The notes under the pieces: generated by a model
Told to the model about the DNA's origin: nothing
The model's database searches: none
What the model saw: the letters and a program-made list of their open reading frames with translations, nothing else
DNA from: Hymenobacter perfusus
GTDB lineage: Bacteria > Bacteroidota > Bacteroidia > Cytophagales > Hymenobacteraceae
DNA length: 64,000 bases
Direction of reading: 5' to 3'
Assembly: GCF_003944765.1 (NCBI RefSeq)
Contig: NZ_RWIU01000011.1
Location: forward strand, 1-64,000
Translations under genes and position numbers: made by a program
Shown here: in pieces, positions 1 to 64,000 of the stretch
Layout of the letters: the number at the start of each line of letters is the position of its first letter
Position numbering within the stretch: the first letter of the stretch is position 1

Positions 1-671
1 GCCCCGCCGGTGGTCTGCTTGTCAATCTTCGAGGCCGCAAAAGACATCAGGGCCATGGTGCCGGTAGCCGGGTTGCTCATGGCGCCGGCCAGGCTAAGTG
101 CCGTGGTCCAGGTGATGGGCGGCTGGCCCTCGTCGCGCACATCCAGTTTGTACATAATGCCTACCGCTCCCTCGGGTACGTCCACCTCAAATACCTTGCG
201 GCTCAAGTGCATGCAGTTCGAGCAGTGAATGGTGGCCGTACTGATGGGCAGTGCGTCCTGGGTTGAGTAGCGGCATTTGATTTCGCGCCCGTCCTCGCGC
301 CAGCTTTTGAAGTCCGCTTGCGCCTGCCCCTTCACATACGTACCCCGGAAGTTGAGCTGGCCGTTTTCATACCAGCCCGTGCACAGGCCCGTCAGCACGT
401 CGGGGCTTTCGCTCAGCAACTTGCCTTCGCCCTGTTTCTTCCAGGACGGATAGAAGTAGTCCCGCACGGAACCCACGGTTTTGCCGCTCACATCGTGACG
501 AGCAATACGGGCGTAGGCCACTTCCTCCTGCGTTTCGGTACGCTCCCAGTCCCGGTCAAAGTAGACGGTATCGGCCGGGGGCGAAGTAACAGCCGCCGGT
601 TTGGGCCGCTGAGCCAGCGCGGGTATACTTATTATAAGGAGTAAGAGGTAGAAAGAGTAGCGTTTTACCAT
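1..671 (-). CDS. Exported MORN-repeat-like protein, 3' part outside window
   Basis: Partial gene running off the left edge; 223 codons are visible from an ATG at 669-671. The protein begins with a basic residue pair and a hydrophobic stretch ending in ALAQ, a convincing Sec signal peptide. A central segment with GLCTGWYENGQLNFRGTY has the pattern of MORN-like repeats (toxin-antitoxin YwqK-like), common in Bacteroidota exported proteins and often joined to TonB-like domains. A CSNC pair follows near residue 160. The C-terminal domain is not in the window, so the function is open. It is unrelated in codon use and apparent role to the defence operon downstream. Confidence 0.75.
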   Translation of the reverse strand, partial: MVKRYSFYLLLLIISIPALAQRPKPAAVTSPPADTVYFDRDWERTETQEEVAYARIARHDVSGKTVGSVRDYFYPSWKKQGEGKLLSESPDVLTGLCTGWYENGQLNFRGTYVKGQAQADFKSWREDGREIKCRYSTQDALPISTATIHCSNCMHLSRKVFEVDVPEGAVGIMYKLDVRDEGQPPITWTTALSLAGAMSNPATGTMALMSFAASKIDKQTTGG

Positions 672-750
672 ACAGTGAATGGGTGGGTGAAAAGCGGAAT
701 GGCGGATGGTAAATATAATTGGCTGCTGACAATTGTCTGTGAACCACACT

Positions 751-780
751 GAAAGGGGCTGCTCAATCAAGCAGGCCCTT
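751..780. terminator. Weak stem-loop between the two minus-strand genes
   Basis: Arms AAGGGGCTGC and GCAGGCCCTT pair with one mismatch around an 8-nt loop. There is no clear T tract on either side, so a terminator role after the ABC-3C operon is only possible. Confidence 0.3.
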
Positions 781-881
781 CTCTCGATACATCCCACGTG
801 CGCTAACTGAAATACTTAGTATGTAGCGCAACCACGAACGTAGCCATGCCAATATGCCCATTACTTTTCATTATAAATGTG

Positions 882-2843
882 CTACAAGCCCTTGTAGTAA
901 GGAATCAACGGCGGATTTTCATCACTGCCGGGCATCATGTGCCGCACGGAGAAAGTAAGAGGTGACGTCTCATCACGCACGATGAACTCCTTATCAATTA
1001 GTATAGCCTGCGTGCCTTGTAATTCGGTTTCCAGCAAGTCATACACCAACGCGTGGAAGCCCTCAAACTGCGCCTTGTTTTCACGTTCACTAATGTTCTT
1101 CATCGGCGAATCAATGATGAGCAGCGATGGCAGCATGGCTCCCACTTCTGTAGCAAGACGATGAATAGCTAAAGCAAAACATGCCTTGAAAAGAGTCTTT
1201 TTTCCGCCGCTGCTCAGGTTAGCAAACGACATGACGGTTACATCCCCTGTGGACGCTTCCGTCACTTCAGGCAAAAAGGTCTTGGTATTGATTTTAACAG
1301 TGTTTTCGACAGAAACACCTGGCATCTGGGCCCGGACCAAGCAGTCGAGAAAGTAAGCTTCCAGCTTGTGCAGATTTCCCATATCCGCTTCGGCACCGAT
1401 GCGAGCTGCCTCTAGCCGGCGTCGCAACGTGATTTCTTGTCCTTGTAGCTCGTCGGCCTGCCGAAACAGCTCCTGCACTTTTCGGGGCAGCAACACCAAC
1501 CGGCGCAAATCATTGATTTGCTGCCCTATTTCAGCGGCCCGTCGCTCAAGCACAAGCGCGGTGGACAGGTAGGCCGAGTCATAGTTACTCATGAGCTGCG
1601 TCAGCGAGTTGTCGACTGCTTCCCGGTCGCGGGCCAACTCCTTAGCCCGGCGCTGCAGGCGAGCCAATTGGTCTTCGTGCCGCGCAATGGAATCGTCCAA
1701 CTCGCCTATGCGTGCCTTGCTGTCGCTGGCTATGACAGCCGGGTCCAAGTTTGCGCCTCCCTCTGTAGGTTCTTCCTGGCCACACACAGGGCAGTCATGA
1801 GCGGGGCGCTCGGGCAAGGTTTGCGTGCACCGCGGACACGCTTCAAAGGCTACGCCACTGAGCACTGCTCTAGCGGCAGCTACCCGCTGCACTTTTAGGC
1901 CGAGAGTCAAAATCTCATTCTTGTGGCGGCGGTCTTGGTCGATGGTGCGTAGAATCTGCGGTTCGGCTTCTTCGAGGGCCACCATTTCTTCTGTCAGGGC
2001 GCGGGCCTTTTGCCGCAGACTATCGGTACCGTGCGGAATTTGAAGGTGCTGGGCCCGCAAGTCGGTCAGCTTTTGTGAAACGTCGGCTGCTTCGGCCTCA
2101 AATACGCCCACCTTGGCTTGAATCTCCTCCTCAGAGGCTACATCGGCTTCGAGTAAGCTTTCTTTTAGGGACTTAGCAGCCCCTTGCAGTTGTTGCCGAC
2201 GGGCGTAGAGTTCCTGCAGTTCAGATTCGAGCTCAGCTACCTGCTCCTGGTGGAAACCAAGGATAAAGCGCAGCACGTCTAGGCTTTTAAGGCGTTTGAA
2301 CGGGTCGCCGCCGTCGAGTTGAAAGAAATTGCTGTCGAACCCATCCTGGTCTAAGTAGCAAAACCAAAGCAAGTCCCGCAAACTCAACCGTGAAAGCTCG
2401 GAATCTTCTTTCAGCTTGCTGCGACGGACCCGCGGTGGCCGAATACCCGCTAAGTAAAACAGCAGGTCGGACAGTACTTCTACTTCAGTTCCGGGAATCA
2501 GCGGGCCGCCTGTGCCCGCTTTTCGCGCAGGCAAAATCAGGTCGAAACTTCCTTGCTCATCGCGCCAGCTGCACACTACGTAGTCACTGTCTCTCTGCCG
2601 TTCCAGTGCCAGCGGCTTTTCATTAACGAACAGGCTAAGTGTGGCCGTGGTAAACTCGCTTTGCAAAGCTGGCGACAAATCGAATTTACCTCCTAAGCAG
2701 TAGTCAATTAGGCGTGCGATGCTGGATTTACCCGCCCCCATTTGCCCATAGAAATACGTTACTTCCTCGAAGGGCAGCTCTTCGGTGGCGGCGGTGAAAA
2801 CCAGCGTCAACTTCGCCAAGCGAATGTGCATCGGGTAGCTCAT
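882..2843 (-). CDS. ABC-three-component system ATPase (Rad50-like, DUF3732-like)
   Basis: A 653-aa SMC/Rad50-type ABC ATPase. The Walker A motif GQMGAGKS is at about residues 33-40. A long charged coiled coil follows, with a zinc-hook-like CPRC...CPVCG pair near residues 335-355. The signature LSSGG is near 541 and the Walker B LLIIDSP near 573. The start was set at 2843 because it gives a four-base ATGA overlap with the gene before it; a longer reading would begin inside that gene. As last gene of the operon it would be the motor/sensor of an ABC-3C system, a class defined by comparative genomics by the Aravind group. The DNA-damage or phage trigger is unknown. Confidence 0.82.
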   Translation of the reverse strand: MSYPMHIRLAKLTLVFTAATEELPFEEVTYFYGQMGAGKSSIARLIDYCLGGKFDLSPALQSEFTTATLSLFVNEKPLALERQRDSDYVVCSWRDEQGSFDLILPARKAGTGGPLIPGTEVEVLSDLLFYLAGIRPPRVRRSKLKEDSELSRLSLRDLLWFCYLDQDGFDSNFFQLDGGDPFKRLKSLDVLRFILGFHQEQVAELESELQELYARRQQLQGAAKSLKESLLEADVASEEEIQAKVGVFEAEAADVSQKLTDLRAQHLQIPHGTDSLRQKARALTEEMVALEEAEPQILRTIDQDRRHKNEILTLGLKVQRVAAARAVLSGVAFEACPRCTQTLPERPAHDCPVCGQEEPTEGGANLDPAVIASDSKARIGELDDSIARHEDQLARLQRRAKELARDREAVDNSLTQLMSNYDSAYLSTALVLERRAAEIGQQINDLRRLVLLPRKVQELFRQADELQGQEITLRRRLEAARIGAEADMGNLHKLEAYFLDCLVRAQMPGVSVENTVKINTKTFLPEVTEASTGDVTVMSFANLSSGGKKTLFKACFALAIHRLATEVGAMLPSLLIIDSPMKNISERENKAQFEGFHALVYDLLETELQGTQAILIDKEFIVRDETSPLTFSVRHMMPGSDENPPLIPYYKGL

Positions 2844-3394
2844 AGGGCGATGTTTTCTCCCCACTTCATGTCAATGATTTCGGGGAATACTTCGTAAATC
2901 AGGTTTTTCAGCGCCGTCGCCGGCATGGAGCCGACAGTACGATAAATCAAGCTACTGCGCTCCTGCATATCCGCAAAAGCAGGCGATTCGCTAAGAGTGG
3001 CCACCACTCGGCGGCCGGCGTCGGTTAAGTCGACGTGCACGGTGTGGCCCTTTACATAGGAAACTACCAACCCTTTGGCTACCAGTAGTCCTATCCAGCG
3101 TCGGTAGCGTGTATCCCACGGACCGTAGCGGAAGCGCACCATTTTTGACTCAATCGACGTGCGCTCGTGAGGTTGGATGTTGGCTTTGGTGGCGTTTTTG
3201 TTTTTAAACTTGAGCAAGCGCTCAAGACAGTTTGGGTAACGTAACAAGAAGTCCAGCTTGGCCAGCTTCATGATGCCGGCCATAGTGCTGCCACTGCGCT
3301 GGTCCGATTGGCCCAGCAGCAAGAGCAGCCGCGCTAGGTGCAGCTCGTCGGCGTTTTCGGTAGCCGCCACCGCCTTGATTAGTCGGAAGCTCAT
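2840..3394 (-). CDS. ABC-three-component system middle component
   Basis: A 184-aa protein between the nuclease and the ATPase, overlapping both by four bases (ATGA at each junction), so the three are almost certainly translated together. It begins MSFRLIKAVAATENADELHLARLL and has a helical N half; the C half contains a stretch ending VHVDLTDAGRRVVATL, which reads as the wing of a winged-helix domain. Middle components of ABC-3C systems are small, fast-evolving winged-helix proteins thought to bridge ATPase and effector. Assignment rests mainly on position and the wHTH-like C-terminal part, not on a strong motif. Confidence 0.7.
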   Translation of the reverse strand: MSFRLIKAVAATENADELHLARLLLLLGQSDQRSGSTMAGIMKLAKLDFLLRYPNCLERLLKFKNKNATKANIQPHERTSIESKMVRFRYGPWDTRYRRWIGLLVAKGLVVSYVKGHTVHVDLTDAGRRVVATLSESPAFADMQERSSLIYRTVGSMPATALKNLIYEVFPEIIDMKWGENIAL

Positions 3395-4674
3395 GCCACG
3401 TGAAGGTTAAATTTATCACTCCACCATACGGTGCACTGTTCGGTCAACAAACCAGCGATGCCCACTAAGCATTCATACGGCTCGTTTTCCACTTTACGCG
3501 GTGTGTTTTCGGCTATGGCTTTCAACCGCTGAAAAACGCTCACCAACATTGCTGGCCCATAGGGTGCGGTGGGCAAGACACGGCTGGTTTGCGCCACGAG
3601 TTGTGCCTCCGTGCATTCAGCTTGTACGACGCCCTCCAACTGCTTCAGAAAGTCCTCAAAGTTCTCTGGGCTGGCGTGCGCCAGCGCCATAAGGCGCGCT
3701 TCGGTGTCCAAGGTTCGGCGCTCCATTAGAGGCAATTGGTCAACTAATCCCCCTTGCACAAACTTCTTCCGCAGGATGTCGCGCTGCGTTCCGGATTCGC
3801 CAATGGCTATCGTAACGTCTCCGGTCTGATAGCGAAAGACCATACCTGACGTCTGCCCCACGCAGTCGGCCACCACGGACACAGGCACCCGCTTGGCCAG
3901 CAGCCGCGGGTTCGCCTGCCCCGCCACGTGGGGCAAGTGTTGGCGCGGGTCTTCAATCAGCAACGAGGAAGCACCGTAAACCTTTTGAATCAGTTCGTCC
4001 CGCACCGAGTTTAGCTCAGCCGCCGGCATGAGCTTGCAATCTGTCAGTTTCGGTAGGTGAATGTGCGCCACCTCCGAATCGAAGTGGTCCCGGTTGGGGC
4101 CCTTAACTAATTCGGTCCGCTTAAGCACTGCGAATAAAGCATTTGCATCACAGCCAAACTCGGTGGCCATGGCCGCTAGCACCTCGGCAAACGGTGCCGG
4201 CACTTCGCTCGGCTGCCTGCAGCCCCCAAGGACTTTTAAAAAACTGCGTGGGCTATTCTTTAGCCTCCTTAAGTCGGTTACGTCTAGCCCCACGGACGAA
4301 AATTCAGCGTTGGACACAATGATGAACCGATGAATATTTGACCCAAACTTCTGGTCTAGTTCCACAAACCGTTTGAGGCTATGGCGCATTGCCTCGTCCG
4401 TGAGCGTCCAATCCCCAATTTCTGGCCTACGGGTCTTTACCTGAAAGGCATCATAAGTGCTATCAGGCCGCTCGGCTAACAAGTCCTCATGGTGCTCGCA
4501 CCAGATGGCTTCATAAGGATTAAGGCCGATAGCAGCAGCTATCAGCAGAATGGAGCCGTAAGCGTGCTGGTATCGAAAATTGCGCTGCGTTTCATCGCCG
4601 GGGTCGCCAATAGCCGCCACGTCGGCTGGATTTGGTAGCGCAGGGGTAGAAGTAGGCCGTAGTTTTTTCCCCAT
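3391..4674 (-). CDS. ABC-3C effector with DUF4297/Cap4-type nuclease domain
   Basis: A 427-aa protein and the first gene of the operon. The N-terminal region (about residues 25-150) has the layout of DUF4297 / Cap4-like PD-(D/E)xK nucleases: GDETQRNFRYQHAYG, an acidic HHEDLL around residue 63, then FQVKTR around residues 77-82 as the Q-x-K part of the active site. Such domains degrade double-stranded DNA in CBASS and related systems. The C-terminal 250 residues are helical and unrecognised and should carry the ABC-3C effector interaction domain. Coupled to the next gene by an ATGA overlap. Likely role: abortive DNA cleavage once the ATPase is triggered (inference). Confidence 0.75.
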   Translation of the reverse strand: MGKKLRPTSTPALPNPADVAAIGDPGDETQRNFRYQHAYGSILLIAAAIGLNPYEAIWCEHHEDLLAERPDSTYDAFQVKTRRPEIGDWTLTDEAMRHSLKRFVELDQKFGSNIHRFIIVSNAEFSSVGLDVTDLRRLKNSPRSFLKVLGGCRQPSEVPAPFAEVLAAMATEFGCDANALFAVLKRTELVKGPNRDHFDSEVAHIHLPKLTDCKLMPAAELNSVRDELIQKVYGASSLLIEDPRQHLPHVAGQANPRLLAKRVPVSVVADCVGQTSGMVFRYQTGDVTIAIGESGTQRDILRKKFVQGGLVDQLPLMERRTLDTEARLMALAHASPENFEDFLKQLEGVVQAECTEAQLVAQTSRVLPTAPYGPAMLVSVFQRLKAIAENTPRKVENEPYECLVGIAGLLTEQCTVWWSDKFNLHVA

Positions 4675-4789
4675 AAGTGGGAATGATGCACCATTAGGGT
4701 ATCAAGTAACGGCCGAAATACGAATTAATTTTTAATACCGCTATCAACCGCTTCCTGCTGTCCGTGTAGTCGCGTTGTAGAAGGCCGCC

Positions 4790-4824
4790 ATAAGGTATGA
4801 TAAGTCTTAGTTATCATACCTTAT
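4790..4824. other. Candidate recombinase target: 14-bp perfect dyad with 7-bp spacer
   Basis: Two perfectly inverted 14-base arms (first arm ATAAGGTATGATAA) flank the spacer GTCTTAG. This is the geometry of tyrosine recombinase core sites, and it lies 58 bp before the recombinase start. It also ends five bases before a TACTTTTG -7 element, so a protein bound here could control that promoter. Confidence 0.6.
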
Positions 4825-4828
4825 TCAC

Positions 4829-4836
4829 TACTTTTG
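4829..4836 (+). promoter_or_regulatory. -7 promoter element of the recombinase gene
   Basis: TACTTTTG matches the Bacteroidota -7 consensus TAnnTTTG, 46 bp before the GTG start. No good -33 TTTG is seen at the expected distance; the dyad at 4790-4824 occupies that place. Confidence 0.5.
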
Positions 4837-4882
4837 AGAACCGCCCATTTTTCGCGTTTTCACTCCTTATATATAGGCTGCC

Positions 4883-5842
4883 GTGAGTTCCGTTCCTACT
4901 GTTACCACTTCGCACACCTCCGCCGGTCTGGCGCACCTGACCGAGCACACAACTCGGTATGTTGAGGCTGGCTTGCAAGGCGCGCCCAACACGGCCCGGG
5001 CGTACGCCGGCGATTGGCGCCGCTTCACCGAGTGGTGCACCACGCACGGACAGGTCGCGCTGCCGGCTTCGGTGGAGACGCTCGCGGGCTTTGTGACCCA
5101 CCTGGCCGAAACCGGCAAAAAAGTGTCGACTATTCAGCGCAGCTGCGCGGCTATTAGCAAGGCCCACGCGCTTCGCGACCTGGCCTCGCCCACGGACGAC
5201 AAGAAGTTCAAGGTGCTGATGGAAGGCATCAGCCGATTGAAAGGCGTAAGGCAAAAGCAGGCCCCGGCGTTTTCGCTGGCCAGCTTCAAGCGCACCCTCA
5301 AGCACCTCGATGCCAGCACGCCGGCGGGCTTGCGCGATAAGGTCATTTTGCTGCTGGGCTTTACAGGGGCATTCCGCCGGTCTGAGTTGTCGGCGCTGGA
5401 CTTGGATGACTTGACGTTTTCCGAGGAAGGGCTCACCATCAACTTAAAGCGCAGCAAGACCAACCAGTTGGGTCAAGCGGAGGAAAAGGCCATTTTTTAT
5501 TCGCCGGACCCCGCCCTTTGCCCCATTCGCACGCTGCAGGCTTGGTTACGACTACTGGAGCGCACGTCGGGCCCCATTCTTGTCTCGTTCCGCAAGGGCA
5601 GCCGACTCACGGACCGGCGGCTGACCGATGTGCACCTCAACAAAATTGTGCAGCGGCACCTGGGCCCGAAGTTTACGGCCCACTCGCTGCGGGCCTCGTT
5701 CGTGACGGTGGCCAAGCTCAACGGCGCCGACGACAGCGAGGTGATGAACCAGACGAAGCACAAGACTAGCGAAATGATTCGTCGTTACACTCGTCTTGAT
5801 AATGTACGGCAACATAATGCAGCACAAAAATTAGGCTTGTAA
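4883..5842 (+). CDS. Tyrosine recombinase / site-specific integrase
   Basis: A 319-aa phage-integrase family recombinase. The N-terminal part (about 1-110) is the SAM-like core-binding domain. The catalytic domain shows Arg I in AFRRSEL (R164), a Lys-bearing LKRSKTN beta hairpin, the H-x-x-R box HSLRASF (H267, R270), a second His in KHKTSEM, and the nucleophile Tyr in RRYTRLDN (Y302). All catalytic residues are present, so it should be active. Translation appears to start at GTG 4883. On a plasmid it may resolve multimers, or it may have brought in the neighbouring defence genes. The dyad at 4790-4824 is its best candidate site. Confidence 0.88.
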   Translation: MSSVPTVTTSHTSAGLAHLTEHTTRYVEAGLQGAPNTARAYAGDWRRFTEWCTTHGQVALPASVETLAGFVTHLAETGKKVSTIQRSCAAISKAHALRDLASPTDDKKFKVLMEGISRLKGVRQKQAPAFSLASFKRTLKHLDASTPAGLRDKVILLLGFTGAFRRSELSALDLDDLTFSEEGLTINLKRSKTNQLGQAEEKAIFYSPDPALCPIRTLQAWLRLLERTSGPILVSFRKGSRLTDRRLTDVHLNKIVQRHLGPKFTAHSLRASFVTVAKLNGADDSEVMNQTKHKTSEMIRRYTRLDNVRQHNAAQKLGL

Positions 5843-5891
5843 CAAGTTAAAGGCCCATATAATATAAATTCAGGGATTCAAGAATTCAGCT

Positions 5892-8800
5892 TCATTTTCG
5901 CCCTGCTGTTGCTATTTGCCACGCTTGCTCTAAGTCTTTCAACACGGCCCGCATAGGTTCTGGCAATAGCATGAATTTAAGACTTATAAACTGTTTTAGC
6001 AGCGTTAGGATGCTTTGGTTTAGCGGCAGGTAGGTGAAGCAAGCCGTGAGAATGGTAGTTGCAGCCCTGCTTTTATGAGCAGGCAATAGGCTACCCATTA
6101 AATATATCTCTCGTAGCACGACAATCATATCGGCCATCGAGCTTGGTTCGCTCAGCATTTGCCGCGGAAGACACTTCAAGCACTGCAACGCCCTGCCGGT
6201 AAATTGCCCACCCGCCACTTTGAGTTCCTGTAGCAGCAGTGTTGAACTAATCGTAAGGCCGAGGTAGTGAAAATCAAGTAGCTTGGGCTGAATGACAGTC
6301 TCAAACTCCTCTGGGTACAGAGCCAGAAGAAAGGCCTCTGTGCTGATGGTGTTGCCGGGCCGTAAGGATAGCTGCAGAAAAGTCGAGTCATCCGATACTA
6401 GCATCGTATCGGGTACGGCAGCCAAAAAGGCAGTATCTACCATGTACTGAGTGTGCTCTTCGTGCGCGCCTTCCCGCAAGGACGCCTGCCGAAGGGCATC
6501 GAGCTTCTCGGCCACGATACGCGTTGTGCAGTGGGTTTCAATCCATGCCAATAGCTCCGTGAGGTAAGTGATGTGACGTTCATGCATTTCGGGCGGGTAG
6601 AAGTGCGGCCGCACGATATCGCCAATGATTTCGACCGTCATTTCAACTGGCTGCGAGCGGCGCATTTCCTGTAGCTTTTGCTCCAGAAGCTCTACCACAT
6701 GCAGGGAGATGCCCAGGTTAGTCTTGGGCATTATTCCTAGCTGTTTGCTCATCCGGTGCAGTAACGGCAGGGAAGTCCAATCCAGAATGAACAGGTTGTC
6801 AGGATTTATGACTACATCCGCGAATAAACTGCGCGGGGACACTACCAACCCTGGCACATCGGGCTGGCTCTGCTCGGTAAGCACTTGGTACGCTTCGAGG
6901 CAATTACCGTGGAAAACAGCTACCACTAGGGCGGAGAATGTGGTTTGACCACTCGCATATTCAGCAAAGAGTTGCCGGTTCTGTACCTGTCGAGCGGCGC
7001 CCTCGGCGCCCATGGCGCTACTTAAGGCGGCGTGCAGTTGCTCGATTTCGCCATTGCCAAACTCGATTTGCTCAAAGGGCAATTCGGGGTCCCCAGCTTT
7101 TACATCGTCCAGAATATCTCTGAAAAGCCCCGCGTAGAGGTCGGTAATTTCCAGCAGCTCTATTGTCAGGTCGCGGCCCGTAGTGGGATGCGACATTACG
7201 TATTTTTTGCCTTTTTCTTTGTCTACCAACTCTTTTGCCCAGACACTTAGGCCTCCGTCCATCGTTTCTTGCGTTAGAGCGATGCGCCGCTGAGGTTTAC
7301 CGTTGACCGTGTAATGCACGACCGTATTGAGGGCTGCACGGTCGTAATCGGGGGGCGGCGGGCTGTTGCGAGGTTGGTTTAGCGCGAACTGGATATACTT
7401 GCCGCGCGCAACCATGTCGTCGCGCCTGCTGGCGTGAGGGTACAGCAATTGCTGCGCCCAATCCAGGTGGCCGATGTGAGCGGCCATTGATGCCACGTTG
7501 AATAGGTGCTTCCGGCGTAGCATCGCTGGATTTTGCAGGATATCTTCCAACTCGGTCTGAAGCTCACCGCTGCGCTTCGACTTATACAGCGCCAGTAGCT
7601 TGGCCCACCGCAGGCCCGAGGCGTCGGTGACGTGGCCCGTAGCGGCCTCCACTACTTCCAAGATGCGCGGCCAGTCGTGCAGCATTTCTGCCAGCTGGAT
7701 TTCCCAGTTGCAGAACTCCGTGAAGATGCCGTAGCGCAACCGCCAGGCACGAAGCTCTTCGCGCAACGCGGCACTATCACTACGCCGGTGATACTGGTTG
7801 GTTAGCCGGAGCCACTCGGCTCCTTGCTCTAAGCTCTGCGGATAGCCTGGCCACCCTTCTAGCACAGCAGCTGTCGCTTCATAGTCTTTAAGTTCGTGAT
7901 ATAAATTGGCCAAGGCTTGCCTGTACACCGTGTCTGTATCAGCACGAAGCAAAGCATTGGCTTCGTCGACCAGTCGCCTCACTTCTTCTTGTTGGTCTGG
8001 GTCGGCTACCAGCGCCTGGGCTTGCAGTACCAACGCAGGAAGCCCAGAGGGGACCTGTTGCCGTTGGATGCACTTCTCTACAAACGCCAGTCGGTCAGCC
8101 ACTGAGTCGCAGTGTTCCAGGTAAATCAGCGCCCTAAAAAACACAAAATCATCTAGGTGCTCTATTTCGTCCAGGTGTTTGCCTAGTGCGGCGCGGGCTT
8201 CCTCCTTTGGCCGTTTCAGCTGTCGTAGCGTGTAATAGCGCAGGAACCCTACTTCAGGTATTGCTCGGGTGTCGAGCATGGCGATTATTTCCAGAACGGC
8301 TTCGTATTCCTTAGCTTGGTAGAGGGCAAAAACCAACTGATTGGCATAGCGCTGACGCTCTTCTACCGGTAAGCTGGGAAAGCGACGACGTAGCTCGTCG
8401 TATTCCGAAATGTCAGCCAAGAGTAGCCAGCCCGCTACTCCCCGCACGAAATGGTAGTGCGTCAGCACAGGCGACTTTTCAGTAGGCTGTAGCAGGTCGG
8501 TGTATTGCTGCAATACTTTATGGGCGGCCCGCATATCAGCGTTGTCCAGAAGCGATGGGCCGTCATTTAACACGATGACTGGCGACATTTGTCGCAGTCC
8601 TCTCTCAATGACAAACAGGGCCAGGGTAGCCTGAAAACGGCGGTTTTCGGGGGTGAGGTGGGTACTGGGTTGGTAAGACCGTAAATCTTTCTCCAGTAGC
8701 CGGCTTGCCACCACCGCACCGCTGGCCGTGCCGTCAACCAGCAGCGACAGGGCCATCAGTTTAAACCGCTCATCTTGCGCAATAAACTCGGGCACTGCCC

Positions 8801-9740
8801 GTAGATTCTGGTCGAATTCATCTGGCTTGCCCAAGGCTAGTCGGACAGCAGCAGTTGGGGCATTAAATGGGTCGAGACGCTCAATTGTCTCTAGGACAGC
8901 TTGCGCTGCCGACAGGTGTTTTTGATTAACGTAGGCCCGCGCAGCTTCTTCCGTATAAGGAAGATTGTCGGGTTGCAGCAGGTAGGCCCGTACCATGAAT
9001 CGGTCACCCAGCGCTATTTCGCCCATCTCCTGATGGGTGCGACCCAGCAAAAAATAGAGCCTAGCCATTAGCGCGTGCTCACCAGATAGGTAGCGGGTTA
9101 TGACCCGTTCTAGGTTGTGCAGTTGGCGTTGGGCTGTCACGGGTTTGTAAGCAGCCAAATCGCGCTCAATGGCATCAAGCACGGCACTTACCAGCCCAAT
9201 GCTTTGGGCATCGTGGCGGGCAAGTAGTTCGGTCGTTTGAGCCAGCACCTCCTGTAGCTGCCCTTGGGCCGACAGGGCAAAATGCACTGTAATGGCTTTG
9301 TAATTTTCTTCGAGAAAACGCTTTTCCAGCTCCCTGTCGGCTTTCATGGCGGCACGCAATCGGGCCGAAAAATCCGTGAGTTGTTCGACGGTGGGCGGGC
9401 GCATATTCGGCAGCGCAGGGAAGTCTTCTGGCTTAAGCGGAGAATCCTGCTCGAATAGCTCGTAAGTTAAAGCAGTCTCCCAGAGGAAAGCGGATTGGAA
9501 AAAGTAGAATTGTCGGTCATCTATCGCTGTGCTGTACTCCGTGCGGTACTCGGCCAGCAGCTGCTCGATAATGGCCGCCAGCCGATTTTTATAGGTAGGC
9601 TTGGTCGTGACCAAGTTTTTGACATAATCCGTAACCCGCTTACCCGCTTCTTTTTGAGCTAACGAAATCGGGTTCAACCCTATTGAATCGAGAAAACTCC
9701 ATGCTGACGTGACGATAACGGCTGTAGTTACTGTTTCCAT
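5892..9740 (-). CDS. Giant TPR protein with C-terminal PIN-like nuclease domain
   Basis: A 1282-aa protein. Residues 1-170 form a helical leader; residues about 180-790 are repetitive helical hairpins typical of TPR. At about 800-920 there is a beta-rich segment (RRIALTQ ... YVMSHPTTGRDL) followed by LYAGLFRDILDDV, which resembles the GreA/GreB-C-like domain of PIN-TPR-GreAB-C proteins. The C-terminal part has NLFILDWTSLPLL and DTMLVSDDSTFLQL, the spaced acidic residues expected of a PIN RNase. PIN-TPR-GreAB-C proteins have been linked to NTP-dependent conflict systems by comparative genomics (family knowledge from memory). Divergent from the STAND gene across 148 bp. Likely an RNA-targeting effector or sensor; substrate unknown. 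Confidence 0.6.
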   Translation of the reverse strand: METVTTAVIVTSAWSFLDSIGLNPISLAQKEAGKRVTDYVKNLVTTKPTYKNRLAAIIEQLLAEYRTEYSTAIDDRQFYFFQSAFLWETALTYELFEQDSPLKPEDFPALPNMRPPTVEQLTDFSARLRAAMKADRELEKRFLEENYKAITVHFALSAQGQLQEVLAQTTELLARHDAQSIGLVSAVLDAIERDLAAYKPVTAQRQLHNLERVITRYLSGEHALMARLYFLLGRTHQEMGEIALGDRFMVRAYLLQPDNLPYTEEAARAYVNQKHLSAAQAVLETIERLDPFNAPTAAVRLALGKPDEFDQNLRAVPEFIAQDERFKLMALSLLVDGTASGAVVASRLLEKDLRSYQPSTHLTPENRRFQATLALFVIERGLRQMSPVIVLNDGPSLLDNADMRAAHKVLQQYTDLLQPTEKSPVLTHYHFVRGVAGWLLLADISEYDELRRRFPSLPVEERQRYANQLVFALYQAKEYEAVLEIIAMLDTRAIPEVGFLRYYTLRQLKRPKEEARAALGKHLDEIEHLDDFVFFRALIYLEHCDSVADRLAFVEKCIQRQQVPSGLPALVLQAQALVADPDQQEEVRRLVDEANALLRADTDTVYRQALANLYHELKDYEATAAVLEGWPGYPQSLEQGAEWLRLTNQYHRRSDSAALREELRAWRLRYGIFTEFCNWEIQLAEMLHDWPRILEVVEAATGHVTDASGLRWAKLLALYKSKRSGELQTELEDILQNPAMLRRKHLFNVASMAAHIGHLDWAQQLLYPHASRRDDMVARGKYIQFALNQPRNSPPPPDYDRAALNTVVHYTVNGKPQRRIALTQETMDGGLSVWAKELVDKEKGKKYVMSHPTTGRDLTIELLEITDLYAGLFRDILDDVKAGDPELPFEQIEFGNGEIEQLHAALSSAMGAEGAARQVQNRQLFAEYASGQTTFSALVVAVFHGNCLEAYQVLTEQSQPDVPGLVVSPRSLFADVVINPDNLFILDWTSLPLLHRMSKQLGIMPKTNLGISLHVVELLEQKLQEMRRSQPVEMTVEIIGDIVRPHFYPPEMHERHITYLTELLAWIETHCTTRIVAEKLDALRQASLREGAHEEHTQYMVDTAFLAAVPDTMLVSDDSTFLQLSLRPGNTISTEAFLLALYPEEFETVIQPKLLDFHYLGLTISSTLLLQELKVAGGQFTGRALQCLKCLPRQMLSEPSSMADMIVVLREIYLMGSLLPAHKSRAATTILTACFTYLPLNQSILTLLKQFISLKFMLLPEPMRAVLKDLEQAWQIATAGRK

Positions 9741-9888
9741 GCGTTGAATATGCTTTACTTGCCAACTAAGTTAGCATAAACTGAGTGCTCCTCGACTTAA
9801 AGAGCCACATCAGGATGCCCAAACACTAGAGATATTAGCAGCTACTCCGCCCTTCTACAACCTTCGATACCTTTCACTCTGATGTCTT
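9741..9888. promoter_or_regulatory. Divergent promoter region with a 15-bp near-palindrome
   Basis: The 148 bp between the two giant genes must hold both promoters. GCCAACTAAGTTAGC at 9761-9775 is a palindrome with a single mismatch and sits close to the TPR/PIN gene start. It could bind a shared regulator; no regulator gene is adjacent. Confidence 0.4.
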
Positions 9889-12800
9889 ATGCCCAACCAT
9901 AGTAGCGTTACTTCCACCGGAGGCCTGGGCACCAATTTTGAACAGTACATTCAGGCGGCATTTTTGGTAGGCTTGCTGACGGGCGGAGCAACACCATGCA
10001 TCCCTGATGCGCGCATAACGAAGCTGAATTTTCAAACTACTGATTTGGGGTACGCTACGGACGACTTGCTGGTAACGGCACAGTCGGAAACGGGCCAGCA
10101 ACACCGATTGCTGCTTCAAATCAAGCACAACCTGACTTTTAGTGCTGGCAACGAGTCATTTGAAAAAGTCCTGAAGCAGCTTTGGGAGGATTATCAGGCC
10201 GCAGGCCTATTTGACTCCAGTTATGACCGATTGGTCATTGTAAAGAGCAATCTGACTAAGGATGAGCACAATCACATTAAGATTGTGCTGAACTGGGCAC
10301 GGTTCAATTCTTCTAGTGCGGCTTTCTTCCAAGAGGTCGGCTTATCGCAACAGAAGCAAACCCGAATCGAGGTATTTCGCACCGTGCTTGCCAAGGTTAA
10401 TAACCGGGTAATCAGCGATGATGAATTGTGGCGCTTTTTGCGCTGTGTGGAGTTGCTAGATTATGACTTGAAATCGACCGGTAGCGTGGACGAAGCTTTT
10501 TTGCTGCAGCTCATCAACTTGGCAAATCCCAACCCGGACACGATTACACCCTTGGCCATTTGGCGGGAAGCGGTGGAAGAAGCCGAGCAGCTGGACAATA
10601 ACGGCGGTGGGGTTGATATCGCCGCCCTCCCAGTTCGTCCCCTTTATGGCCGATTCGCGTCGACGCGGCTGCGGCCGGTCCGGCAAGCGGTGCAGCGGCT
10701 GACCGCTAACAGCCGGGTTCTGACTGGCGCATTCAGAAATGCCGTGGACGGCGTCACTCTCCCCCGGCATGAAGGGAAAACAACGATACTACAGGCGCTG
10801 GAGCAAAGCCAGGTAGTCTTGGTGACTGGGGGAGCTGGCGTCGGCAAATCAGCGCTGGTGCGAGACGTATTAGCCGAATACGTTTCGGGCAGTGGCTACT
10901 GGGCATTTAGGGCGGAACAATTCAACTTACCTACCCTGGTTCAATTCTTTACTCAACAGGGAATTCAGGAAGAGCTACCCAGCCTGCTTGCTTGCTGGGC
11001 CCTGCTCCCACAAAAGGTACTCTACATTGACAGCGCTGAAAAGCTATTGGAAGGCCCAGCTGACGATGCTTTTCACCAACTGCTCGCGCTAGTGAAAGAC
11101 TTCAGCGATGTCAAGCTGGTTCTGACGGCCCGCCAATACGCCGTGGAATTGCTCATCAACCGCTACCGACTGGAGAAAAGCAGTTGCGTCACCGTACCGC
11201 AACTCTCGGACGAGGAACTGACCAGCCTGAGCACGCAGGCGCCGAAGCTTCCGCAACTGCTGGGCAATGAAAAGCTCCGCGAGCTGCTGCGCAGCTTGAA
11301 GTACCTGGATTTGGCCGTTGCGCTATCGCGCAAAACGCTCGATGATTTGTCGGCGGCTTCTCTGATAGAGTTTAAAGCCCAACTGTGGGAATACGTGGTT
11401 GAAGATGCACGCAACCAGCAGGATGTGACCCTGCCCCGCAGGCGCGGGCGAGCATTCCAAGCCATTGTGCTACGGCGGGCGCAGCGGCTGGCCATGTCCG
11501 TGGGAGCCGAAGACCAGGACGAAGCAGCGTTGCAGGCATTGGTGCGCGACGATTTGCTGTTTCAGGTACAGAACACGCGGGAAAGAGGGTTTTCGCCTAC
11601 ACACGACGTGCTGGAGGACTTAGCCTTGGTGAGGTTTATTCATGGCGAATGGCGACCGGAGCAGGGAGTGGCGATTTTTTTTGCGGCCATTGGCAGCAGC
11701 CCGGCCCTGCGCCGGGGCTTTCGCCTGTGGGTGGAGGAAATGGTAACGGAAGACGTAGCGAGCGTACTGCCCCTGCTCAGCCAAGTGCTCAGCGAGTCTT
11801 CGACCGAAAAATACTGGCTTGATGAGACCCTGGTCGCCGTCTTTCGCTCGTCGAATTCCCAGGTCTTTTTTGACCAGTTTGAGCGCGAGTTGCTCAGTGG
11901 AGAGGCCCGACTGCTGGGCCGCTGCCTGCGCCTGCTTCACACCGCCTGCATTCAGCGCACCTACTTGGCATCGAAAGCCACCGGACTCGTGGCTCCCATC
12001 GGGTCGGGGTGGGCCGCTGCGCTGGGCTTCTGCGCCCGGCACCTGGACCAAGTGGAGCACTGCCCCTTCGACACGGTGCAACTGCTGCGTAGCTGGAAGG
12101 CGGCAATAGGCATGCCGCAGGACGAGCTGCCGGCGGGTGCCCCGGCGGCAGCCAGCATCGTGTTTTACCTCTTTGAGCAGCTTGAGCAAGGCCATAATCT
12201 CTGGCGAATAGCCGCGGATGGTGACAGCCTCGACGGCTTGGTAACACTAGCTTTCGAAGTGGCAGAATTAGCTGCCGACCAGCTGCGGGGACTCCTGCAA
12301 CGCGCCATTACGCCCGAAACCGACGCCGATGGCCACCGGCGGACCAACCTGCACGAGAAGCTGGTGTGCCGCTGCTTGTCGGGAATGGCGACGGCGCAGG
12401 TATGCCGCTACCTACCCGAAGTAGTGGTAGAAGTATTAAACCATGAGTGGCGCGCCCGGCCCCGCCAAACGCAACCTGACCACTACTTTTCCTTTCAGGA
12501 GCCACTCAACCGCGAAGAGCAGTACGGTATTGCGGCGGGGCTTTCGCTGGATTCTGCAAGTATCTTCAATACGCCCGTGTGGAACCTGCTCCAGTACCGG
12601 GCAGAGGTCGGCATTCCGTTCGTGGTGGACTTGGTAAACTACTGTACTCAGGCGTATCGGCAGAACCGAGGCCAGGATGAGGCATTGACAACACACACTT
12701 TCACCACTACTAACGGCACCCTGCTCACCCAGTATGGAAGCCATACGCTCTGGGACGCCTACCGGGGGCGGGGGTATGTGCCGGCAGTTCTAGCCTCCGT

Positions 12801-14919
12801 GCTGATGAGCGTGGAGAAATTCTTTCTGGAATCAGCACCGGGGGAGCAGTTAAATCATTGGTTTGAGTATGTGCTGACCCGCTCCGAATCGGTGGCCCTG
12901 ACGGGAGTGCTAGCCAGCGCAGCCATGGCCCGACCCGAAGAATTTGAAGGCCGCTGGGTACCGCTGCTTTCCGTACAGGAATTCATCGAGTGGGATGCCA
13001 GCCGTGCCCATGCTGAGTACATGTCCAGTTTCGGTTTCGGCGATACCGACAACCACTTGGCCCGCTGGGAAAGGGCCGAGTCCAACAAGCTCCCGCACCG
13101 ACAGGGTTACTTTAATGGGCTGGGAAGCTTCGTGGCGCACTATCTGGCTCACCAGGGGGAACACAGTGCCCAAATTTTAGCCATTCTTGACCTGCACCAA
13201 GCGGCCGTTACTGACGCGACAAACCTTTTCTGGCGCAAGCAGCTCAACGAAATGGACTTGCGCACTTGGCAGGTGACCATCGACAAAGAGCAGAACCTGG
13301 CCACTATGCAGCCGGCCTATGATGCCCCGGTGCAAACCATGCTCACGGAGCATGAGCCTTATGCCGCGGCGCAAAGTCAACAGCTGCGCATGGCCGCCCA
13401 GATTGGGGATTTTCTGGATGGCAAGCCGAATGCCGCGTGGGAAGTTGATACTTGGCTTCAAATTAACGCCGAATACACCCGCCCTGGTCGAAAAGCCAGC
13501 GACCGCAACCGCCTGGTGGGGTTAGCTATGCTCGGGCTGACGCACTTTAGCGATAGCCTCGACGTTGACCAAACCAACTGGTGCTGGAACACGCTCCGCT
13601 CTTGCCTGGAGTTCAAGCTGGCAACCATGAATGACCACGAAATGAACGTGGTGTTTGATGAGCGTAACAACCTGTTTGATGAAGAGCATTTGTTTCAGTG
13701 CTTTTCGCTTCTGTATGGGTTTGCCCCCGACGAAACGGCAGAGCAATCGGCCCTGCTGCTATTGCTGCGCACGATAACCGCACCACTGTACGAGCACAAG
13801 CAGAAGTATCTCTTCTCTCACTTGCGAGGGGTTTTCTTCACCAAATACCCCGAGCTTCTGCCTACCATATGGGCCATTGTGGTTGAGCAGGCCCGGCAGG
13901 TCGCCACGGTGCGGGCGGCCGACAACTACCACCATATCAGCCGTGCTGACTCCGAAGCGGCCAAACTTGCCTCACTGACGACCTTGCTTGCGGGCCCAAT
14001 ACCAGCGGCAGCCATCGACCAGCTCTGCCCCCCTGCCTACGACCCTGAACTGCTGGTACGCGCCTTACTGCTAATTCCGCCGGCGACGAGCGTGCCCCTT
14101 CTTACTAGCTATTTCTTGCAGATGACGCACCTGCTGGTCGCAGACCTGAGCCTGCCGAAGCATCCCAGCTATTCCCGCGACCGGGACGAGGAGCGGAAAT
14201 TTGGCATCAGCCAGCTGTTCAGTATCCGTACGGCTGTGGGTCAGATTATGCTTTTTAACGATACTGACTTGGCGAAAAGCCTACTGGAAACATTACTGCG
14301 TGGCTTAAATCAGCAACCAGTCGGGCGCTTCTCCACTGCGGATGAGTTTCTGGATTTTGTTAAAAATATTTTAACTCGCGTCATCATTGAGTTGGATTTG
14401 CTGGGGTCAACGTCAGCCAACGCCACCGAGCAAGCGAACAGAACGCAGCACTTCTGGCAGCTCTGGGAGCATCTCCTTTCGCTGTTGATTACCCCAGCGA
14501 CGCTACCCCTCGCTCCTTTGGCCCTGCTGGATATTCAGTGGGAGCCGACGTTCACGCACTGGCAACCGTTTGAAACGGGCCAGACCTACTACCAGCGCGC
14601 AGTCCAACAATTTGGGCCCACTCACCTGCGCTCCTGGCTTAAAGTGCTGGCAACGGTGGGCAATAAAACAATGCTTCCTCAGGCGCTGCCGTCGTTGGTT
14701 GAGATATGCAGAAATCACCCCGAGCAAGTGGCCGCCTTATATCATGCGGGAGTAGCAGGCCTCTTCGTTGAGCGATTATTCCAGTATCACATGCGGGCCA
14801 TCCAGCAACGGGATTACTACCTGACAAGCTTTATGTGGGTGCTAGATACAATGGTGAATTTTGGCTCCTCAACCGCTTACCTCGTGCGGGAGGATGCTGT
14901 TACTTTCAAAGGTAATTGA
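9889..14919 (+). CDS. Avs-like STAND NTPase with N-terminal nuclease domain
   Basis: A 1676-aa protein. The N-terminal 180 residues look like a Cap4/DUF4297-type PD-(D/E)xK nuclease: TDDLLV with D58/D59 and LLLQIKH with Q77-x-K79. A STAND-type P-loop GGAGVGKS is at about residues 314-321, a Walker B-like QKVLYIDSAEKLL near 380, and a sensor-type LVLTARQ near 410. The remaining 1,100 residues are helical with no recognised motif, consistent with a target-sensing repeat region. This order (nuclease, STAND, long C-terminal sensor) is that of AVAST (Avs) immune proteins, which recognise conserved phage proteins and cut DNA. Which Avs type, if any, cannot be told by eye. Confidence 0.72.
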   Translation: MPNHSSVTSTGGLGTNFEQYIQAAFLVGLLTGGATPCIPDARITKLNFQTTDLGYATDDLLVTAQSETGQQHRLLLQIKHNLTFSAGNESFEKVLKQLWEDYQAAGLFDSSYDRLVIVKSNLTKDEHNHIKIVLNWARFNSSSAAFFQEVGLSQQKQTRIEVFRTVLAKVNNRVISDDELWRFLRCVELLDYDLKSTGSVDEAFLLQLINLANPNPDTITPLAIWREAVEEAEQLDNNGGGVDIAALPVRPLYGRFASTRLRPVRQAVQRLTANSRVLTGAFRNAVDGVTLPRHEGKTTILQALEQSQVVLVTGGAGVGKSALVRDVLAEYVSGSGYWAFRAEQFNLPTLVQFFTQQGIQEELPSLLACWALLPQKVLYIDSAEKLLEGPADDAFHQLLALVKDFSDVKLVLTARQYAVELLINRYRLEKSSCVTVPQLSDEELTSLSTQAPKLPQLLGNEKLRELLRSLKYLDLAVALSRKTLDDLSAASLIEFKAQLWEYVVEDARNQQDVTLPRRRGRAFQAIVLRRAQRLAMSVGAEDQDEAALQALVRDDLLFQVQNTRERGFSPTHDVLEDLALVRFIHGEWRPEQGVAIFFAAIGSSPALRRGFRLWVEEMVTEDVASVLPLLSQVLSESSTEKYWLDETLVAVFRSSNSQVFFDQFERELLSGEARLLGRCLRLLHTACIQRTYLASKATGLVAPIGSGWAAALGFCARHLDQVEHCPFDTVQLLRSWKAAIGMPQDELPAGAPAAASIVFYLFEQLEQGHNLWRIAADGDSLDGLVTLAFEVAELAADQLRGLLQRAITPETDADGHRRTNLHEKLVCRCLSGMATAQVCRYLPEVVVEVLNHEWRARPRQTQPDHYFSFQEPLNREEQYGIAAGLSLDSASIFNTPVWNLLQYRAEVGIPFVVDLVNYCTQAYRQNRGQDEALTTHTFTTTNGTLLTQYGSHTLWDAYRGRGYVPAVLASVLMSVEKFFLESAPGEQLNHWFEYVLTRSESVALTGVLASAAMARPEEFEGRWVPLLSVQEFIEWDASRAHAEYMSSFGFGDTDNHLARWERAESNKLPHRQGYFNGLGSFVAHYLAHQGEHSAQILAILDLHQAAVTDATNLFWRKQLNEMDLRTWQVTIDKEQNLATMQPAYDAPVQTMLTEHEPYAAAQSQQLRMAAQIGDFLDGKPNAAWEVDTWLQINAEYTRPGRKASDRNRLVGLAMLGLTHFSDSLDVDQTNWCWNTLRSCLEFKLATMNDHEMNVVFDERNNLFDEEHLFQCFSLLYGFAPDETAEQSALLLLLRTITAPLYEHKQKYLFSHLRGVFFTKYPELLPTIWAIVVEQARQVATVRAADNYHHISRADSEAAKLASLTTLLAGPIPAAAIDQLCPPAYDPELLVRALLLIPPATSVPLLTSYFLQMTHLLVADLSLPKHPSYSRDRDEERKFGISQLFSIRTAVGQIMLFNDTDLAKSLLETLLRGLNQQPVGRFSTADEFLDFVKNILTRVIIELDLLGSTSANATEQANRTQHFWQLWEHLLSLLITPATLPLAPLALLDIQWEPTFTHWQPFETGQTYYQRAVQQFGPTHLRSWLKVLATVGNKTMLPQALPSLVEICRNHPEQVAALYHAGVAGLFVERLFQYHMRAIQQRDYYLTSFMWVLDTMVNFGSSTAYLVREDAVTFKGN

Positions 14920-15474
14920 GTATGTTCTTAAATTGCTGAAGGAATTGAAGTCAAGAAAATACCTTGGTGGGACCTTGTGTAGCACTCAATAATCTGCTGC
15001 TAGGTGGTGTTATCCCGCATTCTGGCTTATAAAATCTATTACTTCACAAACAGGTAAGCTCGACCATAGTCGATGTGAGGGGCTAGAAAATAGATTTTAT
15101 AAGCACTCATAGGACCTGCAAAAGGGGAAATGAGGCTTCTAGTGGCCTTATTAGCTACTTTTGAGATACTGTTTTAGGAGTTCGGAGCTTTTGCTTAGGC
15201 TTATAAAAACTATTAATAAGCCTTCTGGTTGCTCTAGAGGCTTGTTAGAGAAGTCCTTTATAGTAGAAAAAGGTAAAAAATTCTTTAAAAAGTGCAATCA
15301 CATTTTGTGCTTGTTTAGACTTCCCTTTTTGTTGTTTTCGTTCGGGCATCGCCCTAAACCACCACTTTATAAGCTTTTGTACTCCAGCTTCAACAAGCTT
15401 GTGAGTATTTTAAGTATTTAAGGTATTTGCAGGGTTCACAACTTTTTGTACTTCAGGTACTTAGGTGGCTTTAG
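14920..15474. other. AT-rich non-coding leader of the replication origin
   Basis: About 550 bp with no believable gene. It holds three outlying iterons (15025-15041 inverted, 15088-15104 direct, 15199-15215 inverted) and short AT-rich direct repeats of the type AAGTATTTA/AGGTATTTG around 15408-15430, a plausible DNA-unwinding element. No clear DnaA box was found. Confidence 0.55.
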
Positions 15475-15797
15475 TAATAGGTTTTATAAGCGGGCTAATA
15501 GGTTTTATAAGCCAAGTAATAGGTCTTATAAGCTGGGTAATAGGTTTTATAAGCGTAAGTAATAGCTTTCATAAGCGAATTAATAGTACTCCCACGACCG
15601 TCTATTAGTTCGTCATTGTGGGGTAACTAATAGATTTTATAAGTCACTCTCGCCGCTAGTGAAGCTCCAGACTGCTATCAGCTGCACTGAATTAATAGGT
15701 TTTATAAGCCTAACTAATAGCTTTTATAAGTCTCACAGAAAGCTCGCGCTTGGCTAACTAATAGGTTTCATAAGTCTAACTAATAGCTTTTATAAGC
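15475..15797 (+). repeat. Iteron array of the plasmid origin (10 direct copies)
   Basis: Ten direct 17-bp copies of TAATAGNTTTTATAAGY begin at 15475, 15496, 15517, 15538, 15560, 15628, 15693, 15715, 15759 and 15781. Within groups the spacing is 21-22 bp, that is, two helical turns, as expected for Rep binding on one DNA face. Half copies lie at 15582 and 15601. The array ends about 100 bp before the Rep gene, so it probably serves as both origin and autoregulatory operator. Confidence 0.88.
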
Positions 15798-15900
15798 CGA
15801 GCTGCCCATCGACTTACCCCAAGTTGATAGAGACAGAATTTCGCTCTATTACTTTCCGGTTTAAGCCGTATGTTTGCTCTGTATCCTTGATAGAGTTGCT

Positions 15901-16830
15901 ATGGCCGCGCCCGAGTCCACCGTACCGATTGAAATTCGGCAGCACAACGCGCTGACGACGGCCCGCTACGAGATGAGCGCCTGCGAGATGGACATTGTCT
16001 TTTCGCTGCTCTCCAAACTCACCAAGCAGGACAAGGCCGGCACCATCTACGAAATCCGGGTGCAGGAGCTGATGGAGATGACCGGCCGCACCTGGAACTA
16101 CAAGCAGCTACTCGAATCCACCGAGAACCTCAACAGCCGCGTCTACCACATCGAGAACGGCAAAACCCTGCTGCAGGTGAGTCTGCTCGCCTCGGCGCTG
16201 TACCGCAAGGGCGAGGGCACCATTGAGTTGGAGATATCCGAGCGCATGCGGCCCTTTCTGATTGACCTGAAAAGCAACTTCACCTCCTACCGCCTGCAGG
16301 CAGCGTTCAGCTTGTCGAGCAAGTATGCCAAGCGCATCTACCAGCTGGCCTCGCAGTGGAAGGACATTGGGGAAACCAAAACCTACTCCCTGGATGAGTT
16401 CAAGGGGATGCTCAAGCTCAAGGACCCCAAGGGCCAGGAGCCCGAGCAGTATGCCCAGATTTCGGCTCTGCAGAAGTACGTGCTCGACGTGGCCACCAAC
16501 CAAATCAACGAGCACACCGACCTGCGCATCAAGTACGAGCTGCTCAAGAAGGGCCGCTCTTACCAAAGCATCAAGTTCTACGTCAACACCCAGGTCCCGC
16601 AGCAGCTCCCCATCCCCTTCGAGCTGGAGGCCGACGATGCCAAAGTTCAGTTGGCGCGTAAGCACCTAGACACGCTGGGCATTGCCGAGCCCAAACTGGT
16701 GCAGGAGATTCTGCAGTCTGCGAAGCATGTGGATGCCTTGTTTGCTTTCGTCTACAAGCTGAAGACTGATAAAATCAAGGCGACGAAGAACCCAGGCGGC
16801 TTGTTTCTGAAGATGCAGGGGCTGCGTTAA
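15901..16830 (+). CDS. Plasmid replication initiator (Rep_3 / RepB family)
   Basis: A 309-aa initiator of the Rep_3 superfamily. It opens with IEIRQHNALTTARYEMS and contains the paired winged-helix layout of this family, including MRPFLIDLKSNFTSYRL and FSLSSKYAKRIYQLASQWK, the best conserved block in iteron-plasmid initiators. The ATG at 15901 was preferred to an upstream TTG (15874) because family homology begins soon after it. The gene follows the iterons in the expected order. It would bind them as monomers to open the origin, and as dimers to repress its own promoter (family knowledge). Confidence 0.9.
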   Translation: MAAPESTVPIEIRQHNALTTARYEMSACEMDIVFSLLSKLTKQDKAGTIYEIRVQELMEMTGRTWNYKQLLESTENLNSRVYHIENGKTLLQVSLLASALYRKGEGTIELEISERMRPFLIDLKSNFTSYRLQAAFSLSSKYAKRIYQLASQWKDIGETKTYSLDEFKGMLKLKDPKGQEPEQYAQISALQKYVLDVATNQINEHTDLRIKYELLKKGRSYQSIKFYVNTQVPQQLPIPFELEADDAKVQLARKHLDTLGIAEPKLVQEILQSAKHVDALFAFVYKLKTDKIKATKNPGGLFLKMQGLR

Positions 16831-16953
16831 CCACCGAAGCCTGTGGGTAAAAGGAAGTATCGATACAATGACGAAACGCCGACAACAACTGCTTTTAAGG
16901 TTTAAGCTGCCCACATCACACATTGCCAAGTGCTGCGGCACAAAATCGACTTT

Positions 16954-17256
16954 ATGAAAACGAAAGTATATCGATGGAATGGTCAGTACTTTGGCTTCAT
17001 CTATAATGACCGGCTATTCGACAAAAATTCAAAGTACCTAGGCTGGGTAGATGGCCTCGAAGTGTGGCAAAGGAACGGGCACTACTTAGGCGAGATTGTG
17101 GATGAGTGCTACATACTGCGCCGGGTGAACATGGCCGCTCGCGCAGTACGCGCGGTTCGTGCCACCCCCGCTACCCCTGCTGTTCCGGCAGCCCCAGCAG
17201 CCAGAGCAGCACGTGCAGCTCGCGCAAGTACCATAGATGCCTTAGACCAATACTAA
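16954..17256 (+). CDS. Small beta-flower-like protein with Ala/Arg-rich tail
   Basis: A 100-aa protein starting MKTKVYRWNGQYFGFI. The first 60 residues carry repeated short strand motifs (NGQYFGFIYNDRLFD, NSKYLGWVDG, NGHYLGEIVD) that suggest the four-fold beta-flower domain named in some Bacteroidota proteins; this identification is tentative. The last 45 residues are a low-complexity run of Ala, Arg, Pro and Val built from repeats such as RAVRA, TPATPA and RAARAAR, likely disordered and basic, and able to bind nucleic acid. An upstream in-frame TTG or CTG reading is less likely. It stands alone after the replication gene. Confidence 0.5.
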   Translation: MKTKVYRWNGQYFGFIYNDRLFDKNSKYLGWVDGLEVWQRNGHYLGEIVDECYILRRVNMAARAVRAVRATPATPAVPAAPAARAARAARASTIDALDQY

Positions 17257-17372
17257 CTTTTTGATTGTATCCGAGGGCCTGCGGCTACTGCAGAACTTGC
17301 CTGCTGAACGGTAAGTGAACCTTTGCTCGCCTAAGCCGGTAGAAGCGGTAGCCGGCATGTTCCTAATGCTGT

Positions 17373-17380
17373 TACCTTTG
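17373..17380 (+). promoter_or_regulatory. -7 promoter element of the metal efflux operon
   Basis: TACCTTTG fits TAnnTTTG and lies only five bases before the ATG of the DUF6660 gene. Such close placement is common in Bacteroidota and implies a very short leader. Confidence 0.5.
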
Positions 17381-17385
17381 CCCCG

Positions 17386-17715
17386 ATGCGCTTTCTGGCT
17401 CTGTTTTTTGCCTTCTACTTCGCCTGCCTCTCGACGCTGACCTGCGCCGACGGCGAAGTCGTGTGCAAAGACGCCAAGCAGACCACCGTGGCCGCGGCCG
17501 CGCACACCGACTGCGACGCCGGCGCCCTGGGCGACTGGTGCTCCCCACTGTGTCAGTGCCACTGCTGCGGCGGGGCGGTGGTGCCGCTGGCGCCCCTGCC
17601 GACCCTGACGGCGGCCACTGCCGTGACCTGGGCCACCGCCCTGCGCCACGCCCGCTTGCGGGTGGGCGCCCCCACCCGGGGCTCCGGCGCCGTGTGGCAG
17701 CCGCCCCAGGCCTAA
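17386..17715 (+). CDS. DUF6660 family small secreted Cys-rich protein
   Basis: A 109-aa protein with a clear signal peptide (MRFLALFFAFYFACLSTL) and a short cysteine-rich mature part: CADGEVVCKD, DWCSPLCQCHCC. This is the DUF6660 pattern, a small protein regularly found directly before CusA/CzcA efflux genes in Bacteroidota. The cysteines and His suggest a periplasmic metal-binding role, perhaps delivery to the efflux pump or sensing; no experimental function is known to me. The gap to the pump gene is 191 bp and contains no other gene. Confidence 0.75.
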   Translation: MRFLALFFAFYFACLSTLTCADGEVVCKDAKQTTVAAAAHTDCDAGALGDWCSPLCQCHCCGGAVVPLAPLPTLTAATAVTWATALRHARLRVGAPTRGSGAVWQPPQA

Positions 17716-17906
17716 CCCTTCCTTTTTCCTGCTGACTCCCCCGCTGGGGTAGCCTGGGTGCCTTGTTGTGCGTCCGGGCTGCTGGCCGCTAGCTGTTGCA
17801 ACAGACTATCCGCCAGCGAGTATGCCACGCTCCCGCCTTCTAAGGCCTGGAGCCGTGGGCCGGCAGGGTTTACCCGAAGCGTTAGACCTAACCCCCACAG
17901 CAACGG

Positions 17907-22322
<4,416 letters not shown>

Positions 22323-22346
22323 TCTCTTTCCTCTCGACTACGACCC

Positions 22347-23531
22347 ATGAAGTATATCGCATCCCTGGCGCTGCTGCTGAGCCTGACCCTGGCCGGCTGC
22401 GGCTCCGATTCCAAATCCACTGCTGACGCGGATGAGAAGCCCGCGAAAGCCGAAGCAGGCGATTCCCCGGCCGGTGAAGCCGAAGAAGCATCAGACCTGG
22501 TCACGCTGTCGCCGGCCGAGCAGCAGGCCGGCGGCCTGAAAACCGGCCGCGTGAGCTCCCGCCCCATGGGCGCGGGCCTGGCCGTGAACGGCACGCTGGA
22601 CGTCCCCCCGGAAAGCGCCGTCTCCATCACCGCCCCGCTGGGCGGCTACGTGCAGAGCACCGAGCTGCTGCAGGGCTCCCGCGTGCGCAAGGGCGAAGTG
22701 CTGGCCGTGCTGCGTAACCCCGAGTTTATTACCCTGCAGAAGGAATACCTGGAGCTGCGCAGCCGCCTCAAGTTCGCCAACGCCGAGCTGGCCCGCCAGC
22801 GGGAGCTCTACCAGCAGGAGGTGGCGCCCCTGAAAAACTACCAGCGGGCCCAGGCCGAAGTCGAAGCCCTGCAGGTGCAGCTTAGCGCCCAGGCCGCGCA
22901 GCTGCGCATTGCCGGGCTGCCGGTGGGCGGGGCCATCACCACCACGGCCACGTTGCGCGCCCCGCGGGCCGGCTTCGTGCGGGCCGTGAACGTGACCGTG
23001 GGCCAGAGCGTGACGGCCACCGAGCCCTTGTTTGAAATCGTGGACCCCGAGCACCTGCACGTGGAGCTCACGGTCTTTGAGCGGGACGTGGCCCGGGTGC
23101 AGCACGGCCAGCTGATTCGCTTCACGCTGGCCAGCGACTCGACCGGCTCCCGCCGGGAGCGCACGGCCCACGTGTACCTGGTGGGCAAGGCCATCGGCGA
23201 GGACCGCACCGTGCGCGTGCACGGCCACCTGGACCAGGAAAAGGACCCGGCCCTGCTGCCGGGCCTCTACGTGCGCGCCACCATCGAAACGGGCCGCACC
23301 GATGCCACGACCCTGCCCAACACGGCCCTGGTGCGCTTTGAGGGCAAAAGCTATGCGTACGCGGTGGAATCCCCCGGCCGCTACCGGATGGTGCCCGTGA
23401 CGCTGGGCCGCAGCGAGGACGCCTACACCGAAGTTACCCTGCCCGAATCCGTGCCGGCCACGACCACTTTCGTCACGGACGGGGCCTACTCGCTGCTGGC
23501 CAAGATGAAAAACGCCGAAGAAGAGGAATAA
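22347..23531 (+). CDS. Periplasmic adaptor of the RND metal efflux pump (CusB/CzcB)
   Basis: A 394-aa membrane fusion protein 24 bp after the pump gene. It starts with a lipoprotein signal peptide ending in LAGCGSDS, so it should be lipid-anchored. Next come a lipoyl/barrel-sandwich half (GGYVQSTELLQGSRVRKGE), a helical hairpin, the second lipoyl half (LRAPRAGFVRAVNVTVGQSV) and beta-barrel domains. It lacks a long His-rich tail; the last residues are KNAEEEE. It joins the RND part to the outer-membrane part of the fused pump. Strong call. Confidence 0.92.
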   Translation: MKYIASLALLLSLTLAGCGSDSKSTADADEKPAKAEAGDSPAGEAEEASDLVTLSPAEQQAGGLKTGRVSSRPMGAGLAVNGTLDVPPESAVSITAPLGGYVQSTELLQGSRVRKGEVLAVLRNPEFITLQKEYLELRSRLKFANAELARQRELYQQEVAPLKNYQRAQAEVEALQVQLSAQAAQLRIAGLPVGGAITTTATLRAPRAGFVRAVNVTVGQSVTATEPLFEIVDPEHLHVELTVFERDVARVQHGQLIRFTLASDSTGSRRERTAHVYLVGKAIGEDRTVRVHGHLDQEKDPALLPGLYVRATIETGRTDATTLPNTALVRFEGKSYAYAVESPGRYRMVPVTLGRSEDAYTEVTLPESVPATTTFVTDGAYSLLAKMKNAEEEE

Positions 23532-23577
23532 GCCTTTCGGCATCAATTCCGTACTCTTCAGCTTTACCCATCCCCTT

Positions 23578-23907
23578 ATGACTTATCTACGGCCCTTACT
23601 GGTATTCTTTCTGGCCGGCCTCTGCGAAATCGGGGGTGGTTACCTGCTGTGGCAGTGGCTGAAAGCAGGTCGCCCCGGCTGGACGGGGTTGCTCGGCGCC
23701 CTGCTGCTGGTGGCCTACGGCTGGGTGGCTACCTGGCAGCCGACGTCGTTTGGCAAAACCTACGCGGTTTACGGGGGCATTTTCGTGGTGATGTCCATTG
23801 CCTGGGCCTGGTACTTCGACGGCTTCCGCCCCGACCGGGCGGATGTGCTGGGCGGCATGATTACCCTGCTGGGCATTGGCATTATCCTGTTCTGGCCCCG
23901 TTCCTGA
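23578..23907 (+). CDS. ynfA: YnfA / UPF0060 family membrane protein
   Basis: A 109-aa protein with four predicted transmembrane helices and the family hallmarks CEIGGGYLLWQWL, FGKTYAVYGGIFVVMSI and WYFDGFRPDRADVLGG. YnfA proteins are small transporters of the drug/metabolite (SMR-like) type. Their substrates are not well defined; YnfA of Shigella and others has been tied to drug efflux. It lies between the CusB gene and the NixA-like gene, and its stop is ten bases before the next ATG, so it is probably cotranscribed in the metal operon. Confidence 0.88.
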   Translation: MTYLRPLLVFFLAGLCEIGGGYLLWQWLKAGRPGWTGLLGALLLVAYGWVATWQPTSFGKTYAVYGGIFVVMSIAWAWYFDGFRPDRADVLGGMITLLGIGIILFWPRS

Positions 23908-23916
23908 TTGCTGCCC

Positions 23917-24528
23917 ATGCTCGAACTACTCACCGGTGCCTTTCTGCTCAGCCTGCTGCACGCCGCCATTCCTAACCACTGGGCGCCGGTGCTGGCCGTG
24001 GCGCGGGCCGAGGGCTGGCCCCTGCGGCGGGCGGTGGGGGTGACCATGGTGGCGGGCCTGGCGCACGTGCTGAGCACGGTGCTCCTGGGCCTGGCGCTGG
24101 GGCTGCTGGGGTGGCGCCTGTCGGCGCGCTTCTCGCAGTTTGCGGGCGTGGCCGCCCCGGCACTGCTCGTCGTCATTGGCCTGCTCTACGCCTTTTCAGG
24201 GCCGGGGCACACGCATCCGGACCCGTCGCCCGTGCCGCGGCGGCCCCGCGGCCGGGTGGTGCTGGGCCTGGCGGCCACCATGTTCCTGGCGCCCTGCCTG
24301 GAGATTCAAACCTTTTTTCTGGCCGCCGGCTCCCAGGGTACGGCCACGCTGGCCCTGCTGATGGCCACCTACCTGGTCGTGTCGCTGGGGGCCATGAGCG
24401 CGCTGGTGGCCGTGGTGTACTCCGGTATCCGGCGCCTCAACCTTGCCGGCCTGGCCCGGCACGAGCGCCGCTTCACCGGGGCGGTGCTCGTGCTGGTGGG
24501 GCTGGCCGGCTTTTTCGTGGACTGGTAG
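23917..24528 (+). CDS. NixA/RcnA-like polytopic membrane protein
   Basis: A 203-aa integral membrane protein with about six hydrophobic segments. The first, LLTGAFLLSLLHAAIPNHWAPVL, has the His-rich HxxxPNHW pattern that in the nickel/cobalt transporter (NiCoT, RcnA) and UreH/sulfite-exporter-like groups lies in a metal path. A His-containing loop GPGHTHPDPSP follows helix 3. Start was placed at ATG 23917; the in-frame TTG at 23908 directly abuts the preceding stop. Position between efflux genes suggests export of Ni, Co or Zn, but the direction and substrate are inferred. Confidence 0.65.
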   Translation: MLELLTGAFLLSLLHAAIPNHWAPVLAVARAEGWPLRRAVGVTMVAGLAHVLSTVLLGLALGLLGWRLSARFSQFAGVAAPALLVVIGLLYAFSGPGHTHPDPSPVPRRPRGRVVLGLAATMFLAPCLEIQTFFLAAGSQGTATLALLMATYLVVSLGAMSALVAVVYSGIRRLNLAGLARHERRFTGAVLVLVGLAGFFVDW

Positions 24529-24577
24529 GCCGCCCCGGCCCGCCGTTCGATTCCTTCACCGATGCTATTGCTTCCTT

Positions 24578-26698
24578 ATGCCTGACCCCACTTCCCCCAA
24601 TACCAACGAAGAGCTGAACACAGCCAAGCAGGTGAAGCCCGAAAACGTGGGCGCCCTGAGCCGCGACCAGCTCTCGCCCGAAGCCGCCGCCGCGCCTGAG
24701 GGCCACGACGTACCCGGCCATGACCACAGTGGTCACAACCACCCCGCTGGCAAAAAGGTCGTGGACCTGGCCGGCGAAGCAGCCGACGAGCAGACCGGCC
24801 ATTCCCACGGGGACGGCGACGACCACGACCACGGGCCTGCCGGCGCCAACCCCTACCTCTGGCCCGGGGTGAGCTTGGCGCTGCTGCTCTCGGGCATTGC
24901 GCTGGATTACTACCAGGTGGGCTTCTTCGCCGGCTACGTGCGGTTGCTCTGGTACGGGGCGGCCTTCCTGCTGGTGGGCTGGAAAGTCATTCGCTCGGCC
25001 ATCCAGAGCATCCCCTCGGGCAACATCTTCAACGAGTTTCTGCTCATGAGCATCGCCACGCTCGGGGCCTTTGCCATCGGCGAGTACCCGGAAGGCGTGG
25101 CCGTGATGCTGTTCTACACCGTGGGCGAGCTGTTTCAGGATGCGGCCGTGAACCGCGCCAAACGCAGCATCAAGGCCCTGCTCGAAATCCAGGCCACCGA
25201 AGTTACCGTGGTGCGCAACGGCCAGAGCTTGGTGCTCGACCCGAAAGAAGTGCAGGTGGGCGACGTGATGGAAGTGCGGCCCGGCGAGAAAGTAGCTCTC
25301 GACGGGACCCTGAACACCACGGCCGCCAACTTCAACACGGCCGCGCTGACCGGCGAATCGGCCCCGCAAACCAAGCAGCCGGGCGAGCCCGTGCTGGCGG
25401 GCATGATTAACCTGGAATCCCTGATTCAGGTGAGCGTGACGGCGGCCTTCAAGGACACCAAGCTGAGCAAGATTCTGGCCATGGTGCAGGACGCGGTGGG
25501 CCGCAAGGCCAAGACCCAGCAGTTCATCACCAAGTTTGCCAAAATCTACACGCCCATCGTCGTGGCGCTGGCCGTGCTGCTCATCGTGGTGCCCTACTTC
25601 GTGGTCGACGACTACGTGTTCCGCACCTGGCTCTACCGGGCGCTCGTGTTTCTGGTCATTTCCTGCCCCTGCGCGCTGGTCATCAGCATCCCGCTGGGCT
25701 ACTTCGGCGGCATCGGGGCGGCTTCGAAGGCCGGCATTCTGTTCAAGGGCTCCAACTTTCTGGACGTGCTGCGCGAAATTGACACCGTGGTGATGGACAA
25801 GACGGGCACGCTCACCCAGGGCGTGTTTGCCGTGCAGCAGGTGCAGCCGGGGGCTGGCACCACCCCGGAGCAATTGCTGCGGCTGGTGGGCGCGCTGGAA
25901 ACCAAGTCAACCCACCCCATTGCCAAGGCCGTCGTCACCCACGTGGGCGCGGCAGCTACGGGGGTTCCGGTGGAAGGGGTGGAGGAAATCGCGGGCCACG
26001 GCCTGCGCGGCAAAGTGGACGGCCGCGACGTGCTGGCCGGCAACACCAAGCTGCTGACCAAGTTCAGCGTGGCTTACCCGCCGGAAGTCGACCAGGTGGT
26101 GGACAGCATCGTGGTGGCCGCCGTGGACGGCAAATACGCCGGCTACCTGACCGTAGCCGATGCCCCAAAGGAAGACGCGGCCCGCGCCGTGCAGGAGCTC
26201 AAGGCCGATGGCATCACCAAAATCGTGATGCTCTCCGGCGACAAAGACAGCATCGTGCAGCGGGTAGCCCAGGAGCTGGGCATCACCGAAGCGCACGGCG
26301 GCCTGCTGCCCGAAGACAAGGCCCGCTATGTGCAGCAGTACCTCACTGAAGGCCGCAAGCTGGCGTTTGTGGGCGATGGGGTAAACGATGCGCCGGTGGT
26401 AGCCCTAGCCGACGTGGGCATTGCCATGGGCGGGCTGGGCTCGGACGCCACCATCGAAACGGCGGACGTGGTGATTCAAACCGACCACCCAAGTAAAATT
26501 GCTACGGCCCGTCGCATTGCCCGGGCCACGCACAACGTGGTGTGGCAGAACATCTGGCTGGCTTTCGGCGTGAAAGCCGTGGTGCTGGCCCTCGGCGCCG
26601 GCGGCGTGGCCACCATGTGGGAGGCGGTGTTTGCCGACGTGGGCGTGGCCCTGCTTGCGATTCTCAACGCCGTTCGCATTCAGCGCATGAAGTTTTAA
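24578..26698 (+). CDS. Zn/Cd/Pb-type P1B ATPase with His-rich N-terminus
   Basis: A 706-aa heavy-metal P-type ATPase. Translation is taken from ATG 24578; in-frame ATGs upstream lie inside the previous gene. The N-terminus has no HMA domain but two His/Asp clusters (GHDHSGHNH and GHSHGDGDDHDHG) able to bind metal. Transmembrane metal site CPC is at residues 363-365, the phosphorylated Asp in DKTGTLT is D407, and the hinge motif GDGVNDAPV is present. A Lys in FGVKAVV and an Asp in FADVGVALL of the last helices are the P1B-2 (ZntA/CadA) signature. It would pump Zn, Cd or Pb out of the cytosol, feeding the periplasmic CusA system. Confidence 0.92.
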   Translation: MPDPTSPNTNEELNTAKQVKPENVGALSRDQLSPEAAAAPEGHDVPGHDHSGHNHPAGKKVVDLAGEAADEQTGHSHGDGDDHDHGPAGANPYLWPGVSLALLLSGIALDYYQVGFFAGYVRLLWYGAAFLLVGWKVIRSAIQSIPSGNIFNEFLLMSIATLGAFAIGEYPEGVAVMLFYTVGELFQDAAVNRAKRSIKALLEIQATEVTVVRNGQSLVLDPKEVQVGDVMEVRPGEKVALDGTLNTTAANFNTAALTGESAPQTKQPGEPVLAGMINLESLIQVSVTAAFKDTKLSKILAMVQDAVGRKAKTQQFITKFAKIYTPIVVALAVLLIVVPYFVVDDYVFRTWLYRALVFLVISCPCALVISIPLGYFGGIGAASKAGILFKGSNFLDVLREIDTVVMDKTGTLTQGVFAVQQVQPGAGTTPEQLLRLVGALETKSTHPIAKAVVTHVGAAATGVPVEGVEEIAGHGLRGKVDGRDVLAGNTKLLTKFSVAYPPEVDQVVDSIVVAAVDGKYAGYLTVADAPKEDAARAVQELKADGITKIVMLSGDKDSIVQRVAQELGITEAHGGLLPEDKARYVQQYLTEGRKLAFVGDGVNDAPVVALADVGIAMGGLGSDATIETADVVIQTDHPSKIATARRIARATHNVVWQNIWLAFGVKAVVLALGAGGVATMWEAVFADVGVALLAILNAVRIQRMKF

Positions 26699-26701
26699 GC
26701 C

Positions 26702-27082
26702 ATGAACACATTGCTGCTTCCGGCTCGCTTGCGGCCGCATTACCAAGCGGAACTGCGGGCTGCTCACCGCGCCTATACTCAACAAGAGCCGGCGCGTGCG
26801 TTCCATCATCTGGAGCGCGCCCATATCCTGGGGCAGCGCTGGGCCTGGCCGCACACACAGGTGCATCTGCTCATGTTGCGGCACGGCTGGCGCACAGGCA
26901 ATGGGCGCGAGATGCTGGGCCAGCTGCCGCGCATCTTCTTCGGCTTTCTCGGCTCGCTGGTCGGTCAGGTGCCCACTGGCAACACGGGCGGAGCCAACGT
27001 CAAAGCCGAGCAGCCCATGCCTATTCCTACGGATTTGCAGGGGCTGCTCACCCCACAGGCGGAACTACGAAAACGTCGCTAA
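26702..27082 (+). CDS. DUF3703 family protein
   Basis: A 126-aa soluble protein starting three bases after the ATPase stop. The conserved block ARAFHHLERAHILGQ...HTQVHLLMLRHGW matches DUF3703, a small family found beside heavy-metal resistance genes. It is rich in His within helices, which could bind metal. Function not known. End of the metal efflux operon; the next gene converges from the other strand 60 bp away. Confidence 0.75.
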   Translation: MNTLLLPARLRPHYQAELRAAHRAYTQQEPARAFHHLERAHILGQRWAWPHTQVHLLMLRHGWRTGNGREMLGQLPRIFFGFLGSLVGQVPTGNTGGANVKAEQPMPIPTDLQGLLTPQAELRKRR

Positions 27083-27142
27083 AAAGCGCCCGTGATTCCT
27101 GGGTATCGGCAGCGCCCCAAATTCCAAAGCCACAAAAGGGCA

Positions 27143-28189
27143 TCAAGCAGTTGTGCCGCCGCAGCTGGAGCCGGAGCCGGCCGTGCAGCCATAGCAGTGC
27201 TGGTTGATAACGACCGAGCGTTGGGCCAGCGCCGCGGCGTCGAAGTCGCGGATGTGCTGCACGGTGCTGGCCACGTGGAGCTCCAGCATCTGGTTGAAGT
27301 CACAGTCGTAGAGGTAGCCGTCCCAGCTCACGGAAATTGTGTTGCGACACATCACCCCGGCCGCCGCGGTGGGGTTGAAGGCCGCCACCAGTTTTTCCAT
27401 GTAGCCCGCATAGTTGCCCGACTCAATGAGAAAGTCCAGGTAGCGACTCACCGGAATGTTGGTGATGGCAAACAGCTCGTTGAAGACAATGCCAAAGTCT
27501 TTGCCCAGGGCCCGCTTGAACTGCTCCTGCAGCCCTTTTTGGGAGCCGGGCAGAAAGGCGCCGTTGGGGTTGTAGACCAAGTTCAGCGTCAGCCCCGAGC
27601 CGGGCTGGCCGTAGCCGACGGCGTTGAGCATCTTCAGCGCCCGGATGGAATCCTCAAATACCCCGTCGCCCCGCTGGCGGTCGGTAGTTTTGGCGTTGTA
27701 GAAGGGTAGGGAGCTGACCACTTCCACGCCGTGAGCCTTGAAGAACGCGGGCAGGTCGTGGTACTTCTTGTTGGCTACGATGATGGTCAGGTTGCAGCGC
27801 ACGATGACGTGGCGGCCCAAGGCATGAATCTGCTCCACAAACCAGCGAAAGTCGGGGTTCATTTCGGGGGCGCCGCCGGTCAGGTCCACCGTGGCAATGT
27901 CGGTTTGGGCCAGCGCGTCGAGGCAGAGCTGCATCGTCGCGCGGGTCATGATTTCCTTGCGGTCGGGCCCGGCGTCCACGTGGCAGTGCTTGCACACTTG
28001 ATTGCACATCTTGCCCACGTTGATTTGCAGGATAGCGGGCGCCACCGGCACCAGCGGAAACAGCCCGGCCCCCCGTAGCTTTTCCGCGAACGGGGGCAGG
28101 TGCAGCGTGTCCACTACTTCCTGGCGCAGCACGGTCAGTTGAAAGGCCGAGTCAGCCAGCTGGTGGCCCGAGGCCTTGAGTGATTTCAT
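27143..28189 (-). CDS. arsS: Arsenosugar biosynthesis radical SAM protein ArsS
   Basis: A 348-aa radical SAM enzyme. The [4Fe-4S] site CNQVCKHCHVDAGPDRKE is at about residues 85-102, with a family SAM-binding DLTGGAPEMNP and a Cys-rich C-terminal region (CYGCTAGSGSSCGG). In cyanobacteria ArsS adds a 5'-deoxyadenosyl group to dimethylarsenite, giving the first committed arsenosugar precursor. The start at 28189 (MKSLKASGHQ) is where family similarity begins. It is the last gene of the minus-strand arsenosugar operon, 41 bp after the AhpD-like gene. The protein ends in a CGGTTA tail. Confidence 0.9.
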   Translation of the reverse strand: MKSLKASGHQLADSAFQLTVLRQEVVDTLHLPPFAEKLRGAGLFPLVPVAPAILQINVGKMCNQVCKHCHVDAGPDRKEIMTRATMQLCLDALAQTDIATVDLTGGAPEMNPDFRWFVEQIHALGRHVIVRCNLTIIVANKKYHDLPAFFKAHGVEVVSSLPFYNAKTTDRQRGDGVFEDSIRALKMLNAVGYGQPGSGLTLNLVYNPNGAFLPGSQKGLQEQFKRALGKDFGIVFNELFAITNIPVSRYLDFLIESGNYAGYMEKLVAAFNPTAAAGVMCRNTISVSWDGYLYDCDFNQMLELHVASTVQHIRDFDAAALAQRSVVINQHCYGCTAGSGSSCGGTTA

Positions 28190-28230
28190 AGCAGGGAGCA
28201 AAGGGCCGGGCGCGCGGCGCCGGCCGTGGC

Positions 28231-28566
28231 TTACATGGAGAGGTCTTTGGCCTTGTTCATCATTTGCACGCCGTGCACCAGCAGGGCGCCGCCTTTGATG
28301 GCCGCCGCCACGTGCACGGCTTCCATCATCTGGGCTTCGTCGGCACCCTTCTGCAGCGAGTCGGTGGTATAGGCGTCGATGCAATAAGGGCACTGCACGG
28401 CATGGGCCACGGCCAAGGCAATCAGGGCCTTTTCCCGCTCGGTGAGGGCACCTTCCTTGAACACCTCCCCGTAATACTCGAAGAACTTGCGGCCCATTTC
28501 GGGCTGCCAGTCAGAGATGTTACCGAATTTGGCCAAGTCCGCGGGGTTGTAATAGGTCTTCTCCAT
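28231..28566 (-). CDS. Arsenosugar-associated AhpD/carboxymuconolactone-decarboxylase-like protein
   Basis: A 111-aa protein of the CMD/AhpD fold with the redox pair in AVQCPYCIDAYT (CPYC near residues 59-62). A dedicated subfamily is named arsenosugar biosynthesis-associated peroxidase-like protein because it accompanies arsS. The CxxC pair could reduce or hand over trivalent arsenicals, or protect ArsS from oxidants; the actual reaction is not known. It sits between the SDR gene and arsS, 69 bp after the former. Confidence 0.85.
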   Translation of the reverse strand: MEKTYYNPADLAKFGNISDWQPEMGRKFFEYYGEVFKEGALTEREKALIALAVAHAVQCPYCIDAYTTDSLQKGADEAQMMEAVHVAAAIKGGALLVHGVQMMNKAKDLSM

Positions 28567-28635
28567 GAGGGTAGAAATGAGTGGGGCAGTGGGGAAAGGA
28601 ACTGCATGTACGAAACGCTGGGGACAAGTAGATTG

Positions 28636-29547
28636 TCACTCGTACCAATGACGAAACCGGCGGAAGCTGGTGCGCACAAACCAGTCGCCCAGGCGCGGGA
28701 AATAGCTGTGCACTACCAGAATCAGCCAGCCCAGGGCGGAAATCACCGTGCGCTGCCGGCGCCGCCGGATGTGGCCGAGGATGATGCCGGCCACCTCCAC
28801 CTGGCTTTTCTGAAAGCGCGGCGGGCGGTAGGCAATGGGCACGGGCTGGCCGCTGGCATCGAGCACGCGCTTGTCGGCGTCGTTTTGCGTAAAGCCGATG
28901 TGCACCACGCCCAGGTGGATGCCGGTGCTGGCCAGCTCCAGGCGTAGCGTATGCGCCAGGTTGGCCACGGCCGCTTTGCCGGCGCAGTACGCCGAGCCCG
29001 AGGGCATGCCGTTGAGCGCCGAAATGGACGAGATGAACGTGACGCTGCCCCGAGCCCGCGTCAGTTCCGGCAAGGCGGCCATGAGCGGGTACACCGCGCC
29101 GTACACGTTGCTGTCGAGCACCTGCCGGAACACCTCCGGCTGCATGTCGCGGAAATAGGCCCGCTGCGAGATGCAGGCGTTGGCCACCAGAACGTCGAGC
29201 CGCCCGAAGGATGCCACAGCCGTGGTCACCAGGCGCTGGCAGCTCGCGTAGTCCGTCACGTCGGCCACGCAGGCCACCACGGCGTAGCCCGCCGTCTCGA
29301 AGTCGTTCAGCGTCTGCCCCAGGCGCTCGGTATTGCGCCCGTTCAACACCACGGCCGCCCCCTGCTGGCACAGCAGCCGGGCCGTTTCCCGCCCAATGCC
29401 CGATTCCGAGCCGGTAACGATGGCCACCTGACCGGCAAAAGTGCCTTGGGTGGGCAGCGGGCGCGGCGGCGTCCGGGCCGGCTCCGCCGCTGCCTGGGAG
29501 GCTGCTGCCTGCTGCGCCGCCGGGACTGGGGGGTGGGGGTCAAACAT
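28636..29547 (-). CDS. Short-chain dehydrogenase/reductase in the arsenosugar operon
   Basis: A 303-aa classical SDR. The cofactor motif TGSESGIG is at about residues 45-52 after an Ala/Pro-rich leader, and the catalytic parts are SSISALNG (Ser) and YCAGKAA (Tyr-x-x-x-Lys). The C-terminal 60 residues contain ILGHIRRRRQRTVISALGW, a basic amphipathic stretch followed by LILVVHSYF that may touch the membrane. The ATG at 29547 overlaps the upstream epimerase gene by eight bases. Likely oxidises or reduces a sugar or deoxyadenosyl intermediate on the way to the arsenosugar; substrate inferred from context only. Confidence 0.8.
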   Translation of the reverse strand: MFDPHPPVPAAQQAAASQAAAEPARTPPRPLPTQGTFAGQVAIVTGSESGIGRETARLLCQQGAAVVLNGRNTERLGQTLNDFETAGYAVVACVADVTDYASCQRLVTTAVASFGRLDVLVANACISQRAYFRDMQPEVFRQVLDSNVYGAVYPLMAALPELTRARGSVTFISSISALNGMPSGSAYCAGKAAVANLAHTLRLELASTGIHLGVVHIGFTQNDADKRVLDASGQPVPIAYRPPRFQKSQVEVAGIILGHIRRRRQRTVISALGWLILVVHSYFPRLGDWFVRTSFRRFRHWYE

Positions 29548-30544
29548 AGCCGTGGGCTTTAAACCAGTGAAAGGCTTCGGTAATGGCTTTTTCCAGCTCG
29601 GTCTGCGGCAGCCCGAGTTCCGTGCGGGCCTTCTGGACGCTGAAATAGTGGCCGTCATTGGCCACGGCCGCCATGGCCGCGTTGAGCTGCGCCGGGCGGC
29701 CGGTCAGCCGCGCTTTGACGTCACAGGTGGCTCCGTAGAGCCGGGCCAGCGGCGCCGGGATGGGCCGGGCCGGCGGACGCACGCCCATCAGCCGGGCCAT
29801 TAGCCCAAAGGCCTCCCGGTAGCTCAGGTTTTCGTGGCCCAGGATGTAGGACTCGCCGACCCGCCCCCGCGTCAGGGCGTTGACCGTGGCCACGGCCACG
29901 TCGCGCACGTGCACGTAGTTTTTGCCGCCGGGCGGGTAGCCGGGCAGCTTGCCGCGGTAGAGCTCCAGCAGCAGGGCATTGGAGGTCGGCTTGGCGTCGC
30001 CCGGCCCCAGCATGAACGTGGGGTGCACCAGCACGGCCGGCAGCTGCCACTCGGCTACGGCCTGCAGCACCCGGTCGGTGGCGGCCCGCTTGCTATCCAT
30101 GTAGTCCAGTCCGTAGCGCTGCCCGGCGTAGGGGCGGGTTTCGTCGCCGGGGTGCAGGCGGCTGCCGAAGCCGAAAACGTTGGCCGTGCCCACATACACG
30201 AAGCGGCCGACCTCGGCCTGCCGGGCCAGTTGCAGCACCGCTTCCGTGCCGCCCAGGTTGGTGGCCCACACGGCCGGGCTGCGCGCTGGGTTCACCTCGG
30301 CCCGGGCCGCGGCGTGAATGATGGCCGCGCAGCCCTCGGCCAGCCCCGCCAGTGAATCCGGCCGGCACAGGTCGCCCGGGCGGACGTCGACGCCCAGGGC
30401 GGAAAGGGGCGGTAGGGGAGAAGCAACGGACTCCTGGGCGGGCCGGACCAGCGCCCGCACCGAATAACCTCGCTGCAGGAGCTCCTGCACGAGGTGGCGG
30501 CCCAGAAAGCCGTCGGCGCCGGTCACCAGCACGGGCCCGTCCAT
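29540..30544 (-). CDS. NAD-dependent epimerase/dehydratase (extended SDR)
   Basis: A 334-aa extended SDR. It has the Rossmann motif TGADGFLGRHL at residues 8-18, a typical extended-SDR active site with DYMDSKRAATD (Tyr-x-x-x-Lys near 148), and the C-terminal substrate domain. It resembles dihydroflavonol-reductase/hopanoid-HpnA-like epimerases. It overlaps the glycosyltransferase gene before it by one base (TGATG) and the SDR after it by eight, so the genes are translationally coupled. Within an arsenosugar operon it would act on the ribosyl part or on the aglycone; no substrate can be assigned. Confidence 0.8.
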   Translation of the reverse strand: MDGPVLVTGADGFLGRHLVQELLQRGYSVRALVRPAQESVASPLPPLSALGVDVRPGDLCRPDSLAGLAEGCAAIIHAAARAEVNPARSPAVWATNLGGTEAVLQLARQAEVGRFVYVGTANVFGFGSRLHPGDETRPYAGQRYGLDYMDSKRAATDRVLQAVAEWQLPAVLVHPTFMLGPGDAKPTSNALLLELYRGKLPGYPPGGKNYVHVRDVAVATVNALTRGRVGESYILGHENLSYREAFGLMARLMGVRPPARPIPAPLARLYGATCDVKARLTGRPAQLNAAMAAVANDGHYFSVQKARTELGLPQTELEKAITEAFHWFKAHGYV

Positions 30545-31236
30545 CAGCGGTAATTGAGCAGCGCCTTGTAGGTGCGGGCAATGCGCGGGGGCGCTACCTT
30601 GAGGAAGAACATCGAAAAGGCCGTCAGGTTGGCCAGCTGCACGCGCAGCCAGGAGTTGGTTTCGTACTTGCGGGCCGACACGACCACGTCGTGGGGCACT
30701 ATCAGAAAGCGGGCCCGCCGCCGGATGCGGCGGATGATGTCAAAATCCTCCATGATGCAGTAGTGCTCGTCGAAGCCGCCGAGCTCCTCGAACAGGGCGC
30801 GGGTAATGAACAGCGTCTGGTCACCGCCGCGGCTCATGATGCCCTCGAAGCGGGTGCCGTAGCTGTTGAGGCGCAGCAAGGGATGAGAGGAGTCGAAGCG
30901 GAAGCGGTAACAGCCCGCCGGGTAGCCGTCGCGCACGGCCCGCCGGACGGTCGTGACGTAGCCGGGGTGAATGCCCACGTCGGCGTGCACGAAGTAGAGA
31001 ATCTCGCCGGTGGCGTGGCGGGCGCCGTGGTTCATCTGGCACGCTCGGCCCGGCTTGGGCGAGCGCAGCACCGTGGCGCCGGCGCTGCGGGCGGCTTCGG
31101 CCGTGCCGTCCGCACTGCCGGCATCGACCACCAGGATTTCCACGCTGTGGTCCGGGTCGTGGCGGCGCAGCTCGGCCACCAGGCGGCCGATGTTGTCGGC
31201 TTCGTTATACGTGGGAATGATAACGCTCAGCAGCAT
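30544..31236 (-). CDS. Arsenosugar biosynthesis glycosyltransferase (TIGR04283-like GT2)
   Basis: A 230-aa GT-A fold family 2 glycosyltransferase. Motifs are IIPTYNEADNIGRLVAEL at the N-terminus, DAGSADGTAEAARSAG, a HADV motif in the DxD place, and the acceptor-site EDFDIIRRIRRR. The TIGR04283 subgroup is repeatedly found beside arsM/arsS and is thought to transfer sugar in arsenosugar formation. It is the first gene of the five-gene minus-strand operon. The C-terminal basic helix could rest on the membrane, so a lipid acceptor is possible. Confidence 0.85.
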   Translation of the reverse strand: MLLSVIIPTYNEADNIGRLVAELRRHDPDHSVEILVVDAGSADGTAEAARSAGATVLRSPKPGRACQMNHGARHATGEILYFVHADVGIHPGYVTTVRRAVRDGYPAGCYRFRFDSSHPLLRLNSYGTRFEGIMSRGGDQTLFITRALFEELGGFDEHYCIMEDFDIIRRIRRRARFLIVPHDVVVSARKYETNSWLRVQLANLTAFSMFFLKVAPPRIARTYKALLNYR

Positions 31237-31281
31237 AGGGTCGGGGGATAGATGCGGGAATAGTCGAGGTACGAAAATGCG

Positions 31282-32367
31282 TTAAAAAGCTTCGCCGATG
31301 GTAATGTACAAGCCGCTAGAGTGCCGGCCCAGGCCGTAATCGAGCCGCAGGTTCAGGTGGTCGCGGCGGTTTACCGTAAAGCGCAGGCCCGCCCCGTAGG
31401 CGGCATTCGGCGCGACCAGGCGCAGCAAGCGCGCCTCGTCGCCCAGCGCGCCTACCCCGCCAAACACCACCGCACCCAGCCGCCGGTACACCGGCAGGCG
31501 CAGCTCGGTTTGCAGCACGGCCGCGTTCTGGTCGCGGTACCGGCCCTCGTAGTAACCGCGCAGGCGCTTGGTACCGCCCAGCAGCGAGAGGGCGTTGAAG
31601 GGCGCGGTGCCCGTCGTGTAGCTGGCGAAGTAGTTCACGGCCAGCACCACGTGCGGGCCCAGGCGATGATAGGAAGAGACATCGGCCGAGAGGCGGCTGA
31701 AGCGCGTGGTGCCCTCAGGCGCCGCGGCACGGTTGCGGTGCCAGTAGGCCACGTCGGCTACCACGCCCCGGGTGGGAAAGAACACCCGGTCGCGGGCGTC
31801 ACAAAACAGGCCGAGCCCGCCGCCCGTCAGGCGGCTGCCGCGGCCGCCCGGCACGGTGCCGCTGCCCAACAGGCCGTTGGGTTCGGTACGGGTTACGTCG
31901 TAGTCTTCGACCTGGTAGCGCAGGCCGGCGTAGAGTGTGCCGCGCCGCCCGCCCGGCCCGATACGCCGGAAGGCGTTGAGGCGGATACGCGGGAAATTGA
32001 CCTCGTAGAGCTCCTGCGGCACCTGTTGTTCTCCTACTCCGAAGAAGAAGTAGCTGTAGCGATAGTAGCCGGCTTCGCCGTAGGCATAGTATCGGTTGTG
32101 GTCGTAGAACACCTGGAAGGGCAGGTAGATGAGCAGCTGCCGGTTCTGGGTGTAGGCCACGCCAAAGGTGAGCTGCGAGGGCCGGGCGGTGCTGTCGCCC
32201 GCGTCGCGGCGAAAGCGCACCGTGGCCGTGGCCGCCGCCCCGTAGGCCAGCCGGGTTTCGGGTGTGTAGTAAACCAGCGGCAGCGGAAACACCGCCACGC
32301 GCTTGGGCACGGTGTCGGGGGGAGTCGACCAGCAGGAAAGGCCGAGCAGCGAGGTATTCAGGAACAT
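31282..32367 (-). CDS. BamA/TamA-like outer-membrane beta-barrel protein
   Basis: A 361-aa protein with alternating aromatic beta strands over its whole length and a C-terminal end ...GLYITIGEAF closing in Phe, as in outer-membrane barrels. The LLGGTKRLRGYYEGRYRDQNA segment is the conserved G-x-x-x-x-R-G-Y-x-x-x-R-x-x-D motif of the Omp85 surface-antigen barrel. It lacks POTRA repeats. A short hydrophobic start (MFLNTSLLGLSCW) may be a weak signal peptide; an in-frame ATG 63 bases earlier lies in the opposing promoter region. It precedes the arsenosugar operon on the same strand by 45 bp, so it may help place or secrete the product. Confidence 0.75.
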   Translation of the reverse strand: MFLNTSLLGLSCWSTPPDTVPKRVAVFPLPLVYYTPETRLAYGAAATATVRFRRDAGDSTARPSQLTFGVAYTQNRQLLIYLPFQVFYDHNRYYAYGEAGYYRYSYFFFGVGEQQVPQELYEVNFPRIRLNAFRRIGPGGRRGTLYAGLRYQVEDYDVTRTEPNGLLGSGTVPGGRGSRLTGGGLGLFCDARDRVFFPTRGVVADVAYWHRNRAAAPEGTTRFSRLSADVSSYHRLGPHVVLAVNYFASYTTGTAPFNALSLLGGTKRLRGYYEGRYRDQNAAVLQTELRLPVYRRLGAVVFGGVGALGDEARLLRLVAPNAAYGAGLRFTVNRRDHLNLRLDYGLGRHSSGLYITIGEAF

Positions 32368-32482
32368 GCGGCGGGCAGGGTGTTTATTCTCTACGCAGTG
32401 GCGGGGGTCCAAAGATTTACCAGGTGGCAATCTTCTCCATAGCCGCTTGCCGTATATGCCGGCTCAACCGTATCCTTTCCTA

Positions 32483-33265
32483 ATGCGCAGAATCTTCCTA
32501 GTTGTGTTGCTCCTGGGTGCCGTGGGCGCCGCGCTCATGGCGTTTGTGGCGCCTGCGCCCGGCCCCCTGCGGAACGGGCCGGCGGCCGCCGTCGACCACA
32601 CAGCCTACGACCGGCTGCTGAAAAAGTACGTCAACGAGCAGGGGCTCGTCAACTACCAGGCCTGGAAAGCGGACCAGCAGGAGCTGAACCAGTACCTGGA
32701 TAAGCTGAGCAAGAACCCGCCGGCGGCGTCCTGGAGCAAGCCCGAACAGATGGCGTATTGGATAAACGCCTACAACGCCTACACCATCCGGCTCATTCTG
32801 AACCACTACCCGGTGAAGAGCATCAAGGACATCGGCTCCAAAATCAAAATTCCCTTCGTGACCACGCCCTGGGCAGCGGAGTTTTTCACTATCGGCGGCC
32901 AGAAAATGAGCCTGGACGAAATCGAGCACGGCACCCTGCGCAAGAAATACGACGACCCGCGCATTCACTTTGCCCTGGTGTGCGCCGCCATTTCCTGCCC
33001 GCGCCTGCGCAACGAGGCCTACACGGCCGACAAGCTGGACCGGCAGCTCGACGAGCAGGGCCGCGACTTTCTCCGCAACCCGGCCAAAAACAAGGTGGGC
33101 CCGGCAAGCGCCCAGCTCTCCAAATACTTCGATTGGTACAAAGGCGACTGGAACAAGAACGGACAGTCAGTAGCCAAGTGGGTCAACAGGTACGCCACGA
33201 CCAAGATGAACGCCGACGCGAAGGTGAGCTACCTGGACTACAACTGGAACCTGAACCAACAGTAA
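32483..33265 (+). CDS. DUF547 domain-containing exported protein
   Basis: A 260-aa protein with a signal peptide/anchor (MRRIFLVVLLLGAVGAALM). The DUF547 core is plain: YWINAYNAYTIRLIL, FFTIGGQKMSLDEIEH, and FALVCAAISCPRLRNEAY with its conserved Cys pair. DUF547 proteins occur with arsenosugar-type arsM in Bacteroidota, but their reaction is not known; the conserved His/Cys suggest a thiol-dependent enzyme. Divergent from the beta-barrel gene with 115 bp between, and 36 bp before arsM, so probably cotranscribed with it. Confidence 0.85.
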   Translation: MRRIFLVVLLLGAVGAALMAFVAPAPGPLRNGPAAAVDHTAYDRLLKKYVNEQGLVNYQAWKADQQELNQYLDKLSKNPPAASWSKPEQMAYWINAYNAYTIRLILNHYPVKSIKDIGSKIKIPFVTTPWAAEFFTIGGQKMSLDEIEHGTLRKKYDDPRIHFALVCAAISCPRLRNEAYTADKLDRQLDEQGRDFLRNPAKNKVGPASAQLSKYFDWYKGDWNKNGQSVAKWVNRYATTKMNADAKVSYLDYNWNLNQQ

Positions 33266-33301
33266 GCCGCACCCACTGACCTCCCCCTCTCTTATTTGCT
33301 G

Positions 33302-34270
33302 ATGAGCTACTTAGACACCACCGCCGACGTGTACCGCCAGGCGGCCCAGGAGCCCCAGGTGGGCCTGTGCTGTACTACCAACCCGGTGTGGCAGCTGCCC
33401 GGCCTGCGCATTCCGCCGCGCATGCTCTCGATGAATTACGGCTGTGGCAGCACCGTGAACCCGCGCGACCTTACCGGCAGCCCCACCGTGCTCTACGTGG
33501 GCGTGGGCGGCGGAATGGAGCTGCTGCAGTTTGCCTACTTCAGCCGCCGCCCCGGCGCCGTCATCGGCGTGGATGTGGTGCCGGAAATGCTGGAGGCCTC
33601 ACGCCAGAACATGCGCACGGCCGAGGAGCAGAACGAGTGGTTCCAAAGCGAGTTTGTGGACCTGCGCGCCGGCGACGCCCTGCACCTGCCCGTGGACGAC
33701 GAAAGCGTGGATGTGGCCGCTCAGAACTGCCTGTTCAACATCTTCAAGCTCGACGACCTGCGCCAGGCCCTGCAGGAAACCTACCGCGTGCTCAAGCCTC
33801 ACGGCCGCCTCGTCATGTCGGACCCGACCTGCGAGCAGCCCATGAGCGAGGAGCTGCGGGCCGACGAGCGGCTGCGGGCCCTGTGCCTCACTGGCTCGCT
33901 GCCCCTGCAGCAGTACCTCGATTTGATTACCTCCGTGGGCTTTGGCACGGTGGAAGTGCGGGCCCGGCGCGCCTACCGCGTGTTGTCGCCCCGGCACTAC
34001 GCCACCGACGAGCTGATTTACATCGAAAGCGTGGAAGTGTGCGCCATCAAGGACCCCATGCCCACCGACGGCCCCTGCATCTTCACCGGCCGCACGGCCA
34101 TTTACTACGGCGGTCAGGAGCTGTTTGACGACCAGAAAGGCCACGTGCTGCTACAAAACCAGCCCCTGGCCGTGTGCGACAAAACCGCCGCCGCGCTGCT
34201 GGCCCTCGGCCGCGACGATATTTTCGTCTCGCCCGCAACCTACCACTACGACGGCGGCGGCTGCTGTTAA
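33302..34270 (+). CDS. arsM: Arsenosugar-type arsenite S-adenosylmethionine methyltransferase
   Basis: A 322-aa class I methyltransferase. The SAM motif VLYVGVGGGMELLQ is at about residues 62-75 and PDTC-like SDPTCEQP later on. As(III)-binding cysteines are in GLCCTTNP (residues 22-23) and LCLTGS. The C-terminal 80 residues (KDPMPTDGPCIFTGRTAIYYGG) and the final GGGCC are typical of the arsenosugar-linked ArsM group. It would methylate As(III) up to dimethylarsenite, the ArsS substrate. Start ATG 33302; an earlier TTG adds two residues. Followed by a strong terminator hairpin. Confidence 0.92.
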   Translation: MSYLDTTADVYRQAAQEPQVGLCCTTNPVWQLPGLRIPPRMLSMNYGCGSTVNPRDLTGSPTVLYVGVGGGMELLQFAYFSRRPGAVIGVDVVPEMLEASRQNMRTAEEQNEWFQSEFVDLRAGDALHLPVDDESVDVAAQNCLFNIFKLDDLRQALQETYRVLKPHGRLVMSDPTCEQPMSEELRADERLRALCLTGSLPLQQYLDLITSVGFGTVEVRARRAYRVLSPRHYATDELIYIESVEVCAIKDPMPTDGPCIFTGRTAIYYGGQELFDDQKGHVLLQNQPLAVCDKTAAALLALGRDDIFVSPATYHYDGGGCC

Positions 34271-34285
34271 TCCATTCCATCCTTC

Positions 34286-34320
34286 AACGCCCGGTGAGCC
34301 TGCTGCCCGCCGGGCGTTTT
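34286..34320 (+). terminator. Intrinsic terminator after arsM
   Basis: AACGCCCGG and CCGGGCGTT pair perfectly across a 15-nt loop and are followed by TT. It lies 16 bp after the arsM stop, before the DUF6134 gene. Confidence 0.75.
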
Positions 34321-34330
34321 GCTACCTGCT

Positions 34331-34954
34331 ATGCGCCCCTGTTGGTTGACCACCGCCGCTTTGCTTGGGAGCACCCTGCTGCCGGTGGCGGCGCGGGCGC
34401 AACACCCGCCCTCAGCAGAGGTACGCCGCTACGCTATCGAGGTAGCCGGGCTGCGCGTGGGCACCATGACGGCCACCCGCCAACCCCTGAGTGCTGCTGA
34501 CGTCCGCTACACGCTGGTCAGCGACGTGCAGGTTAACTTTCTGCTATATCACCTCAAAGTGTACTACAAGGTTATCAACCTAGTCCGCGGCGGCCAGCTG
34601 CTGCTCTCCACGGTGGAAGCGCATACCAATCAGGGCGACTTTGCCTCGCGCACCGAGTGGAAAGGGGACCATTACGACATCGTGGCCGACCAGTATAAGC
34701 ACCACTATCGCGGCACCCTGCGGCAGCCCATCCGCTACACGGTGACGGATATGTTCTTCGGAGTGCCCGCCGGACAGGCGCAGGCCTACGGCGAATACTT
34801 TGGCGACTATTTCATGCTGAGCTCAGCGCCCGGCAACACTTACCAGGCCCGACGCGACGGGCGGGAAGACGAATACCGCTACGCTGACGGGCAGCTAACA
34901 ACCATTATCAAGAAGAACCCGCTAAAAAACTTTATCATCCGCTGGCAACCGTAG
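34331..34954 (+). CDS. DUF6134 family secreted protein
   Basis: A 207-aa protein with a signal peptide (PCWLTTAALLGSTLLPVAARAQ) and a beta-rich mature chain: YAIEVAGLRVGTMTATRQ, YTLVSDVQVNFLLYHLKVYYK, TDMFFGVPAGQAQAYGEYFG. This pattern matches DUF6134, related in layout to DUF3108/LolA-like lipid-handling barrels. Family function is unknown. Placed after arsM and before arsR, it could bind a lipid form of the arsenosugar in the periplasm; that is inference. The in-frame TTG at 34319 falls in the terminator stem, so ATG 34331 is preferred. Confidence 0.7.
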   Translation: MRPCWLTTAALLGSTLLPVAARAQHPPSAEVRRYAIEVAGLRVGTMTATRQPLSAADVRYTLVSDVQVNFLLYHLKVYYKVINLVRGGQLLLSTVEAHTNQGDFASRTEWKGDHYDIVADQYKHHYRGTLRQPIRYTVTDMFFGVPAGQAQAYGEYFGDYFMLSSAPGNTYQARRDGREDEYRYADGQLTTIIKKNPLKNFIIRWQP

Positions 34955-35051
34955 CCGAACATTATACTCGCTACAAAGACCTTTCAGGCCGGTTTTTGCG
35001 GTAAAGCCCCCTGATAAGTCCTACTGAGCTAAACCCCATCGTAGTGAAAAA

Positions 35052-35100
35052 ACGTCATGACGTAAACATGCGTCATATTATGTCGTATATTTGCGACATA
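35052..35100 (+). promoter_or_regulatory. Promoter and operators of the arsR operon
   Basis: A perfect 12-bp palindrome ACGTCATGACGT (35052-35063) is followed by inverted arms TATGTCG (35079-35085) and CGACATA (35094-35100). The -7 element TATATTTG (35086-35093) fills exactly the space between these arms, so a repressor bound to the dyad would cover the promoter. ATG follows 16 bases later. Confidence 0.7.
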
Positions 35101-35116
35101 CTTCACAGCTTTCCCG

Positions 35117-35467
35117 ATGACTTACGCCAAAACCGCCGCCTTCACCCAGGAGCAACAGCAACTGGCCCGCGTGGCCAAAGCGTTGGCGCACCCGGCCCGG
35201 GTGGCCATTATCCAGTTTCTGGCCAGCAAGCAGACCTGCATATCGGGCGACATCGCCGCCGAGCTGCCCCTGTCACGCACCACGGTTTCGCAGCACCTGC
35301 AGGAGCTCAAGGCCCTGGATTTGATTCGCGGCGAGATTGACGGGCTTACCGTCTGCTACTGCCTTAATACCGAGTTGCTCCAACAGGTCTACCAGCAGTT
35401 CACCTCCTTTTTCATCGAAGCCACCACCGGCCCAGCCTGCGGGCCTGCCGATGCCTGCGCCTGCTAA
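35117..35467 (+). CDS. arsR: ArsR family arsenic-responsive repressor
   Basis: A 116-aa winged-helix repressor of the ArsR/SmtB family. The DNA-reading helix is in [19 protein letters not shown], preceded by [13 protein letters not shown], where the Cys lies in the helix that often binds As(III). The tail is unusually rich in Cys ([11 protein letters not shown]) and can complete a three-thiol site. The gene heads a plus-strand run with DUF6428 (31 bp gap), metallophosphoesterase, acetyltransferase and ACR3. It probably represses its own promoter at 35079-35100 until arsenite binds. Confidence 0.92.
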
Positions 35468-35498
35468 CCGTTTCCGCTCACTTCAGCCATTCTGACCT

Positions 35499-35957
35499 AT
35501 GAAAATCTCCGAAATGAAGCAGTCCCTCGCCGGACTCGACGCTGTTAATTTCCGCCTGCCCGACGGCACGTACCTGCCCGCCCACTTCCACGTGACGGAA
35601 GTCGGCCTGGTCAGCAAGCACTTCATCGACTGCGGCGGGGTGGAGCGCCGCGAAACGGTGGCTAACTTCCAGCTCTGGGAAGCCGGCGACTACGACCACC
35701 GCCTCGCGCCCCAGAAATTCCTGCACATCCTCCGGCTGTCGGAGAAGATTCTGGGCCCCGACGACCTGGACATTGAGGTGGAATACCAGCAGGCCACCAT
35801 CGGCAAGTTCGGCCTTGCCTTCGACGGCACCGACTTCGTGCTGACGCAAAAGCAGACCGCCTGCCTGGCCCAGGACGCCTGCGGCATTCCGGATAGCGCC
35901 CTGGCCCTGCCCCAGTTGCAGGTAGCAGGCTGCACCCCGGGCGGCGGGTGCTGCTAA
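35499..35957 (+). CDS. DUF6428 family protein of arsenic operons
   Basis: A 152-aa protein beginning MKISEMKQSLAGLDAVNFRLPDG. The core has PAHFHVTEVG and FIDCGGVERRETVANFQLWEAGDYDHRL, the DUF6428 pattern, regularly found just after arsR in Bacteroidota. It ends in GCTPGGGCC, a vicinal Cys pair similar to the end of ArsM here, plus ACLAQDACG upstream. The thiols suggest binding of trivalent arsenic as chaperone or buffer. No function has been shown to my knowledge. Confidence 0.8.
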   Translation: MKISEMKQSLAGLDAVNFRLPDGTYLPAHFHVTEVGLVSKHFIDCGGVERRETVANFQLWEAGDYDHRLAPQKFLHILRLSEKILGPDDLDIEVEYQQATIGKFGLAFDGTDFVLTQKQTACLAQDACGIPDSALALPQLQVAGCTPGGGCC

Positions 35958-35965
35958 GCTTGCGC

Positions 35966-35998
35966 AACGGCGCTGCCCTTCCGGGTGGCGCCGTTTTG
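35966..35998 (+). terminator. Intrinsic terminator inside the ars operon
   Basis: AACGGCGC and GCGCCGTT pair perfectly over a 14-nt loop, followed by TTGC. It may partly stop transcription between DUF6428 and the metallophosphoesterase gene, lowering the share of the efflux genes. Confidence 0.65.
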
Positions 35999-36029
35999 CT
36001 TTCCCAACCTCTCCTTATTTCTCTTTCTG

Positions 36030-36803
36030 ATGACGATTGCCTTTTTCTCCGACGTGCACGGCAACCTGCCGGCCCTGGAAGCGGTGCTGGCTGATATGGA
36101 GCAGCGCCGGCCGGACATGATTTTCTGCCTGGGTGATTTGGTGGGCTACGCGCCCTGGCCCAACGAAGTCGTGAACGAGGTGCGGCGGCGGGGCATCCCG
36201 ACGCTGGCCGGCAACTACGACCAAGGCATTGGGCTGGCCAGCGAGAATTGCGGCTGCGCTTACAAAACCGACACGGAAAAAGACCTGGGCGCGCAAAGTA
36301 TCGCCTTCACCAACCAGGTGGTGGGGAAAGACGAGCGGCGCTACTTGCGTTACCTGCCCAAGCACATGCGCCTGGACTTCCAGGAAGAGCCCTGCACGCT
36401 GAGCCTGCTCATGGTGCACGGCTCGCCGCGCAAAATCAACGAGTACCTGTTCGAGGACCGGCCCGAGGCCAGCTTCCTGCGCATCCTGCAAGAGGCCAAT
36501 GCCGATATCATGCTCTTCGGCCACACCCACAAGCCCTACCACCGCACGTTTGCCTACGAAGTGGAGGGCGAGACCCGCTACCGGCACGCGCTCAACATTG
36601 GCTCGGTGGGCAAGCCAAAAGACGGGGACCCGCGGGCGGCCTACCAGCTGCTGCACCTCGATGATAATACGAAGCTGACCGACCCGGCCAGTGTGCGTTC
36701 GGAGCTGGTGCGGGTGGCCTACGACGTGGAGAAAGCCGCGCAGGCGGTGGAGGCCTCGCCGCTGCCCAACGAATACGCGAACATGCTGCGCAAGGCTTAT
36801 TAA
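36030..36803 (+). CDS. Calcineurin-like metallophosphoesterase
   Basis: A 257-aa YfcE/ApaH-type metallophosphoesterase. Metal ligands are in FFSDVHGN (residues 5-12), GDLVGY, GNYDQ in the usual GNHD place, MVHGSP and FGHTHKPY. The start at ATG 36030 puts the first motif at the expected distance; the longer in-frame reading crosses the terminator hairpin. It lies 13 bp before the acetyltransferase gene, in the arsenic operon. A link to arsenic is not established: it could cleave a phosphodiester in arsenosugar-phosphate or nucleotide metabolism. Confidence 0.85.
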   Translation: MTIAFFSDVHGNLPALEAVLADMEQRRPDMIFCLGDLVGYAPWPNEVVNEVRRRGIPTLAGNYDQGIGLASENCGCAYKTDTEKDLGAQSIAFTNQVVGKDERRYLRYLPKHMRLDFQEEPCTLSLLMVHGSPRKINEYLFEDRPEASFLRILQEANADIMLFGHTHKPYHRTFAYEVEGETRYRHALNIGSVGKPKDGDPRAAYQLLHLDDNTKLTDPASVRSELVRVAYDVEKAAQAVEASPLPNEYANMLRKAY

Positions 36804-36815
36804 CTGGCTATAGTA

Positions 36816-37310
36816 ATGACCATTCTACCACTTCTGGAAGCCCATTGGCCGGCAGTTAAGGCCATTTACGAGGCGGGCATGGCCACGGGCAACGCCACGT
36901 TTGAAACGCAGGCACCTGCCTGGGAAGCATGGGATAAGGCCCACCTGGGCCATAGCCGGCTGGTGGCCATGGACGAGACCGGCACGGTCCTGGGCTGGGC
37001 GGCCCTCTCGCCGGTGTCGGGCCGCTGCGTGTACGGCGGCGTGGCCGAAATCAGCATCTACATCGCCGCCGAGGCGCGGGGCCAGGGCGTGGGCCGGCAG
37101 TTGCTGCAGGCCCTGATTGCCGAGTCGGAGGCCCACGGCATCTGGACGCTGCAGGCGGGCACGTTTCAAGAAAACACGGCCAGCATCGGCCTGCACACGC
37201 AGGCCGGGTTCCGGGTTATCGGCTACCGCGAACGGATTGGCCAGCACCACGGCGTGTGGCGCAACACCGTGCAGATGGAACGGCGCAGCCCGACCATCGG
37301 CGCCGCTTAA
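36816..37310 (+). CDS. GNAT acetyltransferase, ArsN1/phosphinothricin-type
   Basis: A 164-aa GNAT enzyme of the phosphinothricin acetyltransferase group: MTILPLLEAHWPAVKAIYEAGMATGNATFET, then WAALSPVSGRCVYGGVAEISIYI and the acetyl-CoA loop ARGQGVGRQLL, ending in GYRERIGQHHGVWRNTVQMERR. In arsenic operons this subgroup is ArsN1, which N-acetylates the arsenical antibiotic arsinothricin. Position just before the arsenite exporter gene (12 bp) supports that. The family also detoxifies glufosinate and methionine sulfoximine, so substrate specificity is not settled. Confidence 0.8.
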   Translation: MTILPLLEAHWPAVKAIYEAGMATGNATFETQAPAWEAWDKAHLGHSRLVAMDETGTVLGWAALSPVSGRCVYGGVAEISIYIAAEARGQGVGRQLLQALIAESEAHGIWTLQAGTFQENTASIGLHTQAGFRVIGYRERIGQHHGVWRNTVQMERRSPTIGAA

Positions 37311-37322
37311 CCTTACTTCTTT

Positions 37323-38432
37323 ATGTCGACCTTGAATCAAGCGGTACCCGCCGCGCCGGCTCCGGCCGCGCTGGCGGAAAAGAAACTCTCCGGTCTGGAC
37401 CGCGGCCTTACGCTGTGGATATTCCTGGCCATGGCGCTGGGCGTGGGCCTGGGCTACTTCGTGCCGGGCATCAACGGGGCCATCAACTATTTCTCGGTAG
37501 GCACGGTGAACGTGCCGCTGGCCATTGGCCTGATTCTGATGATGTACCCGCCGCTGGCCAAGGTGAAGTACGAGCAGCTGCCGACGGTGTTTAAAAACAC
37601 GCGCATCATCGGGCTGTCCTTGTTTCTGAACTGGATACTTGGCCCGCTGCTCATGTTCTTCCTGGCCATCTGGCTGCTGCCCGACAAGCCCGAGTACATG
37701 ATGGGCCTGATTTTGATTGGCATTGCCCGCTGCATTGCCATGGTGCTGGTGTGGAACGACCTGGCCGACGGCTCGCGCGAATACGCGGCCGGGCTGGTGG
37801 CGCTTAATTCCATCTTCCAGGTGCTGTTTTACTCGGTGCTGGCTTGGCTGTTTATCACGGTGCTACCGCCGTACTTCGGGCTGAAAGGGTACGCCGTGAA
37901 CATCGGCATCTGGGACATTGCGCAGAGTGTGCTCGTGTACCTGGGCATTCCGTTTGCGGCCGGTTTTCTGTCGCGCACTATGCTGCGCCGGCTGAAGGGC
38001 AATGAGTGGTATGAGAAGGTCTTCATTCCGGCCATCAGCCCCATTACCCTGGTGGCGTTGCTGCTCACCATCGTCGTCATGTTCAGCCTCAAGGGCGAAA
38101 CCATCGTGCAAGTGCCGCTGGACGTACTGCGCATTGCCCTTCCGCTGGCCCTGTACTTCGGCATCATGTTCGTGCTCAGCTTCGCCGCCGGCAAGTACCT
38201 GGGGGCAGATTACGCGGAGAATGCGAGCATTGCCTTCACGGCCACGGGCAACAACTTCGAGTTGGCCATTGCGGTGGCCATCGGGGTATTCGGGCTCAAC
38301 TCGGGGCAAGCGTTTGCGGGCGTGATTGGGCCGCTGATTGAGGTGCCGGCGCTGATTGCGCTGGTCAACTTGGCCTTCTGGTTCCGGCGCCGCTGGTACA
38401 GCGGCACCACAAACGCCCTGGCTGCCAAATAA
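37323..38432 (+). CDS. ACR3 family arsenite efflux transporter
   Basis: A 369-aa ten-helix membrane protein of the ACR3/BART group. The signature [18 protein letters not shown] in TM4 holds the Cys needed for As(III) translocation; [19 protein letters not shown] in TM9 carries the second conserved element. A short Ala/Pro-rich cytosolic leader precedes TM1. It exports As(III) by proton antiport. Last gene of the ars operon, 12 bp after the acetyltransferase gene. Confidence 0.95.
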
Positions 38433-38554
38433 CGGTATGTGCTTCCGCGCAGTACGCGAGTAGTCAACTGTATCTACTGGGCGTTTCTCGCTCAACACCC
38501 GCCCTCATCGAAGACGTCAGCCGGAAGATTGCGCCGGCCCCCTATTTTTCCGCT

Positions 38555-39037
38555 ATGAAACCGCTGCTGCGTCTGCAACTGCAAGTCCTCGATGCCCCAG
38601 CCGGCGTTACACTGATGCTGCAACGCGGTGCCCACGAACTGGTTCCGCCGGTCGCCTTCCCCGGGGGGATGTTGCTTTTTGAGGTGCTAGCCGCGGTATC
38701 TTATCCTAAGGAAGAGGAGGCGCCCCGGTTGGGTGGGCCCGCCGTCCACGGCCCGGTGCAGGGGCGCTTTCTCTACGTAAACGCCGGCACCTATGCCGGT
38801 CAGGCCGATTCCGGCTGGTCCCGCCGGGCCAAAGTGCCCCTGCCGGCGCTGACCCGGGAACTGGTAGAACAGGCCCTGGCTAAGCCGGACCTGACGCTGC
38901 AGGCCCGCATCCAAGGCCGGGCCGGGGACGGCGGACCGGCGTGCGCCAGCGTGAAGCTGCTGGATGCGGGGTGGACGCTGGCGCCAGCCTGGCCGGTACC
39001 CGCAGCTCTGGGGGATACAGACCTGAGAGGCAACTGA
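38555..39037 (+). CDS. DUF5990 family protein
   Basis: A 160-aa soluble protein. It opens LRLQLQVLDAPAGVTLMLQRG and includes the block GRFLYVNAGTYAGQADSGWSRRAKVPL, both matching DUF5990, a family of small proteins of unknown function in Bacteroidota and Proteobacteria. No signal peptide. A TATTTTTC element lies close before the ATG and may be its -7 box. It stands alone between the ars operon and a bidirectional terminator. Confidence 0.7.
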   Translation: MKPLLRLQLQVLDAPAGVTLMLQRGAHELVPPVAFPGGMLLFEVLAAVSYPKEEEAPRLGGPAVHGPVQGRFLYVNAGTYAGQADSGWSRRAKVPLPALTRELVEQALAKPDLTLQARIQGRAGDGGPACASVKLLDAGWTLAPAWPVPAALGDTDLRGN

Positions 39038-39044
39038 TTCAAGA

Positions 39045-39079
39045 AAAAAGCGCCGGACTACGCGAGTCCGGCGCTTTTT
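39045..39079. terminator. Bidirectional intrinsic terminator
   Basis: Perfect 15-base arms (AAAAAGCGCCGGACT and its complement) around the loop ACGCG, with A and T runs at the two ends. It separates the DUF5990 gene (+) from the mercury operon (-). Confidence 0.92.
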
Positions 39080-39118
39080 CTCTTTTGATTAGCAGCTTGT
39101 CAGCCACCCAACGCGGGC

Positions 39119-39331
39119 TTACTTCTTCACGGTTTCGGTAGCTGCCGGCGTCACCACGGCCGCGCTGGTCGGCTTCTTGGCGCAGCAGCTGGCGCCAGGC
39201 TTCTCGTCTTTTGCGCATTGCATGGTGGCTTCCTTGGCCGCTTTCTTGGACTTTTTGCCGGGTTTGCCGTCGTTGGCGGTAGCACTACCGATGGTGGCCA
39301 GCAGGGTCAGGGCAAGCAGGAGGTTTTTCAT
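39119..39331 (-). CDS. Small secreted Lys/Cys-rich protein of the mer operon
   Basis: A 70-aa protein with a signal peptide (MKNLLLALTLLATIGSATA) and a mature part of mostly Lys, Ala and Cys: GKKSKKAAKEATMQCAKDEKPGASCCAKK. Three cysteines include a vicinal pair. It could scavenge thiophilic metals in the periplasm before MerP. I know no named family. Last gene of the operon, 40 bp after the GDCCVxC gene and ahead of the terminator at 39045-39079. Confidence 0.65.
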   Translation of the reverse strand: MKNLLLALTLLATIGSATANDGKPGKKSKKAAKEATMQCAKDEKPGASCCAKKPTSAAVVTPAATETVKK

Positions 39332-39371
39332 GAGTTGGGGAGGTAAAAAGTTAAAAGCAACAAGTGAACAA

Positions 39372-39620
39372 CTAGCAGCAGCCGCAGGCGCCTTTGCCCT
39401 GTTCCTGGATGGGCGGGCAGGGCACGGTGCCGTACGAGCAGTACACGCAGCAGTCGCCGGCCAGGGGCTTGAGCACGGTGTGGCAGCTGGTGCATTCGTA
39501 AAACCACTGGCAGGCATCAGTCGGCATCTGCTCGGCCTGCGCGTGCTGGCACACCGGACAGGTAAGCACGGACGTCAGCGTAACGGCGGGCTGGGTGCTG
39601 GGAGGCGTTATCGGAATCAT
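39372..39620 (-). CDS. GDCCVxC domain protein
   Basis: An 82-aa cytosolic protein with CPVCQHAQAEQMPTDAC and the hallmark GDCCVYCSYGTVPCPPIQ, from which the family GDCCVxC domain-containing (seleno)protein is named; here Cys is used, not selenocysteine. It ends GACGCC. Such proteins go with merTP in Bacteroidota and probably hold Hg(II) or another soft metal after import. It lies 11 bp after merTP. Confidence 0.85.
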   Translation of the reverse strand: MIPITPPSTQPAVTLTSVLTCPVCQHAQAEQMPTDACQWFYECTSCHTVLKPLAGDCCVYCSYGTVPCPPIQEQGKGACGCC

Positions 39621-39631
39621 AGCAGGGACAA

Positions 39632-40261
39632 TTAACGGGTAGCGGAAGGGTTCAGCACCGAATAGCCGGTGCCGTTGATGGCGGCCTCTACCTGGGCCAC
39701 GGGCGTGACGGCGGCATTGAAGCGGACCTGAGCCGTGCCCTGTTCGTAGGAGACCTGCACGCGCTGCACGCCCGGCAGCTGCTGCACGTCGTGCTCCACG
39801 TGACGGGCGCAGGCCTCGCAGGTCATGCCGCTAATGCGGTAGGAACTGGTTTGTAGCACCGGGGCGGCGCTGGTAGCCACCCCTGGCTTGGGAACTGCTG
39901 TCGGGTAGAATTGCGCCCCGTAGTAGGGAAAGGCCAGCAGCAGCGCGGCCAGCACGGTGACCGTGCCCAGAAAGCCCCGCGACTGCATCAGCGAGGGCTT
40001 GGCCGGCACGGGGCAGCCGCAGTCATCGGCTGCCGTTGGCGCGGGTCGCAGTTGCTGGTACCAGGCGAAGCCCAGGACGCCCACGGTCAGGGCTACCAGA
40101 TAGGGACGCAAGGGTTCCAACCAGGCGAAGGTGGAGGCAACGCCGCCCAGCCCCCCGACAATGGCCAGCAGGGGGGTAATGCAGCACAGTGAAGCGGCCA
40201 GCGCAGCCAGCAGGCCCGTACCGGCCAGAGACTTGGTGGGTGTGGAAGCAGGTTGGTTCAT
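39632..40261 (-). CDS. merTP: Fused mercuric ion transporter MerTP
   Basis: A 209-aa fusion. The first 120 residues are MerT-like: a Cys pair in LAASLCCITPLLA within TM1, then WYQQLRP and two more helices. After a linker, residues about 140-209 form a MerP/HMA domain with GMTCEACARHVEHDVQ. The fusion is the usual Bacteroidota form and takes Hg(II) from periplasm to cytosol. It overlaps the regulator gene by four bases (ATGA). No mercuric reductase gene (merA) lies in this window, which is unusual for an importer. Confidence 0.9.
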   Translation of the reverse strand: MNQPASTPTKSLAGTGLLAALAASLCCITPLLAIVGGLGGVASTFAWLEPLRPYLVALTVGVLGFAWYQQLRPAPTAADDCGCPVPAKPSLMQSRGFLGTVTVLAALLLAFPYYGAQFYPTAVPKPGVATSAAPVLQTSSYRISGMTCEACARHVEHDVQQLPGVQRVQVSYEQGTAQVRFNAAVTPVAQVEAAINGTGYSVLNPSATR

Positions 40262-40629
40262 ACGGCAGCAGGCGTGAGGGAGGTGGAAACGGACCCCAGC
40301 AACGGCTCTATCACGGGGCGCAGGGCGGGAGTCAGGGTGTAAAACACGGTCTGGCCCACTTTGCGCGCCTGCACCACGCCGCCGTCCTTGAGCTTGCGCA
40401 GGTGCTGCGAGATGGCCGACACGTTCATCTGCAGCACATCGGCTAGGTCACACACGCACAGCTGCTGCTGGTCGAGCAGCAGATACAGCATTTTCAGGCG
40501 CACGTCGTTGCCGGCCAGGGCCAGTACCGCCGCCACGGCTTCGAGGCCCGGCGCAGCCGCGGCCAGGCGCTGCTTGCTGTGTTCAATGTGCGCAGCGTCG
40601 GCAAAGACGCGAATACAGGAGGTGGCCAT
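40258..40629 (-). CDS. ArsR/SmtB metal-responsive repressor of the mer operon
   Basis: A 123-aa ArsR-family regulator. The metal motif LCVCDLA is in the classic alpha-3 position, followed by the DNA-reading helix NVSAISQHLRKLKDGGVV and a winged hairpin VGQTVFYTL. A third Cys is near the N-terminus (ATSCIR). It is the first gene of the operon and is translationally coupled to merTP. In Bacteroidota an ArsR-type protein often replaces MerR in this role. It most likely binds the 14-bp dyad at 40656-40687. Confidence 0.88.
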   Translation of the reverse strand: MATSCIRVFADAAHIEHSKQRLAAAAPGLEAVAAVLALAGNDVRLKMLYLLLDQQQLCVCDLADVLQMNVSAISQHLRKLKDGGVVQARKVGQTVFYTLTPALRPVIEPLLGSVSTSLTPAAV

Positions 40630-40643
40630 ACTACTCGTTTTCG

Positions 40644-40687
40644 TAAAAGTACTGTTTTCTTATTTAAGCAAACGCTTAAATAAGAAA
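40644..40687 (-). promoter_or_regulatory. Promoter and operator of the mer operon
   Basis: On the minus strand a TTTG (40669-40672) lies 17 bases before TACTTTTA (40644-40651), a near match to TAnnTTTG. A perfect dyad with 14-base arms (TTTCTTATTTAAGC) and a 4-base centre at 40656-40687 covers the -33 box. It should be the repressor operator. Confidence 0.72.
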
Positions 40688-40692
40688 CGAGA

Positions 40693-40722
40693 AAAAAGAG
40701 CAGGCCCTCGCCTGCTCTTTTT
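40693..40722. terminator. Intrinsic terminator after the 22-aa Cys peptide gene
   Basis: Perfect arms AAAAAGAGCAGG and CCTGCTCTTTTT flank the loop CCCTCG. It lies 20 bp beyond the stop of the small gene and insulates the mer operon promoter. Confidence 0.9.
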
Positions 40723-40741
40723 CTGTGGCACTTCGGCTAGC

Positions 40742-40810
40742 TTAGCAGCAGCCCGAAGTATTGCCGCCGCAGCAGGTGCCGTCGCAGCAATCGGTGGGTT
40801 CGTGGTTCAT
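40742..40810 (-). CDS. 22-residue peptide with three Cys-Cys pairs
   Basis: A very short gene: the peptide begins MNHEPTDCCDGTCC, continues with GGNTSG and ends in a third CC. Three vicinal Cys pairs in 22 residues strongly suggest binding of As(III), Hg(II) or similar soft metal. Support for it being real: a promoter-like motif shared with sigZ lies 51 bp upstream, and a strong terminator lies 20 bp downstream. No named family is known to me. It could be a regulatory peptide, a metallothionein-like scavenger, or a leader. Confidence 0.55.
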   Translation of the reverse strand: MNHEPTDCCDGTCCGGNTSGCC

Positions 40811-40860
40811 GGCGAACGAGGGGATGAAGTGAGGTAAGCCGCACCACCTTGGTACACTTG

Positions 40861-40888
40861 ATAGACGACGGCACTGAAAAAAGACGCA
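40861..40888 (-). promoter_or_regulatory. Putative SigZ-type promoter of the 22-aa gene
   Basis: On the minus strand TGCGTC and CGTCTAT are separated by exactly 15 bases, with T runs after the first box and CGT before the second. The same arrangement occurs before sigZ (41490-41517). The motif starts right after the sigZ stop codon. CGTC in the -10 box is common for ECF sigma factors. Confidence 0.6.
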
Positions 40889-40889
40889 G

Positions 40890-41471
40890 CTAAGAGGCAC
40901 AGCTTCTGGCTGCCGTGCAGCCGCACTGGTGGCGCGGCTGCGCTTCCAGTGCGGCTGCACGGCAGCCATCGACTTTCATCCGGCAGCAGGCCGTGAACAG
41001 CTGGTGCAGCTGCTGCTTGGCCCGCTGCACCCGCGACTTGGCCCCAGAATAGGAGATGCCTAACTCGGCTGCGTAGTCCTTCTGCGACAGCGCCCCAAGC
41101 TCAGTGCGTAGTAAAGCCTCCCGCGACGCGGCGGGCAGCTGGTCGACAAACGGCGTGATGCAGGGCGCAAAACCCGGGTTCAGCTCAGTGGGGTCGGCTA
41201 CGTCGGGAATATCCCCCTCCAGCTCAACCAGGCCCCGCTGGGCTTTCTGGTAGTCCAGAATGCGGTTGCGGGTAATCTGGTATACCCAGCTGGTGAGCTT
41301 GTCGGCGTAGGTGAGCGTAGGTAGCTTGAGATGAATCTTGACAAAGACGTCCTGCAGCAGGTCCTGGGCCGCGTCGGGGTCCGTAACGCGGCGCCGGATA
41401 AAAGCCAGCAGCTCGCGGTGGAAGTCGGCCCAGATGGTTTCGGTGGTGGCGGCGGCGGGGTTCATGGACAT
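40890..41471 (-). CDS. sigZ: ECF-like RNA polymerase sigma factor SigZ
   Basis: A 193-aa sigma-70 family protein. Region 2 is IWADFHRELLAFIRRRVTDPDAAQDLLQDVFVKIHL with WVYQITRNRILDY; region 4 is ALSQKDYAAELGISYSGAKSRVQRAKQQL. The tail has seven Cys, with ACCRMKVDGC right after region 4 as usual for SigZ, then an unusual CGC...SC end. Those last residues are coded by a perfect 23-bp inverted repeat. SigZ genes are often near metal or thiol genes in Bacteroidota. The Cys tail may sense metal or redox state (inference). Candidate autoregulated promoter at 41490-41517. Confidence 0.88.
   Translation of the reverse strand: MSMNPAAATTETIWADFHRELLAFIRRRVTDPDAAQDLLQDVFVKIHLKLPTLTYADKLTSWVYQITRNRILDYQKAQRGLVELEGDIPDVADPTELNPGFAPCITPFVDQLPAASREALLRTELGALSQKDYAAELGISYSGAKSRVQRAKQQLHQLFTACCRMKVDGCRAAALEAQPRHQCGCTAARSCAS
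40907..40968. repeat. Perfect 23-bp inverted repeat inside the 3' end of sigZ
   Basis: Two GC-rich 23-base arms (first arm starting TGGCTGCCGTGCAGC) pair without mismatch over a 16-base loop. In RNA this is a very stable hairpin inside the last codons of sigZ. No T tract follows at once. Confidence 0.9.
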
Positions 41472-41489
41472 GGCAGTGGTTCTCTCCCA

Positions 41490-41517
41490 ATAGACGACGC
41501 AACACCAAAAAGACGCA
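41490..41517 (-). promoter_or_regulatory. Putative autoregulated SigZ promoter
   Basis: TGCGTC, 15 bases, CGTCTAT on the minus strand, with TTTTT and CGT flanks, the same as the element at 40861-40888. The second box ends 18 bases before the sigZ ATG, a fitting place for a -10 box. Confidence 0.6.
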
Positions 41518-41537
41518 TAATAGGGTGCCCCTAGGAG

Positions 41538-41735
41538 CTAATTCGGGATGTCCTGCTGTAGCCACGGGCGACGTGTGCCACAGGCGGTGCATTCCATCAA
41601 GAGCTCGGTAGCATGCGCGTACCGCTCCAGCACCTCCACGTGGGCGTGCAGCGTTTCCTGCCGGCACGTGGCACAGGCCAGCAACTCGGTAGCTTCGAGC
41701 TGCTCCTGCAAAAACAGTAGCTCATCATCCCTCAT
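41538..41735 (-). CDS. Small zinc-ribbon-like protein
   Basis: A 65-aa protein starting MRDDELLFLQEQLEATELL. Two CxxC pairs (ACATCRQ and ECTACGTRR) are 28 residues apart with a helical spacer, as in small treble-clef or zinc-ribbon proteins. No family recognised. It lies 66 bp before sigZ on the same strand and may belong with it. A longer in-frame reading to 41831 has no good support. Confidence 0.5.
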   Translation of the reverse strand: MRDDELLFLQEQLEATELLACATCRQETLHAHVEVLERYAHATELLMECTACGTRRPWLQQDIPN

Positions 41736-41856
41736 AACAGGCAAGGTACTTATTAGCGTTGCGACTTCTATATACCGCACAGTGCCTTTAGCTGAATACA
41801 ATTGTCGGCTAGGCAGATTGCTTGACATCAACCCATTGACCGGCCATGCTTATCCC

Positions 41857-43200
41857 TTACCGCTCGGGGCCTTCCGCAGCCCGGCTGGCTGGTTCGGTGG
41901 CTGGCCCCAACGCACGCTGGGCTTCCTGCAAGCTGCGGCCGGCACTTCGCAAGTTGGCAGCATCTTCAGCCAGCGCCGGTATCTTCTCGGCCCGAGTCAG
42001 GGCCTCGGCCACCGCCTGGAGGTTAGCGCCACCCAGGTAAGCAGATTTCTCCACGGCCTTAGCGGCACGCAACAAGGAGTCGGCCGGCCCCGGGTAGCCC
42101 TGTTCTTCCAGCCCCTCGACTACCTGTTTGGCGGCTTGCACAAACGCAGCCGTGCCCGCAGGCTGTGGGCTGGTGGGATATTGAGCTGGCGCGGCCGCTA
42201 CAACCTTTGCTGGTACCGGTGGCTGCATGGCCGTTAGCGCAGCCCCAAAACGTGCCGCCTCCCGCTGCGAGTCCGGGTCCTGAAAGCGTTTATCCTGTTT
42301 TACTTCCTGCACCAGCTGCTGCAGCGCGGCGCCGTGCTGCGCCAAGCCGCCCTGCGGGTCACGGTCAATGTCGAGCACCTGGGTCAGCAGCGCGTCGGCG
42401 CGCTGGTTGCGGCGGTAGTCGACGCCTGCTACTAACTGCTGCATGGCCGGGGCCGCGGCGACTAACTCGCGCAGCTGCTCTATCTGCCGCACGGCGGGTG
42501 TGGGCCCATCCGCCAGCGGGCGGGCCTGGCCGGGGTGGCGGGCTGCTTCGGCATCGGGTCCGGGCAGCGGCGTAGTATTGCGGGCAAACAAGTCGCGAAG
42601 GGCCTGTAAATCCCAGTCTTTGTGCCCGGCCCCGTGCAAGCCCACGATGCCCTGGTCCCGAGCGGGGTTGAGCTTTTCATGCTCGCGGTTGAAATCGACC
42701 TGATAGCCGGCCTGGTAGGCAATTTCGGCGAAGGTAGCCTGCAGGGTGCGGCCGTTGCCCTCGCGGAAGGCGTGCACGTGGTTGTAGTGGTCGAAGTAAT
42801 AGGCGGCCCGCTCGGCGAAGGCCTCGGGCGTGGGTAAGCCCTTGAGGTTGTTTTCCTGCTTAAGCTGCTCGCCCACCGCATTCAGCCGCTCGTCGATGCG
42901 CTCGAAGGGCGCAAAGTGCATGGGGCGCTCCATGCCGGGCAGGTCGGCGGCCTTGACGCCCTGAAACCCGGCTTCCCGGCGGGTCTGGCCGGCCCACTCG
43001 AACGTATCCTGAAACAGGTGGTGGTGCACGGCCCGCAGCCGCCGGGCGTCAAAGGTGTCGCCCTGAGGGCCATACCCAGCGGCCAGCTCCTGCAATCGGC
43101 GCAGCGACGCGTCCTTGGTGGCCTGCTCCAGCTCCAGCGCATCAGTGATGCCGAGCTTGTTGTAGAAGACGCCGGTGTGGGGGTCTGTAAAATTATCCAT
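41857..43200 (-). CDS. Fic family AMP-transferase toxin-like protein
   Basis: A 447-aa protein. The N-terminal half is a Fic domain: YFDHYNHVHAFREGNGRTLQ holds the HxFxxGNGR active-site loop (catalytic His near residue 159). The last motif position is Gln where most active Fic proteins have Arg. Before it, HHHLFQDTFEWAGQTR is the typical helix of the VbhT/BepA-like class. The C-terminal half is Ala/Gln-rich helical. Start at ATG 43200 (MDNFTDPHTG). The VbhA-like gene upstream should be its antitoxin. In VbhT such toxins can be sent by conjugation machinery; the coupling protein gene is next door. Confidence 0.85.
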   Translation of the reverse strand: MDNFTDPHTGVFYNKLGITDALELEQATKDASLRRLQELAAGYGPQGDTFDARRLRAVHHHLFQDTFEWAGQTRREAGFQGVKAADLPGMERPMHFAPFERIDERLNAVGEQLKQENNLKGLPTPEAFAERAAYYFDHYNHVHAFREGNGRTLQATFAEIAYQAGYQVDFNREHEKLNPARDQGIVGLHGAGHKDWDLQALRDLFARNTTPLPGPDAEAARHPGQARPLADGPTPAVRQIEQLRELVAAAPAMQQLVAGVDYRRNQRADALLTQVLDIDRDPQGGLAQHGAALQQLVQEVKQDKRFQDPDSQREAARFGAALTAMQPPVPAKVVAAAPAQYPTSPQPAGTAAFVQAAKQVVEGLEEQGYPGPADSLLRAAKAVEKSAYLGGANLQAVAEALTRAEKIPALAEDAANLRSAGRSLQEAQRALGPATEPASRAAEGPER

Positions 43201-43242
43201 CAAGGGTAAATACGAGAGCCACGCATCTCGCTGGAATGGGGC

Positions 43243-43275
43243 CAAAAAATTAGCCCGACCTCAGGCCGGGCTAAT
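43243..43275 (-). terminator. Intrinsic terminator between antitoxin and Fic toxin genes
   Basis: ATTAGCCCG (43249-43257) pairs with CGGGCTAAT (43267-43275); reading on the minus strand the stem is followed by TTTTTT. It sits 28 bp after the antitoxin stop and 43 bp before the toxin start, so toxin transcription should be reduced relative to antitoxin. Confidence 0.75.
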
Positions 43276-43303
43276 GCAACTAAATACCTGAAAAGAATCC
43301 GAA

Positions 43304-43561
43304 TTAGGCCACGTGCGCCAAGGCGTGCTCGAAGTTGTGGGCCTGCACCTGGCGCAGGTGCTCGTCGTGGCGGGCACCCATGGTAGCCAGGTCAATCTGG
43401 CCGGCCACGTATTGCGCGTGCAGCTCGGCCAGCCATTCGGGCTCCTGGTAGGCGCCTTGGCTGCGGGTGATGCCCAGCGACTGGTTTATGATAAACTGCC
43501 GCTGCTCGCGGGTTTGTTCGCGGGGACCAAACTGCGGGGTGTGAGAAGCTTGCGTGTTCAT
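43304..43561 (-). CDS. VbhA-like antitoxin
   Basis: An 85-aa helical protein. The part REQRQFIINQSLGITRSQGAY followed by AELHAQYVAGQIDLATM matches the layout of the VbhA antitoxin, in which an inhibitory helix fills the ATP pocket of Fic and a YVxGxI segment follows. The usual S/T-x-x-x-E-G inhibition motif is not exact here. Order antitoxin then toxin on the same strand is as in vbhA-vbhT. Confidence 0.65.
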   Translation of the reverse strand: MNTQASHTPQFGPREQTREQRQFIINQSLGITRSQGAYQEPEWLAELHAQYVAGQIDLATMGARHDEHLRQVQAHNFEHALAHVA

Positions 43562-43637
43562 AAAGGACAGTACGTAAACGAGGAATGAGAGTACAAATTA
43601 AACAAAAAACCCGACATTATGGTGCCCGGGGCAGCTC

Positions 43638-45782
43638 TTAAAGCATGGGCTCATTGTCGGGCATCTGGCCCGGTTTGAGCGTGTTGGCGTATTGTCCTAC
43701 GATGCCTGCCACGTCCTCCCGGATAAGCTCAAAATTGGCCTGGATTACCGCTTGCAATGCGTTGACTGGGCCCGTCATCGGGCTGCTACCGGCCTGCCGG
43801 GCAGCGCGCCTTTGGCTCAGCCAATCCTGGTTCGCCCCCTCCCCTGCCGGGGCATCCGCCAGTACCGGCGCCGGGCCGCCCTCGAAAGTAGCCAACGGGT
43901 GCAGCGGGTACGCGCCGGGCACCGCTCGGCGCTCCACCTTGCCCTGGAAGAAGGGCTGCTCGGTTTCCACGGTCTGACCGATGAACTCGCCGGTTTCAAG
44001 CGTGATGGTGTCCTGCAGACGCACCAAGTTGCGCTCCTGCCAGCTCACGCTCTGGCTAGCGTTGCTGCCGGCGCCCCGGCTGCCGCCGCTCTGGCTGCGG
44101 CCCAGGCTGGCCGACACCATTTCCCGGTCTTCCTTGCCCACCAGTTCCGAAACAAACTTGGCCGTTTCCAGCGAGTTTACCTTGCCGAAAAACTGGTTGT
44201 TGAGGTTGCTCACCATCACCTGCATCTTGTCGCGGCCGTAGGCGTCAATCATCTGGCTCAGGTCCTGGGTCATGTAAATCATGGCCACCTTGTTGCTGCG
44301 GGCCGTGGCCGGTATCACCTCCAGGTTGGGCACGTAAATGGTCGCGGCCTCGTCGAGGAACACGTAGCTCGGGTGCTTGTGCTGCTGGTTCATGAGCTTC
44401 AGCGCCACGGCCACGATGCAGCTGATAACCGGCGAGAAGGTTTCTTTCAGTGTAGGGTCGTTGCCGACCACGAGCACCTTGGGTGCCTGCGGTTCGTTGA
44501 GCTCCAGGCTGAACCCCTCCCCTCTCGCCTCGTCGGGGGTGAGCACCCAGGCAATTTCCGGGGAGTTGATGCGCGTGAGCACAATCTGCAGCGAAGCAAT
44601 GACGCCGGCCACCTGCTTTTCGGCCCGCTGCTTCACGGCCGTGGTGATGGAGCGCACCATGTCGCCGCACTCGGGGTCGGTGTCGAGCATGCTCAGCACA
44701 TGGGTAAAGTCCGGATGCAGGGCGGTGTTTACCACGTGGGGCAGGGTGCAGAAGGCGGGGAAGTTCTTCTTGTAAAACCAGATGATAGCCGTCAAAAAGG
44801 CGTTGGCGCTGGTGTCGAAGAAGTCCATCTTTTTGATGCTCTCCGGGTTCAGGTTGGCCATAATGGCGCGGGCGTACTCGTTGGCGTAGGCCACTACCGG
44901 CATCTTGTCGGCCCGCAGCGGGTTTACACGCTCGCTGCGCTCCAGGTCTTTGAAGTTGATGATGTGCAGCTGTACCGCCGCTCGCCCCTCCCCCACTGCC
45001 GCAGCTTTGGCATCGGCCAGCACAAACGCTTTCTGCGCGGCCTCGGCCAGCACCGGAAACTTAAAGTCGTAGATGAGCCCGGCAAAGCCTTTCTCAGTGA
45101 ACTGCTCAATCAGGGGCTCCCCAATCGAGTACGACTTGCCGGCCCCGGCCCCGCCTAGCACCAGCGTGCCGCGAAAGGGGTTGGGAATATTTATCCAGCC
45201 CCCATCCGTGGTGGCCAGGCTAAAGCCGTGCTCCGAGACCTGCTGGCGGCGCTCGGTGCGCAGCCCGAAACGCTCGGTTTTGTGCAGGGCCCGCGCGATA
45301 CCTGCCACCAGGCCCGCGCCCAGCACGAGCAGAGCGGCTACGGGGTATAGCCAGGCAATCGCGCCAGCCGAAAACGACGCCAGCGCCAGCAACAACGCCC
45401 CGCCCACCAAGCCCACGCCGGCGGCCCCCAACTGGATGCGCCGCAGCTGCAGCTGCGTGGGCTGCCAGCGGCGCTGGCCGGGCCGGGCGGGCGGCGCTTT
45501 GAGCAGCAGGGCTAGCAACAGCCCGGCCATCAGCACTGCTGCGCGCACGACCAAGCCAAAGCGGTGGTAAAAGCTCACCATCCCTGCCAACAGGCGGCTG
45601 GTAATAGATGCGCCCAATCCCGCGCCCGGCACGCCCGGTGCCACTGCTTCGGCCCTGAATGCCGGATGGGACAGCAGGTAGTACTCGCCGGCGGCCAGCA
45701 ATACCAACAGTAGGCCGAAGGCCAGATACAGGCCGGTCAGGCGGTGGGTAGCCGGCTGCCGGGGGGCGCTCATCATGCTCAT
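43638..45782 (-). CDS. VirD4/TraG-type conjugative coupling protein
   Basis: A 714-aa type IV coupling protein. Three to four transmembrane helices occupy the first 170 residues; the P-loop VLGGAGAGKS is at about residue 215, a Walker B-like SYVFLDEAATIYVP near 480, and the TraM-recognition/TraG-C region AVALKLMNQQHKHPSY and ATARSNKVAMIYMTQDLSQM follows. It would link the relaxosome to a mating-pair channel. No other type IV secretion genes are in this window, so the channel is either elsewhere on the replicon or supplied by a helper. Confidence 0.92.
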   Translation of the reverse strand: MSMMSAPRQPATHRLTGLYLAFGLLLVLLAAGEYYLLSHPAFRAEAVAPGVPGAGLGASITSRLLAGMVSFYHRFGLVVRAAVLMAGLLLALLLKAPPARPGQRRWQPTQLQLRRIQLGAAGVGLVGGALLLALASFSAGAIAWLYPVAALLVLGAGLVAGIARALHKTERFGLRTERRQQVSEHGFSLATTDGGWINIPNPFRGTLVLGGAGAGKSYSIGEPLIEQFTEKGFAGLIYDFKFPVLAEAAQKAFVLADAKAAAVGEGRAAVQLHIINFKDLERSERVNPLRADKMPVVAYANEYARAIMANLNPESIKKMDFFDTSANAFLTAIIWFYKKNFPAFCTLPHVVNTALHPDFTHVLSMLDTDPECGDMVRSITTAVKQRAEKQVAGVIASLQIVLTRINSPEIAWVLTPDEARGEGFSLELNEPQAPKVLVVGNDPTLKETFSPVISCIVAVALKLMNQQHKHPSYVFLDEAATIYVPNLEVIPATARSNKVAMIYMTQDLSQMIDAYGRDKMQVMVSNLNNQFFGKVNSLETAKFVSELVGKEDREMVSASLGRSQSGGSRGAGSNASQSVSWQERNLVRLQDTITLETGEFIGQTVETEQPFFQGKVERRAVPGAYPLHPLATFEGGPAPVLADAPAGEGANQDWLSQRRAARQAGSSPMTGPVNALQAVIQANFELIREDVAGIVGQYANTLKPGQMPDNEPML

Positions 45783-45816
45783 GAGATAATGAAATGAAGT
45801 GGTTATTTAGTCGGGG

Positions 45817-46842
45817 TTATAGCTCGGGTTCCCATTGCCGTCGCCCGCGCTGCTCGCCGATGTCTTGGGTGGCCACGCGGTCGGGGCCGCTGGTGGCGCG
45901 CAAGGCCTGCTGAAAGCTGTGCAGGGCTTGTCGCACTTGGTGGCCGGTTTGGTCACGGGTGGGCTCCTCGCGTCCGGTGGCCAGCAGGTGATAGGCATTG
46001 TCCAACGGCTGCCCCTGCCGGGCGCGTCCTTCCAGCCGGCGGAGCCGGTCGTAGAAAATGCGGTCGTAGCCCCGCCCCTGCGCGATGCGCTGCACCCGCG
46101 CCGCATCCAGCCGCTGGCTTGGGTCCGCCTGCCGGTTTAGCTGCTCGACGCGCTCGGCAATCCGGGCATTTCGTTGGGGGTTGGGCTCCGTGATGGCCGG
46201 GGCTGGTCTTCGGCGGGGAGCTCGGCCTTGGTATTGAAATTGGCGCTCAAATAGCACCCGTGCCTCTTCCTGCCAGTCCCGCAGGCTAAACCGGCTAACC
46301 CGCCCGCCGGGGTTCAGGGTAACGCGTTGCGCTCTATCGCGGGCCGAAACAACCACGTGGATGTGAGCTTGCAGACCGGGCCGCGCCTGCCCTGGTCGGG
46401 CCTTCCCTGCTCGCACGGCCGCGTCAGTGCCGCGGTGGGTGCGCTCGTGGTGAATGATGGCTCCCCACACCAAGTCATCTTTCCCCACGGCCCCGCCGTC
46501 CTTGAGGCGGAAGCCGGCAGCATAGGCGGTCATCACCTCCCGGGTATAGGCGCGCAGCTTCGCTTCGTCACCCCCGCCGATGTGGGCCAATTCTTCCGGA
46601 CTCGGGGAAAGCACCAAGGAGTAAAACTTGGCTTCTCCTGTCCGCAGTCCTTTCACGTTGCCATCCAGGGAAGCCAGCACTGCCTCCCGGTCCAGCAGGT
46701 CTTGCTCGGCATCAAAGAAGCGTGCTTGCTCACCCTTCTGCTTGGCCTCGTGAGTCAGGTAATTCAATACCTGGGCTGCACTCCCCTGGTTATTGTAGGC
46801 CTTTTCACCGTTCGTTTTGGGATTAATAAGCTTGGCGTGCAT
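45817..46842 (-). CDS. Relaxase/mobilization protein (DUF5712-like)
   Basis: A 341-aa protein. It begins MHAKLINPKTNGEKAYNNQGSA and has an AHIHVVVSARD block with the HxH metal ligands of MOB-type relaxases near residue 185, plus HHERTHRG earlier. This matches the DUF5712 / MobB group of Bacteroidota plasmids. It would nick oriT and pilot the strand. The C-terminal third is Arg/Gln-rich and likely binds DNA. Located between the coupling protein (34 bp gap) and the accessory gene (15 bp gap). Confidence 0.82.
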   Translation of the reverse strand: MHAKLINPKTNGEKAYNNQGSAAQVLNYLTHEAKQKGEQARFFDAEQDLLDREAVLASLDGNVKGLRTGEAKFYSLVLSPSPEELAHIGGGDEAKLRAYTREVMTAYAAGFRLKDGGAVGKDDLVWGAIIHHERTHRGTDAAVRAGKARPGQARPGLQAHIHVVVSARDRAQRVTLNPGGRVSRFSLRDWQEEARVLFERQFQYQGRAPRRRPAPAITEPNPQRNARIAERVEQLNRQADPSQRLDAARVQRIAQGRGYDRIFYDRLRRLEGRARQGQPLDNAYHLLATGREEPTRDQTGHQVRQALHSFQQALRATSGPDRVATQDIGEQRGRRQWEPEL

Positions 46843-46857
46843 AGCAAAAATTCTGAA

Positions 46858-47334
46858 TTAGCGCGTTTTCTTAAGCGCTTTAATATCCAAAGCAGCCACA
46901 CCAGCAGCTACGGCTTCAGCGATGCGTGCTTGGTTTTTCTGCTGTATTTTGTGCAGAGACTCCCCGCCTTCCGGGGCCAATAAATTCTCTACGACGCGCA
47001 GCGTTTGCTCCTGTACCGCCTGCTGCCGCAGCTGAAAGCGCAGCATTTCCAGCAGTAGCCCCCGCTCCTGCTCCTGCAGGTAAGAAAACACCCGGTCGCC
47101 AAGCCGCTTCACCTCGGCCATGATGAGTTGGCCTTCTCGGGCCTGCGACTCCACCGGGTTTAAGCCGCGTTCCGCGAAGTAGCGAATGGCCGCATCCGCG
47201 TACTCGGTGCGGGTTACCCCCAATCGCGCTGACTCCGCTCCTACCATGCGGTGTGTCGGTCCACTCACCGTAAGGTGCTTCACTGCGGAGTTGTTGCTGG
47301 GCTGGGGTGATGTATTCTGTGGCGGGTCCTGCAT
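46858..47334 (-). CDS. BfmA/BtgA-like mobilization accessory protein
   Basis: A 158-aa protein. The N-terminal half HLTVSGPTHRMVGAESARLGVTRTEYADAAIRYF reads as a ribbon-helix-helix-like DNA-binding domain; the rest (LGDRVFSYLQEQERGLLLEMLRFQLRQQ) is a coiled coil. This is the layout of BfmA/BtgA and MobC-type relaxosome proteins of Bacteroidota. It should bind oriT together with the relaxase. Its start faces the dyads at 47392-47456. Confidence 0.75.
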   Translation of the reverse strand: MQDPPQNTSPQPSNNSAVKHLTVSGPTHRMVGAESARLGVTRTEYADAAIRYFAERGLNPVESQAREGQLIMAEVKRLGDRVFSYLQEQERGLLLEMLRFQLRQQAVQEQTLRVVENLLAPEGGESLHKIQQKNQARIAEAVAAGVAALDIKALKKTR

Positions 47335-47644
47335 ACCACTGATTTTAATTTTAAACTGCTGACAGTCATTGTTTTAGTTTGCTGAGTTAACAAATATCAA
47401 CTCTGTTGATATTTAACCACCATTTAATCAGCACGTTAGTGATGTTAAATGGTGGTCTTCTTGCTAACTACCCTAAGGCCCCCTGGCCCAGCAGCATCCC
47501 GCTACGAACGGTCTACCTACAGTGCTTCCCTTTGTCACCGCCTCAGGGTACCAAGGCTTGAACGCCCACTGCATTCTACTTAGGGGAGTGTCAGCAGGGA
47601 AGGGAATACCTAGAGTGCATCAGGAAGGATTTTTTATTTCTCAG
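47335..47644. other. Non-coding region before the mobilization genes
   Basis: About 310 bp with no gene. It contains two strong dyads (47392-47414 and 47416-47456) listed separately and a GC-richer stretch with no further structure that I can see. Confidence 0.6.
47392..47456. other. Candidate oriT: two adjacent perfect dyads
   Basis: First dyad: AAATATCAAC, 3-base centre, complement (47392-47414). Second, one base later: ACCACCATTTAA, 17-base centre, complement (47416-47456). Tandem inverted repeats 58 bp before a relaxosome gene are typical of transfer origins, but a nick site cannot be seen directly. Confidence 0.5.
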
Positions 47645-47926
47645 GAAACAAGTATCCTCAAAAAGCGAAACCCTGTATCCTGGCTGCTTTACGCCTCGTA
47701 ATCCGCTTTGTTTCTTAGGATTTTAGGAAATAAGTTTCTTGAGAACTTTTGCAGAATGTTTACTGAGCAACTTGTTTCTAATTTTACTAAGCAGGTTTTA
47801 TACTTATTTTCTAAGAAATAAGAAAAACAGGAAACAACAACCTGAATTTCCCAGTAACATACTTGCTTTATTTTCCAGGAAATAAAAAAACAAGTTTACA
47901 AGTAACTTTGAAAATCGAGAAACAAG
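47645..47926. repeat. AT-rich GAAAYAAG repeats before parA (candidate centromere)
   Basis: GAAACAAG or GAAATAAG occurs at 47645, 47727, 47815 and 47919 and inverted at 47771; near copies are at 47831 and 47879. Near-palindromes such as CTTATTTTCTAAGAAATAAG (47803-47822) are built from the same unit. Position just before parA and a small basic partner suggests a parS-like centromere. Confidence 0.5.
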
Positions 47927-47981
47927 CTGCTTATTTTGCAAGCTGCTTCTCCTGTGGCTTTCCCATTAGTTCCCCTGCCCT

Positions 47982-48710
47982 ATGAAAATCATTTGCGTTG
48001 CCAACCAGAAGGGTGGCATTGGTAAGAGTACCCTCATCACTGTGCTGGCGGGTGCGCTGGCCGCCGACTACGGCTACCGCGTGCTGGTGGTCGACGCGGA
48101 CTCCCAGCAGACGCTGGCGGGTGTGCGCCTCACCAACGACCAGCCGAGCGTCGAGCTGGAGCGCGAAGCCGGTACGCTGGCCGAGCCGGCCTTCCCCTAT
48201 GCCTTGGAATCGGTGGGTATGGGCCAGGTGTATGACCGGCTCGACGAAATCAGCGACGACTACGACGTGGTGTTTATTGACGTGCCGGGCCGCTCGGACG
48301 ATACAGCCATGATTGACGTGCTCAGCGGCGCCAACGTGGTACTCGTGCCGGTAGGGGCCTCGGATGCCGAACGGCTGGCTACCATTTCTTTTATGCAGCT
48401 GCTGCAGGAGATTTCCCGGCTCTCGCGGGAGCAGGGGCTGGACTTCCAGTTCTTCGGCGTGCACTCGCACCGCACCAACCTGAAGGAGGAAAAGGACATG
48501 GACGAATTCACCGATGCTCTAGGGCTGCCGCGCCTGCAGGCCTCCCTGCGCCAGCTGGGCTGCTACAAGCGTCTGTCCACCCGCTACAGCTACCTCAATC
48601 CGGCCTACCGCCGGGCGGTGGGGGCGGATGCTTCGGTGGAAGCCGAGGTAAGGGCCCTGTGTGATGAACTGATTGCCCGCGCTGGGCTCACCGCTGAACT
48701 CGTATCGTAA
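47982..48710 (+). CDS. parA: ParA family partition ATPase
   Basis: A 242-aa deviant Walker ATPase. The P-loop KGGIGKST is at residues 10-17, followed by VLVVDADSQQT and YDVVFIDVPG. It has no N-terminal HTH, so it is the small type Ib ParA, whose partner gene usually acts as repressor. The stop overlaps the next ATG by one base (TAATG). It would drive segregation of the plasmid to daughter cells. Confidence 0.92.
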   Translation: MKIICVANQKGGIGKSTLITVLAGALAADYGYRVLVVDADSQQTLAGVRLTNDQPSVELEREAGTLAEPAFPYALESVGMGQVYDRLDEISDDYDVVFIDVPGRSDDTAMIDVLSGANVVLVPVGASDAERLATISFMQLLQEISRLSREQGLDFQFFGVHSHRTNLKEEKDMDEFTDALGLPRLQASLRQLGCYKRLSTRYSYLNPAYRRAVGADASVEAEVRALCDELIARAGLTAELVS

Positions 48711-49192
48711 TGGCCAAGATTCAACGCCTGAAAATTTCGACTGACGAGAAAATGTCCATGCTGCGCGGGCAGCCCGGGCACATGCCGGCCGCGCCCGTAG
48801 CAGCCGAGCCTGCAGCTACACCAGCTACAGAGCCCACGCCGGTACCGTTATCTGAACCAGCTCCAGTAGCGCCGCCAGTGGTAGAGGCACCGGCACCAGT
48901 GCCGGCGGCTGTTGCTGCAGCGGTAGCAACCCCGAAACCAGCTTCTCCGGCCACGCAAACAGTAAAGCGGGGAAGGGGCCGACCGCCAAAAGCTGAATCA
49001 CCAGCCGCCGAAGTGGCACCATCAGGACTGCAGCCGTCACTGATTCGCCTGGAAGGGGAGACGCAACGTGCTGCGCTGGCCTACATCCATGAGGAGTTGA
49101 TGCTGCACAGCCGCCGCGTGTACCTAAAGGAGCTGGTGGATGAAGCGGTAAACTATTACTTACAGCACGGCCCGCCGGCTAAGGGTAAGTAG
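48710..49192 (+). CDS. Partition partner protein with AT-hook and RHH-like C-terminus
   Basis: A 160-aa protein coupled to parA. The N-terminus MAKIQRLKISTDEKMSMLRG is basic; residues about 25-85 are a Pro/Ala/Val-rich flexible linker; KRGRGRPPK near residue 90 is a classic AT-hook; the C-terminal part LIRLEGETQRAALAYIHEELMLHSRRVYLKELVDEAVNYYL looks like a ribbon-helix-helix or short helical DNA-binding domain. This is a plausible ParB/ParG-like centromere-binding protein. AT-hook use fits the AT-rich repeats before parA. No known family was recognised. Confidence 0.65.
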   Translation: MAKIQRLKISTDEKMSMLRGQPGHMPAAPVAAEPAATPATEPTPVPLSEPAPVAPPVVEAPAPVPAAVAAAVATPKPASPATQTVKRGRGRPPKAESPAAEVAPSGLQPSLIRLEGETQRAALAYIHEELMLHSRRVYLKELVDEAVNYYLQHGPPAKGK

Positions 49193-49435
49193 GGGAGGGG
49201 CACAGGAACTGCCTGCACGACGGGCCTGTACAGCATATTAGACGGAACGGGCTCGCAGGCCCAGGTGACGTCCCTGTGGAGCGGCACAAGCTGCGTGTTC
49301 AGATAGGGAGGGCGATGGAAGTCATTGCTTTTGCTAAAGAACTGAATAAGAGCAGCCACGGCTTAGGCTCTTATTGAGCCAAGGTGAACCCGGGCCGGTA
49401 AGGGGCGTAAGCGTGCTGACACTACGCTTCTGCCT

Positions 49436-50254
49436 ATGCCCCAACCGGATTCCGAAAATGAGCAGCTCCAACAAGAGCGATTCCACCTGCTGCAGCAACT
49501 CACCGATTGGCTGGAAACGCCCCTGCTTGTGCTGGGCTTTGTCTGGCTGGTGCTGCTGGGTGTGGAGCTGCTCTGGGGCCTTTCGCCGGCGCTGGAGCTG
49601 GCGGGCACGATTATCTGGGTGATTTTCATCCTGGACTTTCTGCTCAAGTTACTCCTGGCGCCCCGCAAGCTGGCGTTTCTGAAAAGCAACGTCATCACCC
49701 TGATTTCTCTGCTCGTGCCAGCCCTGCGCCTGTTTCGGTTGGCGCGGGTGTTTCGGGCGGCGCGGGCTGTGCGCGGGCTGCGGCTGGTGAAGGTGGTGGG
49801 CTCGCTCAACCGGGGCATGAAGGCCCTGGCCGCCAGCTTCGGGCGGCGCGGGGTGGGCTATGTGCTGGGCCTCTCGGCCTTGGTGCTGCTACTGGGCGCG
49901 GCGGGCATGTACGCGTTTGAAAAGGACGTGTCGGGCGGCCTGCGCACCTATTCCGAAGCCCTGTGGTGGACGGCCATGCTGCTCACCAGCATGGGCAGCG
50001 AGTACTGGCCCCGCACCGGCGAGGGCCGGGCCCTGTGTCTGCTGCTGGCCCTATACGGCTTCGCAGTCTTTGGCTATTTCACCGCGACGCTGGCGACCTT
50101 CTTCATGGGCCGCGACGCCGAGAATCCCGAAGCCGAAGTGGCCGGGGCTACCGCCGTGGCGGCCCTGCACGAGGAAGTAAAGCAGCTCCGCGCCGAACTC
50201 CGGCAAGGTTCCTTTTACGCGGCGTCTGCGGACCCGCCCCCAGCAGACGAGTAG
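49436..50254 (+). CDS. Voltage-gated-like ion channel with unusual pore
   Basis: A 272-aa six-helix channel. S4 is clear: LRLFRLARVFRAARAVRGLRLVK with Arg or Lys at every third place. The pore helix and filter read ALWWTAMLLTSMGSEYWP, so TSMGSEY stands where K+ channels have TTVGYGD; the rest of the fold is that of bacterial K+/ion transport family channels. S6 is GFAVFGYFTATLATFFMG. The short cytosolic tail holds a coiled coil (AALHEEVKQLRAELRQ) that may form a tetramer bundle. Ion selectivity cannot be assigned. Confidence 0.85.
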   Translation: MPQPDSENEQLQQERFHLLQQLTDWLETPLLVLGFVWLVLLGVELLWGLSPALELAGTIIWVIFILDFLLKLLLAPRKLAFLKSNVITLISLLVPALRLFRLARVFRAARAVRGLRLVKVVGSLNRGMKALAASFGRRGVGYVLGLSALVLLLGAAGMYAFEKDVSGGLRTYSEALWWTAMLLTSMGSEYWPRTGEGRALCLLLALYGFAVFGYFTATLATFFMGRDAENPEAEVAGATAVAALHEEVKQLRAELRQGSFYAASADPPPADE

Positions 50255-50340
50255 CTGTTCCCGCAGTAGGCGCTTCAACCTTTGCCTGGAATCGGGGGTA
50301 TAGAAAGCTTTACGCATTCGGCAACCTTAACCCTCTTACT

Positions 50341-50670
50341 ATGAACCCAAAACACCAATCCCTGCTCGACGCCCTGAACGCCTGCGTTGCGGCCTGTGAA
50401 AACTGTGCCTCGGCCTGCCTGCAGGAAGACGACGTGAAGATGATGGCGCCCTGCATCGCCCTCGACCGGGACTGCGCCGACATCTGCGCCCTGACCGCGC
50501 GCCTGCTGGCCCGCGGCTCGGCCCACGCCCAGCACCTGCTGCGCGAATGCGCCGAAATCTGCCGCCTCTGCGGGGACGAGTGCGCCAAGCACGAGCATGA
50601 GCACTGCCAAACGTGCGCCGCCGCCTGCCGCCGCTGCGAAGAAGCCTGCCGCCAGGGGATAGCCGCGTAA
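50341..50670 (+). CDS. Four-helix bundle copper-binding protein (Csp-like)
   Basis: A 109-aa helical protein with about 17 Cys: CVAACENCASACLQ, CIALDRDCADICAL, CAEICRLCGDECAKHEHEHCQTCAAACRRCEEAC. The CxxxC spacing places thiols inside a four-helix bundle, as in copper storage proteins of the Csp3 type. No signal peptide, so cytosolic. It could store Cu(I) in company with the metal efflux genes. Start at ATG 50341 gives the standard family length. Confidence 0.9.
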   Translation: MNPKHQSLLDALNACVAACENCASACLQEDDVKMMAPCIALDRDCADICALTARLLARGSAHAQHLLRECAEICRLCGDECAKHEHEHCQTCAAACRRCEEACRQGIAA

Positions 50671-50758
50671 GGGGGCCTTGTCCGTGTTCTTCCCGCGCCG
50701 GGGCCGCCTGGCCCCGGCCTGTTGCGGCTCCACTTACTGCTCCACCTAACCCCCTCAG

Positions 50759-51718
50759 ATGGATTTTTCCCTTGCCTGGCAGAAGCTCCACCAGATTGGC
50801 CGCGACCTGATGCTGGCCCTGCCCAACATCGTCTTCGGCCTGGTGGTCTTTCTGGGGTTTCTGCTGCTGGCCCGCGGCGTGCGCGCCCTGGTGCAGCGCA
50901 TCACGCGCAGCAAAAACAGCAGCCACAACCTGCCCCTGCTGCTGAGCCGGCTGGCCTACGTGGCCACGCTCATCCTGGGGGTGCTGGTGACGGTCACCAT
51001 CGTGCTGCCGGGCTTTACCCCGGCGAGTCTGGTGAGTGCGCTGGGCGTGGGCGGCATTGCCATCGGCTTTGCCTTCAAGGACATCTTCCAGAATTTTCTG
51101 GCCGGCATTCTGCTGCTCTTCACCGAGCCCTTCCGCATCGGCGACCAGATTAAGTACAAGGACTTCGAGGGCACGGTGGAAGACATCCAGACCCGGGCCA
51201 CCAGCATCAAAACCTACGACGGGCGCCGCGTCATCATTCCCAACGCGGAGCTGTTCACCAACGCCGTGACCGTGAATACGGCCTACGACAAGCGCCGCCT
51301 GCAGTACGATGTGGGCATTGGCTACGGCGACGACATTGCCCGGGCCCGGGACCTGATGCTGGAGGCCATGCGCGCCGTGCCCGGCGTGCTCCAAGACCCC
51401 GCGCCGGAAGCGCTGGTGATGGACCTAGCCGAAAGCTCGGTGAATATCCGGGCGCGTTGGTGGGTGGACCCGCCCCGGCAGGCCGACATCCTCGATGCCC
51501 AGGACAAGGTGCTGGAAGCCATCAAGAACAAGCTCTCTGAGCATGGCATTGACCTGCCCTTTCCTACCCGGCAGATTCTCTTCCACGACCAGACCGAAGC
51601 CACTGACGGCGACCGACGCCAACAGCGTGAGGGCTGGCCGGCGGGGTCTGGCGACGTGCCACCAGCCCGGGCGGCCGCACGCGGCACCGAGCCCCCGGCG
51701 GAAAGCCCTTCCGCATAG
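50759..51718 (+). CDS. MscS family small-conductance mechanosensitive channel
   Basis: A 319-aa channel with three transmembrane helices and the pore helix GVGGIAIGFAFKDIFQNFLAGILLL, followed by the beta domain start FRIGDQIKYKDFEGTVEDI and the family block NAELFTNAVTVNT. The C-terminal 45 residues are Pro/Arg-rich and probably disordered. It would open on membrane tension in osmotic downshock. One of three MscS genes within 10 kb. Confidence 0.92.
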   Translation: MDFSLAWQKLHQIGRDLMLALPNIVFGLVVFLGFLLLARGVRALVQRITRSKNSSHNLPLLLSRLAYVATLILGVLVTVTIVLPGFTPASLVSALGVGGIAIGFAFKDIFQNFLAGILLLFTEPFRIGDQIKYKDFEGTVEDIQTRATSIKTYDGRRVIIPNAELFTNAVTVNTAYDKRRLQYDVGIGYGDDIARARDLMLEAMRAVPGVLQDPAPEALVMDLAESSVNIRARWWVDPPRQADILDAQDKVLEAIKNKLSEHGIDLPFPTRQILFHDQTEATDGDRRQQREGWPAGSGDVPPARAAARGTEPPAESPSA

Positions 51719-51791
51719 CCGGGGGAGAGGCAGTTTTCGACCGTGTCGGCGGTCTACCCGTAAGGGAATCGTTTCGACTTAGCGTATTGGC

Positions 51792-52199
51792 GTGGTTCCG
51801 ACTCGTTTCTATTTTTCCAATGCCGTGGGCGCGGTTGATTATGTGCCCCGGACCTACGTGTACCTGCACTGGACGGGGGCGCCGCTGACCAGCGTCGAGT
51901 TTCGGGCCTTGTACGTGCACGTTCGCAACCTCTTGCAGCGCCACCAGTTGAAGGCCATTCTAGCCGACCACCAGGCCATGCCCGAAGCACCCGACGAAGC
52001 TGACCGGGCGTGGCTCCTGGAGCAGTGGCTCCCGGAGACGATGGTCGAAACCTCCCTGGCCCGCTACGCCGTGCTGCCCACCCCCGACCCGGGCCACCGC
52101 CTGCACACGGAAAAGGTGCTCGACGGCTTGCAGCGGCACCTGCAGGTAGCCGTATTCGACGACCTGGACCAGGCCAGCGCCTGGCTCCAAGACGCGTAG
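51792..52199 (+). CDS. STAS/SpoIIAA-like hypothetical protein
   Basis: A 135-aa soluble protein. Alternating strands and helices (RTYVYLHWTGAPLTSVEFRALYVHVRNLLQRHQLKAILADHQAMP ... ARYAVLPTP ... VAVFDDLDQASAWL) have the layout of SpoIIAA-like/STAS-type proteins that are abundant in Cytophagales. It starts at GTG 51792. Convergent with the DUF2254 gene, with 10 bp between their stops. No enzyme motif is seen. Confidence 0.5.
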   Translation: MVPTRFYFSNAVGAVDYVPRTYVYLHWTGAPLTSVEFRALYVHVRNLLQRHQLKAILADHQAMPEAPDEADRAWLLEQWLPETMVETSLARYAVLPTPDPGHRLHTEKVLDGLQRHLQVAVFDDLDQASAWLQDA

Positions 52200-52209
52200 G
52201 GTATTTCCA

Positions 52210-53559
52210 CTACTCTTTTTTCTCCGTCCCATCTCCGGCCCCAAAGGCCGCCTCTGCTTCCGCCAGCCGCTGGCGCACCTGCTCCCGCTCGTAGCCAGTG
52301 GGCAGGGTGCGCCGGGCCGCTTCGGCAATCAGGTCGGCCTGCTGGCGCAGGGCCTGGTGCCGGACCGGGGCCTGGGTGCGCTGGCCGATGGTGGCCAGGG
52401 CCGTGAGCAGGCGCAGGTACACGGCCGCATTGCCGTCGGCGCTGCCGCGTATCTGGTCGAAGGCCGTGGCCAGGTAGCCGCCAAAGGTGGGGCGCACGGC
52501 AATAACGCGGACCCGCTCGTGGTCGGTGCGCCAGGGCTGCTCGAAGCGTCGGTCGGCCAGCTGCGCCAGCAGGGCGCTCAAGTGGTCGATGCCGATGATG
52601 GCCGTGGTGGTGTCGTTGATGCCCGGCGAGAGAGCCTTGAGGGCAATGTCCACCAGCTGTCGCAAGCCAAAGCCGGCGTCCTGCTCAATGGTCCGCTGGC
52701 TACCCAGGCTGAAGCAGTTGTTGAGCTGTTGAATTAGCTCTTCGGTCAGCGTGATAGGTAGCTGCTCGTACCGTGCCACGCTGGCCAGGGCCGCCCCTTG
52801 GGCCACGAACCCGCCCATGCCGTGCTCCAGCCGCACCACGCCCCCGAGCTGGCACGCCAGCGCGAGCAGGGCTTCTTCGTTCAGGCTTTGCACGTAGCCG
52901 GTGGCCCCGGCCGGTACCGGCTGCCAGTGCAGCTGGCCGGCTTGCCGGAGCAGCTCCTGCGCTTGCGCCGGGTCGGCTTCCTCGCCAAACTCCTCGGGAA
53001 ACAGCCGGGTAATGGCCGCCTGGGTTTCCTCGGTGGCGTGGCGGATGATGGTGGAGGCTTGTATGGCCGTGGCCATGTGGTGGATGAAGAATATCAGCAC
53101 CCCGATGCTGACCAACGCCAGCACCAAGCCCATGAGCACGGCCAGCGAGGGAATGAAGCGGCCTTCGTCGCCGCCCCGAATGGTGCGCAGCACGATCAGG
53201 CAGTACACGAAGATGCTGACGAAGAAGCCCAGCACGAGCTGGTTGGCCCGGTCGCGCATGAAGTTGCGCAGCACCCGGGAGGTGTACTGGCTCGACACCT
53301 GCGCCAGCGTGCTTAGTGTAAGCGAGAAGATGAGGGCGGCCACCGTGACCATGGAGCCGGCGATGGCCGTGAGCATGCCCCGGGCCCCGTCGGAGCCGGC
53401 TCCGAACAGCAGCGGGTAATCCGGCACCCAGTCGTGGCGGATGCCGGCGTCGAGAAACACCAGCGCGAAGGCCAGCCCGATGGCGCCGGCCACCATCAGG
53501 GTGGGTACAAACCAGAGGCTGGCGTTTACGTTCTGCCACAGGGCGCGGAGTCGGTGCAT
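52210..53559 (-). CDS. DUF2254 membrane protein
   Basis: A 449-aa integral membrane protein. Four N-terminal transmembrane helices (WFVPTLMVAGAIGLAFALVF onwards) include the DUF2254 hallmark TAIAGSMVTVAALIFSLTLSTLAQVSSQYTSRVLRNFM; the large soluble C half contains ALKALSPGINDTTTAIIGIDHL, also conserved. Function unknown, perhaps ion or solute leakage. It follows the CPA1 antiporter gene by 20 bp on the same strand, so they likely form an operon. Confidence 0.9.
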   Translation of the reverse strand: MHRLRALWQNVNASLWFVPTLMVAGAIGLAFALVFLDAGIRHDWVPDYPLLFGAGSDGARGMLTAIAGSMVTVAALIFSLTLSTLAQVSSQYTSRVLRNFMRDRANQLVLGFFVSIFVYCLIVLRTIRGGDEGRFIPSLAVLMGLVLALVSIGVLIFFIHHMATAIQASTIIRHATEETQAAITRLFPEEFGEEADPAQAQELLRQAGQLHWQPVPAGATGYVQSLNEEALLALACQLGGVVRLEHGMGGFVAQGAALASVARYEQLPITLTEELIQQLNNCFSLGSQRTIEQDAGFGLRQLVDIALKALSPGINDTTTAIIGIDHLSALLAQLADRRFEQPWRTDHERVRVIAVRPTFGGYLATAFDQIRGSADGNAAVYLRLLTALATIGQRTQAPVRHQALRQQADLIAEAARRTLPTGYEREQVRQRLAEAEAAFGAGDGTEKKE

Positions 53560-53579
53560 GGGAAGCGGGTTACAAGCAG

Positions 53580-54842
53580 TTAATGGTCGGCGGGAGCCTC
53601 GCCGGTGCTCAGGCCCAGCCGCTTGACCAGCGGCCCGATAGTGAGGCCCTGCCCGATGATGCTGAATACCACTACCACGTAGGTGATGCCCACCAGCAAG
53701 TCGCGGGGCATGGACTCGGGCAAGGACAAGGCCAGTGCCACGGAAATGCCGCCCCGCAGCCCGCCCCAGGTCAAGACCCGCAGCGTGGCGCGGTCGAAGG
53801 GATAGTAGCGCCGCAGCAAGCCCAGCGGCAGCGCCACCGATACCCAGCGGGCCAGCAGCACCACCCCGATGGCCACCAGGCCCACGAGCAGGGTGGTGCG
53901 GCTGATGTCGAGCACGAGCATTTCCAGCCCAATGAGCACGAAGAGAATGGCGTTGAGAATCTCGTCGAGCAGTTCCCAGAACTTGTCCAGGTACTCGCGC
54001 GTCAGGTCCGACATGCCCAGCTCCCGGCCCTGGTCGCCCACAATGAGCCCCGCCACCACCATGGCCAGCGGGCCGGAGGTGTGCAGCTGCGCGGCCAGGG
54101 CCGTGCCGCCCATCACCAGGGCCAGGGTTATCATCACCTCCACCTGGTAGTGGTCGATGCTGCGCAGGGCCCAGAAGCCGGCGTACCCCAGGGCCGCGCC
54201 CAGGGCTACGCCGCCCACGGCTTCGTGCAGAAACAGCTGGCCAATGGCGGCGGGCGTGGCCTGCCCGGTCCCGAACTGGGCAATCTGGTACAAGCTCACG
54301 AACACCACCACGGCAATACCGTCGTTAAACAGCGACTCGCCCACGATGCGGATTTCCAGCCGCGGGTCGATGCGCGCCTCCTTGAGAATGCCCAGCACGG
54401 CGATGGGGTCGGTGGGGGAGATGAGGGCCCCGAACAGCAGGCAGTAGATGAAGTCGGTGGGCAGACCGAACAGCGGCAGCAAGTAGTAAAAGGCCGTGCC
54501 GACCAAGCCGGTGGAGAGCAGAGTGCCGGCGGTGGCCAGAGCCCCCACGGCCACGCCTTCTTTGCCCAGGGCCCGCAGGTCGACGTGCAGGGAGCCGGCA
54601 AAGAGCAGAAAGCTCAGCATGACCTGCATGAGTACCGTGTGGAAGTCAATGCCGCGCACCAGCTCGCCGGCGGTCAGCACCCAGTCGACACCCAGCTTAC
54701 CCAGCCCGATGGCCAGCAGCGAAGTCACCAGGGCCAGCACCATCAGCCCGATGGTGCCGGGCAACCGGAGGAAGCGGTGGTTGACGTAGCCGAATACGGC
54801 GGCAATGACGATGAGCAGCGCCAGGGTATTGTATAATTCCAT
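53580..54842 (-). CDS. CPA1 cation:proton antiporter (NhaP-like)
   Basis: A 420-aa transporter with about 12 helices. The motifs GALISPTDPIAVLGILKEAR and GESLFNDGIAVVVF contain the conserved TDP and ND residues of the CPA1 ion-binding site, and LRGGISVALALSLP is the later helix. It lacks a long cytosolic tail. Expected to exchange Na+ or K+ for H+. First gene of a two-gene operon with DUF2254; divergent from the DUF389 gene. Confidence 0.92.
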   Translation of the reverse strand: MELYNTLALLIVIAAVFGYVNHRFLRLPGTIGLMVLALVTSLLAIGLGKLGVDWVLTAGELVRGIDFHTVLMQVMLSFLLFAGSLHVDLRALGKEGVAVGALATAGTLLSTGLVGTAFYYLLPLFGLPTDFIYCLLFGALISPTDPIAVLGILKEARIDPRLEIRIVGESLFNDGIAVVVFVSLYQIAQFGTGQATPAAIGQLFLHEAVGGVALGAALGYAGFWALRSIDHYQVEVMITLALVMGGTALAAQLHTSGPLAMVVAGLIVGDQGRELGMSDLTREYLDKFWELLDEILNAILFVLIGLEMLVLDISRTTLLVGLVAIGVVLLARWVSVALPLGLLRRYYPFDRATLRVLTWGGLRGGISVALALSLPESMPRDLLVGITYVVVVFSIIGQGLTIGPLVKRLGLSTGEAPADH

Positions 54843-55102
54843 CGAGAGGCCAGAGGCGGGTTAAGGTAGGGTAGACGCGGAACAGCCGAGCTTGGTTGAC
54901 GCAGGCGCCTTCTCAAGCACAGACCGGCGGCGCTACTTCCGGCAAACCTACTCCTTTCCGGGACCGGGATGCCAGCCGGGCCGGCCTATCCTTTTGCCAC
55001 TGTTCCCCTGCGCGGTGCAGGTTGTGCGTCAGAATGGGTTCAGGGCTGGTTTCCTGCCCGGGCTACGGCCGCGCTTTACGGCTTCCTTTCGACCTGGACC
55101 GT

Positions 55103-56506
55103 ATGCAGCGCATCCACTCGTATTACCCTCGTATGAACGTGCGCTTTCTGGTCTGGCTCCGCCAGCGCTTTGACCTTTCCCACGACATGGCCGACCCGGC
55201 CCACATCGTGGCCGGCGTGGAAGAGGGCATTGCCTTCCGCGGCACCAACCTGTGGGTGCTCATCTTCGCCATCCTGGTGGCCTCGGTGGGGCTCAACGTC
55301 AACTCCACGGCCGTCATCATCGGGGCCATGCTCATATCCCCGCTCATGGGCCCCATCGTGGGCATCGGCTTCGGGGCGGCAACGGCCGAGGTAGATTTAG
55401 TGCGGCGGGGCCTGAAAAACCTGTTCATTGCCGCCGGCATCAGCCTGCTGGTCTCAGCCCTGTACTTCCGGCTCACGCCCCTCACCGACGCGGGCTCCGA
55501 GCTGCTGGCCCGCACCCAGCCCACCACCTGGGACGTGCTCATCGCCCTGTTCGGCGGGGCCGCCGGGGCCGTGGGCCTCACCCGCCGCTCGCGGGGCAAC
55601 ACCGTGCCGGGTGTAGCCATTGCCACGGCCCTGATGCCGCCGCTGTGCACGGCCGGCTACGGGCTGGCCACGGCGCACTGGAGCTACTTGTTCGGAGCGC
55701 TGTACCTGTTTTTCATCAACAGCGTGTTCATCAGCCTGGCCACCTTTCTGGTGGCCCGCATCCTGCCGCTGCCGCACCACACCTTTGTCAGCCGCCAGCG
55801 GGCCCGCCGGGTGCAGCTCTCTATTTGGGCTGTGGCCCTGCTCACGGGCATCCCCAGCGTGTACCTGGCTTCGCGCATCGTGCAGCGCACCGTGTTTGCC
55901 CATAACGCCCAGCAGTTCGTCGATGAGCAGTTCAACCAGCAGCCGGGCACCTACGTCGTTACGCGCCGCATTGAGGCCGACACGCGCACCATCAACGTGC
56001 TGCTGGCCGGGCAGCGCCTCACGCGGGCGCAGCTGCGCGAGGCCCGGCAGCAGTTGGCCCGCTACCGCCTGCCCCAGGCCCAGCTCACCGTGCGTCAGGG
56101 CCTGGCCCAGCTGGACTCGGCCGATGCCCAGACCATGCGTACCAGCCTGCTCGAAGACGTGCGCAGCCGCAACGAACAGACCCTGGCCGGCTACGATGCC
56201 CGCCTGGCCCAGCTCCAGCAAGTCCTCACCCAGCCCGACAACCCCGCCCTGACCGGCCTGCCCGCCGCGCCGGCCCTGCTGCGAGAAGTGCAGGCCGAGC
56301 ACCCCGCCGTGCGCCAGCTGGGTTTGAGCCGCGTGGTGCGCCCGGCCGCCGATTCGCTCCGGGCCGATACCACCGTCGTCGTATCGGTACGCACCGCACG
56401 GCCCCTGCCGGCGGCCGAGCAGCAGCGCCTGCGCCAGTGGCTCAGCGTGCGCGCCGGCAGCCAGCACCCCGTGCAGCTGCTGTTGGAAGAGTCGCCCCGG
56501 CGCTGA
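55103..56506 (+). CDS. DUF389 membrane protein
   Basis: A 467-aa protein. The N-terminal membrane part has the TIGR00341/DUF389 marks NVNSTAVIIGAMLISPLMGPIVGIGFG and RSRGNTVPGVAIATALMPPLCTAGYGLA, with about six to seven helices. The C-terminal 170 residues are soluble and helical with many Gln and Arg (LRQWLSVRAGS). Start set at ATG 55103 rather than the far longer in-frame reading, which crosses low-quality Pro/Arg sequence. Function unknown; perhaps linked to ion balance by its neighbours. Confidence 0.85.
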   Translation: MQRIHSYYPRMNVRFLVWLRQRFDLSHDMADPAHIVAGVEEGIAFRGTNLWVLIFAILVASVGLNVNSTAVIIGAMLISPLMGPIVGIGFGAATAEVDLVRRGLKNLFIAAGISLLVSALYFRLTPLTDAGSELLARTQPTTWDVLIALFGGAAGAVGLTRRSRGNTVPGVAIATALMPPLCTAGYGLATAHWSYLFGALYLFFINSVFISLATFLVARILPLPHHTFVSRQRARRVQLSIWAVALLTGIPSVYLASRIVQRTVFAHNAQQFVDEQFNQQPGTYVVTRRIEADTRTINVLLAGQRLTRAQLREARQQLARYRLPQAQLTVRQGLAQLDSADAQTMRTSLLEDVRSRNEQTLAGYDARLAQLQQVLTQPDNPALTGLPAAPALLREVQAEHPAVRQLGLSRVVRPAADSLRADTTVVVSVRTARPLPAAEQQRLRQWLSVRAGSQHPVQLLLEESPRR

Positions 56507-56734
56507 AGCTATTAGCTAGACGTACTTTGGATGCGGGCACTAGTTATGGCTGCTGGGAATGACAACAAAAGCATACTGGCGGCCGATTATTTTCCCAAGG
56601 ATTACCAGGGTTCTAAGTTCCGGGTAGATGGGTGAGAGTAATGGATGTCGATTGGAGGCAATTCGTTACTACATTTGGATAGCCTCACTCAGAGGCCCTT
56701 ATAATGTTTATGAGAATCTAATGTTCACACTTAA

Positions 56735-57478
56735 GTGAAACAAAAAAGAAGGTCGTACTATAATGCAAAATGGTTTGCTTTCTCTGATGCCATTCAAGCC
56801 AGAGACAATCACGCTTGCTTAAAATGCGGAAGGACCAGCGAAGAAACTATTTTACAAACTCATCATAAAGCATATAAAAAGGGGCTTGAACCTTGGGAAT
56901 ACCCCATGAGTGATTGCATAACCTTATGCAAAGGGTGCCATGCCAGGGAACATAATCTGATTGAACCCAATACAGGGTGGACTCTGATTTCTATTGATGA
57001 CCTGGGCGGATTATATGGTGTTTGCGAGCGAAAAGGCTGCGGAGCGGAGCTTAGATATGCACACGTTACTTACCATCCACAATGGGGATATAAATCAGTA
57101 GGAAGCTCTTGTGTTGAACACCTGACCCAAGAAGACCAATATATAAGTCAGGAGGTTTTGAAGATTCTTAAAAGGATAAGTGAGTTTATAGATACCTCAA
57201 ACTGGGAGTCCAGAGTGTCTAAAAATTCCAAAGAATATATTTCTACAACTCATGCCCACCATCAAATTAGGATATACGGGAATAATAATTATTACTCCTT
57301 TCAAATTGCGCTGAAGATAAAAGGTGAAAAATGGTTTGACTTTGGAGATTTTATACAAACAAGGAATAAAAATTTAGACCAAGTAAAGGAAATGGCTTAC
57401 ATAGTACTCAAAGGCTTAATAACAGAGAATGAAAGTGAAAAAGAATTATTGAGAAACATTTACAAGAAAATCAGATAA
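56735..57478 (+). CDS. HNH endonuclease-like protein, AT-rich
   Basis: A 247-aa protein with an N-terminal HNH domain: CLKCGR, the HHKAYKKG catalytic part, and TLCKGCHAREHN. A second Cys motif VCERKGCGAEL and a CVEHL follow, then a lysine-rich C half with no recognised fold. Its base composition is far lower in GC than both neighbours and it is rich in Asn, Lys and Ile, so it was probably acquired recently. It appears to start at GTG 56735. Target unknown: could be homing, restriction or repair. Confidence 0.8.
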   Translation: MKQKRRSYYNAKWFAFSDAIQARDNHACLKCGRTSEETILQTHHKAYKKGLEPWEYPMSDCITLCKGCHAREHNLIEPNTGWTLISIDDLGGLYGVCERKGCGAELRYAHVTYHPQWGYKSVGSSCVEHLTQEDQYISQEVLKILKRISEFIDTSNWESRVSKNSKEYISTTHAHHQIRIYGNNNYYSFQIALKIKGEKWFDFGDFIQTRNKNLDQVKEMAYIVLKGLITENESEKELLRNIYKKIR

Positions 57479-57550
57479 AATATGCGCACCCATTAGGCTC
57501 TTAAACTCGGTTCATGCACCATTCCTATTGAGCTCCTAGAAAGATACTCC

Positions 57551-57577
57551 AAGCCCCGGCCGCTGCTGGGGCTTTTT
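57551..57577 (+). terminator. Intrinsic terminator after the HNH gene
   Basis: AAGCCCC and GGGGCTT pair over a 10-base loop, followed by TTT. It lies 73 bp after the HNH stop and before the next MscS gene. Confidence 0.8.
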
Positions 57578-57655
57578 CATGCCGCTCTCACGCCAGGGGA
57601 CCCAAACCCGCTGCCCGGCCGTAGGTAAGGATAACCTCCACCATTACCCGGCCGC

Positions 57656-58540
57656 ATGACCGACCTTAACCGCGCCTTTACCTTACTATCGGGCAAGCTC
57701 ATTCGCTGGATGCAGCAGTTCATTCTGCTGCTGCCCAACCTGCTCATTGCCCTGCTCATTCTGGTCGTCACCTTCTTTGCCGCGCGGCTGGTGCGCCGGC
57801 TCATGGGCAAGGTGCTGCCGCGCATGTCGGCCCACGCTACGCTCAACGCCCTGGTAGGCACCTTGGCCTATGTGGCGGTGCTGCTCATCGGCATCTTTTT
57901 CACGCTGGAGGTGCTGAGCCTCGACAAAACGGTGACTTCGCTGCTGGCCGGCGTGGGCATCATCGGGCTGGCGCTGGGCTTCGCCTTTCAGGACCTGGCG
58001 GCCAACTTTATCAGCGGCATCATCATCGCCGTGCAGCGGCCCTTCACGGTGGGCGACGTCATCGAAACCGATAAGTACTTCGGCACCATCGAGAGCATCA
58101 ACCTGCGCACGCTGGATTTGCGTCAGGTCACCGGTGAGCTGGTACGCGTGCCCAATCGCAAGGTGTTCGAAAGTGCCGTGATTAACTACACCGTCACCAC
58201 CCGCCGCCGCGTGGACCTGGATTGCGGCGTAGCCTACGACTCGGACCTGGAGCGGGTGCGCGACGTGGTGCTGGGCAGCCTGCAGGGCTTCCCCAAGCTG
58301 CTCACCGACCGGCCGCCGGAGGTGATGTTTACCGGCTTCGGCGACAGCGCCATCACCTTCACCCTGCGCTTCTGGATTCCCTACCAGAAGCAGGTCGACT
58401 ACGTGGGGGCCAAAAGCGAGGCTATTATGCGCATCAAGCGAGCGTTTGATGAGGCCGGGATTGTCATCCCCTTCCCCATTCGCACCCTGGACGTGTCGCC
58501 GGCGCTGCTAGCGCAGCTGCGACCCACGGCGGCCGAGTAG
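57656..58540 (+). CDS. MscS family mechanosensitive channel
   Basis: A 294-aa channel. Pore helix: LLAGVGIIGLALGFAFQDLAANFISGIIIAV; the beta domain begins FTVGDVIETDKYFGTIESINLRTL, and the block VPNRKVFESAVINYT follows. It is shorter than E. coli YnaI but a normal size for the MscS core. It lies before a longer MscS gene by 66 bp on the same strand, possibly an operon. Confidence 0.92.
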   Translation: MTDLNRAFTLLSGKLIRWMQQFILLLPNLLIALLILVVTFFAARLVRRLMGKVLPRMSAHATLNALVGTLAYVAVLLIGIFFTLEVLSLDKTVTSLLAGVGIIGLALGFAFQDLAANFISGIIIAVQRPFTVGDVIETDKYFGTIESINLRTLDLRQVTGELVRVPNRKVFESAVINYTVTTRRRVDLDCGVAYDSDLERVRDVVLGSLQGFPKLLTDRPPEVMFTGFGDSAITFTLRFWIPYQKQVDYVGAKSEAIMRIKRAFDEAGIVIPFPIRTLDVSPALLAQLRPTAAE

Positions 58541-58606
58541 GGCCGCCGTCTTTTGACCCGAATGCTGGACCAGTCGGGAGGGTTATTTGTTGTACTTTTC
58601 CCACTT

Positions 58607-60211
58607 ATGAAGCCATTTTTTACTTGCTTATTGCTGTTACTGGCCTGGTGCGCGGCAGCCCAGACGCCCGATTCCCTGGCCCCGGCGGCCCGGTCCGCCC
58701 CGACGGCACTGGCCGGCGCGGCCGTGGTGCTCCCCCCCGCCGATACCTTGTTTCGGGTGTACGGCCGGGTGGGCTCGTTTGGCCCCCGAGAGCGGGCCGA
58801 GGCCATTCAGCGCCGCCTGCAGGCCCTGCTCGACGCGCCGCTGTTTGCCCCGGACTCGCTCTACGTGGTGGACGCCGAGCAGGACTCCGAAATCATGTAC
58901 GCCGATGCCCATGTGCTGAGCGTGGGCGAGGCCGAAGCGCAGGCCCAGGGCCAACCCCGGCAGGCCGTCGCCCGGCAGTACTTGGCCACGTTGCGCCGCC
59001 ACCTCACGGCTGCCCAGCAAGCTAGTTCCCTGCCCGAGCTGCTCAAGCGCGGCGCCCTGGCCGTGCTTACGCTGCTGATGCTGGCCGGGCTGATTTACGG
59101 CCTGAACCGCTTTTTCCGCGCCATCAACCAGCGCATCCTGCGCTGGCGCGGCAGCCCCCTCAAGCCCTGGCGCATCAACAACTACGAGCTGCTCACCCAG
59201 GAGCGGCAGCTGGAGCTGCTGCGCACGCTACTCAAGGTGCTGCGCCTGGTGCTGGTGGCCCTCACAGTGTACCTCACGCTGCCGCTGCTCTTCAGCTTAT
59301 TTCCCTGGACCGAAGGCTTTTCGCGGCAGCTGCTGGGCTACGTGCTGGGCCCCGTGCAGCGGGTGGTGCTGGCCATCGTGCACTACATCCCCAACCTGCT
59401 TACCATTGCCGTTATCTACTTCTTTACCACCAACGCCGTGCGCCTGCTGCGCTTTCTGGCTGGCGAGGTAGCCGAGGGCAAGCTCGTCATCCAGGGCTTC
59501 TACCCCGACTGGGCCCTGCCCACCTTCAACCTGGTGCGCTTCGCGCTGTACGTGTTCATGTTCATCGTCATCTTCCCCTACCTGCCCGGCTCCGACTCGC
59601 CGGTGTTTCAGGGCGTGTCGGTGCTGCTGGGCTTCATCATTTCCTTCGGGTCCACCTCGGCCATCGGCAACCTGGTGGCCGGCATCGTCATCACCTACAT
59701 GCGGCCCTACAAGGTGGGCGACCGGGTCAAGATTGGCGAGGTGGTGGGTGACGTGCTCGAAAAAACGCTGCTGGTCACCCGCCTGCGCACCATCAAGAAC
59801 GAAGACATCACCATTCCCAACTCCAACATCCTCACCGGCCACACCGTGAACTACAGCGCCGCGGCCGCGCGCGAGGGGCTGGTGCTGCACTCCACCATCA
59901 CCATCGGCTACGACGTGCCCTGGCCGCAGGTGCACGAGCTGCTGCTCACGGCCGCCCGCGCCACCCAGGGCGTGGAGGCCGCCCCCGCGCCCTTCGTGCT
60001 GCAAACCAGCCTCGACGATTTCTACGTCTCCTACCAAATCAACGCCTACACCCGGCAGCCGCACCGGCAGGCGGCCTTGTACTCCGAGCTGCACCAGCAC
60101 ATTCAGACCGAGTTTGCCCGCGCCGGCGTCGAAATCATGTCGCCCCACTACCGCGCTACCCGCACCGGCGCCGAAGCCGGCAGCACCATCCCACCGCCAG
60201 CAGCCGGGTAG
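58607..60211 (+). CDS. Long MscS family channel with exported N-terminal domain
   Basis: A 534-aa protein. It has a signal peptide (MKPFFTCLLLLLAWCAAAQ), a periplasmic domain to about residue 145 (ERAEAIQRRLQALLDAPLF), at least four helices, then the MscS core ISFGSTSAIGNLVAGIVITYMRPYKVGDRVKIGEVVGDVLEK. The N-terminal domain resembles those of larger MscS paralogues that may sense ligands. Start at ATG 58607; upstream in-frame sequence includes the promoter-like stretch. Confidence 0.88.
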   Translation: MKPFFTCLLLLLAWCAAAQTPDSLAPAARSAPTALAGAAVVLPPADTLFRVYGRVGSFGPRERAEAIQRRLQALLDAPLFAPDSLYVVDAEQDSEIMYADAHVLSVGEAEAQAQGQPRQAVARQYLATLRRHLTAAQQASSLPELLKRGALAVLTLLMLAGLIYGLNRFFRAINQRILRWRGSPLKPWRINNYELLTQERQLELLRTLLKVLRLVLVALTVYLTLPLLFSLFPWTEGFSRQLLGYVLGPVQRVVLAIVHYIPNLLTIAVIYFFTTNAVRLLRFLAGEVAEGKLVIQGFYPDWALPTFNLVRFALYVFMFIVIFPYLPGSDSPVFQGVSVLLGFIISFGSTSAIGNLVAGIVITYMRPYKVGDRVKIGEVVGDVLEKTLLVTRLRTIKNEDITIPNSNILTGHTVNYSAAAAREGLVLHSTITIGYDVPWPQVHELLLTAARATQGVEAAPAPFVLQTSLDDFYVSYQINAYTRQPHRQAALYSELHQHIQTEFARAGVEIMSPHYRATRTGAEAGSTIPPPAAG

Positions 60212-60399
60212 CGGGCGAACAATTCTTCTTGGCTCAAATGGCTCAGGGCCGCGGCGACCGCGCCAAACTGGACTGGCTCGGTCACGAAGTCGAAGCAGGC
60301 AGGCGGCAGTTCAGGGGGAAAACCAGCCGTTGCTGGTGGGCATGTTGCCAATTGGACCCCTACATAGGCAAGCGAGAGTGATAACCTGTTAGAAGCACC

Positions 60400-60441
60400 A
60401 AATAGAGTCACGTTTTTGCCTGCGAAAACGTGACTCTATTT
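60400..60441. terminator. 17-bp perfect hairpin overlapping a stop codon
   Basis: AAATAGAGTCACGTTTT and its exact complement flank the 8-base loop TGCCTGCG. The right arm includes the TAG stop (60436-60438) of the minus-strand gene. It may end transcription from both sides or regulate mRNA decay. Confidence 0.7.
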
Positions 60442-60741
60442 AACAGCACGGGTTTTTTGGTCAACTACTGTTTGAGCGTTGGCCTGCACCTCGGCCAATA
60501 CCACAGCAATAACTGACTGCACGGGCTCGTCGAGTAAGTCAGCTACACGCAGCAACTCTGCAACGGTGAGGGTAGAAGGCTCCGCTTCGCGTTGCTTAAT
60601 GGTGCGGTAGGTCATGCGAAGATGCTCCATCAGTTCGCGCTCAGTAAACTGGTAGCGGCCGTTGCGAAGCAAGTCCGTGAATCGCCGCGGGGCGGATGGC
60701 TCAACCGGGCCATTGGGCGGTAGGGGAGGAGTGTTAGGCAT
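60436..60741 (-). CDS. Small HTH-type regulator-like protein
   Basis: A 101-aa protein. A Pro-rich leader (MPNTPPLPPNGPVEPSAP) precedes FTERELMEHLRMTYRTIKQREAEPSTLTVAELLRVADLLDE, which reads like a phage-Cro/XRE-type helix-turn-helix, with the RTIKQREAEPSTL segment at the recognition helix. No family name can be given. It lies 99 bp after the ArdC-like gene on the same strand and could regulate it. Confidence 0.55.
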   Translation of the reverse strand: MPNTPPLPPNGPVEPSAPRRFTDLLRNGRYQFTERELMEHLRMTYRTIKQREAEPSTLTVAELLRVADLLDEPVQSVIAVVLAEVQANAQTVVDQKTRAVK

Positions 60742-60840
60742 GATGGTGCAAAATTTGACTGAGAATGAAAAAAATGTGGCGGCCGGGTACCCCACCGCCC
60801 CCGGCCCCGCCTGGTATTGGGCGAGGCACAAGGTCAAGGG

Positions 60841-62154
60841 CTATTCCAGCACCTGCTCCAAAGCAGCAAAGTGCGGGTTCTGCCGCGCCTCCTCGGCCAA
60901 GGTGAGTTCCTCCCATTCCGCAATCTGCCGCATGATGTTGGTCAGCCAGCGGCCCAGCCGGGCGGGGTCTGCCTCGGCCAGAATTCGGGCCGTGGCGGTG
61001 CGGCGCTGCTCGTCGCTGAAAGCGGGGTGCTCCATGAGGCGCATAAGCTCGATGCGCTGCGTGGAAACCACGACAGTGGTGAGCGTAGGCAGCGTTTCCT
61101 GTCCCAAAGCAACCAGGGGCAAGGACGGCAGGGACAGACGGGGCAGCACGGCCCCGGTATCAACGAGCTGTGCAGTGGCGGAGGCGTCTTCGGGCTCGTT
61201 ATTTACCTCCATGGCCCCGGGGCCTGCGCTGGGCGGGGTCGGCTCCGGGGCACTGGGCTCGGTATCATCGGCGCCCGCGGTGCCTAGGATAAACTCAGCG
61301 GCCCGCTGCGCCCGGCTGGCGGCCTGCACCACCAGCTTTTTATCACCGCGCAGCTGCTCCAGCCAAAACCGCAGGTAGGCGGCGGTATTTTCCAGCGTCG
61401 CGCTAGGGTCCAGCCCCGCATGGCCACACAGGAAGGCGGCACCCATCTCGGCCGTCAGTTCCTCGCGGGCGTAGCCGGCACGGCCGCTCGGGCGCAGAGC
61501 CTCGGCCAGGTCGGGCCGGTCCAGGCGGCTGGCGTGGCCGGTGGCGTGGGTCAGTTCATGGAACAGGGTCGAATAATAGGCCTCACCGCTGATAAAGGTT
61601 TCCGGGCGGGGAACATTCACAAAGTCGGGGCCGGGGGCGTAGTAGGCCTGCGCGCCGCCGTGCTCGATGCGGGGGCAGGTAGCCCAGTTCGCTACCAGGG
61701 CTTCGGCGGCGGCCAAAGGCTCGTGGTTCCGGTCTTGGGGCTGCTCGGGCAGAACAATGTCCACCCCTTCGACGTCATCCACGGAAAAGACGGTGTAGTA
61801 CTTGATAAAGGGAGTTTTCTCCTCTTCACCGGTTTGCTTGTCCGTACGGGTCGTGACGTTGTAGTAAATCACGGGCATACCCTTGGCCCCTTTGCGGATG
61901 TTGCCGCCCAGCTCCTTTGCCTGCCGAAACGTGAGAAAAAACGGCGTACTGCCTACCAGGTGCAGCAAAAAAGCATTGATACCGGTATAGGCCCGCCCGC
62001 TGACGTAATTGCGGGGCAACCCGTAGGCGGCATGCCAGGGCTTGCGCCAGGCAATCTGGCCCGCTTCGAGTGCGGCAATTACCCGGTCCGTTACAATCTG
62101 GTACACGTCGGGGCGGGTGGTCGTTTGGGCGGCGGTGCTGGTTTGCTTTTTCAT
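60841..62154 (-). CDS. ArdC-like antirestriction protein with zincin domain
   Basis: A 437-aa protein. The N-terminal domain (VYQIVTDRVIAALEAGQIAWRKPW ... NYVSGRAYTGINAFLL) is the ssDNA-binding ArdC_N domain, and YYSTLFHELTHATGHASRLDR holds the HExxH zinc site of the zincin-like metallopeptidase domain. ArdC proteins shield incoming plasmid single strands from host restriction. An acidic, Pro-rich region and a helical C-terminal extension of 150 residues go beyond the usual ArdC length. Fits a mobilizable plasmid. Confidence 0.9.
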   Translation of the reverse strand: MKKQTSTAAQTTTRPDVYQIVTDRVIAALEAGQIAWRKPWHAAYGLPRNYVSGRAYTGINAFLLHLVGSTPFFLTFRQAKELGGNIRKGAKGMPVIYYNVTTRTDKQTGEEEKTPFIKYYTVFSVDDVEGVDIVLPEQPQDRNHEPLAAAEALVANWATCPRIEHGGAQAYYAPGPDFVNVPRPETFISGEAYYSTLFHELTHATGHASRLDRPDLAEALRPSGRAGYAREELTAEMGAAFLCGHAGLDPSATLENTAAYLRFWLEQLRGDKKLVVQAASRAQRAAEFILGTAGADDTEPSAPEPTPPSAGPGAMEVNNEPEDASATAQLVDTGAVLPRLSLPSLPLVALGQETLPTLTTVVVSTQRIELMRLMEHPAFSDEQRRTATARILAEADPARLGRWLTNIMRQIAEWEELTLAEEARQNPHFAALEQVLE

Positions 62155-62221
62155 CGCTAAGTAGAGGCTAAGTGACTGTTTCTAAAACCGTTTCCTTACT
62201 TATTAAACGAAAATACAGGCG

Positions 62222-62248
62222 TTTTTGTTGCTAAAAAGACAACAAAAA
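62222..62248. promoter_or_regulatory. Dyad upstream of the ArdC-like gene
   Basis: TTTTTGTTG and CAACAAAAA are perfect inverted arms over a 9-base centre, 68 bp before the start. Could be a regulator site in the AT-rich promoter region. Confidence 0.45.
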
Positions 62249-62349
62249 TCAGCTATTGAGGCCATTATTTTGCTTCGCTAAACCATTTCTCCCCCACTGC
62301 CCCTGGCGCTGGGTTCGCCTACCCACTCACCCGTAAAAGAGGTAACAAA

Positions 62350-62378
62350 AGTGCCCGACAGGTTTGCTGTCGGGCACT
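62350..62378 (-). terminator. Intrinsic terminator of the 71-aa gene
   Basis: Perfect 12-base arms AGTGCCCGACAG / CTGTCGGGCACT with loop GTTTG; on the minus strand the stem is followed by TTTTG. It lies 22 bp beyond the stop. Confidence 0.85.
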
Positions 62379-62399
62379 CTTACCGCATCGAATTGTAGC

Positions 62400-62615
62400 T
62401 TACTCGGGCTGGCTGAGTTCCTGCTTCAGACATTTCTGCAGGCTCGCCCGGGAGGCTTCGCCGATTTGAATCAGGGGGGCGCCGTCGTTGAGGTAGAACA
62501 AGACCGGATTGGCCTTGGTGACGGCCTCGCTCCAGGATTCGTCCGAGAGGTCCACGGGCAGTTGCAGCAGCGGCTGGTACTCGTCTCGTATGAGTTGTAA
62601 AATCAGCCCCTTCAT
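62400..62615 (-). CDS. 71-aa hypothetical protein
   Basis: A short protein starting MKGLILQLIRDEYQPLLQLP, followed by SWSEAVTKANPVLFYLNDGAPLIQIGEA and a helical end. No Cys, no membrane segment and no recognised motif. Support for it being real: good length of conserved-looking sequence and a well placed terminator 22 bp after the stop. An in-frame upstream ATG (62660) adds 15 residues. Confidence 0.5.
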   Translation of the reverse strand: MKGLILQLIRDEYQPLLQLPVDLSDESWSEAVTKANPVLFYLNDGAPLIQIGEASRASLQKCLKQELSQPE

Positions 62616-63030
62616 GACGGGGCAAAAACTAGAAAAAGGCCGGTGACCGGTAGATATCATAACAGGGGTAATGGCGTGGAAGGGAATGCAACGAGGGTCC
62701 CAAGCCTAGCGCGTAGCGAGGCCCGGAAATAGACAGCCCTACCCGTCGGCTATTAGCAAGCCGATGGCAGCCGCAGCTGTTGCGGCGGGGTGTTTACCAG
62801 AAAGTTGGATTAGCTTCGATGCGGACCCACGAATAGGGCCGGGCGCTCGGAAATAGGCAGCGGCCGTTGGGCAGCGGGTGCCAGGGTCCGGCCTGCTCGC
62901 GGCAGGACGGACGGCGCATAAAAAGATGGAAACCCTGTTTTCGCCTGCATGGTGAGCAGCTTGCTATGCCCGCAAAACTAAAGAATCAGACCATATTTCC
63001 CGGGAATTTCCTCGGCAAGCCGACTACCTG
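62616..63030. other. Intergenic region with no recognisable gene
   Basis: About 415 bp between the 71-aa gene and the repeat protein. No convincing gene, hairpin or repeat was seen on either strand; it probably holds the promoter of the 71-aa gene. Confidence 0.5.
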
Positions 63031-64000
63031 CTACCGCTCGGGCCCGGCCGTGCGCTCGGCTAGGGCATTGGCGCCTATGCCACTAGGCGCCAGACGGTGC
63101 CGCTCGGCGCGGTCGCCGGAATGTTCGTGAAGCTGCGCCCCGGGCGTGCGGGCCACCTCGTCGAGTGCAGCATTTACCCGGGCCAGGTTCGGCTGGTCGA
63201 GCCGGTAGCTGACTTCTATCTCGCTGTGACGCTGGTGTGTGGCCGGTTCGGTGGAGCTGCGCAGTGAGCCAGTATTCAGGCCGGCCTCGCGCAGTTGCTC
63301 GGCTACGGCTTCGGCCTGACCGGTGCTGCCCGGCCGGGGCTCGGGCTCGTCGATGCGAATAATGGCCGTCTTGGTAACTCCCTGGGGCGGGGCGGCCGCG
63401 GCCAGCTCGCGGCGCTCGGCCTGCTCGCCGGCATCTTCGCGCAGGGTTACCAGGGGAGACTTGTCCAGCGCGTCCAGCGTCTGGCTGAGCTGGCGCAGCC
63501 CGCCGGGCGTAGCGTGGGGATGGTAGCGTACGTCCAGCTCGCTGCGTAGCTGCCCACTGGTCGGGTCCGTTTCGGCTCGGAGCGCCACGTCGGCGCCGGC
63601 TTTGCGCAGCAGCTCGCGCATCTGCTGGGCCTGGCTGGGCGTTGCCTCGTCGGCGGGGCTCGGTTCAGTTACGGTCAGCTGCACGGCGCGCTGCAGAGCC
63701 GGGTTCCCGGTGGCTACGGCCAGCGTCGCGGCCTGACGCTGCTGTTCCGCTTCCCGGCGCTGGGTATCCGGGCTTTGTGCGGCGGCGCGCTGCTCGGCCT
63801 GCTGCCGCTCGGCTTGTTCCTGGCGGGCGCGCTCCTGGCGCTGCTGCTCCTTGGCCTGCTCGTCGGCGCGAGCCTGCTGGGCCACTTGTTCGCGGGTCAG
63901 GCCCTGGCTCAACAGCTCCAGGTCCCGGTTGAAATCCTTGCTGATGGCGTACTCGGTGCGAATGAAGTTCTCAGGCTGCCGGCCGGGCTCGGCGGGTTGT
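63031..64000 (-). CDS. Charged coiled-coil protein with two related C-terminal repeats (partial)
   Basis: The open frame continues to the right edge, so the N-terminus is outside; 323 codons are visible. After a plasmid-like segment (ENFIRTEYAISKDFNRDLELL) comes a Gln/Arg/Glu-rich coiled coil of about 60 residues, then two tandem units of about 95 residues. Each unit has LRxAG, LR(A/S)xTxP, S-E-(L/I)-(D/E)-V-x-Y, a helix with a conserved LDxxxxxP/ LDEVxxTP, and ends (D/H)xG(E/D)xAERxxL. This points to an internal duplication of a small alpha/beta domain. No known family; perhaps a mobilization or primase-associated protein. Confidence 0.7.
   Translation of the reverse strand, partial: QPAEPGRQPENFIRTEYAISKDFNRDLELLSQGLTREQVAQQARADEQAKEQQRQERARQEQAERQQAEQRAAAQSPDTQRREAEQQRQAATLAVATGNPALQRAVQLTVTEPSPADEATPSQAQQMRELLRKAGADVALRAETDPTSGQLRSELDVRYHPHATPGGLRQLSQTLDALDKSPLVTLREDAGEQAERRELAAAAPPQGVTKTAIIRIDEPEPRPGSTGQAEAVAEQLREAGLNTGSLRSSTEPATHQRHSEIEVSYRLDQPNLARVNAALDEVARTPGAQLHEHSGDRAERHRLAPSGIGANALAERTAGPER

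Follow-up and report, generated by a model that had tools for sequence, protein, structure and literature searches.

A SigZ-like ECF sigma factor and an adjacent Cys-rich mini-protein gene as a candidate two-gene metal stress module in Hymenobacter perfusus

Introduction

What is controlled by a sigma factor gene that is both preceded and followed by the same bipartite sequence element, and what is made from the very short Cys-rich reading frame behind the second copy? This question is raised by a sigZ-like gene in the stretch of Hymenobacter perfusus DNA analyzed here (64,000 nucleotides; the window), for which a preliminary description proposed a small self-contained SigZ regulon with a metal-binding peptide as its output.

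The systems closest to this proposal are CorE and CorE2 of Myxococcus xanthus, ECF44 sigma factors, now within ECF238, in which a Cys-rich C-terminal tail replaces the anti-sigma factor and which respond to the copper redox state (CorE) or to Cd and Zn (CorE2) (PMC8999054; PMC3107203). ECF238 is 'also called SigZ' (PMC9239204), and CorE and CorE2 were the only experimentally studied members as of 2021 (PMC8103513). CorE activates genes for a multicopper oxidase and for a copper ATPase (PMC10141476), its −35 region was sought as AAC (PMC3107203), and ∼85% of ECF238 members are without a CXC motif (PMC8999054). Two other papers mention sigZ, one in a reference (PMC2700814) and one in reporter data on efp mutants (PMC13055313).

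Materials and Methods

In all counts below, related loci were counted as separate rows. Three loci were omitted from the counts of motifs, mini-ORFs and ars-type genes: L044, in which no suitable ORF was found; L049, which begins at a contig end; and L178, which is on the same contig as L033. L127 (on the same contig as L042) and L171 were kept in the spacer test (81 loci) and in the mini-ORF count, and were left out of the ars-gene and cleaned motif counts; these two sets, of 80 loci each, differ in that the window stretch replaces L113 in the ars-gene list. L050, in which sigZ is apparently frameshifted, was kept in the mini-ORF, ars-gene, ORF-family and cleaned motif counts and left out of the spacer test. 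L050, L127, L168, L169 and L178 are absent from the tree. As controls we used 34 loci of other ECF sigma factors: all 34 for ars genes, the 31 with a recognized sigma ORF for motif, mini-ORF and Cys counts, and eight in the tree.

Results

A sigZ-like gene and a Cys-rich mini-gene each follow a copy of the same element

The sigma factor gene (40890..41471, minus strand) encodes a protein of 193 aa with a Cys-rich C-terminal tail. It is an ECF (group 4) sigma factor, since sigma70 region 2 and region 4_2 (PF04542 and PF08281) score above cut-off and no further Pfam domain is present. Its putative promoter (41490..41517, minus strand) consists of TGCGTCTTTTT at about −35, N10, and CGTCTAT at about −10, reads TGCGTCTTTTTGGTGTTGCGTCGTCTAT (41517-41490) and ends with a gap of 18 nt to the sigZ ATG; similar elements are found before sigZ or its operon at related loci. 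A second putative SigZ promoter (40861..40888, minus strand), which reads TGCGTCTTTTTTCAGTGCCGTCGTCTAT (40888-40861), is located one base past the sigZ stop codon and 50 nt ahead of a mini-gene of 22 codons (40742..40810, minus strand), the proposed output. The encoded mini-protein, MNHEPTDCCDGTCCGGNTSGCC, has three CC pairs and thus 6 Cys in 22 aa. Directly 3′ of the mini-gene is an intrinsic terminator (40692..40723, minus strand) with a 14-pair stem and a T tract; the hairpin is also present, with altered sequence, on plasmid NZ_CP110138.1. Thus, the mini-gene and terminator of the preliminary description are as reported.

We found exactly two matches to TGCGTC-N15-CGTCTAT in the window, the two sites given above, and none in 100 dinucleotide shuffles; both copies have the same flanks (TTTTT after the first box and CGT before the second) and the same spacing, in agreement with the original claim of a repeated bipartite motif before and directly after sigZ. 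A whole-genome scan, which had been suggested as a check, returned only these two sites with a pattern one base shorter in the 5,111,572-base genome (reversed pattern, 0), and the two copies of TGCGTCTTTTT-N10-CGTCTAT in the window are likewise the two copies in the 5.1-Mb genome. A third genomic site, obtained when the T tract was added and up to three mismatches were allowed, was judged to be chance because the reversed pattern then gives 6 matches.

The pair is located in a metal-resistance island that encodes a GNAT protein (the ArsN1 models are nearest, with scores under their cut-offs), an ACR3 arsenite efflux transporter (37323..38432, plus strand; TIGR00832, 444 bits, cut-off 282.8), a DUF5990 protein, a GDCCVxC protein, a MerTP fusion mercuric transporter (39632..40261, minus strand; NF033556, 243 bits, cut-off 180) and an ArsR/SmtB-family regulator (40258..40629, minus strand; NF033788, 77 bits, cut-off 55), for which membership in the SigZ regulon is not implied. 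Ahead of arsR, between the module and the next operon, is a 14-nt perfect palindrome (40656..40687), which from its sequence is perhaps an ArsR operator. We take a large ORF near the island to resemble a conjugation coupling protein. The nearest relatives found are Hymenobacter telluris, with 95% SigZ identity, and a plasmid of Hymenobacter sp. YIM 151858-1, with 69.8% identity; this plasmid is typed as mobilizable.

The motif tracks SigZ across genomes

We scanned 395 Bacteroidota genomes for TGCGTCYTTTTN{9,12}CGTCT, a search that is independent of the choice of SigZ. With all spacers, the scan yielded 21 sites in 18 genomes compared to 13 for the reversed pattern, and thus the signal rests on the spacing of 15 or 16, with 17 sites in 14 genomes (spacers 14 and 17 together gave 4 sites in 4 genomes). 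At a limit of at least 115 bits, chosen after the scores were known and applied to a SigZ model search that scored at most 8 candidates per genome, 48 of the 395 genomes bear SigZ; these include 13 of the 14 genomes with spacer 15 or 16 versus 35 of the 381 others (Fisher p=3.3e-12), as well as none of the four genomes with spacer 14 or 17 and one of 13 with the reversed pattern. One genome, G203 (112.6 bits), was excluded from the SigZ-bearing set, since the tree places its protein with a control ECF. The 4 sites with spacers 14 and 17, none of them in a SigZ genome, were set aside post hoc. Fifteen of the 17 correctly spaced sites are at most 5 kb from a sigZ gene, and thus the regulon appears to be local; we took the other two as chance, one in a genome (G131) without SigZ by the 115-bit limit and one (G326) on another contig than its sigZ.

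Similarly, the spacing was sharply confined when we began from the loci, although the rules of this test, which permitted one mismatch and required a T-rich stretch, were both set after the data had been seen. Among 81 SigZ loci there were 28 matches at spacer 15 and 48 at spacer 16, compared to 0-4 for every one of the remaining eleven spacers in the range 10-22. In the cleaned set, the motif is present at 55 of 80 SigZ loci (one at spacers 13/14 and five at 17/18) versus none of 31 other ECF loci. The proposal of a SigZ regulon had been made to depend on the presence of the motif at other sigZ loci, and it passes on this point. The remaining 25 loci have no motif at the set stringency, and some of them carry variants. 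Variants of the motif follow SigZ clades; examples are CGACTAC as the second box in L128-L132, L135 and L160, and TGTATC with GGTCT or AGTCT in L158, L162, L166 and L167. Moreover, the motif, with at most one mismatch, is found at SigZ loci of Chloroflexota, Acidobacteriota, Lentisphaerota, Calditrichota and Bacillota (L040-L048). We infer from the co-occurrence and from the clade-specific variants that SigZ itself recognizes the motif.

Cys-rich mini-genes recur beside sigZ and appear to be translated

We searched for mini-ORFs of 18-90 aa with at least five Cys and at least 18% Cys, located at most 700 bp from sigZ or behind the motif at the locus. Such an ORF (19-65 aa) is present at 31 of 82 SigZ loci versus none of 31 control ECF loci; the control loci hold 3 Cys-rich ORFs in 257 kb, none of which adjoins a sigma gene. 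Among loci that came from the phylum survey alone (L123-L171), the count is 18 of 49. Two layouts occur: the mini-gene is located 3′ of sigZ at 15 loci, which form the window's class, and on the 5′ side at 16. Of the 31 mini-ORFs, 21 are behind the motif at the set stringency, and others are behind a variant. The window-class peptides vary widely, from 19 to 65 aa with 6-19 Cys; the conservation that was to be looked for next to sigZ takes the form of Cys-rich counterparts, at 15 of 15 loci of the window's SigZ clade. Behind the mini-gene is a terminator-like hairpin at 11 of 14 window-class loci (0.6 expected) and at 9 of 15 loci of the second class (0.7 expected), with expectations from mononucleotide shuffles (20 per sequence), terminator rules of our own setting, and L033 and L169 excluded.

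Codon comparisons among relatives support translation of the mini-genes. Across the five peptide families that could be aligned, invariance is seen in 51 of 53 Cys columns compared to 46 of 104 non-Cys columns, which indicates translation, and 29 of the invariant Cys columns carry both TGC and TGT. In these families dN is 0.04-0.30, with dS of at least 0.5 or not computable (saturated) in all pairs except that of the window and H. telluris, whose peptide genes are near-identical and differ by one nonsynonymous base. In the window's own family of three sequences, all 6 Cys codons are TGC and none is mixed, and thus the case for translation rests here on the comparison with the Hymenobacter plasmid L066, in which 10 base changes result in 2 residue changes. 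On that plasmid, the peptide gene is separated from sigZ by 1.6 kb that include an FRG-domain gene, and the incomplete gene table has no feature for it.

The 22-aa peptide matched no Pfam or NCBIfam family, and none of ten mini-peptides compared to Pfam-A scored above cut-off; the one weak match (E=0.2) was to a eukaryotic metallothionein. The peptide and its relatives of 19-65 aa do have the hallmark of metallothioneins, that is, a small protein with Cys clustered as CC or CxC, and we suggest from this Cys pattern that the peptide binds metal.

The window's class of mini-genes corresponds to one SigZ clade

The preliminary description named the gene sigZ, and this holds in part. The two best NCBIfam models for the window sigma, over regions 2-4, are both SigZ models of the Bacillus subtilis type, but both scores are below the curated cut-offs (NF007215, 165 of 212 bits; TIGR02959, 154.1 of 168.65), and thus 'SigZ-like' is the accurate name. 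In the tree, the window SigZ falls within a clade of 15 rows (support 94/96), to which SigZ rows including L118 attach at 85/89. This one clade comprises all loci whose mini-gene is 3′ of sigZ (15/15; 1 change, seen in 0 of 500 shuffles). The class with the mini-gene 5′ of sigZ is spread over 14 rows with 2 changes; its SigZ membership is less sure because a weakly supported deep branch (45/87) puts 11 of the 14 rows together with 7 of the 8 control ECFs, although its proteins outscore other ECFs with the SigZ model. That branch is the deepest in the SigZ tree, and one control groups with L171, a row that was later dropped. The window's SigZ may thus belong with SigZ/ECF238-like proteins, in a tree whose deep part is weakly resolved.

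We found no conserved anti-sigma candidate beside sigZ, and within each mini-gene class the other ORF families of at least 80 aa recur at no more than 3 of 15 loci; the ORF sets that recur at 3 loci are fixed trios, mainly from close relatives. We weighed a 65-aa Cys-containing ORF 5′ of sigZ (41538-41735) as a possible anti-sigma gene and rejected it, as it has no family match and is present, among the compared loci, only in the window and H. telluris.

SigZ has a conserved Cys-rich tail

The tail of the window SigZ, from C162-C163 to the end (40893..40988, minus strand), contains C162, C163, C170, C183, C185 and C191, six Cys within the last 32 residues, and in this respect the protein has the Cys-rich C-terminal domain that defines CorE-like (former ECF44) sigma factors. 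The linker has a single Cys104 (APC-ITPF; codon at 41160..41162, minus strand) and no CXC. Among 78 aligned SigZ rows, Cys is conserved at C162 in 72, C163 in 71, C185 in 69 and C183 in 53, and at linker C104 in 48; the linker Cys is missing in the other 30 and is present in every displayed member of the window's clade (the window and L033-L039). The last 45 residues contain a median of 4 Cys in SigZ compared to 0 in the 31 control ECFs, only 2 of which have two or more. The controls have no conserved Cys at the SigZ tail positions, and their one common Cys column is at residue 71 (15 of 31). In CorE and CorE2, the metal response is set by the Cys-rich tail, and by analogy the SigZ tail is probably the sensor. 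A structure model of SigZ built from 16 sequences (pTM 0.39; tail pLDDT <50) is unreliable in the tail and linker and too weak to bear on a joint C104/C162/C163/C185 site.

The 3′ end of the window's sigZ has been rearranged. It contains an inverted repeat of 29 nt with 93% identity (40907..40968), one arm of which has taken the place of the YGNI codons in this genome, such that the copy puts CRAAA where the H. telluris sister has YGNI, as in a template-switch-like event. Because the YGNI tail is replaced, the window's SigZ copy may sense differently or be impaired.

Detoxification genes are behind the motif in other SigZ clades

An ars-type gene is present at 36 of 80 SigZ loci versus none of 34 controls, with a query set that was picked in part because such genes had been seen at SigZ loci. 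Among the genes behind the motif, of which only representatives were scanned for families, are those for ArsM at L040 (NF008823, 327 bits, cut-off 263), ArsI/CadI at L131 and L137 (NF041414, 128 and 145 bits, cut-off 116), an ArsP_1-type permease (PF03773) at L045 and L047, and a MATE exporter at L126. At single SigZ loci, the motif is ahead of genes for a PhzF-family isomerase, a PatB-type C-S lyase, a PAP2-type protein and an esterase-like protein, and three further motif-preceded proteins had no family at the limits used.

None of the searched ars or mer genes was nearby at 12 of 15 window-class loci and at 14 of 16 loci with the mini-gene 5′ of sigZ. Since the mini-protein loci are mostly without ars-type genes, the peptide appears to stand alone as an output; for the same reason, in the window's class, arsenic or mercury is not the general inducer, and we rejected a role of the peptide in mercury or arsenic stress only. 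Arsenic or mercury as inducer does fit the ars/mer island of the window, and the inducer may differ between clades.

Discussion

We propose that sigZ and the mini-gene are a two-gene, self-contained metal(loid) stress module, in which SigZ would sense, activate its own gene and bring about synthesis of a metallothionein-like sink. We give this reading a probability of about 0.7; sequence comparison points to the promoter linkage and to translation, and sensing, binding and feedback are our extrapolation from these. Specifically, C104, C162-C163 and C183/C185 would probably serve as ligands for a thiophilic ion such as arsenite, Hg(II) or Cd(II), and its binding would turn SigZ on, as the analogy with CorE and CorE2 suggests. 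SigZ-RNA polymerase would then recognize TGCGTCYTTTT-N10/11-CGTCTA before sigZ, resulting in positive feedback, a step suggested by the co-occurrence, the fixed spacing and the clade-specific variants, and it would recognize the same element before the adjacent mini-gene. The mini-gene, with its own promoter element and terminator, would yield the 22-aa peptide with three CC pairs, which is probably a metallothionein-like sink; by buffering the inducing ion, it would also end the SigZ response. In other SigZ clades, the promoter element is instead found ahead of arsenic or cadmium detoxification genes (ArsI/CadI, ArsM or an ArsP-like permease).

We considered that the mini-protein might not be a bulk sink and might instead act directly on the Cys tail of SigZ, as a feedback inhibitor or a metal donor. 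The strict pairing with SigZ throughout the clade (15/15), with no other recurring partner of at least 80 aa, would fit this idea, but the wide variation in peptide length, Cys number and sequence (19-65 aa, 6-19 Cys) is better suited to a bulk chelator, and enzymes or permeases fill the motif-controlled place in other SigZ clades; we regard direct action as unlikely. A little less likely still is that the Cys-rich ORF is a leader peptide, in which ribosome stalling at Cys codons, due to a shortage of Cys-tRNA or to metal stress that depletes cysteine, would control read-through to the next gene. In the second class, in which the mini-gene is ahead of sigZ and a terminator-like hairpin follows at 9 of 15 loci, the layout is that of an attenuator. 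In the window's class, by contrast, the gene comes after sigZ, has a promoter element to itself and is followed by a terminator at 11 of 14 loci, and for this class we rejected the idea; on plasmid L066, moreover, there is nothing to be led, because the next annotated gene is convergent. Leader peptides typically have a run of the regulatory codons near the leader's end. In these peptides, Cys are spread as CxC, CC and CxxC along the entire length, with spacing conserved within families.

The association of the element with SigZ is one of sequence, and it could be argued that the element is the site of another regulator, a repressor or an activator, that also controls sigZ. We consider this improbable, as the motif tracks SigZ (13 of 14 genomes), its variants (CGACTAC; TGTATC with GGTCT or AGTCT) follow SigZ clades, and other ORF families of at least 80 aa reach at most 3 of 15 loci in each class; in addition, we take the two boxes, with their fixed spacing of 15-16 nt and a second box CGTCTA, to resemble an ECF −35/−10 pair. 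Finally, we rejected as hardly credible the view that the 22-aa ORF arose by chance within a 3′ region: the ORF is very short, lacks a Pfam or NCBIfam family and an annotated feature in the plasmid record (with its incomplete gene table), and has TGC for all Cys codons in three relatives, but the 10 nucleotide changes that separate it from its plasmid counterpart alter just 2 residues, and Cys-rich ORFs occur at the corresponding place across the clade and are otherwise rare, with 3 in the 257 kb of the control loci.

The proposed sensor-and-sink module both resembles and departs from known systems. Like CorE and CorE2, the window SigZ is an ECF sigma factor with a Cys-rich C-terminal tail. 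Unlike CorE, it has a linker with one Cys (APC-ITPF) and no CXC, the promoter element is TGCGTCYTTTT-N10/11-CGTCTA, and the output is a 22-aa peptide. To our knowledge, the regulon of SigZ of B. subtilis is not established; for the plasmid-borne sigZ of Priestia megaterium (L118), we note a motif copy that departs from the relaxed consensus at one position and faces a divergent aldo/keto reductase gene. Like the bacterial metallothioneins SmtA/BmtA, MymT and PmtA, the mini-proteins are small and Cys-rich; unlike them, they have 19-65 aa (22 in the window), are without a Pfam match above cut-off in the ten tested, and are paired with a sigma factor. Anabaena NmtA is under an ArsR/SmtB-type repressor (PMC8790569). 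The ArsI/CadI, ArsM and ArsP-like genes behind the motif in other SigZ clades encode enzymes and permeases, whereas the window's class has a mini-protein.

Among the matches listed in our literature search (titles and the starts of abstracts), we found no SigZ target of this kind; an ECF238 promoter prediction may already be in print in the ECF re-classification by Casas-Pastor et al. Within the literature searched, we found no description of an ECF sigma factor of the Cys-tail metal type with this promoter code and this sort of output. The arrangement itself exceeds chance and belongs to a conserved architecture.

For the family as a whole, a broader reading seems to us somewhat better than even, and less secure than that of the module itself: that SigZ/ECF238-like sigma factors are one-protein sensors of thiophilic metal(loid)s across phyla, with TGCGTCYTTTT-N10/11-CGTCTA as a common promoter code, and that in Bacteroidota many of them control largely unrecognized metallothionein-like mini-proteins of 19-65 aa, each with a dedicated sigma factor, as minimal two-gene sensor-and-sink modules that also occur on a mobilizable plasmid. 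A poorly understood sigma factor family thereby gains a candidate promoter sequence, a likely signal class and putative direct targets. The results also draw attention to Cys-rich proteins so small that they can be absent from gene tables, in this case within an island for arsenic/mercury resistance as well as on a related plasmid, and they offer a compact, apparently self-contained, metal-responsive expression switch. The pair of sigZ and mini-gene recurs in distantly related bacteria and is probably a compact module of metal or arsenic defense.

Arrangement of the mini-gene and sigZ

On plasmid L066 of Hymenobacter sp. YIM 151858-1, sigZ and the gene for the Cys-rich mini-protein are separated by an FRG-domain gene (6678-8024), and the incomplete gene table of the record has no feature for the mini-gene at ~8.1 kb. 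At six loci with the mini-gene 5' of sigZ (L140, L144, L147, L158, L162 and L166), we found that a terminator-like hairpin separates the two genes. The position of this hairpin suggests that sigZ is fed by read-through in this second class, and the hairpin may act as an attenuator.

Features in and around sigZ in the window

We observed a near-perfect inverted repeat of 29 nt (40907-40968) within the 3' end of sigZ. In the comparison with H. telluris, one arm of the repeat is an in-frame copy (+3 nt) of the reverse complement of the other arm, such that the copied arm gives the SigZ tail CRAAA in place of the conserved YGNI codons. Judged by this comparison, the change in the tail is a quasi-palindrome template-switch signature.

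A 65-aa ORF (41538-41735), on the same strand as the sigZ promoter element, ends 20 nt before that element. It has two CxxC pairs and looks zinc-ribbon-like by eye; a family search returned no match. This ORF is also present in H. telluris, and was not found at the remaining compared loci.

SigZ and its promoter motif at other loci

A distant SigZ-like ECF (29.9% identity) is found in an ars cluster on a Klebsiella plasmid (L206, NZ_CP129768.1, 2243-3948), flanked by arsH and an arsD-family gene, with a weak motif variant (two differences) between the sigma gene and the arsD-like gene. In all, 1421 plasmid records gave a match to query P0001, and 1049 of these come from Klebsiella. On the Priestia megaterium plasmid L118 (2918-3997), a motif copy with one mismatch to the relaxed consensus points at a divergent aldo/keto reductase gene, although it is upstream of sigZ; this gene is a candidate SigZ target in Bacillota. 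Finally, the second box takes the variant form CGACTAC at the loci whose SigZ is linked to ArsI/CadI genes (L128-L132, L135 and L160), which would fit a joint change of promoter and sigma factor.
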